Origin: a virus
Direction: 5' to 3' (one strand)
IMG/VR virus record: IMGVR_UViG_3300035670_009324
Location: 1 to 39,978 of that record
DNA length: 39,978 nt
The translations under genes and the position numbers were made by a program. Under the pieces are notes generated by a model. The model saw nothing but the letters and a program-made list of their open reading frames with translations. It was not told where the DNA came from and made no database searches. Below are positions 1 through 39,978 of the stretch, piece after piece; positions within the stretch are counted from its first letter, which is position 1, and every line of letters starts with the position of its first letter.

Positions 1-495
1 AACACTCAACAATATACTGTCGAAGTGTGGTTTAATCCTTCAAATGGACAACCAAACTCAGGTGAAGCAGAATTGTTGGAAAAGTGGAATTTGAATAACG
101 AATCAAGATACCCATACACTATTAGATTTAATGAAGGGGGTAGTAGTATGTTAGTCGCAGTTTTTGATGGTACTGGTCCAGGTTTCCGTAACGTTTCAGT
201 TTCTGGCTTCCCTGTAAACACATGGAGACAATTGGTTGCGGTTTTTGATTTCGTTGCTGGAACTCTAACAGTTTATAAAAACGGTGTTTCGAGTGGCTCA
301 ACTAGCTTGGTTGGTGTTGGACAAGTGAGTAATACAAGTCCTGTTGGTATTGCAGGAAGAGTAGCTCAAGGTACAGGAGGACTACAAGTTCCATTCAAAG
401 GTACTGTTGGTATTATAAGAATATATGATAAAGCTCTCGACGGAACAGAAGTATTACAAAATTACAACGCCGATAAATCTAAGTTCGGTCTATAA
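1..495 (+). CDS. C-terminal part of a LamG/concanavalin-like fibre or adhesin protein (5' end outside window)
   Basis: The reading frame is open from base 1, so the true start lies upstream of the window; the first possible internal start (GTG at 25) is inside the domain and is not credible. The visible 164 residues form a jelly-roll domain of the Laminin_G_3/concanavalin type: an EVWFNP strand, a LLEKW strand, the central WRQLVAVFD strand, a TLTVYKNG hairpin and the closing strand GTVGIIRIYDKAL. LamG-type domains bind glycans, and in phages they commonly sit at the ends of tail fibres or as capsid decorations. The next gene starts a glycan-modifying cassette, which fits a virion surface protein. 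The ligand cannot be inferred. The family is clear; the virion role is inference. Confidence 0.8.
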   Translation, partial: NTQQYTVEVWFNPSNGQPNSGEAELLEKWNLNNESRYPYTIRFNEGGSSMLVAVFDGTGPGFRNVSVSGFPVNTWRQLVAVFDFVAGTLTVYKNGVSSGSTSLVGVGQVSNTSPVGIAGRVAQGTGGLQVPFKGTVGIIRIYDKALDGTEVLQNYNADKSKFGL

Positions 496-508
496 AAAAA
501 CCCTCCAC

Positions 509-539
509 TTTGTTTTATCTTTTTTTATTTTAAAACAAA
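509..539 (+). terminator. Weak AT-only stem-loop after the LamG gene
   Basis: A 9-bp perfect inverted repeat (TTTGTTTTA at 509-517, TAAAACAAA at 531-539) flanks a T-rich loop in the 54-base gap before the glycosyltransferase cassette. The stem has one G-C pair and no strong T-tract after it, so it is a poor terminator and may be chance in AT-rich sequence. Confidence 0.22.
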
Positions 540-549
540 AAGGTTTTTA

Positions 550-1797
550 ATGAAAATATTTGTTCAAATCGCGTCTTATCGTGATCCTCAACTTATCCCG
601 ACATTACAGAACATGTTGGAAAACGCCAAAAATCCTGAAAACTTAAGAGTAGGTATCGCCAATCAATTTAGTTCGAAAGATGATTTTGGTAGTTTAGAAA
701 TTTATGAAAAGGATGAAAGGTTCAGAATTATGAATATACCTTTCGAAGAATCAAAAGGTGTTTGTTGGGCTCGTAATTTAGTACAACAACTCTATGATGG
801 TGAAGAATACACACTTCAAATTGATTCACACATGAGATTTGCGCCAAATTGGGATGAGGAGATGATCACGATGATCAAACAACTTCAAGAAAAAGGTTTT
901 GAAAAACCTTTGTTGACAGGATATGTTTCATCATTTGATCCTGAAAATGACCCTCAAGGTCGTGTACAAGAACCATGGAGAATGGCCTTTGACCGATTTA
1001 TTCCCGAAGGTGCGGTATTCTTCCTACCTGAAACAATTCCAGGATGGAGAGATTTGACTGAACCAGTTCCCGCAAGATTCTATTCGGCACATTACGCATT
1101 TACTTTGGGTCAGTTTTCAACTGAGGTACAACATAATCCTGAATACTATTTCCATGGTGAAGAAATCTCCATTGCAGCAAGAGCTTACACATGGGGTTAT
1201 GACTTATTTCACCCACACAAAGTTTTGATTTGGCATGAGTACACACGAAAAGGTCGTACCAAACAATGGGATGATGATAAGACATGGGGTGAGAAAAATA
1301 CTCAATCACACCTTATCAACAGAAAATTGTTCGGAATGGATGGTTTGGAACAAGAAGGACATGATGGTCCATGGGGTTTCGGTCCTGTTAGAACTCTAAG
1401 AGATTATGAAAAATATGCAGGTCTGTTGTTTTCGAAAAGAGCTGTCCAACAATACACATTAGATAAACATTATCCACCAAACCCATACCCCTACGAAAGT
1501 GAGGAGGATTGGATGAAAAACTTTGCATCAGTATTCAAGCATTGTATTGATATCAATTATTCATCAGTACCTGAAAATGATTATGAATTTTGGGTAGTCG
1601 CATTCCATGGTTCAAATGATGAAACTCTTTTCAGAAAAGATGCAGATCGAAATGAAGTCATTAGAATCATGAATGATCCTGATGGTTATGGTAAAATTTG
1701 GAGAGAATTCCAAACTGAAACAAAACCGGCATATTGGGTTGTGTGGCCTTTCTCAACTTCAAAAGGTTGGTGTGAAAGAATTACTGGAAATTTGTAA
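550..1797 (+). CDS. Glycosyltransferase, GlcNAc-transferase-like (GT-A fold)
   Basis: A 415-aa protein resembling the glycosyltransferase (GlcNAc) family PF11397, related to Skp1 GlcNAc-transferases. The N-terminus MKIFVQIASYRDPQL is the first Rossmann-like strand and nucleotide-binding turn. Residues 90-97 (QIDSHMRF) hold the D-x-H that replaces the DxD metal-binding motif in this family. Residues around 199-220 (FHGEEISIAARAYTWGYDL) match the acidic acceptor/catalytic region. No signal peptide or membrane segment is seen, so it should act in the infected-cell cytoplasm. It is the first of six nearly gapless genes and follows a LamG fibre gene. Likely substrates are virion proteins or cell-surface glycans, not DNA, because it does not look like the T4 DNA glucosyltransferases. 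The fold is well supported; the sugar and acceptor are unknown. Confidence 0.75.
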   Translation: MKIFVQIASYRDPQLIPTLQNMLENAKNPENLRVGIANQFSSKDDFGSLEIYEKDERFRIMNIPFEESKGVCWARNLVQQLYDGEEYTLQIDSHMRFAPNWDEEMITMIKQLQEKGFEKPLLTGYVSSFDPENDPQGRVQEPWRMAFDRFIPEGAVFFLPETIPGWRDLTEPVPARFYSAHYAFTLGQFSTEVQHNPEYYFHGEEISIAARAYTWGYDLFHPHKVLIWHEYTRKGRTKQWDDDKTWGEKNTQSHLINRKLFGMDGLEQEGHDGPWGFGPVRTLRDYEKYAGLLFSKRAVQQYTLDKHYPPNPYPYESEEDWMKNFASVFKHCIDINYSSVPENDYEFWVVAFHGSNDETLFRKDADRNEVIRIMNDPDGYGKIWREFQTETKPAYWVVWPFSTSKGWCERITGNL

Positions 1798-1799
1798 AA

Positions 1800-3083
1800 A
1801 TGACAAAAAAACCGTTACTAATTCATATTCCAAAAACGGGTGGAGTTTCAATTCAGAAAACAAAATTAGTTGAGAATGAAGATTGGGTTGGACATAAACG
1901 AGCTGTTGAAGTGCAAAATTTATCAAATTATTTTTCATTCGCGTTTGTTCGGAATCCTTATGAAAAAGTTTTGAGTAGTTATTTTTACTGGATTTCAAAA
2001 AAATCTGAAAGATTTATCAAATTTTATCAAAAATATCCCACTTTTCGTGAATTTGTTTTAGATTATAAAAATAGCACAAAATTAGAAAAACATCATTTTG
2101 ACAAAACTTGTTGGGATTATATTACTGACGAAACGGGTGATATTATTGTAGATTTTGTTGGGAGATTCGAGAACTTGAATGACGATTTTATACAACTTCA
2201 AAAAATAGTTGGGATTGATGATGAGAACATAAAAAACCTTGAATGGTTCAACAAGTCCGATCACTTAGATTGGAGAAATTATTACGATGATGAAATTGCT
2301 AAAATAGTTTATGAAAACTGGGAAAAGGATTTTATTAACTTAAATTACGATAAAAACTCTTATAAAAAACCAAAAATGGAAAAAATTGCACTGATGACTG
2401 TTCTATTTGATTTCCCTGATCATTACGAACCATCTTTTTACAAAAATGCCCTAAACTATTTCAATAAAGAAGATATTCATGTTGTTCGTCATACTCAATT
2501 AATAAACCCAATGAGTTCTTATTATGATAAGTTGTTTTTTTATAAAACTGTCAAATTGTTGGAATACGTAGAAAAAAATATATTAGGGAAGTATGAATAT
2601 ATTCTTTTTTTAGATGGTACAGATACTAACTTTATCAAATCCCCTGAAAAGGTCATTGAAAAATTCCTGAAATTAAATTGTAGCATTGTAATGGGTGCTG
2701 AAATGGGTCTTTGGCCCCCAACTAATTATACTCACCTATATGACAAAAAGAGAGTGATTAGTGAGAGTAAGTATTTGAATTCCGGAACTTATTTTGGTCA
2801 TACAGATAAGATTGTATACCACCTGAGAGATATCATTGAAAAAGAATATCAGACTGGTATCGATGATCAGGGTCGTTGGACAATTCAATATTTATTGAAT
2901 GATGATATTATAATTGACCAAGAAAAAGATTTTTTCTTTAGTACATATAATACAAGCAAGTATGTTCAGATTGAAAATAACTCGGTTGAATTGATTGATT
3001 CAGATGCGTTTATCATTCACGACAACGGACCTCATAATGATGACACAATTAAATTGACACAATTCCTCAATGAAAACAATTAG
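1800..3083 (+). CDS. Two-domain sulfotransferase / glycosyltransferase fusion
   Basis: A 427-aa protein with two recognisable halves. Residues 1-185 resemble the sulfotransferase-2 family: HIPKTGG (9-15) is the 5'-phosphosulfate-binding loop for PAPS, FAFVRNPYEKVLSSYFYW (47-64) is the 3'-phosphate-binding segment, and FVGRFENLNDDF (119-130) is the typical downstream motif. After a short lysine-rich linker (about 185-195), residues 196-427 resemble a GT-A glycosyltransferase of the procollagen/PLOD type, with YILFLDGTDTNF (267-278, DxD-like), a WPP segment, KYLNSGTYFG and DDQGRW. It starts 2 bases after the upstream stop and overlaps the next gene by 14 bases, so translation is probably coupled. 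It could add a sugar and sulfate it, or serve two steps of one pathway. The domain calls are good; the joint function is inference. Confidence 0.7.
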   Translation: MTKKPLLIHIPKTGGVSIQKTKLVENEDWVGHKRAVEVQNLSNYFSFAFVRNPYEKVLSSYFYWISKKSERFIKFYQKYPTFREFVLDYKNSTKLEKHHFDKTCWDYITDETGDIIVDFVGRFENLNDDFIQLQKIVGIDDENIKNLEWFNKSDHLDWRNYYDDEIAKIVYENWEKDFINLNYDKNSYKKPKMEKIALMTVLFDFPDHYEPSFYKNALNYFNKEDIHVVRHTQLINPMSSYYDKLFFYKTVKLLEYVEKNILGKYEYILFLDGTDTNFIKSPEKVIEKFLKLNCSIVMGAEMGLWPPTNYTHLYDKKRVISESKYLNSGTYFGHTDKIVYHLRDIIEKEYQTGIDDQGRWTIQYLLNDDIIIDQEKDFFFSTYNTSKYVQIENNSVELIDSDAFIIHDNGPHNDDTIKLTQFLNENN

Positions 3084-4050
3084 AATCAGTCGACAAGGAT
3101 TTCCTAATGAAAGTATGCACAGTTGGCTGCGTTTCTTTATTTTCACATTGTCAAAAAAATATAATGTCATAGTAGACGCTGAAAATCCTGATTTGATTAT
3201 TCATAGTAATTTGTATTATGATGGAAATAAATTGGACACTCAACTTGGTAGAAAACCAGTTCAATATGATAGAAATGATCCCAACAAAAAATTTTTATTC
3301 GTTTCAGGTGAAGTCTCTGATTTTGAATCAACAATAAAGAGAGATAATCATTGGGCAATTGGATATCAAAAATTAAATCATGAAAGATATTTGAGACAAC
3401 CATCAGGTATGATGGATTTATGGACATTATATGATGAGTCAAGATTAGTTGATTCTCCTTTGAATTGGTTAACAGAAAAGAGAAATTTTGATAAAATATC
3501 AAAAAGAAATACTGGATTTTGTTCAATTACTCAAGCATCTCATAATGATACCCGAGAAAGAGTTTTTAATAAACTATCTGAATACAAAACAGTTAGTTCT
3601 TCAGGTCCATGGAAGCAAAATTTATTTGGTGATGATACTTTAGATAGACATCGTTGGATCAATTCAATCTATAGTGGTAGAATGGACGGATTAGGGTACA
3701 GAGAAAAAATCGAATTTTTTCAAAAATACAAATTCAACATATCCATACATTTTACAGATACCCCCCACATTTTACAAGAAAAAATTTTTCACGCGTATTT
3801 TAGTGGTTCTATTCCAATCTTTTATGGTAATAAATTTATTTTGGAAGAAGGGTTCAATCCAAACACCTTTATCAACTTACACGACTATCCATATCTTGAT
3901 GAGTTTTTGGATTTAGTAAAAAGAATTGATTCAGATGAAAGTTTGTATAGATCCTATATAGAAGAACCAATTTATGTAGACAACACACCTCCTGAGTACA
4001 TTTCGTTTGATTACACTTTAGATTTTTTAGAAAGAATAATTGAGTCATGA
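3070..4050 (+). CDS. Fucosyltransferase-like glycosyltransferase (GT10 type)
   Basis: A 326-aa protein. Residues 218-273 carry the alpha-1,3-fucosyltransferase (GT10) signature: a FNISIHFTD strand, ILQEKIFHAYFSGSIPIFYG (family form TEKlw-al-aGsvPvyyG) and then NTFINLHDY. The N-terminal 200 residues look like the less conserved acceptor-binding half. GT10 enzymes move fucose from GDP-fucose to GlcNAc-type acceptors, which would fit the GlcNAc-transferase-like enzyme two genes upstream. The usual glutamate of the FENS segment is not obvious here (HFTD instead), so donor specificity is uncertain. The start overlaps the previous gene by 14 bases and the stop overlaps the next start (ATGA), so it is part of a translationally coupled operon. 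Confidence 0.7.
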   Translation: MKTIRISRQGFPNESMHSWLRFFIFTLSKKYNVIVDAENPDLIIHSNLYYDGNKLDTQLGRKPVQYDRNDPNKKFLFVSGEVSDFESTIKRDNHWAIGYQKLNHERYLRQPSGMMDLWTLYDESRLVDSPLNWLTEKRNFDKISKRNTGFCSITQASHNDTRERVFNKLSEYKTVSSSGPWKQNLFGDDTLDRHRWINSIYSGRMDGLGYREKIEFFQKYKFNISIHFTDTPHILQEKIFHAYFSGSIPIFYGNKFILEEGFNPNTFINLHDYPYLDEFLDLVKRIDSDESLYRSYIEEPIYVDNTPPEYISFDYTLDFLERIIES

Positions 4051-4757
4051 GTTACTGTTTCTGTACAATTGCTGTGGGTGAGAAATACTTCAATCAAAGT
4101 ATGGAGTTTGCTCGAAAACTTAACAAATTTTCCGAATCTCACCATTATGTAGTTGTTACAGACCAACCACAAGTAGATATAGATAACGTTACATTCTATA
4201 CAATAGACCCTTCAACCACTTTATTTATATCGGGATTTTTCAACTACAACTTAAAACACCTTCCAATAAGAAAATCAAAAGAAATGGGTTTTGATTTTAT
4301 TTTTTTTGTTGATGCCGATTGGAGGTTACTAGATTCTTATTCCGATCAAAATATTTTAGATCTAATTACAAATATGGAAAACAATGATATCGATTATATT
4401 TTCGAAAGACCACATTTGATAGGTAGAGGAAAACATGATGGTGCGAATTGTTTTTGGAGACACAAAGTTTCATTCTATAATTTACTCGACACTCAAATTT
4501 ACGATGAGGGTCATGTTGCAAATGAACAATTTTTAGGATTTAAAAATAACGAAAAATTAGGTATATTTTTATCTGAATGGGAGAAATTGGAAGACATGTC
4601 AACAAAATCAAATTTATGGGCCTTTGCTGAGGGTGTTGAAATTGGAATGTCATCTTGTATTGCTAAGATGAAATTCGACTTTAGTAATTGGCAACATTAT
4701 GTTAGAAATATTTTTTCATTCACCACGGTAGACGGAAGGGTCTATAACAAATTTTAA
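4047..4757 (+). CDS. Putative small glycosyltransferase (GT-A fold)
   Basis: A 236-aa protein. The N-terminus SYCFCTIAVGEKYFNQSMEF looks like the first strand and helix of GT6/GT8-type transferases. FIFFVDADWRLL (about 84-95) gives a DAD triplet in the place of the metal-binding DxD. Further on there is a GRGKHDGANCFWRH segment and a helix with a conserved-looking NEQFLGF. No membrane segment is present. The ATG overlaps the upstream TGA by ATGA and the next gene starts 4 bases after its stop. The exact GT family, sugar and acceptor cannot be told from motifs alone. Confidence 0.55.
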   Translation: MSYCFCTIAVGEKYFNQSMEFARKLNKFSESHHYVVVTDQPQVDIDNVTFYTIDPSTTLFISGFFNYNLKHLPIRKSKEMGFDFIFFVDADWRLLDSYSDQNILDLITNMENNDIDYIFERPHLIGRGKHDGANCFWRHKVSFYNLLDTQIYDEGHVANEQFLGFKNNEKLGIFLSEWEKLEDMSTKSNLWAFAEGVEIGMSSCIAKMKFDFSNWQHYVRNIFSFTTVDGRVYNKF

Positions 4758-4761
4758 TTTT

Positions 4762-5388
4762 ATGAATATAACAGAAAACATTACAAAATTTACTGACTTA
4801 GATAGAAATGACAGTTTGTCTTCTTTCATGGGTCACTCGGCACAACAAAGTCATAATGTATATCAAGTTTTTTATGACTTTCTAAATGAAACAAAACCAA
4901 AACGAATTTTAGAAATTGGTACTGCTTTGGGTGGTTTTACAAGTTTCCTTAAGATTGTTATTGATAGTCTAAATTTGGATACACAAATTTTATCCTATGA
5001 TATTTCAGCCCGTCCTTGGTATACCGACATGATAAATAATGGGATTGACGTTAGAGTGGAGAATATCTTCAGTGATAATTTTGAAAGTGTAAAACAGGAA
5101 GTCATTGATTTTATTAAGTCTGAAGGACGTACAATTGTATTGTGTGATGGTGGTTGGAAAATTGGTGAGTTTAATTTACTCTCCAAATATATCAAGGAGG
5201 GTGATTTTATTTTAGCACACGATTACGCTTACGACAAAGTAACATACGAGTCTGAAATAAAAAATAAAATTTGGAACTGGTGTGAAATTACGGAAAGCGA
5301 CATTCAAGATGCTGTTTTCTTAAATAATTTGAAATCCTATCAGGAAGATAAATTTTCCAAAGCAGTTTGGGTTTGTAAATACAAGTAA
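4762..5388 (+). CDS. Class I SAM-methyltransferase-like protein (cephalosporin hydroxylase-like)
   Basis: A 208-aa Rossmann-fold protein. Motif I is RILEIGTALGGFT (48-60), the SAM-binding glycine loop. Residues 76-83 (ILSYDISA) give the acidic residue at the end of strand 2, and TIVLCDGGWKIGEFNLL (124-140) followed by FILAHDYAYD (149-158) resembles the CmcI/cephalosporin hydroxylase-type methyltransferases often found in polysaccharide loci. It may O-methylate a sugar made by the neighbouring transferases. DNA methylation is unlikely because no DPPY/NPPY motif is seen. Gaps to its neighbours are 4 and 1 bases. Confidence 0.62.
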   Translation: MNITENITKFTDLDRNDSLSSFMGHSAQQSHNVYQVFYDFLNETKPKRILEIGTALGGFTSFLKIVIDSLNLDTQILSYDISARPWYTDMINNGIDVRVENIFSDNFESVKQEVIDFIKSEGRTIVLCDGGWKIGEFNLLSKYIKEGDFILAHDYAYDKVTYESEIKNKIWNWCEITESDIQDAVFLNNLKSYQEDKFSKAVWVCKYK

Positions 5389-5389
5389 A

Positions 5390-7060
5390 ATGTCTATAAC
5401 ATTAGTTACAGGTTTGTGGGATATAAAAAGGGATACTTTGACTAAAGATTGGTCAAGACCTTTTTCACATTATTTGGAAAAATTTTCGCAACTTCTTGCG
5501 GTTGAAAACAATATGATTGTCTTTGGTGACAAAGAATTAGAAGAATTTGTTTTTCAACACAGAAATAGAGAAAACACACAATTCATTGTTAGATCTCAAG
5601 AATGGTTTAAGAATGAATTTTTTGATAAAATTCAATCAATAAGAAATGATGAAAATTGGTTGTCTCAATCCGGTTGGTTGAGGGACTCAACCCAAGCTAA
5701 ATTGGAGTTGTATAACCCTCTTGTGATGTCAAAAGTGTTTTTGCTAAATGATGCAAATATCATGGATCAATTTGATTCGGAGTTTTTGTTTTGGATTGAT
5801 GCTGGTTTAACTAACACGGTACATCCTGGTTATTTTACTCACGATAAAGTTCTACGTAAACTTCCTAAATTAATTGACAAATTTACATTTGTATGTTTTC
5901 CATATGAAGCATCTTCTGAGATTCATGGTTTTTCATTCCCAAAAATAAATCAAATCACAGGACAGAAAGTTGGGTTAGTAGGTCGTGGTGGTTTTTTTGG
6001 TGGACCCAAATCAATCATTTCAGATATCAATGGGATATATTACAATCTAATGTCCTCAACTTTAGATCAAGGTTTGATGGGTACAGAAGAATCTATTTTT
6101 TCGATAATGTTATATAAACATTCGGATATGGTGGATTACTTTGAAATTGAAGGTAACGGGTTGATGGGTAAGTTTTTTGAAGATCTGAAAAATGATACCT
6201 TGATTAGAAAAAATATTGAGACAGGAATTTCTGATAATGAGTCCTTGAACATTGCCAATACCGCATTGTATGTCATCACGTTCAATAGTCCCAAGCAGTT
6301 TGAAACTCTAATAGATTCTTTCAAGTTGTATGATAAAGATTTTCTTGAAAAACCAAAGAAATTTTTGTTGAATAATTCTTCAGATTTCTCCACTACCCAA
6401 CAATACGATGCACTTTGTGAAGAATATGGTTTTGAACACATAAAAAAAGATAATTTGGGTATTTGTGGTGGTCGTCAATTTATTGCAGAACATGCCGAAG
6501 AAAATGAATTTGATTTTTACTTATTTTTTGAGGATGACATGTTTTTCTATAACGGTAAAGATGAAACTTGTAAAAATGGATTCCACCGAAAAACAAAAAA
6601 TTTATATCAAAAAACTTTAGAATTAACCAAAAAGTACAATTATGATTTTTTGAAATACAATTACACTGAATTTTATGGTGATAATGGAGTTCAGTGGTCT
6701 TGGTATAATGTTCCACAATCTTTCCGAGAAAAAAATTGGCCAGAAAAATCTCAATTACCTGTTCATGGACAAGATCCAAACGCTCCCAGAACTAAATTCA
6801 AAAATATTAGAACTTATAAGGGAATTCCATTTATTGATGGTGAAATCTATTATTGTAATTGGCCTCAGATTGTTACAAGACATGGTAATAAAAAAATGTT
6901 CCTCACTGAAAAGTGGGCACATCCTTTCGAACAAACATGGATGAGTTATATTTTCCAAGAAACTGTGAAAGGAAAAATTAACCCAGCACTATTGTTGTTA
7001 ACACCAACTGAGCACGATAGGTTTGAATTTTACGATGGAAGACTGAGAAAAGAATCTTAA
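5390..7060 (+). CDS. HtrL/WlaTC-like protein fused to a second glycosyltransferase domain
   Basis: A 556-aa protein. Residues 1-285 match the HtrL/YibB and WlaTC family: start SITLVTGLWDI, a WSRPFSHYLEKFSQLL helix, NPLVMSKVFLL (109-119), FLFWIDAGLTN (132-142) and VGRGGFFGG (197-205). This family sits in lipopolysaccharide and capsule loci and is thought to be glycosyltransferase-like. Residues 290-556 start again with a first GT-A strand (TALYVITFNSPKQFETLI) and carry LFFEDDMFF (378-386), a DxD-like triplet, plus NLGICGGRQFIAEHA, so this is a second transferase-like domain. It is the last gene of the cassette; a TATTTATT element follows its stop. Domain identity is moderate to good; substrates are unknown. 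Confidence 0.65.
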   Translation: MSITLVTGLWDIKRDTLTKDWSRPFSHYLEKFSQLLAVENNMIVFGDKELEEFVFQHRNRENTQFIVRSQEWFKNEFFDKIQSIRNDENWLSQSGWLRDSTQAKLELYNPLVMSKVFLLNDANIMDQFDSEFLFWIDAGLTNTVHPGYFTHDKVLRKLPKLIDKFTFVCFPYEASSEIHGFSFPKINQITGQKVGLVGRGGFFGGPKSIISDINGIYYNLMSSTLDQGLMGTEESIFSIMLYKHSDMVDYFEIEGNGLMGKFFEDLKNDTLIRKNIETGISDNESLNIANTALYVITFNSPKQFETLIDSFKLYDKDFLEKPKKFLLNNSSDFSTTQQYDALCEEYGFEHIKKDNLGICGGRQFIAEHAEENEFDFYLFFEDDMFFYNGKDETCKNGFHRKTKNLYQKTLELTKKYNYDFLKYNYTEFYGDNGVQWSWYNVPQSFREKNWPEKSQLPVHGQDPNAPRTKFKNIRTYKGIPFIDGEIYYCNWPQIVTRHGNKKMFLTEKWAHPFEQTWMSYIFQETVKGKINPALLLLTPTEHDRFEFYDGRLRKES

Positions 7061-7064
7061 TAGG

Positions 7065-7071
7065 TATTTAT
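7065..7071 (+). promoter_or_regulatory. TATTTAT element, candidate late promoter
   Basis: TATTTATT lies 22 bases upstream of the ATG at 7087 in the short gap after the sugar cassette. It belongs to an eleven-member set of identically oriented heptamers in front of genes of this window. It sits in a small inverted repeat (GTATTT / AAATAC). Confidence 0.45.
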
Positions 7072-7086
7072 TGTAAAATACTATCT

Positions 7087-7488
7087 ATGGATTTTTACAT
7101 AAAGAAGAATGCGACGTTACCTTTGCTGAAGATGCAAGTTGTGAGGGATGGTCGTAGTGAATATCAATCTTTTATGGAGTCACTAGCCGATGCGGTTATT
7201 TCGTTTACTATGATCAATGCAGAAACGGGTATTCCAAAGATAGTATCAAAACCGGCATACATTGTGGAACTAACGGGTTTGGATCCAAACGCACTACCTG
7301 AATACTATGTTTTTTATAGATTTACAAAACGTGACACAAATACTCCAGGTCGTTATATTGGTCAATTTTTGATAAAGTACAATTCTAATTTATTGGGAGC
7401 ACCTGAGGGTAATTTAATTGTCCCTATCAGAGACGAGCTTTACATCAACATCCAAGACAGTTTCATTGCCGACTCACCCTGTTGTTGA
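7087..7488 (+). CDS. Small virion/baseplate-type protein, function unknown
   Basis: A 133-aa protein of beta-strand character without signal peptide or membrane segment. The order of strands (LPLLKMQVVRDG, ISFTMINAETG, PAYIVELTG, YYVFYRFTKRDTNTPGRYIG, LIVPIRDELYINIQ) resembles small Ig-like or BppU-N-like proteins found near phage baseplate and fibre genes. It ends in a double cysteine. A TATTTATT element precedes it, as for other structural genes here, which suggests late expression. No enzymatic motif is visible. The structural role is inference from sequence character and context. Confidence 0.6.
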   Translation: MDFYIKKNATLPLLKMQVVRDGRSEYQSFMESLADAVISFTMINAETGIPKIVSKPAYIVELTGLDPNALPEYYVFYRFTKRDTNTPGRYIGQFLIKYNSNLLGAPEGNLIVPIRDELYINIQDSFIADSPCC

Positions 7489-7509
7489 CGGGATAAGTCT
7501 TGAGTTGTA

Positions 7510-7521
7510 TATTTATGTTTG
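7510..7521 (+). promoter_or_regulatory. TATTTATG element overlapping a TAnnTTTG hexamer-like box
   Basis: The 94-base gap before the DNA polymerase contains TATTTATG (7510-7517) and, overlapping it, TATGTTTG (7514-7521), a perfect match to the Bacteroidota -7 box TAnnTTTG. I see no TTG at the expected 19-21 base spacing upstream, so a host-type promoter is not fully supported. Confidence 0.4.
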
Positions 7522-7536
7522 AATGAGTAAGACAAA

Positions 7537-7551
7537 TTTCACATAGTGAAA
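7537..7551 (+). promoter_or_regulatory. Small stem-loop in the polymerase leader
   Basis: TTTCAC (7537-7542), loop ATA, GTGAAA (7546-7551), 31 bases upstream of the polymerase ATG. T4 gp43 represses its own translation by binding a leader hairpin; this hairpin is in a comparable place, but its loop is 3 bases, much shorter than the T4 operator loop. Only weak support for an operator. Confidence 0.25.
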
Positions 7552-7582
7552 GAAAATGTGTCACTCGGTAAAATTATAAATT

Positions 7583-10426
7583 ATGACATCAACAGAAGAC
7601 ATTAGGTCGTTTTTGGAGGGTAATGACCCCGAAGAGTTTATAGTCTCAATTGAATTTGACTATGTAACGGACTCCATTTATAAAATTAAGGAAATACCTG
7701 GTAAGGGTAAGGCGATTGTAAAAGATCATTTCATTCCATTTGCTTGGGTAGGAGACCTCAGAGGATTGAATTTTTATCAAGGATCAAAGGCACTTCAAAA
7801 AGAAGCAATGTCAAAATACAAGATCGTAATTGACAAATTAGAGACACACGGTAATGAACGATTGGAGAAGGGTTTATCTTTTATGGTAAAATCCTTGGCG
7901 GGATATCGTGCTTTGACTCAGTTTTTCCGTGACGGTGGGATTGACCCGTGGGGTGAAAAGGTTAGAGAATTATTCCTTATGTTACCACCCGTAGAACAAT
8001 ATTTGATTCAAAAAGAAAAACGACTTTTCAAAGGTTATGAAGAATACAACGATATAACTCGATTTGTATTTGACTTGGAAACCACGTCGTTGGAGCCAAA
8101 AGATGGTCGTATCTTCATGATTGGAATGAAAACAAACAAAGGTTTTCACGAAGTTATTGAATGTGATACTGAGGAGAAAGAAAGACTTGGATTGATCAAG
8201 TTCTTTGATACTATCAACGATCTAAAACCATCCATTATTGGTGGTTACAACTCATTCAACTTCGACTGGTACTGGATTTTTGAAAGATGTAAAGCACTTG
8301 GATTGGATGTAAAAAAGATATGTAAGTCACTTAACCCTCAGAGAACCATTACTCAGAAGGAACAAATGTTGAAGTTAGCTAACGAGGTAGAAAAGTACCC
8401 ACAGGTTTCTATTTGGGGTTATAATATCATTGATATCCTTCACTCAGTTAGACGTGCTCAGGCAATCAACTCCAACATCAAGAGTGCTGGTTTGAAGTAC
8501 ATTACTCAATATCTTCAAATTGAAGATGAGGACCGTGTGTATATTGACCACAGTGAAATCGGTTCTATGTATTCGAAAAAAGAAGATTATTGGTTGAATG
8601 TAAAAAATGGTAAATATAAAAAGGCCAATGATCCAAAGTTCAAAGATTTGGATAAAAGATTTCCCGATGTCTATAAGTTAGTTACTGGTGACAAATTGGT
8701 TGAACAGTATCTTGATGATGACTTGGATGAAACCCTGCGTGTAGACGATGAGTTCAACCAAGGCTCTTTCCTATTGGCTTCTTTGGTACCAACAACTTAT
8801 GAGAGAGTGAGCACTATGGGTACTGCTACTTTATGGAAAATGATTATGTTGGCTTGGTCATATAAATACAAGTTGGCAATTCCTGCTAAGCAATCTAAGA
8901 CAGACTTTGTTGGTGGTTTATCTCGTTTAATCAAGGTGGGTTACTCAACTAATGTATTGAAGTTGGACTTCTCTTCACTATATCCTTCTATTCAGTTGGT
9001 TCATGATGTATTTCCTGAATGTGATGTTACAGGTGCTATGAAAGGATTACTTAAATACTTCCGAGACACACGTATTCTTTACAAACAACTTGCTGAAGAA
9101 TTTGCAGAATCAGATCCAAAAAAGTCACAGTCATACGACCGTAAACAATTACCTATCAAAATCTTCATCAACTCAATGTTCGGTGCCTTATCGGCACCTC
9201 AGGTATACCATTGGGGTGATATGTATATGGGAGAACAAATCACCTGTACTGGTCGACAATATCTCCGTCAAATGATTAGTTTCTTTATGAAACGTGGTTA
9301 TGAACCACTTGTAATGGATACTGATGGTGTAAACTTCTCGGCACCTTCAGATGTGGAAAACAGAAAGTATATCGGACGTGGATTAAACTGGAAGGTAAAA
9401 GAAGGTAAAGAGTATACAGGTGCGGCTGCAGATATTGCTGAATACAATGATATTTTCATGAGAGGTGAAATGGCACTTGATAATGATGGTGTTTGGCCTT
9501 CATGTATCAATTTGGCCCGTAAAAACTATGCTCTTATGACTGACTCAGGTAAAATCAAGTTGGTTGGAAATACAATTAAGTCGAAGAAACTACCTGGTTA
9601 CATTGAAGACTTTTTGGATAAGGGTATCAAAATGTTGCTGAAGGGTCAAGGTAAAGAATTTATCGAGTATTACTATGAATATTTGGAAACCATCTATGAT
9701 ATGCAAATTCCTTTGATAAAAATCGCACAAAGGGCTAAAGTTAAACAAAGTTTAGAAGACTACAAAATTCGTTGTACTCAAAAGACAAAAGCTGGATCTT
9801 TGATGTCTCGACAAGCTCACATGGAGTTGGCAATTCAGAATAATTTGAGTGTCAATCTTGGTGATGTTATTATGTATGTCAACAATGGTGAAAAGGCATC
9901 ACATGGTGATGTACAAAAAATTCCGGCAAAAAAATATTCGGATTTACAACGAAAAAAACATTTCGAAAAAACTGGTGAAGTTCTCCAAGACATTGAATCC
10001 TATGTACAACTAAATTGCTATCTGATTGACCAAGAGGAATTATCCAATAATCCTGATCTAAAAGGTGAATACAACGTTGCAAGAGCAATCAACACATTCA
10101 ACAAAAGGATTGAACCATTGTTGGTAGTGTTCCAAGATGAAGTAAGAAAAGATCTTATAGTTGCCGATCCTAAAGATCGTGGAATTTTCACGACCAAACA
10201 GTGTGAGTTGATCAACGGACATCCACTTGGACAAGGTGACCAAGATGATTTGGATGATGTTTTGACAATCTCAGATCAGGAATTGAAGTATTGGGGAAAA
10301 CGTGGTCTAAATCCCACTTACATGTATAATATTGCTGAACAAGGTTGGGAAAGTGCGGTTACTGAATTACCACAATTTCAAACCATCAGAGGACAAGATA
10401 TACCATCCCTGATTGATATTAACTAA
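7583..10426 (+). CDS. 43: Family B DNA polymerase with 3'-5' exonuclease (T4 gp43 type)
   Basis: A 947-aa replicative polymerase, close to T4 gp43 (898 aa). Exonuclease motifs: Exo I FVFDLETTSL (161-170, D164 and E166), Exo II GYNSFNFDWYWI (221-232), Exo III YLDDD (376-380). Polymerase motifs: A LDFSSLYPSIQL (461-472), B KQLPIKIFINSMFGALSA (521-538), C VMDTDGVNF (577-585) with both catalytic aspartates. All catalytic residues are present, so the enzyme should be active and proofreading. It would copy the phage genome with the clamp, helicase and the ssDNA-binding protein at 37369. The ATG has an A-rich upstream region and no Shine-Dalgarno. The last 60 bases overlap a convergent minus-strand gene. 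It sits among virion genes instead of next to the recombination module. Confidence 0.95.
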   Translation: MTSTEDIRSFLEGNDPEEFIVSIEFDYVTDSIYKIKEIPGKGKAIVKDHFIPFAWVGDLRGLNFYQGSKALQKEAMSKYKIVIDKLETHGNERLEKGLSFMVKSLAGYRALTQFFRDGGIDPWGEKVRELFLMLPPVEQYLIQKEKRLFKGYEEYNDITRFVFDLETTSLEPKDGRIFMIGMKTNKGFHEVIECDTEEKERLGLIKFFDTINDLKPSIIGGYNSFNFDWYWIFERCKALGLDVKKICKSLNPQRTITQKEQMLKLANEVEKYPQVSIWGYNIIDILHSVRRAQAINSNIKSAGLKYITQYLQIEDEDRVYIDHSEIGSMYSKKEDYWLNVKNGKYKKANDPKFKDLDKRFPDVYKLVTGDKLVEQYLDDDLDETLRVDDEFNQGSFLLASLVPTTYERVSTMGTATLWKMIMLAWSYKYKLAIPAKQSKTDFVGGLSRLIKVGYSTNVLKLDFSSLYPSIQLVHDVFPECDVTGAMKGLLKYFRDTRILYKQLAEEFAESDPKKSQSYDRKQLPIKIFINSMFGALSAPQVYHWGDMYMGEQITCTGRQYLRQMISFFMKRGYEPLVMDTDGVNFSAPSDVENRKYIGRGLNWKVKEGKEYTGAAADIAEYNDIFMRGEMALDNDGVWPSCINLARKNYALMTDSGKIKLVGNTIKSKKLPGYIEDFLDKGIKMLLKGQGKEFIEYYYEYLETIYDMQIPLIKIAQRAKVKQSLEDYKIRCTQKTKAGSLMSRQAHMELAIQNNLSVNLGDVIMYVNNGEKASHGDVQKIPAKKYSDLQRKKHFEKTGEVLQDIESYVQLNCYLIDQEELSNNPDLKGEYNVARAINTFNKRIEPLLVVFQDEVRKDLIVADPKDRGIFTTKQCELINGHPLGQGDQDDLDDVLTISDQELKYWGKRGLNPTYMYNIAEQGWESAVTELPQFQTIRGQDIPSLIDIN

Positions 10427-10702
10427 TTCAATACAAGCACCCTTATCTAACTGAATTTCATCCCATTCTTCATCAATTCTACCTTTGTCAGGTCTTATCA
10501 AAATTTCAGTCATCGCCTTGATTTTGATTTTGTCTGTCGTTGAAGAATTCAGAAAAATGTCACAATGAGGTACACCACGAACTACGATGGAATATTCACC
10601 GTTTGTGGTGTACTTTCTTTCAGAAACTATTGCGGATTCTGAAGTTCTAACTTTGTTTCCGTTGATTATTTTTTCAACAGGAATTGTTTTGATAATAGCC
10701 AT
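10367..10702 (-). CDS. Small hypothetical protein, probably virion-associated
   Basis: A 111-aa beta-rich protein that I do not recognise. Visible segments are an N-terminal MAIIKTIPVEKIINGNKV, a YSIVVRGVPHCDIFLN strand, KIKIKAMTEILIRPD and a C-terminal WYILSSDGLKLW. The start is 3 bases downstream of the stop of the gp13-like gene, so the two are almost certainly one transcript. Its last 20 codons plus stop overlap the DNA polymerase 3' end on the opposite strand (60 bases). The tight spacing and normal composition argue for a real gene; a neck or head-completion role is only a guess from the neighbour. Confidence 0.62.
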   Translation of the reverse strand: MAIIKTIPVEKIINGNKVRTSESAIVSERKYTTNGEYSIVVRGVPHCDIFLNSSTTDKIKIKAMTEILIRPDKGRIDEEWDEIQLDKGACIELVNINQGWYILSSDGLKLW

Positions 10703-10704
10703 TT

Positions 10705-11823
10705 TTATACTACTGTAATTGGAATAGTCATCGGTCTGAATTTCAACTGAGTGTTTAAGTTCGTTGCAATTTCAGCTTCTTTTTTCATTTGATTTTCAGG
10801 TCTGAGTCTTTCTAATCTTGCTTGTAACTCTGTAAGTAAGGTTACTTTCTCATCCTTAGATTCTGTTGCTAAAGATTGATAATCCATTTGAACTTCAGAG
10901 TCAGGTGTTTTTAAGTTACCACTAAACTTACCACGTACACGTGCTAAGGTTTCCTTACAGTATGCGGTGAACCATCTTCTTACCCAAACTTTTGAAGGTT
11001 CGTTGAGGTCAACCCAAGTAATTTCATCTAAAGGTATATCAGATGGAAGTCTTACGATATCGGGATTGTCTTGAAGACATAAGTCTCTTTCATCACCACA
11101 AACTTCATAATACCAGTACCAAACTCGACCTCTTGATAATTCAGAATCACCAAAATCAAATTTTCCACCAGGTGTATTGAAAAGCCAAACAGCCTTTTTT
11201 CCATCGGGAAGTGCTGTAACTTGATATTGTAAGTCAGGTTGAATCAAACGTCTTTTTACGTTGATATCCTGAAGACGTGACATAACATCATAAGATGAGA
11301 AGAAGAAATATCCTCCACCACCGTAACCTGATTGAGCAAATCCCCCAGGACCACCCAATCCACCTGCACCACCTAATGAACCGAATGACCATGGGTCGAA
11401 CATCATATTGTTCATTTCGGTTGGTGAATACCATAATAGTTGATTGATTTCTCTACATGCAGGAATTTCGTAAATTTGTTGGTTTGGAACCAAATCAAAA
11501 TAGTCTCTTTTTAGGACATATGGTCCCGCGTTTTGGAGACCCGCAATTTTAGAATAGGCGTATGTGTATTGAGTTTCCCAATCTAATGATCTACGAACGA
11601 GAGCATTAGCTAAAGATTCTGTGTCAAGATTCAAACCGTATAATGAAGTCCATTGTGATTCGATCAACCAATCTTGAAGGTATTGTGAATAATCCCCGAT
11701 GGATAGTTCCAAGAGGGAATCCATCATTTCGTATTCAAGTTCCACCGCTCTTAGAGGTGCACCCAATAAATTGAGAATCCTATTATATAATTTGGTTCTT
11801 TCTGGTTCTGGAATTACTGCCAT
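10705..11823 (-). CDS. 13: Neck protein, T4 gp13-like
   Basis: A 372-aa protein; T4 gp13 is 309 aa. Key features are an N-terminal helical region (YNRILNLLGAPLRAVELE), an aromatic region of the form VWYWYYEVCGDE, and WVRRWFTAYCKETLARVRGKFSG near 280-302. This last segment, followed by an SEVQMDYQSL strand and a helical ELQARLERL segment, is the typical end of gp13-type neck proteins. In T4, gp13 and gp14 close the filled head and give the platform for tail joining. Residues 148-171 form a glycine-rich insert that is probably a loop. The gp14-like, gp15-like and sheath genes follow nearby, in T4 order but on the other strand. A TATTTATA element lies 15 bases upstream of the start. Confidence 0.72.
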   Translation of the reverse strand: MAVIPEPERTKLYNRILNLLGAPLRAVELEYEMMDSLLELSIGDYSQYLQDWLIESQWTSLYGLNLDTESLANALVRRSLDWETQYTYAYSKIAGLQNAGPYVLKRDYFDLVPNQQIYEIPACREINQLLWYSPTEMNNMMFDPWSFGSLGGAGGLGGPGGFAQSGYGGGGYFFFSSYDVMSRLQDINVKRRLIQPDLQYQVTALPDGKKAVWLFNTPGGKFDFGDSELSRGRVWYWYYEVCGDERDLCLQDNPDIVRLPSDIPLDEITWVDLNEPSKVWVRRWFTAYCKETLARVRGKFSGNLKTPDSEVQMDYQSLATESKDEKVTLLTELQARLERLRPENQMKKEAEIATNLNTQLKFRPMTIPITVV

Positions 11824-11838
11824 CAGACGATATTTTCA

Positions 11839-11846
11839 TATAAATA
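11839..11846 (-). promoter_or_regulatory. TATTTATA element upstream of the gp13-like gene
   Basis: Read on the minus strand this is TATTTATA, ending 15 bases before the ATG at 11823. The same motif in the same orientation relative to the gene occurs upstream of ten other genes of the window. Confidence 0.45.
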
Positions 11847-11854
11847 TCTAAAAA

Positions 11855-13384
11855 TTAGAATTGGTACAACATGGAATCCAATGGATAGTTGTAAGTTCCG
11901 TCCTTAATCTCTGATTTTGTATTATCAAATACAACAACATCTTTTCCTCTTCTGATAAAGACCATCCAATCTGTTTTGTATTTTTTCACATTTGCAGTAC
12001 CATCAACTCGGTACATCCCATCAACCTCGGAGATGGACTCAAATGGTTTTACCTGAGCGGTATATTCCTTACCATCAACAGTTACTTTCAAGTCAATACC
12101 CATCATGTCCTCTTTACTACCTAGTTCTCCGATTCTTTTTACATTTTCAATACCAAACTTTTCGCCGAATTTTTTCTCGGCAACATCTTCTGTTTTTGAC
12201 CCCCTACCTGAGGTGGAACTTAGTATTTGAAATATTGTTTGAAAAGTTTTAGACTCAGATGAGAATATTCTGTGTTTTAGTTGGTCGATGTAGTATAGCA
12301 TTCTGTTCATCTCTTTGATCTGATCCTGTGGAGATAGATTCTCAAAGTTGATTGGATTCATATTAGCGCGTTCCAATACTTTATTTAAATCTTTCATTAG
12401 AGGACAAAATGCGCTGTAGTTGGTATTCAAGTAATTGATAATTGATCTACCAGGTTTTTCCAAATCATAAACCCCTGCAGATTCACCTCTTTTATATTCG
12501 TTTCTTTCGTACCATTTGTTTGGATACACATCTTTTAGAATCAACATAATTGTGTCTTTGTAGAGATTCAAAAGTGAGGGGTTGTTGTTGAACATTTGAC
12601 GAATTTTCGCTCTGTCTCTGTCGTTACAGGAGTTTTCTTGTCTTTGTTCAGTAAGATACTTTTTCGCGTTTTTACTTTCTTGGATGTTTTTGTTGGTAAG
12701 TCTCTTGTACTCTTCTTCGACAAAATCCCAATTCACCACCTTCCAAAAGTTTTTGATGTATTCGTCCCTTTTGTTTCTGTATTTTAGGTAATAGGCGTGT
12801 TCCCACAAATCCAATCCAAGAAGAGGATATCCTCCTTGTTTTACCACATCCATAAGTGGATTATCTTGATTGGGGGTTGTCATTATTTTGAGTGTTCCCC
12901 TTTTGGTCAGAACAAGCCATGACCACCCTGATCCAAATCTTTTCTTGGAGTAGTCCTCAAATTTCTTTTTGAAATTGTCGTATGATCCGAAGTTTGAATT
13001 TATTTTTTTCAGAATTTCACCCTTTGGTTCCATCTCGGTTGGAGATAACATTTTCCAAAAGATTGCGTGGTTGAAGGCACCACCGGCGTTGTCTCTTACA
13101 GTTTTGGAAAATCTTTCAATTGTTCTAATGATTTCCTCTAAGGATAAATCACCATAATTTTTACCTTCCAAAGCATCGTTCAACTTGGAGATATAACCTT
13201 TGTAATGTTTGTTATAGTGGATATTCATTGTCTCAGGATCAATGAACTGACGTAAGGCTGAATATCCGTAAGGTAATTTTTCTGCTCTGATTTTCTTGGC
13301 TTCGAGGAGGGTTTCCTCTTTTAGGGTTTCTCTTCTTTTGAGACGTTCTTCAAGTACTTGAATTCGTTTTTTGATATTGTCCAT
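11855..13384 (-). CDS. Mn-type superoxide dismutase fused to a possible PD-(D/E)XK-like domain
   Basis: A 509-aa fusion. Residues 1-36 are a charged, coiled-coil-like helix. Residues 38-228 are a full Fe/Mn superoxide dismutase: TMNIHYNKHYKGY (52-64), GGAFNHAIFW (101-110), GSGWSWLVL (151-159), NQDNPLMD (172-179), LDLWEHAYYLKYRNKR (191-206) and KVVNWDFVEEEY (215-226). The four metal ligands are H56, H106, D192 and H196. AGG before NH and Q173 are the Mn-type specificity residues. Residues 240-395 are helical and unknown. Residues 398-490 contain GIDLKV (D431) and YTAQVKPF (Q444, K446), resembling a D-(Q/E)xK nuclease core with flanking strands. There is no signal peptide, so it acts in the cytoplasm or is packaged. 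It lies between neck and helicase genes. The dismutase domain is certain by motifs; the nuclease-like part is tentative. Confidence 0.85.
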   Translation of the reverse strand: MDNIKKRIQVLEERLKRRETLKEETLLEAKKIRAEKLPYGYSALRQFIDPETMNIHYNKHYKGYISKLNDALEGKNYGDLSLEEIIRTIERFSKTVRDNAGGAFNHAIFWKMLSPTEMEPKGEILKKINSNFGSYDNFKKKFEDYSKKRFGSGWSWLVLTKRGTLKIMTTPNQDNPLMDVVKQGGYPLLGLDLWEHAYYLKYRNKRDEYIKNFWKVVNWDFVEEEYKRLTNKNIQESKNAKKYLTEQRQENSCNDRDRAKIRQMFNNNPSLLNLYKDTIMLILKDVYPNKWYERNEYKRGESAGVYDLEKPGRSIINYLNTNYSAFCPLMKDLNKVLERANMNPINFENLSPQDQIKEMNRMLYYIDQLKHRIFSSESKTFQTIFQILSSTSGRGSKTEDVAEKKFGEKFGIENVKRIGELGSKEDMMGIDLKVTVDGKEYTAQVKPFESISEVDGMYRVDGTANVKKYKTDWMVFIRRGKDVVVFDNTKSEIKDGTYNYPLDSMLYQF

Positions 13385-13411
13385 ATTTCGGGTACTATAT
13401 TTTTATATGAT

Positions 13412-13419
13412 TATAAATA
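13412..13419 (-). promoter_or_regulatory. TATTTATA element upstream of the superoxide dismutase fusion
   Basis: On the minus strand the 46-base gap between the helicase stop and this gene reads GGGTATTTATAATC, with TATTTATA starting 35 bases upstream of the ATG at 13384. GGGTA and TACCC flank the segment as a weak inverted repeat. Confidence 0.45.
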
Positions 13420-13430
13420 CCCCCAACTTA

Positions 13431-15197
13431 TCATCTTCTACTGTTGATCGACTTGAGAATTTCTTCAACATAGTCACCACTTGATTCTCTGTCCCCCATA
13501 ACGGTTTCAAAAATGTCTTTTTTCTTTCTAAGAATATCGTAAATAATCCCTTCGATTGTGTTGTCGTAGATTGGGTAATAAACCAATACATTATTTTTTT
13601 GTCCGTATCTGTAAGCACGGTCCTCGGCTTGTGAATGGTCTGATGGAAGGAACGATAGGTCGTTCATCACCACCGCTTCACCAGAAGTTAAAGTGATACC
13701 CGTACCAGCGGCTTTGATGTTTCCAACAAATACTTTGATGGTATCATCATTTTGGAATTTGTCCACCGATTCCTGACGTTCTCTCTGTGTCATAGATCCA
13801 TCGAGACGAACCGCTTTTTTTCCAAAATGTTCCAATATCATCTCCAATGTTTTGGTAAAATTGGTAAAGACAATAACCTTCTTGTCCTGTTCAATGATGT
13901 TCTCACATATCTCGATTGTGGAAGATACTTTTTCTTGTGCTATACATTGTCTCACCTGGGTTAGTTTGGTGAACTGTAGGGTCAGAGAATCCGCCTCACC
14001 ACTTTTGTCGTACCAATCATAGTAGTCCCCCATAAGTTCCTCGTATTGTCTTGAACGAAGTCTCAGATATACTGGTGTGATAATCTTATCGGGTAGGTCA
14101 AGAACATTTTCTTTGAGTCTTCTAAGAACCTGTGGTTTTGTTCTGTCTCGAAGTTCCTCTAAATTGGATGCACCACTGACGTTCCATACTTTTCTTTTTC
14201 CTGCTCTGAATTGGAATCCATTACAATATCTTTTGACGTATGCCATCCAGTTCTCAGCAACGGGTGAGTTGATAAGGTTGAGGAGGTTGTAGTAATTGAT
14301 AGGACGACTTGTGATGGGGGTTCCCGTTAGTAACCACAGACGATCTACTCGTGAAGCAAAATCATTTATGAGTTTCGTTCTTTGGGCTTGTTTGTTTTGA
14401 ATGTAATGGGCCTCGTCGATAATGACCAAATCAAACTTAGAATTAAGAATAATTGACTCTTTTTTATTTTTTTCATCGTGGAAGTTTTTGATAATATCGT
14501 AGTTTATGATTACGAAGTCTCCGTCTTCCCATTTCTTTCCTTCGATAATTGATGTTGGACGATCCGTATAATTTTCGATTTCTCTTTGCCAGTTGATCTT
14601 CAAGGATGCTGGACAAATAATCAAAATCTTTTTTGATCCTGTCTCCAATGCGGCGATGATTGTTGAAGTTGTCTTACCAAGACCCATATCATCAGCGAGA
14701 ATCATCTTTTTATTTTCACACAACTTTTGGATTGCCTCCTTTTGGTGTTCCAAAGGTGGACGGTGAGAATATTTGGAATAATCAATTACAACATTCTTTA
14801 TTGTATTGTCCTTTAGTAGTGCGACTTTAGGTAACCAAAGATCTTGTATAAAATCTCTTTCAAAAAATTTCCCCCAAATATGGTATGAGGTATCCTTTTC
14901 AACCAAAAGTTTTTCGATGTAAATTTTTTCGGGTACCTGAGTGAACAATTTGTCATCAGCGATCTTTTGTGCAAAATATGGATCTAAATCCACCCACTTC
15001 TTTGCGACTTTGGGAATACTTTCGTGATAGTTGAGTATGTATTCAGATTGGGATCTCGTTGGATAAAACTTTGGATTATCGATCATTTTGGTTTTCAATC
15101 GCAAGATGTAATTGTTGGCTCCTTCATATTTTTCTAAAATATTCAAGGCCTTCCTCTCCAATACTCCGAAGGTAAATATGTTATCCTGATTTTCCAA
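13431..15197 (-). CDS. SNF2-type (SF2) DNA helicase/ATPase
   Basis: A 588-aa protein with both RecA-like domains of SNF2/SMARCAL1-type translocases. Residues: RPPLEHQKEAI (146-156, Q motif), ADDMGLGKTTST (168-179, Walker A), ILIICPASLKINW (191-203, motif Ia), VIIDEAHYIQN (258-268, Walker B), LLTGTPITSRP (289-299, motif III). In the C-terminal domain: KVIVFTNFTKTLEMI, VRLDGSMTQRERQ, AAGTGITLT (motif V) and QAEDRAYRYGQ (motif VI with arginine finger). The helicase is intact. T4 uses UvsW for related tasks (branch migration, fork reversal); this one is of the SNF2 subgroup. The start is TTG at 15197: in frame, GTA and TAG lie directly upstream and no ATG is available before residue 39. Confidence 0.9.
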   Translation of the reverse strand: MENQDNIFTFGVLERKALNILEKYEGANNYILRLKTKMIDNPKFYPTRSQSEYILNYHESIPKVAKKWVDLDPYFAQKIADDKLFTQVPEKIYIEKLLVEKDTSYHIWGKFFERDFIQDLWLPKVALLKDNTIKNVVIDYSKYSHRPPLEHQKEAIQKLCENKKMILADDMGLGKTTSTIIAALETGSKKILIICPASLKINWQREIENYTDRPTSIIEGKKWEDGDFVIINYDIIKNFHDEKNKKESIILNSKFDLVIIDEAHYIQNKQAQRTKLINDFASRVDRLWLLTGTPITSRPINYYNLLNLINSPVAENWMAYVKRYCNGFQFRAGKRKVWNVSGASNLEELRDRTKPQVLRRLKENVLDLPDKIITPVYLRLRSRQYEELMGDYYDWYDKSGEADSLTLQFTKLTQVRQCIAQEKVSSTIEICENIIEQDKKVIVFTNFTKTLEMILEHFGKKAVRLDGSMTQRERQESVDKFQNDDTIKVFVGNIKAAGTGITLTSGEAVVMNDLSFLPSDHSQAEDRAYRYGQKNNVLVYYPIYDNTIEGIIYDILRKKKDIFETVMGDRESSGDYVEEILKSINSRR

Positions 15198-15224
15198 TAC
15201 CTAAAAAGATAATGAATTTTGTAA

Positions 15225-15231
15225 TATTTAT
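15225..15231 (+). promoter_or_regulatory. TATTTAT element upstream of the gp14-like gene
   Basis: TATTTATC starts 15 bases upstream of the ATG at 15240, in the 42-base gap between the divergent helicase and tail genes. Confidence 0.42.
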
Positions 15232-15239
15232 CAAGTAAG

Positions 15240-15755
15240 ATGGCACAAAGACAGGTTCCTATAACGAGATTGGGTAAATTCTTCGGTAGTGAAGATTTTG
15301 ATTTGGACGTTTCCATGGGTCGAGAATGGCTCGATGGAGATATGAATTTCCAAATTGTGTTGTATAAAGTAGATCGTACAAAAACTGTAAATGATGATGT
15401 TTATGGTGAGGTGGAAAAGGATGGTATTCAATTCTTGGCACCAGTATCTATCAACGCATATGTTCGAATCGAAGAGGCAACAGAACAATTCTTAGGGAAT
15501 TCAAAGATAATTCAAAACGAACCTGGTTTATTAAGATTCAGTGTTTACAAACAAGAACTTGAGAATTTACAAGTAAACATCGAACTTGGTGATTACATCG
15601 GATATTGGATTACTGAAAGTCAGGTTAGATATTATTCTGTTGTGGACGCGGGTATTCCTGATTGGGACAATAAACACACTTATGGTGGGTACAAAGGTTT
15701 TTACTTTTCTTATACCGCAACTCCTGTTAGTGAAAATGAATTCAGAGGATTATAA
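15240..15755 (+). CDS. Neck/head-completion protein, possibly T4 gp14-like
   Basis: A 171-aa beta-rich protein. It shows the gp14-like order of features: an acidic VDRTKTVNDDVYGEVEKDG segment, ISINAY-type strand (VSINAYVRIEE), then NIELGDYIGYWI and YYSVVDAGIPDWDN at the C-terminal end. T4 gp14 (256 aa) is longer, so this would be a short form. In T4, gp14 binds gp13 and forms the neck onto which the tail attaches. The gene is the first of the plus-strand tail block, and its stop overlaps the next ATG by one base (TAATG). The virion role is likely; the gp14 assignment rests on motif order and synteny. Confidence 0.5.
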   Translation: MAQRQVPITRLGKFFGSEDFDLDVSMGREWLDGDMNFQIVLYKVDRTKTVNDDVYGEVEKDGIQFLAPVSINAYVRIEEATEQFLGNSKIIQNEPGLLRFSVYKQELENLQVNIELGDYIGYWITESQVRYYSVVDAGIPDWDNKHTYGGYKGFYFSYTATPVSENEFRGL

Positions 15756-16798
15756 TGGCACTTCCCAGAAAACAAGTTATTCCAACTATCAACCTAACTC
15801 CTGAGAAAATTCTTTATCAGAGAAGAGAACAACTATTGGAATATATTACCGAAGACGGAACATATTTGCCTAAGTCACTATTACATGCTGATTTGGATCG
15901 TGGATTTTTGGATTTTGTGAAAGAAGATTTGGAGACAATTGTTGAAGGTCAAATCATACCACCTGTTGATATTATAATTACCACACAAAACTGGTCTCAG
16001 TTCACACAAACTTGGGATTTCCAAGACCTGAATGGTAATCCCCAGTTACCTTTCATTACTACAGTGAGAAATCCTGATGTAAAATATGGGAGTAACCCCG
16101 CAATCATTTATAATATTCCAAATAGAAAAGAATATTTTTATGCTGCGGTTCCAACTTGGAATGGAAATATAAAAGGGATGGACATCTATAAGATACCACA
16201 ACCTGTTCCTGTTGATATAACATATAATGTAAAAATCCTTAGTAATAGAATGAGGGAACTCAATGAGTTTAACAAAAATGTAATTCAAACTTTTGCCTCA
16301 AGACAAGCCTACAGGAAAATCAACGGTCACTACATTCCAATTATTATGAATAATATTTCTGATGAGTCACAAGTTGATATTGGTCGTAGAAGATTTTACA
16401 TTCAGAATTACGAATTCACGATGTTAGCCTTTTTATTAGATGAAGAAGAGTTCGAAGTAGCACCCGCAGTCTCAAGGGTCTTCAACTCCTTCGAGGTAAA
16501 TCTTACTCAAAAAAAATCGAGAAGAAACAAATTTCCAGAAAACCCTGATACGATTGAAAAAAACATTGTGTTCAATTCAGGTGTGACAACCACGTCTTTA
16601 GTTGTTGACTATACTGGTGATTTCAGATTAATTGGAAATCAAAATGTAACTTCGTGGGAAGTTTACATCAATGGGGATTTTTATGGCTCGGATGTTATGA
16701 CAATTCAAGTAAACACCAATGACATTCTTAGGATTGATATTACTCCCGACGATCCCAATGATATTTCGGTTTTAGAATACGGAATAAAATTATTATAA
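15755..16798 (+). CDS. Tail completion/sheath-stabiliser-like protein, possibly T4 gp15-like
   Basis: A 347-aa structural-type protein without enzymatic motifs. The middle part (VPVDITYNVKILSNRMRELN, then RKINGHYIPIIMNN) and RRRFYIQNYEFTMLAFLLDE followed by EFEVAPAVSR resemble tail terminator/sheath-stabiliser proteins of T4-like phages. T4 gp15 (272 aa) caps the sheath and tube and lies between gp14 and gp18, which is the position here. The C-terminal 90 residues look like a separate beta domain (WEVYINGDFYGSDVMTI). It overlaps the upstream gene by one base, so the two are coupled, and it overlaps the convergent minus-strand gene by 6 bases. Assignment is mostly by synteny. Confidence 0.5.
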   Translation: MALPRKQVIPTINLTPEKILYQRREQLLEYITEDGTYLPKSLLHADLDRGFLDFVKEDLETIVEGQIIPPVDIIITTQNWSQFTQTWDFQDLNGNPQLPFITTVRNPDVKYGSNPAIIYNIPNRKEYFYAAVPTWNGNIKGMDIYKIPQPVPVDITYNVKILSNRMRELNEFNKNVIQTFASRQAYRKINGHYIPIIMNNISDESQVDIGRRRFYIQNYEFTMLAFLLDEEEFEVAPAVSRVFNSFEVNLTQKKSRRNKFPENPDTIEKNIVFNSGVTTTSLVVDYTGDFRLIGNQNVTSWEVYINGDFYGSDVMTIQVNTNDILRIDITPDDPNDISVLEYGIKLL

Positions 16799-16948
16799 CT
16801 CTCCGTAGATATCTTTTTTCTCAGAACATTTTTCCATTATTAAGTTCTCTAAAAATCTATACATTTTAATTCCCCTTTTATCACAGTAGTCTTTTAGTAC
16901 TTGGTGACTCTCGGTGGATATTTTCAAATTTTTAATTGATTTGGACAT
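16793..16948 (-). CDS. Small ribbon-helix-helix-like DNA-binding protein
   Basis: A 51-aa protein beginning MSKSIKNLKISTESHQVL. The pattern fits a ribbon-helix-helix fold: strand KSIKNLKIS, helix A ESHQVLKDYCDKRG, helix B MYRFLENLIMEKCSEKK. RHH proteins bind DNA as dimers and are commonly small regulators. I chose ATG 16948 over ATG 16981, because the extra 11 residues of the longer version (MVSFFSAFFLL) do not fit the fold and the TATTTATA element ends 3 bases before 16981. It is a lone minus-strand gene inside the plus-strand tail block, convergent with the gp15-like gene (6-base overlap) and divergent from the sheath gene. A regulatory role is inference. Confidence 0.6.
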   Translation of the reverse strand: MSKSIKNLKISTESHQVLKDYCDKRGIKMYRFLENLIMEKCSEKKDIYGEL

Positions 16949-16983
16949 AAGTAGAAAAAAGGCAGAAAAAAAACTTACCATTT

Positions 16984-16991
16984 TATAAATA
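16984..16991 (-). promoter_or_regulatory. TATTTATA element upstream of the RHH gene
   Basis: On the minus strand, CTATTTATAAAATGG; the element ends 35 bases before the chosen ATG at 16948. It supports transcription of the small gene on the minus strand. Confidence 0.42.
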
Positions 16992-17027
16992 GATAGGACA
17001 AAGTAAAGTTTTTGTCTTTTAGCTGAA

Positions 17028-17034
17028 TATTTAT
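17028..17034 (+). promoter_or_regulatory. TATTTAT element upstream of the tail sheath gene
   Basis: TATTTATG starts 42 bases upstream of the ATG at 17070. The leader between them is almost pure A/T, with no Shine-Dalgarno before the start. Confidence 0.45.
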
Positions 17035-17069
17035 GTAATAAAAATAAATTTTATTGAACATAAAATAAA

Positions 17070-20000
17070 ATGGCAGTATCAAACAAAATATTCGTCTCTC
17101 CTGGGGTTTACACTTCTGAGAGAGATTTGAGTTTCGTGTCTCAAAGTGTTGGTGTAACTACTTTGGGATTGGTTGGTGAGACAATTATGGGTCCAGCTTT
17201 CGAGCCGATCTTTATTACTAACTACGATGAATTCGAAGCATTCTTTGGAGGGACTTTACCCGAGAAGTTTGTAAATACACAAATCCCTAAATACGAATTA
17301 GCATACATTGCTAAATCATACTTACAACAATCTAACCAACTTTTTGTAACAAGAGTTTTAGGTTTATCAGGTTATGATGCAGGACCTTCTTGGTCTATTA
17401 CTACGATCGCGAATGTCGATGGGTCTTCAGTCAATTTTGATGGATCACCTATCGCGTGGTCTGTTGATTTCTCAGGTTGTACTGGTGATACTGCAGCATC
17501 TTTTACGAGTAGTTTTCCGGCAATAATTGCGGCTAACGTGAATATTCCTTATACTCAATTGAATGGTTCTCAAACAACTTTGTCTGACGAACTTAGTACA
17601 CAAATTTTAGATATAATTGACAACGGTGGTTCAACATCAGGAACTTCAATTTCATACTTCGGTACTGTTACGGATGGTGCATACAATAGTTTATCACCAA
17701 CCTACACTGCTGAAACAAACGTATTCGGAGTGTCAGGACTTTCTCAAAGTGTTGCTGATTACACATCACCAAACAACGATGCTTGGTACTATTCTAACTT
17801 TGACATCTCAACAGGAAACCAATACACAGGATACTCATTCTATAGTATTGTAAATTCTTTAGAAGATTTGGGTAGTGGATGCTATTCGGGTACTGTATCA
17901 GGAAATATCTACAAGTATTCAGGTACTGCTTATTCAGATTGGAATAACTTGGTAGTTGCAACTCTAAGATCTCGTGGTATTTCTCTTTATGGTGCAAACC
18001 AAAGTGGACCTTCTTATGTTGTATCAGGATTAACCGATGTGATTATTGATGATAGTGGAATTTACTCAGGTATTAGTACTAGTCCATACGCTGCGTTCAA
18101 TATTTCAGGTGTTACTGTTGATGGTGACGCATTTGCATTTGCAACATCACTGAATTCATCTGATCAAAACTATATCACAAAAGTATTTGGTGGTACTAAC
18201 TTCGGTAAACCTAGAAATGAAGTACCTTTGTTTGTTGAAGAAACATTCCAAAACATGTTGAACTTTGGTTACAACAAAGGTTTGATCAAAGGTTTGAATT
18301 CTACATTCACAGCACTTCCTGGTTTGAGAAACACACCTAACACAGGTACTATCGCATATTATTTAGAAAAATATCAGAGTGCTGAGTCACCTTGGGTGGT
18401 TTCTGAACTACGTGGTACAACAGTCGACAGATTGTTCAAGGTCATTACAATTGCTGACGGTAACACGGCTAACACTCAAATCAAAATTTCAATTCAGAAC
18501 ATTTCCTTCAACAATGGAACGTTCGATTTGGCGGTAAGAAGTTTCTTTGATACTGACGCGAATCCTGTTTACTTAGAAAAATACACAAACTGTAGTATGG
18601 ATCCAGGTAACAACAACTTCGTTGGTGTTCAGGTTGGTACTTCTGATGGTGAATACGCATTGAATTCTAAATACATTATGTTGGAATTGAATGAAAACGC
18701 ACCTATCGATACACTTCCTTGTGGTTTTGAAGGTTACGTTATTAGACAATATGGTAATGCTCAACCACCTTATCCTGTTTACAAAACTTCATACAATTTC
18801 CCAGGTCAGGTTATTGGTAATCCACCTTTCAACATTCCTGCAGGACCTAATGCTATTATTTCCCCAGGAGACAATGTTAGACGTACCTTCTTAGGAATAT
18901 CTTCACAAATTGGGTATGACCCTGATTTCTTCCAATATAAAGGAAAACAAGTTCCAAATAACTTGTGTGTTGAATCAGATGCTTTACCTTGGAACTACGT
19001 TACTAAAGGTTTCCACATGGATTCAGGAGCAACTGTTGTTACAATTACTACAGGACCAACAGCTGGTACTCCAGCGTTTGATTGTGGTGATACATCATTC
19101 CAATCTGATCCTAATGATCCAACAAACCCTTACTACACTATCCAATCGAGAAAGTATTCATTCTTAGTTCAGGGTGGTTTTGATGGATGGGATATCTATC
19201 GTGAGAATAGAACAAACGATGACAGATATGTTATTGGTGGTTCTTTATGGCAGAAAGGAGCATGTCCTACAACTCGTTACCCATTGGCAACAGGTTGGGG
19301 AGCATTCAAGACAACAACTCAAGAAGGTTTTGCTGAATTCTCGAACTCTGACTACTATGCATACTTGTTGGGTATCGCAACATTCAACAACCCTGAAGCG
19401 GTGAACATCAACGTGTTCGCAACTCCTGGTATTGATTATGTAAACAACAGTAACTTGGTTGAAGAAGCGATCGATATGATTACGTTCCAAAGAGCGGATT
19501 CTATTTACATCGTTACAACTCCTGACTCTAATCTATATCTTCCAACTCAAACGGATAACGTTATCCTTCCAACAGAAGCGGTTGATAAGTTAGATACCAC
19601 AGGAATTGATTCTAACTACACAGCAACTTACTACCCATGGATTTTGGTTAGAGACAGTGTAAACAACACTCAAATCTACATCCCACCAACAAACGAGGTT
19701 TGTAGAAACTTGGCTCTTACCGATAACATCGCGTTCCCTTGGTTCGCAACTGCGGGTTACACAAGAGGTTTGGTAAATGCTGTCAAGGCTCGTATCAAAC
19801 TAACTCAAGACCAAAGAGATACTCTTTACCAAGGTCGTATCAACCCAATTGCTACCTTCTCTGACGTAGGTACTGTAATTTGGGGTAACAAAACTCTTCA
19901 AATTGCTGACACTGCTCTAAACAGAATCAACGTAAGAAGATTGTTACTACAAGCTCGTAAGTTGATCTCGGCAGTAGCGGTTAGATTGTTGTTTGAACAA

Positions 20001-20231
20001 AATGACGCTAAGGTTCGTCAGGACTTCCTTGACTCAGTCAACCCAATCCTTGACGCAATCAGAAGAGACCGTGGTCTTTATGACTTCCGTGTTACAGTAA
20101 GTAACTCACCTGAAGATTTGGATAGAAATACCATGTCAGGTAAGATCTACTTGAAACCAACGAAGGCTCTTGAATTCATCGACATCGAATTCTTGATCAC
20201 TCCAACAGGAGCTTCGTTTGAGAATATCTAA
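17070..20231 (+). CDS. 18: Tail sheath protein (T4 gp18 type), enlarged
   Basis: A 1053-aa contractile sheath subunit. The N-terminus (FVSPGVYTSERDLSF, then LGLVGETIMGPAFEPIFI and NYDEFEAFFGG) and the C-terminus (RTLYQG-type DTLYQGRINPIATF, IWGNKTLQ, NVRRLLLQARKLISAVAVRLLFEQND, DRGLYDFRVTVSNSPEDLDRN) match the conserved sheath core. T4 gp18 is 659 aa, so about 390 residues are extra; they lie between about residues 105 and 720 in beta-rich, Ser/Thr/Gly-rich sequence likely exposed on the tail surface. Subunits polymerise round the tube and contract to drive it through the envelope. A TATTTATG element lies 42 bases before the start, and a hairpin follows the stop. Confidence 0.95.
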   Translation: MAVSNKIFVSPGVYTSERDLSFVSQSVGVTTLGLVGETIMGPAFEPIFITNYDEFEAFFGGTLPEKFVNTQIPKYELAYIAKSYLQQSNQLFVTRVLGLSGYDAGPSWSITTIANVDGSSVNFDGSPIAWSVDFSGCTGDTAASFTSSFPAIIAANVNIPYTQLNGSQTTLSDELSTQILDIIDNGGSTSGTSISYFGTVTDGAYNSLSPTYTAETNVFGVSGLSQSVADYTSPNNDAWYYSNFDISTGNQYTGYSFYSIVNSLEDLGSGCYSGTVSGNIYKYSGTAYSDWNNLVVATLRSRGISLYGANQSGPSYVVSGLTDVIIDDSGIYSGISTSPYAAFNISGVTVDGDAFAFATSLNSSDQNYITKVFGGTNFGKPRNEVPLFVEETFQNMLNFGYNKGLIKGLNSTFTALPGLRNTPNTGTIAYYLEKYQSAESPWVVSELRGTTVDRLFKVITIADGNTANTQIKISIQNISFNNGTFDLAVRSFFDTDANPVYLEKYTNCSMDPGNNNFVGVQVGTSDGEYALNSKYIMLELNENAPIDTLPCGFEGYVIRQYGNAQPPYPVYKTSYNFPGQVIGNPPFNIPAGPNAIISPGDNVRRTFLGISSQIGYDPDFFQYKGKQVPNNLCVESDALPWNYVTKGFHMDSGATVVTITTGPTAGTPAFDCGDTSFQSDPNDPTNPYYTIQSRKYSFLVQGGFDGWDIYRENRTNDDRYVIGGSLWQKGACPTTRYPLATGWGAFKTTTQEGFAEFSNSDYYAYLLGIATFNNPEAVNINVFATPGIDYVNNSNLVEEAIDMITFQRADSIYIVTTPDSNLYLPTQTDNVILPTEAVDKLDTTGIDSNYTATYYPWILVRDSVNNTQIYIPPTNEVCRNLALTDNIAFPWFATAGYTRGLVNAVKARIKLTQDQRDTLYQGRINPIATFSDVGTVIWGNKTLQIADTALNRINVRRLLLQARKLISAVAVRLLFEQNDAKVRQDFLDSVNPILDAIRRDRGLYDFRVTVSNSPEDLDRNTMSGKIYLKPTKALEFIDIEFLITPTGASFENI

Positions 20232-20241
20232 TATAAAAAAT

Positions 20242-20261
20242 GGTGGGGGGAAACCCCCACC
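20242..20261 (+). terminator. GC-rich hairpin after the sheath gene
   Basis: GGTGGGGG (20242-20249), a GAAA tetraloop, CCCCCACC (20254-20261): 8 perfect pairs of nearly all G-C. The T-tract after it is short (TT, then AGCCTTT), so it may be an intrinsic terminator of medium strength, or an mRNA-stabilising 3' end for the abundant sheath message. Confidence 0.7.
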
Positions 20262-20280
20262 TTAGCCTTTAAAATAGTTT

Positions 20281-21093
20281 ATGAAGAAAATAGTTACGGA
20301 AGGATTTGATGATTTGGGAATGCCGACTCTCAAATACTACGCATTTGATTGGGATGACAATTTGATGTACATGCCCACCAAAATTATTGTACAAAGTGAG
20401 GATGGTGAAGAAGTGGGAATGTCCACAGAAGACTTTGCCGAATATCGTACAAAGATTGGTAAGGAACCCTTTAATTATGAGGGTAAGACCATTACTGGTT
20501 TTGCGTCTGATCCCTTCAGAAACTTCACTACAAAGGGTGACAAGGACTTTTTGATTGACTCTATGAAAGCGAAACCTGGTCCTGCTTGGGCTGATTTCGT
20601 GGAAGCTGTAAATAACGGGTCAATTTTTTCTATCATCACCGCTCGTGGACACAATCCTAGTACCCTAAAAGAAGCGGTTTACAATATGATTGTATCTGAT
20701 CATATGGGTCTAAATAAAGACTTACTTATCAAGAATCTAAAAAAATTCCGTGATTTCGTGGGGGAGGACAAACAGAGTAATCAAAAAATGATCCGTGAAT
20801 ATTTGGACATGTTAAGATTCTATCCTGTTTCATTCAACCAAGGGGATTCTGCGGCATCTCCGGAACAATTAAAGGTTCAAGCGATGAAGGAGTTCATTTC
20901 TTATGTAAAGGAACAAGCCAAAAAACTAGGCCAGAAAGTATATTTAAAGGATGAAGTAAAGAACAAATTCATACCTCAAATAGGATTTTCAGATGATGAC
21001 ATAAGAAATGTAGAAGTTATGAAGAAAGAATTTGAAGATGAACCAGTTCTTAAGACTTATTCTACTGCAGGAGGCATAAAGACTAGATATTAA
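20281..21093 (+). CDS. HAD-superfamily phosphatase/hydrolase
   Basis: A 270-aa protein. Motif I is FDWDDNL (22-28; D23 nucleophile and D25 acid), motif II is SIITARGH (117-124; T120) and motif IV is GFSDDDIRNVE (235-245), all in HAD order. The size and the SDDD motif suggest a soluble small-molecule phosphatase, such as a nucleotidase or polynucleotide/sugar phosphatase; the substrate cannot be told. Residues 150-222 form a helical cap-like segment. The gene lies between sheath and tube genes, after a hairpin, with an A-rich gap of about 100 bases behind it. Its place in the tail cluster is odd, since T4 has no enzyme there. The family is well supported. Confidence 0.8.
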   Translation: MKKIVTEGFDDLGMPTLKYYAFDWDDNLMYMPTKIIVQSEDGEEVGMSTEDFAEYRTKIGKEPFNYEGKTITGFASDPFRNFTTKGDKDFLIDSMKAKPGPAWADFVEAVNNGSIFSIITARGHNPSTLKEAVYNMIVSDHMGLNKDLLIKNLKKFRDFVGEDKQSNQKMIREYLDMLRFYPVSFNQGDSAASPEQLKVQAMKEFISYVKEQAKKLGQKVYLKDEVKNKFIPQIGFSDDDIRNVEVMKKEFEDEPVLKTYSTAGGIKTRY

Positions 21094-21145
21094 GACAATA
21101 AATTTTTACAAAATAAAGTAAAGGCAAAAATTTTTATATAGAGAG

Positions 21146-21153
21146 TATTTATA
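21146..21153 (+). promoter_or_regulatory. TATTTATA element upstream of the tail tube gene
   Basis: GTATTTATATAG starts 46 bases upstream of the ATG at 21192, followed by an A-rich leader. The tube is a high-copy product, which fits a strong late promoter. Confidence 0.45.
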
Positions 21154-21191
21154 TAGAAAACAAATAAAAAAAGTAAAAAAGAAAAAATACC

Positions 21192-21680
21192 ATGGCAGAC
21201 TTATTAATGAAAATGCCGGTTCCATATGAACCAAAAAGGACAAACAGATTTATCCTTCGTTTCGATTCCACTTTGGGAATTAATGAATGGTTTGTAGAAT
21301 CAACTGGTCGTCCAAGTATTGATATTAACCCAGTCGAGATTCCATTCTTGAACACCTCTACATTTGTGGCGGGTAGATTTAAGTGGAATTCAATCAATGT
21401 GAAGTTCCGTGATCCTATCGGACCTTCAGCGACACAGGCTCTTATGGAGTGGGTACGTTTACACGCAGAATCTGTAACAGGTCGTATGGGTTACGCTGCG
21501 GGTTACAAGAAAAATGTTGACCTCGAGATGTTGGACCCAACAGGTGTTGTTGTGGAAAAATGGATTCTTGAGGGAACTATGATTACAAAGACCGCTTGGT
21601 CTGAGGCAAACTACGGTACTGATACATTGGCAACTCTTGATGCCACTCTTCAGATGGACCGTTGTATCTTGGTTTACTAA
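21192..21680 (+). CDS. 19: Tail tube protein (T4 gp19 type)
   Basis: A 162-aa protein, almost the length of T4 gp19 (163 aa). Conserved tube features: KRTNRFILRFDSTLGINEWF, the SxxRPSIDINPVEIPFLN turn (VESTGRPSI), FKWNSINVKFRDPIGPSA, ALMEWVRLH and the C-terminal ATLDATLQMDRCILVY. Hexamers stack to form the rigid inner tube through which DNA passes, around the tape-measure protein. The sheath gene is upstream; the HAD gene intervenes. It is followed by a strong terminator-like hairpin abutting the next start. Confidence 0.95.
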   Translation: MADLLMKMPVPYEPKRTNRFILRFDSTLGINEWFVESTGRPSIDINPVEIPFLNTSTFVAGRFKWNSINVKFRDPIGPSATQALMEWVRLHAESVTGRMGYAAGYKKNVDLEMLDPTGVVVEKWILEGTMITKTAWSEANYGTDTLATLDATLQMDRCILVY

Positions 21681-21727
21681 AAGTATTTACTTTTTTTATT
21701 GATAAATAAGTTTGTGATGGTATAATT

Positions 21728-21760
21728 AACACAGGGACTAACTCCCTGTGTTTTTTTTTT
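21728..21760 (+). terminator. Rho-independent-type terminator between tube and gp26-like genes
   Basis: AACACAGGGA (21728-21737), loop CTAAC, TCCCTGTGTT (21743-21752): a 10-bp perfect stem with ten T residues (21751-21760) in and after its 3' side. The next ATG (21761) follows the T-tract directly, so the hairpin occupies the whole leader of the gp26-like gene and may reduce its expression relative to the tube. Confidence 0.85.
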
Positions 21761-22507
21761 ATGGACAATGCAGCAATTTATGGACAACAAGATTTTTCTT
21801 TGCCACACGACATTGTAAAACTTCCTTCAGAGGGTAAGTTCTACAGTAGTAAGAAAAAATCAATCAAAGTGGGGTATCTAACCGCTGCGGATGAAAACGT
21901 GATTATGTCTTCCTCTGCGGATGATATTATTATGACTTTGGTCCGTAGTAAAGTTTATGAACCAGATCTTCGTCCTGAAGATATGTTGAATGGTGATATT
22001 GAAGCCATCCTCATTTTCCTTAGAAACACTGCCTTTGGTCCTGAATATAACCTACAAGTTATTGACCCCCAAAGTGGAAAAAAATTCAAATCAACAATTA
22101 TGTTGGATGAGTTGGATTTCAAAAAGGGTGAAATTGAACCTTCAGAAAACGGGACTTTTTCTACTGTCCTACCAAAAACACAAACACATGTAGAACTCCG
22201 TCCTCTTACCTACAGAGAGTTGATGGATATCAACAAACAAGCCGAATCCTACCCTGTAGGACGTGTTGCACCTAAGGTTACTTGGAGACTATTGAAACAA
22301 ATCGTCTCAGTAAATGGTGACCGTGAAATGTCGACAATCTCAAAATTCGTTGAATCCCTTCCAATTATGGATTCAAAATACATCAGAAATTTCTTGGAAG
22401 AAAACGAACCTCGTTTGGACCTCCGTAGAACAGTTATTGCCCCGTCAGGAGAAAAGGTAGATGTGAACATCACCTTCGGGGTTGAGTTTTTTCGGGTTTT
22501 CTTCTGA
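21761..22507 (+). CDS. 26: Baseplate hub / tail assembly chaperone, T4 gp26-like
   Basis: A 248-aa zero-frame product of the T4 baseplate gp26 type (PF12322). Diagnostic parts: HDIVKLPSEGKFY (about 15-27), VGYLTAADENVIM, the helical region DLRPEDMLNGDIEAILIFLRN, LRPLTYRELMDINKQ and the end NFLEENEPRLDLRR, then VDVNITFGVEFF. In T4, gp26 and gp51 are low-copy hub assembly factors; in other tailed phages the gene between tube and tape measure is the tail assembly chaperone. The frame ends at TGA 22505-22507, shortly after a run of six T residues; a second frame continues as a conserved-looking 50-residue tail (see 22482-22646). The start directly follows a terminator T-tract. Confidence 0.75.
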   Translation: MDNAAIYGQQDFSLPHDIVKLPSEGKFYSSKKKSIKVGYLTAADENVIMSSSADDIIMTLVRSKVYEPDLRPEDMLNGDIEAILIFLRNTAFGPEYNLQVIDPQSGKKFKSTIMLDELDFKKGEIEPSENGTFSTVLPKTQTHVELRPLTYRELMDINKQAESYPVGRVAPKVTWRLLKQIVSVNGDREMSTISKFVESLPIMDSKYIRNFLEENEPRLDLRRTVIAPSGEKVDVNITFGVEFFRVFF

Positions 22508-22646
22508 ATATAGGAAATATCTATTGGACGAATTTTTCGTCTTGGCAAAACATTTGAATTTTACTTGGTCTGAATACAACAAAATACCAACCTATGCTCG
22601 TAGGTATTTGGTAGATAAAATTGTTGAGACCTCTCAAAAAGAATAA
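22482..22646 (+). CDS. +1-frame extension of the gp26-like protein (probable programmed frameshift product)
   Basis: An open frame of 54 codons overlaps the end of the gp26-like gene in the +1 frame. It has no ATG; the first in-frame TTG is at 22482. Its protein sequence is ordinary: YRKYLLDEFFVLAKH, then NFTWSEYNKIPTYARRYLVD and KIVETSQKE. The pattern F-x-W-S-E-x-x-x-x-P-x-x-x-R-R-Y resembles the C-terminal extensions of tail assembly chaperones. If the ribosome slips +1 at TTT TTT C (22487-22493), the product is 294 aa, reading VEFFGFSSEYRKYLL across the junction. The listed coordinates are the overlap ORF; the fusion would be 21761-22646. An alternative is a separate short protein from TTG, or a base missing from or added to the T run. 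Confidence 0.65.
   Translation: MSFFGFSSEYRKYLLDEFFVLAKHLNFTWSEYNKIPTYARRYLVDKIVETSQKE
22487..22495 (+). other. Putative +1 frameshift site, TTT TTT CGG
   Basis: In the zero frame the codons are GAG TTT TTT CGG. A tRNA-Phe on the second TTT can move one base to TTC, its cognate codon, while the A site holds CGG, a codon rarely seen elsewhere in this AT-rich window. The stop TGA follows 10 bases later. This is the textbook form of +1 slippage, read from sequence only. Confidence 0.55.
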
Positions 22647-22670
22647 TTATCCTATTTATTATAGGATAAT
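22646..22670 (+). repeat. Perfect inverted repeat containing a TATTTAT element
   Basis: ATTATCCTAT (22646-22655), loop TTATT, ATAGGATAAT (22661-22670). The TATTTAT heptamer (22653-22659) spans one arm and the loop. It ends 8 bases before the tape-measure ATG at 22679. It may be a regulator-binding palindrome over the promoter or a leader hairpin; it has no T-tract. Confidence 0.6.
22653..22659 (+). promoter_or_regulatory. TATTTAT element upstream of the tape-measure gene
   Basis: TATTTATT starts 26 bases upstream of the ATG at 22679 and lies inside a 10-bp perfect inverted repeat. Confidence 0.42.
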
Positions 22671-22678
22671 ATTTCATT

Positions 22679-24535
22679 ATGCAACAAGGACAACAACCAG
22701 GTCAAAATCCACAACAACCAAACACGGGAGGCATTCAATATGCCAATGATCTCCTTCAAAGACTCAATAGAGAAATTGAAAGTGCATTTTCAAAACTGGT
22801 CAATGAGGTAATCTCTTTGGATAATCAGTTCGCTTCGATGGGGGCAAACATGGCCGCGGTCATGGGTCAAACCCAAATGGCAATTCAGGGTCTTAGAGAA
22901 GAAACCGCAATTGCCTTACCAACAATCGTAGGTCTTGGAGGTACATTCAAAGATGTACAATCTATTCAACTTGGAATTACTCAGGGATTACAAACAAACA
23001 CTGTTCTTCTCGGAGAAACTGCATCAGACTTATTCGTTGCTTCAAGAGCGGTGGGTGTTGCTGCTGAAAATGTTGGGGGAATGGTTGTCGAATTCGAAAA
23101 TGCGGGTATTAGTGCCGGTCTAGTTCGTGATAATATTGAAGGTGCAGTTGATGCTGCAAGACGAGTTGGTGTAAACACAACCGCAGTCTTCGGTCTTGTA
23201 CAACAAAACCTTTCAAGATTGAATGAGTTCGGATTCCAAAATGGTGCCGTTGGATTGGCACGAATGGCGGCTCAATCAGCGGCTCTTCGTCTCAACATGA
23301 GGGATATTTTCGACTTTGCATCGAGAGTATTTGATCCCGAAGGTGCTATCAATGCAGTTGCTACATTCCAAAGATTAGGTGTTGCCGTTGGTGATCTTGC
23401 CGATCCATTTAGACTGATGTATTTGGCATCAGAAGATGTTGAAGAGTTGAACAGACAAGTTATCAATATGACTGAACAGTTCACTTATTTTGATGAAACC
23501 ACGAAAGAATTCAAAGTATTCCCAAATGCTAAACGAGATCTGAGAGAAATTTCAAGGGAAACTGGTATTGCTTACGATGAACTTGTGAAGATGTCAATTG
23601 GTCAACAAAAACTGAATATGATTACTAAAGATTTCAGAATTGCTGGAATTGATGAAGAATCGAAACAGTTTGTTGCAAACGTTGCGCAGTACAGTCAACA
23701 AAAAGGTGGCTTCGTCGTCAAAATTGGTAAAGACGAAAAATTGATTACTGAAATCAATACCAAAGATATTGACGAAATCAAAAAATTATCACAACAACCA
23801 CAAACCTTGGAGGAGTTGGCTGCCGCACAATTGACGGAAACTCAACTATTAAACGCAACAATTTCCCAACTGGTGACATCAGTGGCGGCACCAACAGCGG
23901 CCAGTCGTGGTTTTACTGATGTTAGAGAGGTTTTGCGTGGTACGGTGATGGGTGTACGTCAGGGTGCTGACCAAGCCTTCGGAAATCAAAGAGCCGCACA
24001 AGAAAATATCAACAAATTCCTTGAGGATTTCGGTGGGAGTATTAGTGAACTTATTAGTGGAGAAGGAAGTTTCCAATCTTTATCTAATGTAATCAAAGGT
24101 GCTATAGGTGATTTAGAACAGGGCGGAAAAAACATTGTTGATGCTTTTACTAATGTAGATTATTTAGAAGTTGGTTCGAAATACGTATCATCGGGTAACT
24201 TAGTTGTCCAAGGAGCACAGGCTGCTTATCAAGGTCTAACCTCAATTGCTGAAAAGGCTCAAAACTTTTTCATGGATGATACACCACTTACCAAACCACA
24301 GGTAACAACGGTCCCAACAGCAACAAAGGTTGAATTTTCTGAAATAAAATATCAAGGAAATGTGAATGTGACTTTAAACACTCCCACAGGTGCTGCGCAA
24401 ACATTTACCATAACCGACCAAATGGCTTACGATCTATTCCAAAATCCAACATTTCAAAAACTCAATCAGAACGCACTTCAAAACGCGATGAATCAACCGC
24501 AATATTCGTCGTTACCCAATTTGGCGATCAAATAA
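22679..24535 (+). CDS. Tape-measure-like tail protein (T4 gp29-like)
   Basis: A 618-aa protein; T4 gp29 is 590 aa. It begins with a Gln/Pro-rich tail (QQGQQPGQNPQQPN), then long amphipathic helices rich in Ala, Gln and Asn (residues about 18-330), as in tape-measure proteins, which run inside the tail tube and fix its length. The segments MGANMAAVMGQTQMAIQGL and VGVAAENVGGMVVEF are typical small-residue helices. The C-terminal part (VEFSEIKYQGNVNVTLNT) is beta-rich. The position directly after a chaperone gene with an apparent frameshift is the usual place of the tape measure in tailed phages. Assignment is by composition, length and position. Confidence 0.65.
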   Translation: MQQGQQPGQNPQQPNTGGIQYANDLLQRLNREIESAFSKLVNEVISLDNQFASMGANMAAVMGQTQMAIQGLREETAIALPTIVGLGGTFKDVQSIQLGITQGLQTNTVLLGETASDLFVASRAVGVAAENVGGMVVEFENAGISAGLVRDNIEGAVDAARRVGVNTTAVFGLVQQNLSRLNEFGFQNGAVGLARMAAQSAALRLNMRDIFDFASRVFDPEGAINAVATFQRLGVAVGDLADPFRLMYLASEDVEELNRQVINMTEQFTYFDETTKEFKVFPNAKRDLREISRETGIAYDELVKMSIGQQKLNMITKDFRIAGIDEESKQFVANVAQYSQQKGGFVVKIGKDEKLITEINTKDIDEIKKLSQQPQTLEELAAAQLTETQLLNATISQLVTSVAAPTAASRGFTDVREVLRGTVMGVRQGADQAFGNQRAAQENINKFLEDFGGSISELISGEGSFQSLSNVIKGAIGDLEQGGKNIVDAFTNVDYLEVGSKYVSSGNLVVQGAQAAYQGLTSIAEKAQNFFMDDTPLTKPQVTTVPTATKVEFSEIKYQGNVNVTLNTPTGAAQTFTITDQMAYDLFQNPTFQKLNQNALQNAMNQPQYSSLPNLAIK

Positions 24536-24552
24536 AAAAAACAATAATATTC

Positions 24553-24559
24553 TATTTAT
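24553..24559 (+). promoter_or_regulatory. TATTTAT element upstream of the 1657-aa baseplate gene
   Basis: TATTTATA starts 24 bases upstream of the ATG at 24577; the flanks ATTC and GGAAT form an imperfect inverted repeat around it. Confidence 0.42.
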
Positions 24560-24576
24560 AGGAATAAGATAAAAGA

Positions 24577-27500
24577 ATGCCAAGTCAGTTATCATTCGCA
24601 GCAACCAAATTTCTAAGAGATAAGTTATTACTTAGGAACCTCAAGCCTTACACTAAGGTGGGAGTATTTGTTCCCAATTCTCAACCTGCGACGGGCGCTC
24701 TTTTACAGAACGATTACAGTGTAATTGATTCCCCTGATGTTCTTATTGATGCTAATCCATATGTAAACGTACTTGGCGTAAAAAATGAGTTTGGACCTGA
24801 CGGTGGGTATAATTTGGATATCAATGGGTTGATAAATACCGCTCAGAACTTGTCCAATCAAGGACCTTACGGAGCGTATCCACCTTACACACAAGCCTTA
24901 CAGTTATATTCTGCGACTTTCCAAAAGTCACAATATATCAAAAACGAATACACCCCACCATTGGGTTTTATTCGTTACTACGATATTGGGGATATTATCA
25001 AAGAACAAAAAAATGCGACATATTGGGAACCACCTAGTTTCCAACCTTCATCATATTCTCCATATGCAATTATCTTACAACCCGATCCTTTTGGTGATGC
25101 GGGACCTGTGTCTGATGATTCACGAATGATGCAGATTGCTGCCGAGAGAGCAAAATTCAGTTTCAAACAAAGAGTTGATCAAAATGTTAGGAGTGAAACC
25201 ATCGGTAGAGCGAATATCCTAAATTCACTTCAGGATCCTGTAAATTTATCTCAGATTATCGCGGGTAGAAGACCAATCATTGATAGAGATTGGAAAATCA
25301 CAAGTGGTGGAGGAAGTATAATATCTCAAGGGCAAGATATTCTTCAGAGAATTGCGGGATTTACATTACCATTTTCACCAATACCTGGTGACTATTTCGA
25401 ACAAGACAATTTACAGAGAGATTTCGATTCAACACAATCATTATTGCAATCTCAGAATAGTCTCGGTGCTAGAATTTTAGGTGGATTATTTGGTTTGAGT
25501 GGATTGAGACCCAAGTCACCTTCACAAGTGTTCTTGGATTATACGGGTGCAGGTCAAAGATCCCAACTTACCTACAATATAGATCTAAACAGATACCGAC
25601 CTCAGTATAATACAGGTGGTACGGGAATTATTTCTGCGTTGGGTAATGCCATTTTAGGTGGATTTGCACAAAACGCAAGTGCAGGTACCTACTACGTTGG
25701 TAGTCCTGAAAGGGAGCCAACCTACCTAACATCGCCTCCTGGTGAAATTCCAATCAATTCGTTAGGTCAACAAGTCTTGGCACCTGTTTATGGTCCAAGT
25801 ATACTCGCAATTGACTTCGAAGGTGCTGATCAAAATTTCCAATTTGGATTGGCTGGAAGATCATTTGAGGACGATGGTAGCCTTAGTGGTGGTTTTTCGT
25901 GGGTTAGTCCAAAATGGGCTCCAAACGCGGGTAGGTATCAAAGACCTGGTGGTGATTACGGTCAAGAAGACCCTGATTTTCCAATTATTGCGGGACCATT
26001 CCAATCTACTGAGTCTATTAGATATACCTTTAGACCTGGTTCAATTCTTGACAATACACAACGATTAGTTGATTCGGTTCCAAATACTGGCGCTAGATTT
26101 GGACACGTAGGAAACGCCATTGACCAAACCTCAAAAGTATTTTTTGATGGGTATAAGGAAATCACAAAAGGTTCACAGATTATTAGATATACTGACGGTC
26201 AGGAAAATGTTGGTATAGAATACTGTAGAACTTTCACGAAAGATACTCCTTACTATACATTCAATGATTTACAGAAAAAAGATGGTAATATTAGAAAATT
26301 CTCTTATTCCATCTTGGATTCTACCTTCAATTTGAATATCAGCCCAACCAAAGGACCTGATTCTACCAATATTATCAACGGTCAGGTGACCAAATACATG
26401 TTCTCAATTGAGAATTTGGCTTGGAGAACAGGTAGTCGTCCTGGATTCAGAGTTTCAGATCTACCTGATTGCGAAAAAGGACCTAATGGGGGTAGAATCA
26501 TGTGGTTCCCACCTTATGATTTGACTTTCAACGAGGATACAACAGCCGATTTTAACAGTACGTCATTCTTAGGAAGACCTGAACCTGTTTACACCTATAA
26601 AAGTACTTCAAGAGGGGGAACTCTAAAGTGGAAAATTATTGTGGACCATCCGTCCATTTTGAATTTAATTGTAAATAAAGTTTTGGCTAACGAAAGTGAT
26701 AGACCAAAAGTTGATTCTATTGTTAGTTCATTCTTTGCGGGATGTAAAAAATATGACTTATATGAGTTAGCGAAGATTTACAATACTATTCCACTCACTG
26801 AGTTACAGGCATGGCAAGAAATTATCAACAATCCAAATACAACTAACGAACAGTTTGGGGATGCAGTAAAAGCCATATCAAGTGAAGAAGGTCAATCACC
26901 AACAGGTGGGGGTACAGGTGGTAGTGCTACCGAAGCAACACCTGTTGACACTTTGGAGCAATTTAAGAATTTTGCCTTTTACTTTGATAATGATATTCCT
27001 GGAACAAATCCAAGTTTAACAACTTCTGCAAATTATCAGGATTTATATAACACTTATACCTCACCAACTAACAAAACAAATTATGTAAATCAGGCCAACA
27101 ATAATAATAAGACGGGTGTTGAATTATTTTTCAGTGATACCATAGAACCAAATTATACTCAATTACAGGAGTTGGGGTCTAAAATATTTGATATACTACA
27201 ACAAAATCAGGCAGAAAGTATTGCACTAAAACTTGTGGGTTCAGCATCGGCACCCCAAACCGTTAGTTACAATGACAAACTTTCCGCAAGAAGAATTAGT
27301 AGTGTAGAAAATTTCTTCAAAACTTTTGATTTTCCGGGTGGTAAAAGTTTAGCAAAATTTATTGACGAGGGAAAGGTGATTTTTCAGGAAGATGCTCAGG
27401 GAGAAGTCAGTCGAGCTAATCCAAGAGTAATATCTTCAGGCGGTAGTTCTATTAAAGGGTTTACCTTGGGACCCTTCAACTGTACCTCTGAATTAACAGG

Positions 27501-29550
27501 AAAAGACAAAATCTATTCACCTCAAGCCATGGCGTGTAGAGCTGTGACATTGACGGATATAACTATCAATCCAATTGCTCCACAACCACAACCAAACAAT
27601 ATTGGTGCTGAGGCTAACTTACAACAAGATGGTTTGAAACCACAACCAATCAAACCTGGTTCACAAAACTTAGTATCAACGGTTCAGCCAACACAAGCAC
27701 TATATAAAGGTGCGTCTAAAAAATTATTGAGGTACTTGTTGAGTGAATGTGATTATTTTGAGGTTATGAAAGTTGATAATCCGTTCATTTATGATTCGAT
27801 CAAAGATAAAATAAAATATTTTCAACCTTCGTTCCACTCAATGACACCTGAGGGATTAAACGCCAGATTGACTTTCTTACAACAGTGTATGAGACCTGGT
27901 GATACAATACCAACAATTGAAACAGGTCCTGATGGAATACCTCAAAAGAAGTACAACGATGCGATCAATACTTCGTTTGGTGCCCCTCCTGTTTTGGTAT
28001 TACGTATTGGTGATTTTTATAATACTAAAATTATTCCAAAGAACCTTGCGTTCAACTACGATAAAACTTTTGATATAAATCCTGAAGGAATTGGATTCCA
28101 ACCGATGATCGTTGATGTGACAATGTCCTTTCAATTTGTTGGTGGTTCAGGCCTCAAGACTCCCATCGATACACTCCAAAACGCACTTACCTTCAACTAT
28201 TATGCAAATACGGAAATGTATGATGAGAGAGCTGAAGCAACAGAAGATACTAGTAAGTTAGACAAAGAAATTGTTGATGCCATTACTAGACAAAATCCTG
28301 TTGTTGGGGTTTCAAATGTACAAAACAATATTACAACGGATGGTGGAAACACGATAGGATTACAATCTGTGACAGGTCAGACCTCAACAGGGGTTACTGG
28401 TACAATTGAATATGGTATATTTATGAATAGTTTGGTAACACAAACACAGAGTTATTTTAGTGGAACAGTTACTTACTTGGAAAATATTTTAAGTAATTAC
28501 AACTATGGTATATTAGCCTTATTGAATAGTGATTTACGTAACAACAGAGGATACAATACTGGTACTCTTAATACCACGACAACTTTGATTTATGGAAAAC
28601 CATTACAATATCAAACGTATGTGGACAATTCCTTCAACGAACTTCTGAAAGCGATTGATGGTGGTGACATACCAATTTTTACGGACCAATCTTTCCAAAA
28701 TCCGTTGATAACAAATGCTCAAAAAAGATTATTCAAGAAGAACTACAAAGATTATGTTAATACCTATAGAAGTGGTTTCTTGAATGGTATTAGTGAAAAC
28801 ATTAATACTTTAGTTCAAATTGAACAAAATTTGGTTTTCAATTTTGACAGGATAAATTTTGTATTGAATGGTCCAACACCTGGTTCAAATGGTTATGATG
28901 GAAAAATCAACAAACAAAATATATCTGAGATTTTCACAACAACTGGAACAACTGAGATATACAATGGAAATTCATACAATACCTATTCAAAGTTAGGTAA
29001 TGATACAACTGAATTAGCAACAAATGTCAATGATTTCTTAACAAGTCTTACCACGGCAGATCTTTATGTTGGAAGTTCTTATGATAAGAAGACAGGTTCT
29101 TATACCCCACCTTCATCAGAAAATGTGACAAATACTTCACTACCAACCGTTCAGGCAAAATTGGAATACATGATGATGTCGAGAGCCTTATTAGTTGATT
29201 CTAATCGACAAGGATTTGTTGATGCGTTGAAATTAGGATTGGATCAACCCACAGCAAATGCTGTTGATTTTTACTATAACGGAATAGGTAACTCAAATTC
29301 AAGATTCAATGTTTGGAAACGAGTGAATGATACCAACAAAGGATTAGTGGAAAACTACAGAACAAGCACCGTTGGATTAAATTATGTTGAGTATACCCCA
29401 ACTTTCGGTACAACACAAAAACGTATTACATTGTTCAGTACCGATCTTACTGCGTCTGCAACAGTCAAGAAAACCCTTCAAGATATTTATTCTTCAAAAA
29501 ATAATACCGCACAAAATAATCCATATAACTTCAAACGCAAATTTAACTAA
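24577..29550 (+). CDS. Giant baseplate-type protein with an internal OmpA-like domain
   Basis: A 1657-aa protein, larger than any T4 baseplate protein (gp7 is 1032 aa). Residues about 600-700 hold a baseplate-like beta segment (KYMFSIENLAWRTG, then IMWFPPYDLTFNED, FLGRPEPVYTYKSTSRGG and TLKWKIIVDHPS). A low-complexity Gly/Thr/Pro linker lies near 770-785. Residues about 845-1000 resemble an OmpA-C peptidoglycan-binding domain: FFSDTIEPNYTQLQELGSKI, LKLVGSASA, YNDKLSARRISSVENFF. The usual GHTD aspartate is replaced (GSAS), but the second LSxRR arginine is kept. The remainder, with VLRIGDFYNTKIIPKNLAFN, looks like another structural domain. It lies between the tape measure and the LysM-like gene, and its stop overlaps the next start (TAATG). 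A baseplate role is well supported by context; exact T4 equivalence is not clear. Confidence 0.7.
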   Translation: MPSQLSFAATKFLRDKLLLRNLKPYTKVGVFVPNSQPATGALLQNDYSVIDSPDVLIDANPYVNVLGVKNEFGPDGGYNLDINGLINTAQNLSNQGPYGAYPPYTQALQLYSATFQKSQYIKNEYTPPLGFIRYYDIGDIIKEQKNATYWEPPSFQPSSYSPYAIILQPDPFGDAGPVSDDSRMMQIAAERAKFSFKQRVDQNVRSETIGRANILNSLQDPVNLSQIIAGRRPIIDRDWKITSGGGSIISQGQDILQRIAGFTLPFSPIPGDYFEQDNLQRDFDSTQSLLQSQNSLGARILGGLFGLSGLRPKSPSQVFLDYTGAGQRSQLTYNIDLNRYRPQYNTGGTGIISALGNAILGGFAQNASAGTYYVGSPEREPTYLTSPPGEIPINSLGQQVLAPVYGPSILAIDFEGADQNFQFGLAGRSFEDDGSLSGGFSWVSPKWAPNAGRYQRPGGDYGQEDPDFPIIAGPFQSTESIRYTFRPGSILDNTQRLVDSVPNTGARFGHVGNAIDQTSKVFFDGYKEITKGSQIIRYTDGQENVGIEYCRTFTKDTPYYTFNDLQKKDGNIRKFSYSILDSTFNLNISPTKGPDSTNIINGQVTKYMFSIENLAWRTGSRPGFRVSDLPDCEKGPNGGRIMWFPPYDLTFNEDTTADFNSTSFLGRPEPVYTYKSTSRGGTLKWKIIVDHPSILNLIVNKVLANESDRPKVDSIVSSFFAGCKKYDLYELAKIYNTIPLTELQAWQEIINNPNTTNEQFGDAVKAISSEEGQSPTGGGTGGSATEATPVDTLEQFKNFAFYFDNDIPGTNPSLTTSANYQDLYNTYTSPTNKTNYVNQANNNNKTGVELFFSDTIEPNYTQLQELGSKIFDILQQNQAESIALKLVGSASAPQTVSYNDKLSARRISSVENFFKTFDFPGGKSLAKFIDEGKVIFQEDAQGEVSRANPRVISSGGSSIKGFTLGPFNCTSELTGKDKIYSPQAMACRAVTLTDITINPIAPQPQPNNIGAEANLQQDGLKPQPIKPGSQNLVSTVQPTQALYKGASKKLLRYLLSECDYFEVMKVDNPFIYDSIKDKIKYFQPSFHSMTPEGLNARLTFLQQCMRPGDTIPTIETGPDGIPQKKYNDAINTSFGAPPVLVLRIGDFYNTKIIPKNLAFNYDKTFDINPEGIGFQPMIVDVTMSFQFVGGSGLKTPIDTLQNALTFNYYANTEMYDERAEATEDTSKLDKEIVDAITRQNPVVGVSNVQNNITTDGGNTIGLQSVTGQTSTGVTGTIEYGIFMNSLVTQTQSYFSGTVTYLENILSNYNYGILALLNSDLRNNRGYNTGTLNTTTTLIYGKPLQYQTYVDNSFNELLKAIDGGDIPIFTDQSFQNPLITNAQKRLFKKNYKDYVNTYRSGFLNGISENINTLVQIEQNLVFNFDRINFVLNGPTPGSNGYDGKINKQNISEIFTTTGTTEIYNGNSYNTYSKLGNDTTELATNVNDFLTSLTTADLYVGSSYDKKTGSYTPPSSENVTNTSLPTVQAKLEYMMMSRALLVDSNRQGFVDALKLGLDQPTANAVDFYYNGIGNSNSRFNVWKRVNDTNKGLVENYRTSTVGLNYVEYTPTFGTTQKRITLFSTDLTASATVKKTLQDIYSSKNNTAQNNPYNFKRKFN

Positions 29551-29870
29551 TGGACGCTTACTACAACAGATACCAACAATTTTTCGTAAATGGAGAACAA
29601 ACCGTTGTGCCTTTCGTACCACTTCCAGGTAAAACATCTGATCAAAGATATGTTTACCGAACTGGCGTGAGTAGATTAGATAAGGTATCTCAGGAGTTTT
29701 ATGGAACACCATTTTTTGGTTGGTTGATCCTTCAGGCAAACCCCCAATATGGTGGGTTGGAGTGGAACATCCCTAACAACTCGGTGTTGACTATTCCTTT
29801 CCCCCTTATATCTTCATTACAGGACTATAAAAACGGTATAGACAACTACTTCTTCTACTATGGCAGATAA
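29550..29870 (+). CDS. LysM/tail-protein-X-like baseplate protein (gp53-like)
   Basis: A 106-aa protein. The core YRTGVSRLDKVSQEFYGTP, WLILQANPQYGG, and VLTIPFPL has the LysM-like order seen in phage tail protein X and the T4 gp53 wedge family: a turn, helix with YG-x-P, an AN helix cap and a closing IPFPL strand. LysM folds bind peptidoglycan or serve as small wedge adapters. The start overlaps the upstream stop by one base and its end overlaps the 2159-aa gene by 11 bases, so all three are translationally coupled and likely belong to one baseplate subassembly. Confidence 0.7.
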   Translation: MDAYYNRYQQFFVNGEQTVVPFVPLPGKTSDQRYVYRTGVSRLDKVSQEFYGTPFFGWLILQANPQYGGLEWNIPNNSVLTIPFPLISSLQDYKNGIDNYFFYYGR

Positions 29871-32800
29871 CTTAGGTAATAATGATAATATTTTCGTTGA
29901 TTTTGACTGTCAGAATATTGTTTTAGTTGATCCCAACAAAACACAAAATACCGATGGTTCAGTTTCAGAGAGGAAGTTAGCACATGAAAATCTTGTCATG
30001 TATGCTAACCTCGAAGCCAGAGTTATACCTCGTACCAAGTTAGCCGTTGGTTCACCAATTAGTGATGCTATTCAGAACATTCCGTTAGCCACTATGAACT
30101 TCTTAAGACCTGGTGGACGTACAACCCTGAGGAATGATTACCTCAACGAAATTACGGGTCTAAATACTGTTAATGGTAAAGGGACAAACCAACCAAGTAG
30201 ACAAAGAATTTCACAACAGAATAAAACTGACGAATTTTACATCAGTCAGAATGTAATCAATCCATTGGACACGGGTCTTTTGGGTATTGAATCAATCAGA
30301 ATCAAGAACACCCGTAGTGCAACCCCCACTGTTGATATTGTTCTTATCGACACACAAGGAAGAGCCTTATTCGAAAAGGGTGAAAACTCAGAATATGCTG
30401 CGTTTTTCAACTTACCTTATCCGATATTCTATTTGACATTAAAAGGTTTTTATGGAAAGGCCATTAAATACCAATTGGTAATGACGAACTTCTCAGCGGC
30501 ATTCGAGGGTAATACCGGTAACTACAGAATCAGTCTAAAGTTCTACTCTTACAAGTACACTATTTTGGCTGAAACTCAGGTGGGTGCACTTTTTGCGGTA
30601 CCTTTCATGTATACCGCAGATTATAGAGTGCAAGCGTCAGGTGCTGAACCACCGGCCGTTCAAGCCGCCCGTGCTTCCACGGGGAATGACTTGACCTTGA
30701 CAACGAGTGTCCGTGAAACAAAGGGTGAGGCAAACATCAGGAATATGTATGCTAAGTATAAGGCTTTGGGTCTTATTTCCCCTGATCTTCCTGAATTGTC
30801 AGTTCCCTCTTTATTGGCTAGATTGGAATTATTGGAAAAAAACATTTTGGAAGGTTTTGGTCAAACTGACTTTACACCCTTATCGGACGTTCAAAATTAT
30901 TCGAAACTTCTCACAGATTTTTATAATGATGTCTACTCAAATAGTGAGGGATCGTGGTTTTCAAGATATATTGATGCCAATCAAGTATTCGCCTTTGTGG
31001 ATAGAAAACAGGATACACCTGAAAACGTAGAACCTGAGGTTGTAACTGCTTATGTATTCAAAAACAATGTAAACACAACACAGGCTAAGTTGGATGCATA
31101 TGTACAATTGGTTCAGATTGTAACTAACTACAAAAGCGCTTTGGAGAAAAATCCTACATTAGGATTGAACGGATCGTTTACTATAGATGGAAAAACAAAT
31201 AACACAACTCAGATTAGTTCTCTCAATAAAATAAAAGTTGTAAACCCATCCAAGAGTGTTGGTAATGACGATGTGTTGATTGAGGATACCTTCAGAAAGG
31301 CAATAACTGACAAAGAAATTGATTGGGAAAAAACCTTTGAACTCAGGAATAAAAGAAAGCCTACAACCACAGAACTAATACAGTTCAAAACAGAAAACTT
31401 ATTATTGTTTCAACCAACTGCGGTTAGAGTGGGGGATGAAGTTGCAAAATACCCAACTTATAATTTCGTTTTTGCTGGTGAAAACAATTTTGAAGGGATT
31501 TATAATGAAATTGTTGGTGAAATCTCAAAACAAAAAGAAAAAATAGTTGAGGCTCTGTCCGCCTTTTTAGAAAAGAAAATTGAAGGTCCAAATGGACTTG
31601 GTTTTAGACCATCGATTAGAAATATTATGGCGATGATATTTGCATCGGTTGAAGCATTTTATCTTATGATGGACGATGTTCATACTGATGCGTGGACACA
31701 GAGATTGAACAAAAAAAGAAAACAAGCGATATTCAACAATACTCTTAGTTCGGCTAGTTCAGATACTAAAGATGATACTCCAACAACAAGTACACCAAGT
31801 TTAGCAGATATTCCTGTTTATCCATGGCCTCAGTATTTGGTGGATACCAATGCTGCAGATGATGAACCATTTGAGTTAAGATATCCTGGTGCAAGGTCTG
31901 AAATAAGTAGAACGGGTGCAAATGATTTTCAGGCATGGCCTGAAGTAGAATTTGTTGAGGAATACATCAAAGGTTTGATCAAGACTGCAGATAACCCACC
32001 AGCACCAAATGGAAATGCTAACTTATCGAGAACAATACAAAGATTGTCGGTAAATGCTGTGGAATTTCCACTGACAAATATACCATACTCGGATTACCAA
32101 AGTGTGAAGTTTTTATATGAAATTTATGAAAGAGTTTTCCTTGCAGCATATTGGGATCGATTGTCTAAGAATGGGGAACCGAACTTTGAACTTTATAAGA
32201 CTTTATCCGACATTGAAAACCTCAACATTCAAACTTCTTTGTTGGGTGCAAGTCCAAGTCTTACCAAAACTCTTAAAAACATTGCATTTACACCTGTAAA
32301 TTATTTGGATGTTCTTAGATCTGTCTCTAACGATGGAACGGGATTGTCGTGGCAACAGCTTATCAGAGGTGAATTCACTTCAGATTATTTACGTGCGATA
32401 ACCACTAAAGATTTTTCAATTTTACCAAACACAACTATTTCTAATATTTCAGAATCTACAGATCAGAATGTAGAGTCTTTGAAAAAAATAGAACAGTTTG
32501 TAAAATCTTCGAAATCAAACCAAAAAGATATTGCCGACCTATATCCATTTGTTTACACAGGTTGGACACAAACTAATTTGGGTACTTTTGCCAACGGTGA
32601 CCCCTATTCAACAACTCGTAGTTTGTTTGTGAATGAAACCAAAAAGTTCGTAACAAACTATCAAGTCACCTCGAATCAGAATCAAAATAGACCATTTACA
32701 AGTGGGGATTATCTCAGTGTGAATTCACCAAGTTTATCTAATTCAAATGGTCAGAATAAAAACTTGGATTCATTTTATTTGGATAGACTCCTATCAGGTA

Positions 32801-35800
32801 AATTTTTGGTGACAGAAGGTCCAATCATTTACGAAAATAAAACAGGAAATCTATCAGCGGAGCAAACAACCTCAATGTTGAATACGCCTGTTTTCTTGAA
32901 TGCTCTCAATGAGGGTATTGAACTTGATAGAACTGGAGGGTCATTATATCCATACAAGAACGCCGCTTATTTATTCTTAAATTCACTCCCACTAATAACA
33001 CTACGTGAGAGATATAAAAACATTGAACCATCTCTTGTTGAAGATTTGGATTTTATGTTTGCGACACTTATTAAATTTGGTGGGGTTCACAAATTACCAT
33101 ATGCTTGGATTCTTAAATTTGGTTCTATATGGCATAGATACAAATCTTTTGTTGATAGTGGTATTGATCCATTAGATTCGGTATGGAATAATATTGATTA
33201 CTTCAGGTTGTACGATCCAGTAAATCAATCTTTGACAACTACATACAATTTTGCCAATCAAAAAAATCTTAATGTTGGAATTGTTGGTCAACAAAACGCT
33301 ACTTTTGCTGGTATAACAAATTCCGTTATGAATTTAGGATTTTATCCAAAGATCATGGACAACATATTCTATTTCATGACAGGACAGAATTTGTTTTCAA
33401 CTTATACCACGGCCGAATTCAATCAAGCGGTTGCTGAAGGATTAAATGTTGGTCCTGTGAACGGATCAAACATCGAACTACCCGTTGGGTTTGACCCAAA
33501 TAATCCAAACCGACTTCTGACTTTGAGAACTTGGTTTGCATCATTCGATACAAAAAATTCAACTAAGTTCATTCCGACCTTACAGAATCAAACGGTTGTC
33601 ATTCCGAGTTTCGGAACAAATACAAATCAAATATATTCTGAATGTTTCAAGGCGACTCCAACTGGTGAAACGATGACGCAGGAGGTATTCAACAACAGAG
33701 CAATTTTTGATGGAAGTGCTCGTACTTTTTGGCAATCTCCTAACTATGGATACTTCGAATTACCAAGTATTGTAAAACCAGCTTACAATGAATACATAAA
33801 AGAAGTGCTGCCTAACACTTTGAATAGAGATTCATTCCAACTCCAACAAGAATACAGTAAAATAGAAGATTTATTTGGTGTATTCAAAAAAGAAATGTTG
33901 GATGAGTTTGAGCAAGAATTTTTAAAGTTCTGTATAAGTTCAAAAGATGCCTCGACTCAAGATGTTTCAGGACAGAGTTTTGTGAATAAAAACTTCCAAT
34001 TCTTGATGCAAGAATTGATGACTGTTGATACTATTGATAATAAACTTCCCTATGAAGATTATGTCACTAAATTGTCCGAAGCACAATCAATAAAGATTAC
34101 AAATACGATTCAAACATTCTTGAATTATGATGTGGTGTTGAGGTATGGTAATCCGAGTAATTTCAACAGAAAATTATGGGGGTCGTTTACAACCAACCCA
34201 ACAAATGAAGTATTTGATGGTTTTACTTACAATGCCTACGTTCAAAATACATTACCGTCAACTACGAGTACAATCACATTAGCACAGTCAATTGCTTTGA
34301 ATCCAACTGCGTGGAATTCGATGTATACTTTTGTTGGATTTGCAACAACACCTGGTTTGGAATATTCCAACTCAGGTAGTTACTACACTGACTTTTTCGT
34401 TGATTTGAACGTTGAGTTCAATCAAACAAATGTAGAACGATTTGCACCTTTGATAAAAATATATGGTACTCAAAAGTTATTAGCTAACGGTAATTACGGA
34501 GCGACAGATTTCACACAACAAATAAATGAATATTATCAAAATGGTGACAAATTTATTAGTGAAATTCTAACACAATTGTTTTTTAGTTTACAGAAACAAT
34601 TACCTAATGTTCAACAATCCAATGAGAAACCAATTCTTTCAGCGTTGGATGGTAATGAACAAAAGTTAGAACTTTGGGAAACCTTCAAAGCTTTTAACGA
34701 CAAATGGATTGCTGGTGGTGAATTTAGAGAAAGGACTTTATTCCAAGACGTGTTATTCTTGGATCGTGCAAACAGAGATATTGGAAACGATGTACTAATT
34801 GATGTTTTGAAACTTAAGACGTTCCTAACATCAACTGCACAAACTAACGCCCGAATTATAGACTTTGTGAGTAAAATCTTTGCCGATAACAAGTTCCAAA
34901 TGATGCCAATGCCGGCTTATGTTAATTTTTGGGGTGTTGGTGAAGTGGTAAATGGTCAACGACCAAGAACTGAAACAACTCAAGATTTGGCGAACTCTCT
35001 TTTTGGTACTTATTTGGAAGTTGATTATAGAGACTCTTCACCTAAACTAGTTTGTTATTTTGTTGGTAAACCATCTGAACATTTGAATTTGAAAGAGAAT
35101 CAAGATTACAGATGGAAAACAGATGCATTTTCTTTTGACTGTGGTGGTGACCAACCTTTGGTTAGATCATTATCGGGAAAAACTGATTTTGCATTATCGA
35201 ATAAAGTCGTAGGATTTAATGTTGACTTCGGGACTCGCAATCAAGGAGTTTTCTATTCAATACAATTAGATCAAAACTCTGCCGCGGCAACTGCAGAATC
35301 CAATATGGTAATGACTGATATGGCACTCCAAGCGGGTGGTCGTAGAGCTACGGGACAGAGCCTTGGATTGTATAATTTTTACAAAACTCGAAGTTATGAA
35401 TGTCGTGTAGAATCCTTGGGAAATATGATGATACAACCCACAATGTACTTTAATCTACAACATGTACCAATGTTTTACGGTCCTTACATGATTCAGTCTG
35501 TAGAACACGTTATCGATGGGGGTGACTTCAAAACTTATTTCACAGGATTAAGAATGCCAGTTGCCTCTATACCTAAGATAACGAATCAAATCGTGAGTTT
35601 GAATCAAAGTTTATTAAGTGAGTTGGTACAAACCGTTCAGAGATTAAAAGAGACTGATGCACAAACGGTGTCTAATAATGTTATTGCTGTTGGGAATACG
35701 GTTCAAACAAACCAGTCATTTACACCAACAAATCCCGTAAGTTGTTTCAATGATATGTTATTGGCTAACGAAAAGTATAGAAATTATCAAGGTATTGAGA

Positions 35801-36339
35801 GTGTGAAGACTGAGATTACTTTCGCGGATTTGGCAAGTAAGATAAAGAGTAGTGTTAGTAATCAGATAGTTCGTGGATTGGTTTTCTTTACTTCTTATCT
35901 TAACGGTCATGATGATAGTAAATTCATAACCTTTGATTATGATTTGGGAGGAACTCCATTTGGTGGGTCTATATATTCAGGAATAACCTACGGAGAAAGA
36001 AGAAGGTTCTTTACTCCTACGTATGGATGTAGAACAAATTCGAGTTCAGTTACAATACCGTATGCGGTTTTTGAAAATTTTGATAACTCCATACAATTTA
36101 TGTCAACATATTACAATTCACTTTATAATACTAACCCTGACTTCAAGTGGGGAAATAAAGAAGATTTTATTGACAGTTTGATTTTAGTTTGGCTTCAATG
36201 GTGGCCAACTAAGAAGTATCAGACTAGAGAACAACTCAACAATTGGATATTTGCAAATGCCTCAGTGGTTCAATCACTTAGAAAACAATCCTCAGAGGTT
36301 GTTGATAAATGTATTGCTTTAGGACTTATTAACTTTTGA
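29860..36339 (+). CDS. Giant baseplate/hub protein with gp27/gpD-like domain
   Basis: A 2159-aa virion protein. The N-terminal 300 residues contain LGIESIRIKNTRSATPTVDI, PYPIFYLTLKGFYGKAIKYQ and FYSYKYTILAETQVGALFAVP, a beta-rich fold like baseplate hub N-domains. Long Asn/Thr/Gln-rich regions follow. Residues about 1840-1905 (SYECRVESLGNMMIQPTMYF, then YGPYMIQSVEHVIDGG and FKTYFTGLRMPVAS) match the beta-barrel segment of gp27/late-control-D-type hub proteins that sits at the tube tip. The last 200 residues (FASL-like VFENFDNSIQFMSTYYNSL) look like a separate domain that could be a cell-wall hydrolase, as in T4 gp5, but I cannot confirm it. It begins 11 bases inside the LysM-like gene. A hub role is likely; the C-terminal enzyme is speculative. 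Confidence 0.68.
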   Translation: MADNLGNNDNIFVDFDCQNIVLVDPNKTQNTDGSVSERKLAHENLVMYANLEARVIPRTKLAVGSPISDAIQNIPLATMNFLRPGGRTTLRNDYLNEITGLNTVNGKGTNQPSRQRISQQNKTDEFYISQNVINPLDTGLLGIESIRIKNTRSATPTVDIVLIDTQGRALFEKGENSEYAAFFNLPYPIFYLTLKGFYGKAIKYQLVMTNFSAAFEGNTGNYRISLKFYSYKYTILAETQVGALFAVPFMYTADYRVQASGAEPPAVQAARASTGNDLTLTTSVRETKGEANIRNMYAKYKALGLISPDLPELSVPSLLARLELLEKNILEGFGQTDFTPLSDVQNYSKLLTDFYNDVYSNSEGSWFSRYIDANQVFAFVDRKQDTPENVEPEVVTAYVFKNNVNTTQAKLDAYVQLVQIVTNYKSALEKNPTLGLNGSFTIDGKTNNTTQISSLNKIKVVNPSKSVGNDDVLIEDTFRKAITDKEIDWEKTFELRNKRKPTTTELIQFKTENLLLFQPTAVRVGDEVAKYPTYNFVFAGENNFEGIYNEIVGEISKQKEKIVEALSAFLEKKIEGPNGLGFRPSIRNIMAMIFASVEAFYLMMDDVHTDAWTQRLNKKRKQAIFNNTLSSASSDTKDDTPTTSTPSLADIPVYPWPQYLVDTNAADDEPFELRYPGARSEISRTGANDFQAWPEVEFVEEYIKGLIKTADNPPAPNGNANLSRTIQRLSVNAVEFPLTNIPYSDYQSVKFLYEIYERVFLAAYWDRLSKNGEPNFELYKTLSDIENLNIQTSLLGASPSLTKTLKNIAFTPVNYLDVLRSVSNDGTGLSWQQLIRGEFTSDYLRAITTKDFSILPNTTISNISESTDQNVESLKKIEQFVKSSKSNQKDIADLYPFVYTGWTQTNLGTFANGDPYSTTRSLFVNETKKFVTNYQVTSNQNQNRPFTSGDYLSVNSPSLSNSNGQNKNLDSFYLDRLLSGKFLVTEGPIIYENKTGNLSAEQTTSMLNTPVFLNALNEGIELDRTGGSLYPYKNAAYLFLNSLPLITLRERYKNIEPSLVEDLDFMFATLIKFGGVHKLPYAWILKFGSIWHRYKSFVDSGIDPLDSVWNNIDYFRLYDPVNQSLTTTYNFANQKNLNVGIVGQQNATFAGITNSVMNLGFYPKIMDNIFYFMTGQNLFSTYTTAEFNQAVAEGLNVGPVNGSNIELPVGFDPNNPNRLLTLRTWFASFDTKNSTKFIPTLQNQTVVIPSFGTNTNQIYSECFKATPTGETMTQEVFNNRAIFDGSARTFWQSPNYGYFELPSIVKPAYNEYIKEVLPNTLNRDSFQLQQEYSKIEDLFGVFKKEMLDEFEQEFLKFCISSKDASTQDVSGQSFVNKNFQFLMQELMTVDTIDNKLPYEDYVTKLSEAQSIKITNTIQTFLNYDVVLRYGNPSNFNRKLWGSFTTNPTNEVFDGFTYNAYVQNTLPSTTSTITLAQSIALNPTAWNSMYTFVGFATTPGLEYSNSGSYYTDFFVDLNVEFNQTNVERFAPLIKIYGTQKLLANGNYGATDFTQQINEYYQNGDKFISEILTQLFFSLQKQLPNVQQSNEKPILSALDGNEQKLELWETFKAFNDKWIAGGEFRERTLFQDVLFLDRANRDIGNDVLIDVLKLKTFLTSTAQTNARIIDFVSKIFADNKFQMMPMPAYVNFWGVGEVVNGQRPRTETTQDLANSLFGTYLEVDYRDSSPKLVCYFVGKPSEHLNLKENQDYRWKTDAFSFDCGGDQPLVRSLSGKTDFALSNKVVGFNVDFGTRNQGVFYSIQLDQNSAAATAESNMVMTDMALQAGGRRATGQSLGLYNFYKTRSYECRVESLGNMMIQPTMYFNLQHVPMFYGPYMIQSVEHVIDGGDFKTYFTGLRMPVASIPKITNQIVSLNQSLLSELVQTVQRLKETDAQTVSNNVIAVGNTVQTNQSFTPTNPVSCFNDMLLANEKYRNYQGIESVKTEITFADLASKIKSSVSNQIVRGLVFFTSYLNGHDDSKFITFDYDLGGTPFGGSIYSGITYGERRRFFTPTYGCRTNSSSVTIPYAVFENFDNSIQFMSTYYNSLYNTNPDFKWGNKEDFIDSLILVWLQWWPTKKYQTREQLNNWIFANASVVQSLRKQSSEVVDKCIALGLINF

Positions 36340-36342
36340 TTA

Positions 36343-36350
36343 TATTTATA
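36343..36350 (+). promoter_or_regulatory. TATTTATA element upstream of the 74-aa gene
   Basis: TATTTATA begins 21 bases before the ATG at 36364, in the 24-base gap after the giant hub gene. Confidence 0.42.
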
Positions 36351-36363
36351 GAGAAATAATATT

Positions 36364-36588
36364 ATGAATATTAAAGCCCATTTAGACAATTATCTTGGAA
36401 AAAATTCAAGATATAGTGAAAAAACAACAGGTAATGGATACACCGAAGTGTGTGATTTAGATACTGGTGACTGTTACACTGTTAGAGATCGTGACGGACT
36501 CATTGAAAGAGTTGACAACACAATGAGAACTAACAGAAGAGTTCAAGTAGAAACACCACAAGGAGTTAAACAATTATTAAACGGTTGA
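36364..36588 (+). CDS. Hypothetical small protein
   Basis: A 74-aa polar, basic protein that I do not recognise. It has a CDLDTGDCYTVRDRDG motif (a Cys-x5-Cys pair) and a basic region NTMRTNRRVQ. There is no membrane segment. It is preceded by a TATTTATA element, so late expression is possible, and its stop lies 2 bases before the ATG of the next gene, suggesting co-translation. Confidence 0.6.
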   Translation: MNIKAHLDNYLGKNSRYSEKTTGNGYTEVCDLDTGDCYTVRDRDGLIERVDNTMRTNRRVQVETPQGVKQLLNG

Positions 36589-36590
36589 TA

Positions 36591-37247
36591 ATGAAAAATA
36601 TTGACAAAAAAATTTTAGAGGAATTGACAAGACACAATTCTATCAACAAATACATCACAGAACAAGAAGTTGAGGTAGGTGCTGAAGTAGGTGCCGAAGC
36701 TACCCCTGAAGAGGTACCGACAGAGGATCCTATGTTGGAGCCAGCTGATACTACACCTGAAGTGATTGATGTAACACAAGATGATGAGGTAGAGAAAATT
36801 GGTGACGATGGATCAAGTCAAGAAGTAGAGTCTGATTCAGGAAGTGAAGAACTTGATATTACTGATTTGGTGAACTCACAAAAAAGTATGGAGTCAAAAC
36901 AAAATGAGTATTTTGAAATGATGTTCAAACAACTTGAAGGACTTCAAGGAAAACTTTCAGAAATGGAAGGATTGGTGGACAAACTGAATTCAATTGAAGA
37001 GAAAGTTGAGAAGTATCGTCCAAAAACTCCTCAAGAAAAATTAGAATTGAGAAGTTTAGATTCAGGACCATTCCATCAAAAGCTAACGGATTTTTTTGAT
37101 GACAAGCAAGACGACTTGGAAAAGTCAGGTAAGAATGAGTATGTTCTAACTTCAGATGAGGTTGAACAAATTATTCCAAGTGATATCAAGAAATCATTTG
37201 ACACGGCACTTCCGGAACCAACGGACACAAGATTCGGAATGCGTTGA
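36591..37247 (+). CDS. Acidic coiled-coil protein, possible internal or scaffold protein
   Basis: A 218-aa protein; ATG 36591 is chosen over TTG 36585 because it lies 2 bases after the upstream stop. Residues 1-25 are a basic helix (MKNIDKKILEELTRHNS); residues 26-90 are very acidic with short repeats (VEVGAEVGAEA); residues 95-145 form a coiled coil (KSMESKQNEYFEMMFKQLEG, LSEMEGLVDKLNSIEEKVEK); the end is again charged. A basic start with an acidic coiled-coil body resembles prohead scaffold/core or internal proteins of T4-like phages, but there is no motif to prove it. A terminator hairpin follows. Confidence 0.6.
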   Translation: MKNIDKKILEELTRHNSINKYITEQEVEVGAEVGAEATPEEVPTEDPMLEPADTTPEVIDVTQDDEVEKIGDDGSSQEVESDSGSEELDITDLVNSQKSMESKQNEYFEMMFKQLEGLQGKLSEMEGLVDKLNSIEEKVEKYRPKTPQEKLELRSLDSGPFHQKLTDFFDDKQDDLEKSGKNEYVLTSDEVEQIIPSDIKKSFDTALPEPTDTRFGMR

Positions 37248-37272
37248 TTTTGAAAATAAAATTACTATAATT

Positions 37273-37297
37273 AAGGGGTCACGTTGTGACCCTTTTT
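37273..37297 (+). terminator. Rho-independent terminator closing the tail block
   Basis: GGGTCAC (37276-37282), loop GTT, GTGACCC (37286-37292), extendable by A/T pairs, then five T residues. It separates the structural block from the replication/recombination module. Confidence 0.88.
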
Positions 37298-37310
37298 ATT
37301 TGGCGAATGA

Positions 37311-37345
37311 TTTGACGGAACAATAAACTTGGCGTATATTTTATG
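37311..37345 (+). promoter_or_regulatory. Candidate Bacteroidota-type promoter for the ssDNA-binding protein gene
   Basis: TTTG at 37311-37314, a 20-base spacer, then TATATTTT (37335-37342), 7 of 8 matches to TAnnTTTG. The spacing fits the Bacteroidota primary-sigma consensus. It is directly downstream of a terminator and upstream of a highly expressed replication gene, with the ATG at 37369. No TATTTAT element is present here, consistent with host-polymerase use before late transcription. Confidence 0.5.
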
Positions 37346-37368
37346 TCTAACAATTTAAATTTTTTATT

Positions 37369-38211
37369 ATGAGCAGTCCACTTGACGCAGTTCTCGCACA
37401 ATACGAGAAAAACACCCAATCCTATGACAATTCAGGTCGAATGTCACAGGAAGAACGAATGAAGAAATACTTCGCTTGTATCCTACCACAAGGTCAGGCA
37501 CAAGGTCAACGAAGAGTTCGCATTCTCCCCACTAAAGACGGATCATCACCTTTTGTTGAGGTTTACTATCACGAACTACAGGTTGGTGGTAAATGGCAGA
37601 AGTTCTATGATCCAGGAAAAAATGATAACGAGCGTTCACCTTTGAATGAAGTTTATGATGAACTCATGTCAACAGGAAAAGAATCCGACAAAGAATTAGC
37701 TCGTCAATACAAATCTCGTAAGTTCTACATTGTAAAGGTTGTCGATCGTGATGCTGAAGAAGAAGGTGTAAAGTTTTGGAGATTCAAACACAATTACAAG
37801 AACGAAGGTATTTTGGATAAGATTATCCCTATTTGGAGACAGAAGGGTGATATTACTGATCCTGAAAAAGGTCGTGATCTTATCATTCAGTTGGTGAAAC
37901 AAAAAACACCTGGTGGTAAAGACTACACCTCAATTCAAACTATCATGCACGACGACCCCTCACTTCTTCACTCAGATGAGAGTGTTATGAAAGAGTGGTT
38001 GGCTGATGAGTTGACCTGGCAGGATGTTTATTCTAAAAAACCTGTAGAGTACTTGGAGGCGATTGCTCGTGGTGAAGAACCCCGTTGGGATTCAGAAACC
38101 GGAAAGTATGTTTATGGTGATGACGCTCTCCTATCAATGGGAGGTGGTAAGTCAACACAACTTGCTGATCCACAAGCAGGAGCTGATCCTGATGAAGATC
38201 TACCCTTCTAA
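37369..38211 (+). CDS. 32: Single-stranded DNA-binding protein (T4 gp32 type)
   Basis: A 280-aa protein. The region FVEVYYHELQVGGKW, SPLNEVYDELMSTG, RKFYIVKVVDR, KFWRFKHNYKNEGIL and PGGKDYTSIQTIM follows the gp32 core OB-fold order. It coats ssDNA at the fork and during recombination and organises polymerase and UvsX. Two features differ from T4 gp32 (301 aa): the zinc ligands (H64, C77, C87, C90 in T4) are missing, as only C37 remains and the loop reads FYDPGKNDNERSPLN, and the C-terminus ends DPDEDLPF, like bacterial SSB tails that recruit partner proteins. It is the first gene after a terminator and a candidate host-type promoter. Confidence 0.85.
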   Translation: MSSPLDAVLAQYEKNTQSYDNSGRMSQEERMKKYFACILPQGQAQGQRRVRILPTKDGSSPFVEVYYHELQVGGKWQKFYDPGKNDNERSPLNEVYDELMSTGKESDKELARQYKSRKFYIVKVVDRDAEEEGVKFWRFKHNYKNEGILDKIIPIWRQKGDITDPEKGRDLIIQLVKQKTPGGKDYTSIQTIMHDDPSLLHSDESVMKEWLADELTWQDVYSKKPVEYLEAIARGEEPRWDSETGKYVYGDDALLSMGGGKSTQLADPQAGADPDEDLPF

Positions 38212-38216
38212 ATAAA

Positions 38217-38253
38217 AAATGGTGTGGTTTATCCGCACCATTTCTTTTTTTTT
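38217..38253 (+). terminator. Rho-independent terminator between ssDNA-binding and small-protein genes
   Basis: AAATGGTGTGG (38217-38227), loop TTTAT, CCGCACCATTT (38233-38243) with one G-T pair, then C and nine T residues. It likely limits read-through from the abundant ssDNA-binding message into uvsX. Confidence 0.88.
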
Positions 38254-38256
38254 AAT

Positions 38257-38436
38257 ATGGCTAAAATAATAAAACTATCTCCGGTATATCGTTACTACGA
38301 GATTGAACTGACTGAAGAACAACAAAAAATTTATGAGGAAACCCCGTATGAATTTTTGGAAGATATTGTAAAAGATGAAGATTGGGTTTATATTGAAAGT
38401 ACTGTAGGGTTAAACGAATACGAATACAAAAAATAA
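38257..38436 (+). CDS. Hypothetical small acidic protein
   Basis: A 59-aa protein that I do not recognise. ATG 38257 is used because upstream in-frame GTG (38224) lies inside the terminator hairpin. The sequence has a KIIKLSPVYRYYEIELTEE strand-helix and an acidic stretch (KDEDWVYIES). It ends one base before uvsX, so it is probably co-translated with it. It may be a partner of recombination proteins; there is no direct evidence. Confidence 0.6.
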   Translation: MAKIIKLSPVYRYYEIELTEEQQKIYEETPYEFLEDIVKDEDWVYIESTVGLNEYEYKK

Positions 38437-38437
38437 C

Positions 38438-39448
38438 ATGGCACTAAAGAAAAATGATTTCACATCTCTGAAGAAGAAATTCTCTACTTCAGCAAAATAC
38501 AAACCCCAACGTTTTTTTGACTTGGGTAAAGAATTTTTGGAGGCTGTTGGTCTTCCAGGTCCTGCGATCGGACATATAAACATGTTTCTTGGTCACAGTG
38601 ATACGGGAAAAACTACGGCACTTGTAAAGTCAGCTGTCAGTGCTCAAAAACAAGGGATACTTCCTGTTTTTATTATTACAGAACAGAAGTGGAGTTTTGA
38701 ACATGCGCAGATTATGGGTTTTGAGTGTCAAGAAGCTGTTGATGAGGAGACTGGTGAAATCGATTGGGATGGATTTTTCATCTTCAATAACAACTTTAGT
38801 TACATTGAACAAATCACTGATTATATTAACGAACTCTTGGATGCTCAAGAGAAGGGTGAATTAGAATATGATTTGTTGTTTTTATGGGATTCAGTCGGAT
38901 CGATTCCTTCCAAGATGACCTATGAGGGTAAGGGTGGTAAACAACACAATGCGGCAACACTTTCAGACAAAATTGGAATGGGTATCAACCAAAGAATCTC
39001 AGGTTCACGTAAAGCGGATTCTAAATTTGAAAATACTTTAGTAATTGTGAATCAACCATGGGTTGAACTCCCTGATAATCCTTTTGGACAACCTAAGATC
39101 AAGGCCAAAGGTGGTGAATCAGTTTGGTTGAATTCATCCTTGGTATTTTTGTTCGGTAATCAAAAGGGTGCTGGTACCACTAAGATTACAGCAACAAAAG
39201 ACAAGAGAACGGTTAAGTTTGCGACTCGTTCGAAAATCTCCGTCATGAAGAACCACATCAACGGATTGGGTTATGAAGATGGAAAGATTATTGTTACCCC
39301 GCACGGTTTCTTAGCAGGTAAGGATACTGCTGAAGAGAAGGCTTCGATCGAGTCATACAAGAAGGAGCATTCTGACTATTGGAAGGGTATTATTGGTTCT
39401 GATGGGGACTTCTCACTCCACGAGGAGAAAGACCCTGAGATCCTCTAA
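38438..39448 (+). CDS. uvsX: RecA-like recombinase (T4 UvsX type)
   Basis: A 336-aa protein; T4 UvsX is 391 aa. Walker A is LGHSDTGKTT (51-60); Walker B is YDLLFLWDSVGS (144-155, D151); the DNA-binding loop region includes QHNAATLSDKIGMGINQRIS, and NTLVIVNQPW is the motif-3-like strand that follows, as in UvsX/RecA proteins. It catalyses strand exchange for recombination-dependent replication and repair, with the ssDNA-binding protein and helicases. Length and motif order fit UvsX more than cellular RecA, since no RecA C-terminal domain is present. The start is 1 base after the small upstream gene. Confidence 0.9.
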   Translation: MALKKNDFTSLKKKFSTSAKYKPQRFFDLGKEFLEAVGLPGPAIGHINMFLGHSDTGKTTALVKSAVSAQKQGILPVFIITEQKWSFEHAQIMGFECQEAVDEETGEIDWDGFFIFNNNFSYIEQITDYINELLDAQEKGELEYDLLFLWDSVGSIPSKMTYEGKGGKQHNAATLSDKIGMGINQRISGSRKADSKFENTLVIVNQPWVELPDNPFGQPKIKAKGGESVWLNSSLVFLFGNQKGAGTTKITATKDKRTVKFATRSKISVMKNHINGLGYEDGKIIVTPHGFLAGKDTAEEKASIESYKKEHSDYWKGIIGSDGDFSLHEEKDPEIL

Positions 39449-39482
39449 TTTGTTGTTTATCGAACCGTTTAGTTAGTAACAA

Positions 39483-39978
39483 TTGAAAACCCTTTTAGTA
39501 GATGGAGATAATCTATTCAAAATCGGATTCCATGGAGTCCGTGAATTCTTCGTTGATGGAAATCACATCGGCGGAGTCTACCACTTTCTCAACACACTTA
39601 GAAAACAGTTGGATGAACACAACTACGACAAGGTCATTGTCTTTTGGGACGGTGACGGTAACTCATCCCAACGACGTGAAATATACCCTAAGTACAAACT
39701 GAATCGTAGACAGGATATGAACGAATTCAAATTCGAGTCATATCTTATTCAAAAACAACGAGTCAAAGAATACTTGGAGGAATGTTTCGTGCGTCAAATT
39801 CGTGTTGATAACAATGAATCTGATGATTTGATAGCATATTATTGTCAGGTTGCAAAGGATGAAAACAAAACTGTCTTCACCGCTGACAAAGATTTGTTGC
39901 AACTCATAGATTCGACCACATCCATTTTCTCACCTATGGTTAAGGAAACGTACAAGATGGGGGACAAAGTCTCTGTAA
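39483..39978 (+). CDS. 5'-3' nuclease of the FEN/RNase H family, 3' end outside window
   Basis: The frame runs to the window end (165 codons visible). The start is TTG 39483: TAA is two codons upstream and no ATG precedes the conserved N-terminus. The N-terminal strand LLVDGDNLFKIGF carries the first metal-binding Asp. Further on there are VIVFWDGDGNSSQRREIYP (Asp of the family motif and the RR-x-x-x-P segment), then RVDNNESDDLIAYY (E-x-D-D) and TVFTADKDLLQLI (the DKD motif). These are the acidic metal ligands of T4 RNase H and T5 5'-nuclease. The protein removes RNA primers or flaps during replication. It lies 34 bases downstream of uvsX. Confidence 0.82.
   Translation, partial: MKTLLVDGDNLFKIGFHGVREFFVDGNHIGGVYHFLNTLRKQLDEHNYDKVIVFWDGDGNSSQRREIYPKYKLNRRQDMNEFKFESYLIQKQRVKEYLEECFVRQIRVDNNESDDLIAYYCQVAKDENKTVFTADKDLLQLIDSTTSIFSPMVKETYKMGDKVSV

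Follow-up and report, generated by a model that had tools for sequence, protein, structure and literature searches.

The usual account of antioxidant genes carried by phages is that they stand alone and assist the host. Over 10 % of freshwater phage genomes contain genes for defence against reactive oxygen species (ROS), superoxide dismutases (SODs) among them, and phage-mediated ROS defence has been proposed (Kavagutti et al. 2019, PMC6802176). Published phage SODs, which include freshwater cases (PMC6802176) as well as the Pseudomonas PA5oct group and Vibrio phage 2.275.O, share with the locus described here the occurrence of a SOD in a phage. A 501-aa UniProt entry from an uncultured Caudovirales phage, A0A6J5L953, is named 'superoxide dismutase' for its SOD only, the nuclease half having gone unrecognised; its structure matches across the whole of the C-terminal domain discussed below (TMq 0.87) and it is probably the same SOD-nuclease fusion. 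Since phage SODs are published and the fusion probably stands in UniProt already, to call this locus an undescribed system, as the original prediction did, is too strong. The novelty lies in the fused gene, its nuclease family and the naturally occurring excisions of the SOD, an unusual and strongly conserved combination of ordinary parts. Neither the fusion nor its nuclease family is reported in the literature searched, which was mostly outside subscription journals. In this case over 100 distinct proteins unite the antioxidant enzyme with a nuclease that is uncharacterised, probably late and encoded next to a neck gene.

Taken half by half, the protein has described counterparts. With bacterial Mn-superoxide dismutases (6gsc, S. 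aureus SodA) it shares the full domain, the ligands, the Mn-type second sphere and about 45-50 % identity; unlike them, it carries a fused N-terminal helix and a C-terminal nuclease. The fold predicted for that nuclease and its E-D-QxK arrangement are in common with archaeal Hjc/Mrr-like resolvases and with I-Ssp6803I, however, sequence similarity to these is not significant and the phage nuclease has an extra N-terminal helical region. In T4, gp4 is a TnsA-like head-closure protein thought to trim or condition the packaged DNA end, and endonuclease VII (gp49) has a fold that differs from PD-(D/E)XK. Endonuclease VII acts chiefly in branch resolution during packaging (PMC3016281), and gp49 is portal-bound (PMC9958956). 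The likeness to gp49 and gp4 lies in the proposed late role in DNA processing or packaging; a sequence relation to either was not found.

The window, i.e. the whole stretch of DNA analysed, comprises the 39,978 nucleotides of IMG/VR virus record IMGVR_UViG_3300035670_009324. The complete SOD-nuclease gene occupies 11855..13384, the coordinates originally given for it, and lies on the minus strand, with its ATG at 13384, its stop at 11855 and a product of 509 aa; at the base composition of the window, 509 open codons would arise by chance with a probability of ~8e-16. Successive IMG/VR scans found the intact fusion on 238 uncultured phage contigs, and the 238 complete ORFs reduce to 103 distinct at 98.5 %. 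The best 80 relatives in an IMG/VR scan span the fusion fully or nearly, at 48-100 % identity. That a sequencing or assembly error might have joined two genes, a possibility raised at the outset, is ruled out by these 238 intact homologues. Pairwise identities of the SOD and nuclease domains in the aligned fusion proteins are correlated (0.84), as expected under joint inheritance. The fusion is real and old, and strong selection has maintained it in over 100 distinct relatives. Among SOD-bearing loci with complete ORFs, a single reading frame for SOD and nuclease is found everywhere except at L105 (5254-6816), where the two occupy overlapping frames, apparently through a single frameshift, probably a sequencing indel and possibly a real split.

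The protein begins with a coiled helix and linker (residues 1-34; 13283..13384, minus strand), modelled by AlphaFold2 as a helix over residues 2-30 and retained in the L154- and L136-type proteins that lack the SOD. The Mn-type SOD domain follows (residues 35-228; 12701..13282, minus strand), and then a linker and helical region (residues 229-379; 12248..12700, minus strand), helical in the models and with conserved C253, GRS 312-314, N317 and NTN 320-322. Residues 380-509 (11858..12247, minus strand) form the predicted PD-(D/E)XK-type nuclease core. The full-length AlphaFold2 model was built from an alignment of 41 sequences and has a pLDDT of 83.

Pfam recognises Sod_Fe_N (PF00081, E 4.5e-20) and Sod_Fe_C (PF02777, E 2.4e-41) in order over residues 35-224. 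The solved structure closest in sequence is the Sphingobacterium MnSOD 6gsc (E 6e-62, residues 34-228), and Foldseek places the full-protein model against MnSODs at a TMt of ~0.85. The metal ligands H56, H106, D192 and H196 are invariant in 239 of 239 aligned fusion proteins, so that the ligand loss which the original prediction had named as grounds for doubt does not occur; H60, Y64, W154, Q173, G190, L191, E195 and Y199 are invariant in the same 239 sequences. The second sphere is of Mn type, with Q173 present and a Gly-Leu pair (G190-L191) immediately before the ligand D192; this pair matches Gly159-Leu160, a determinant of the Mn-specific S. aureus SOD (PMC7264356). The median dN/dS of the SOD region is 0.036 (239 aligned sequences), and a degenerate SOD is ruled out by the invariant site together with this value of about 0.04. 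As judged from its residues, the domain seems to be a complete, Mn-type and working SOD, in line with the original description of it as complete and probably active. Nearly all of the nearest cellular SODs are from Bacteroidota and, against these, the phage SODs form one clade in the tree, which points to a probable Bacteroidota origin of the domain and weakly suggests Bacteroidota hosts.

The C-terminal half is less readily classified. Residues 230-509 gave no significant sequence match in Pfam, PHROGs, NCBIfam or PDB, and appear to constitute a new nuclease family that no Pfam or PHROG family covers. The PD-(D/E)XK superfamily is notorious for very low sequence similarity. Pfam and PDB profile searches found no profile-level similarity to a known family and reach no known nuclease; the assignment to the superfamily is therefore based on fold and motif. 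A separate model of the C-terminal domain (alignment of 74 sequences, pLDDT 89.6) matched in Foldseek against PDB the homing endonuclease I-Ssp6803I best (E 3.4e-3, probability 1.00), followed by Hjc resolvases of several archaea; the matches are weak but consistent (best E 3.4e-3, TMt 0.45). Viral matches of the same model include annotated PD(D/E)XK nucleases and phage Holliday-junction resolvases.

Across the 239 aligned sequences, G395, E399, G422, D426, D431, Q444 and K446 are invariant (minus-strand codons: E399 12188-12190, D431 12092-12094, Q444 12053-12055, K446 12047-12049). The original prediction had proposed a nuclease-like core on D431, Q444 and K446; the motif is present and unvarying, a fold of this kind is predicted, and E399, which was not part of that proposal and lies on a helix ahead of the other three, completes the usual four-residue set. 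In the predicted core, helix 379-410 bears E399, strand 432-436 follows D431 and strand 439-447 bears Q444 and K446, the order expected of a PD-(D/E)XK fold. The Hjc/Mrr motifs are (G/P)X4E, hDhhXp and hhh(E/D/Q)hK, with Q permitted for E/D in the last (PMC8805305). Compared with these, the phage protein has G395-x3-E399, I-D431-L and A-Q444-V-K446, of which II and III fit and motif I is one residue short in spacing. The median dN/dS of the nuclease region is 0.081 (239 aligned sequences), indicating purifying selection on this half as on the SOD. Since the fold scores are modest, we strongly infer, rather than take as proven, that a PD-(D/E)XK-like nuclease makes up the C-terminal half.

Related domains occur in other settings. 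A 735-kb megaphage has a distant stand-alone relative with equivalents of E399, D431, Q444 and K446, for which no close relatives were found in IMG/VR. The same four equivalents are kept by a SOD-less paralogue of 359 aa (L369 1444-2523, E 1.7e-16) in the 295-kb record G003, situated away from the neck locus. In BFVD, this C-terminal fold recurs (E 5e-18, TMq 0.76) as part of the far larger, 1113-aa protein A0A8D9CCA0 of an uncultured marine phage, another architecture of the nuclease family. A scan of bacterial genomes with one short pattern returned no homologue of the C-terminal domain, which lends weak support to its absence there.

The nuclease also exists naturally without the SOD, at 30 fetched loci (some contigs counted repeatedly) from relatives of the fusion-bearing lineages. 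One such locus, L154, is flanked by the usual helicase and neck genes, and in proteins of its type the linker EMKKIEIEKL that precedes the SOD runs directly into KSIISEGKSERCS. Compared with the SOD-bearing L264, the L154 type differs by a single in-frame deletion of 609 nt (203 codons), and the nuclease domains are 93 % identical. The tree of the nuclease has SOD-less forms emerging at two separate points within clades that bear the SOD; the SOD has been lost independently in two clades. A search with PF02777 over the whole of the 318-kb and 308-kb SOD-less records found no SOD anywhere, and metagenome 3300042483 contains both SOD-positive and SOD-less forms. With two losses, one of them a 609-nt in-frame deletion, the SOD is better regarded as a detachable module than as a scaffold which the nuclease needs. 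Since natural SOD-bearing and SOD-less forms exist that are matched but for one clean deletion, the benefit of the SOD to the phage and the value of tethering it can be tested directly.

The gene has constant neighbours on both sides. Upstream lies a SNF2/UvsW-like helicase (13431..15197, minus strand; Pfam SNF2-rel_dom 1.5e-31, PHROG 62) and downstream a neck or head-tail adaptor gene (10705..11823, minus strand; phrog_211, E 1e-8), followed by an ORF for a 111-aa protein of unknown function (10367..10702, minus strand), the last in the conserved four-gene block. The order helicase, SOD-nuclease, neck and 111-aa protein, facing the DNA polymerase, is kept in the 23 loci inspected, the exceptions being small insertions and contigs that end early. 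Homologues thus keep not only the fusion but, wherever inspected, its place, the comparison which the original prediction had proposed as a check. Among 50,697 GenBank phage records no full-length relative was found, and the annotated phage records that were found match the SOD part alone. The nearest named phages by sheath and neck are Microcystis phage Mel-JY01 and LR756508, in which a profile search for the C-terminal domain gave no match. The carriers, large T4-like phages from water, make up a widespread, uncultured lineage with no cultured members in the collections searched.

A short motif upstream of the gene suggests when it is expressed. TATTTATA, a candidate late-promoter motif, lies 28-35 nt upstream of the SOD-nuclease start codon (13412..13419, minus strand) and upstream of the neck gene (11839..11846, minus strand). 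Within 70 nt upstream of the SOD-nuclease it is found at 48 of 58 non-redundant loci, where 0.7 would be expected; the corresponding counts are 51 of 65 for the neck gene and 9 of 9 for the tail tube, as against 1 of 42 for the helicase, whose starts are less certain, and 0 of 56 for the 111-aa gene. In the window, TATTTAT stands ahead of 6 of 10 tail, neck and neighbouring genes, while the 10 genes for replication or sugar modification have it in no case (Fisher p 0.011). The candidate differs from the T4 motif TATAAATA. As judged from the motif that it has in common with virion genes, late expression of the SOD-nuclease is suggested, and synthesis of the nuclease probably coincides with that of the virion, for the enrichment of TATTTATA/TATTTAT fits a candidate late promoter. 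Additional TATTTATA sites precede virion genes at 21146-21153 and 24553-24560 of the window.

Other nucleases that might serve in packaging were also sought. Endonuclease VII, RuvC, RusA and T7 endonuclease I were not detected in three relatives of 295-318 kb, whose completeness is unproven; the T4 control was positive for endonuclease VII, and resolvases of other families could escape such a search. No convincing orthologue of T4 gp4 was found through phrog_218 in records G001-G003, the T4 control again being positive, and the SOD-nuclease itself did not match phrog_218, the gp4 head-closure family. T4 gp4 matches the TnsA-like nuclease family PF08722. One gp4-like match in G001 is by context a homing endonuclease, inside a split dUTPase-like gene, and was rejected as gp4. 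This gene (L364 238-2131, 318-kb record) is apparently split by an intein or intron that carries a 294-aa ORF resembling a homing endonuclease.

The candidate late motif, the failure to detect resolvases and the packaging role of endonuclease VII (gp49) in T4 together lead us to propose a late branch-resolving or packaging nuclease that carries an optional antioxidant SOD module, a reading in which our confidence is slightly better than even. The uncultured large T4-like phages would make a two-enzyme protein late in infection, in which the SOD domain, probably of Bacteroidota origin, would remove superoxide in the infected cell. The endonuclease would most likely cut branched DNA such as Holliday junctions and forks, so that recombining replicative DNA becomes packageable, and would do the work of endonuclease VII beside the UvsW-like helicase. 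The SOD would be an add-on module for ROS defence that has promoter, amount and possibly location in common with the DNA enzyme, and the nuclease would be independent of it, the SOD having been lost in two lineages. Branched DNA as the substrate is a guess; the neck-gene neighbourhood fits a head-completion nuclease equally well. If the proposal holds, the junction resolvase that seems to be missing from this widespread T4-like lineage may be supplied by the C-terminal family. Overlapping with it, and given nearly an even chance, is the view of the SOD as a pure passenger, an ordinary auxiliary ROS-defence enzyme whose gene fused by chance to the one beside it, with no function in the fusion beyond shared expression; our proposal leaves the importance of the tether undecided. 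Such a passenger accords with the frequency of ROS defence, SODs included, in freshwater phages (PMC6802176) and with a SOD that can be lost while the nuclease is retained, however, the fusion persists across 103 distinct proteins with only two losses found, and no separate free SOD occurs in the records searched.

Readings in which the nuclease acts elsewhere, or the SOD acts upon it, seem to us less probable. Head completion, in which the nuclease would work at the neck on the end of the packaged DNA, trimming or conditioning it, with the SOD in the virion or merely co-made, is unlikely yet a close rival: in the inspected loci the neck gene comes next downstream, a candidate promoter is common to both genes, gp4 matches a TnsA-like family, and G001-G003 have no convincing gp4. 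On the other hand, the helicase neighbour speaks for recombination as much as for the neck, the fold matches are to resolvases plus one homing nuclease, and gp4 showed no link in sequence. We consider decidedly unlikely a redox-protected DNA-processing enzyme, in which the dismutase, working close around the packaging or recombination nuclease, perhaps at the neck or in the virion, shields DNA ends from superoxide or ties the nuclease to the manganese or oxygen state; if true, phage enzymes of such a kind would be new to the literature. The protein may also, as the original prediction had it, protect packaged or entering DNA, though this is conjecture. The distribution of homing genes is as a rule sporadic. 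An enzyme directed against host or competitor (host DNA breakdown, homing, exclusion) in place of phage DNA processing, to which the homing endonuclease as best single fold match and the distant stand-alone megaphage relative might point, is accordingly hard to square with a fixed position, wide presence in the lineage and a candidate late promoter, and we judge it improbable. MnSODs form dimers or tetramers. With E195 and Y199 kept, and with I-Ssp6803I-like nucleases acting as tetramers (PMC12205087), the SOD fold could provide the nuclease with a scaffold for oligomerisation or with metal, its dismutase activity incidental, much as the original prediction had entertained. This we hold to be very improbable, for the ligands and catalytic second sphere are invariant, the dN/dS of the SOD is below that of the nuclease, and SOD-less versions keep a complete nuclease, which disfavours the SOD as a necessary scaffold.

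Two features elsewhere in the window may be mentioned. Upstream of the DNA polymerase, 550-7060 holds a series of genes that resemble glycosyltransferases, sulfotransferases and methyltransferases, named by eye from their sequences and variable among relatives. A structured RNA leader (7524-7567, plus strand) lies 9-18 nt upstream of the polymerase start and is conserved in 31 related loci; it matched no Rfam family. Its three helices have 96.9 % of cells paired, and 8 pairs show compensatory changes (45 cells versus 11.6 in shuffled alignments). T4 gp43 has an autogenous translational operator, and by analogy the leader may be one as well.
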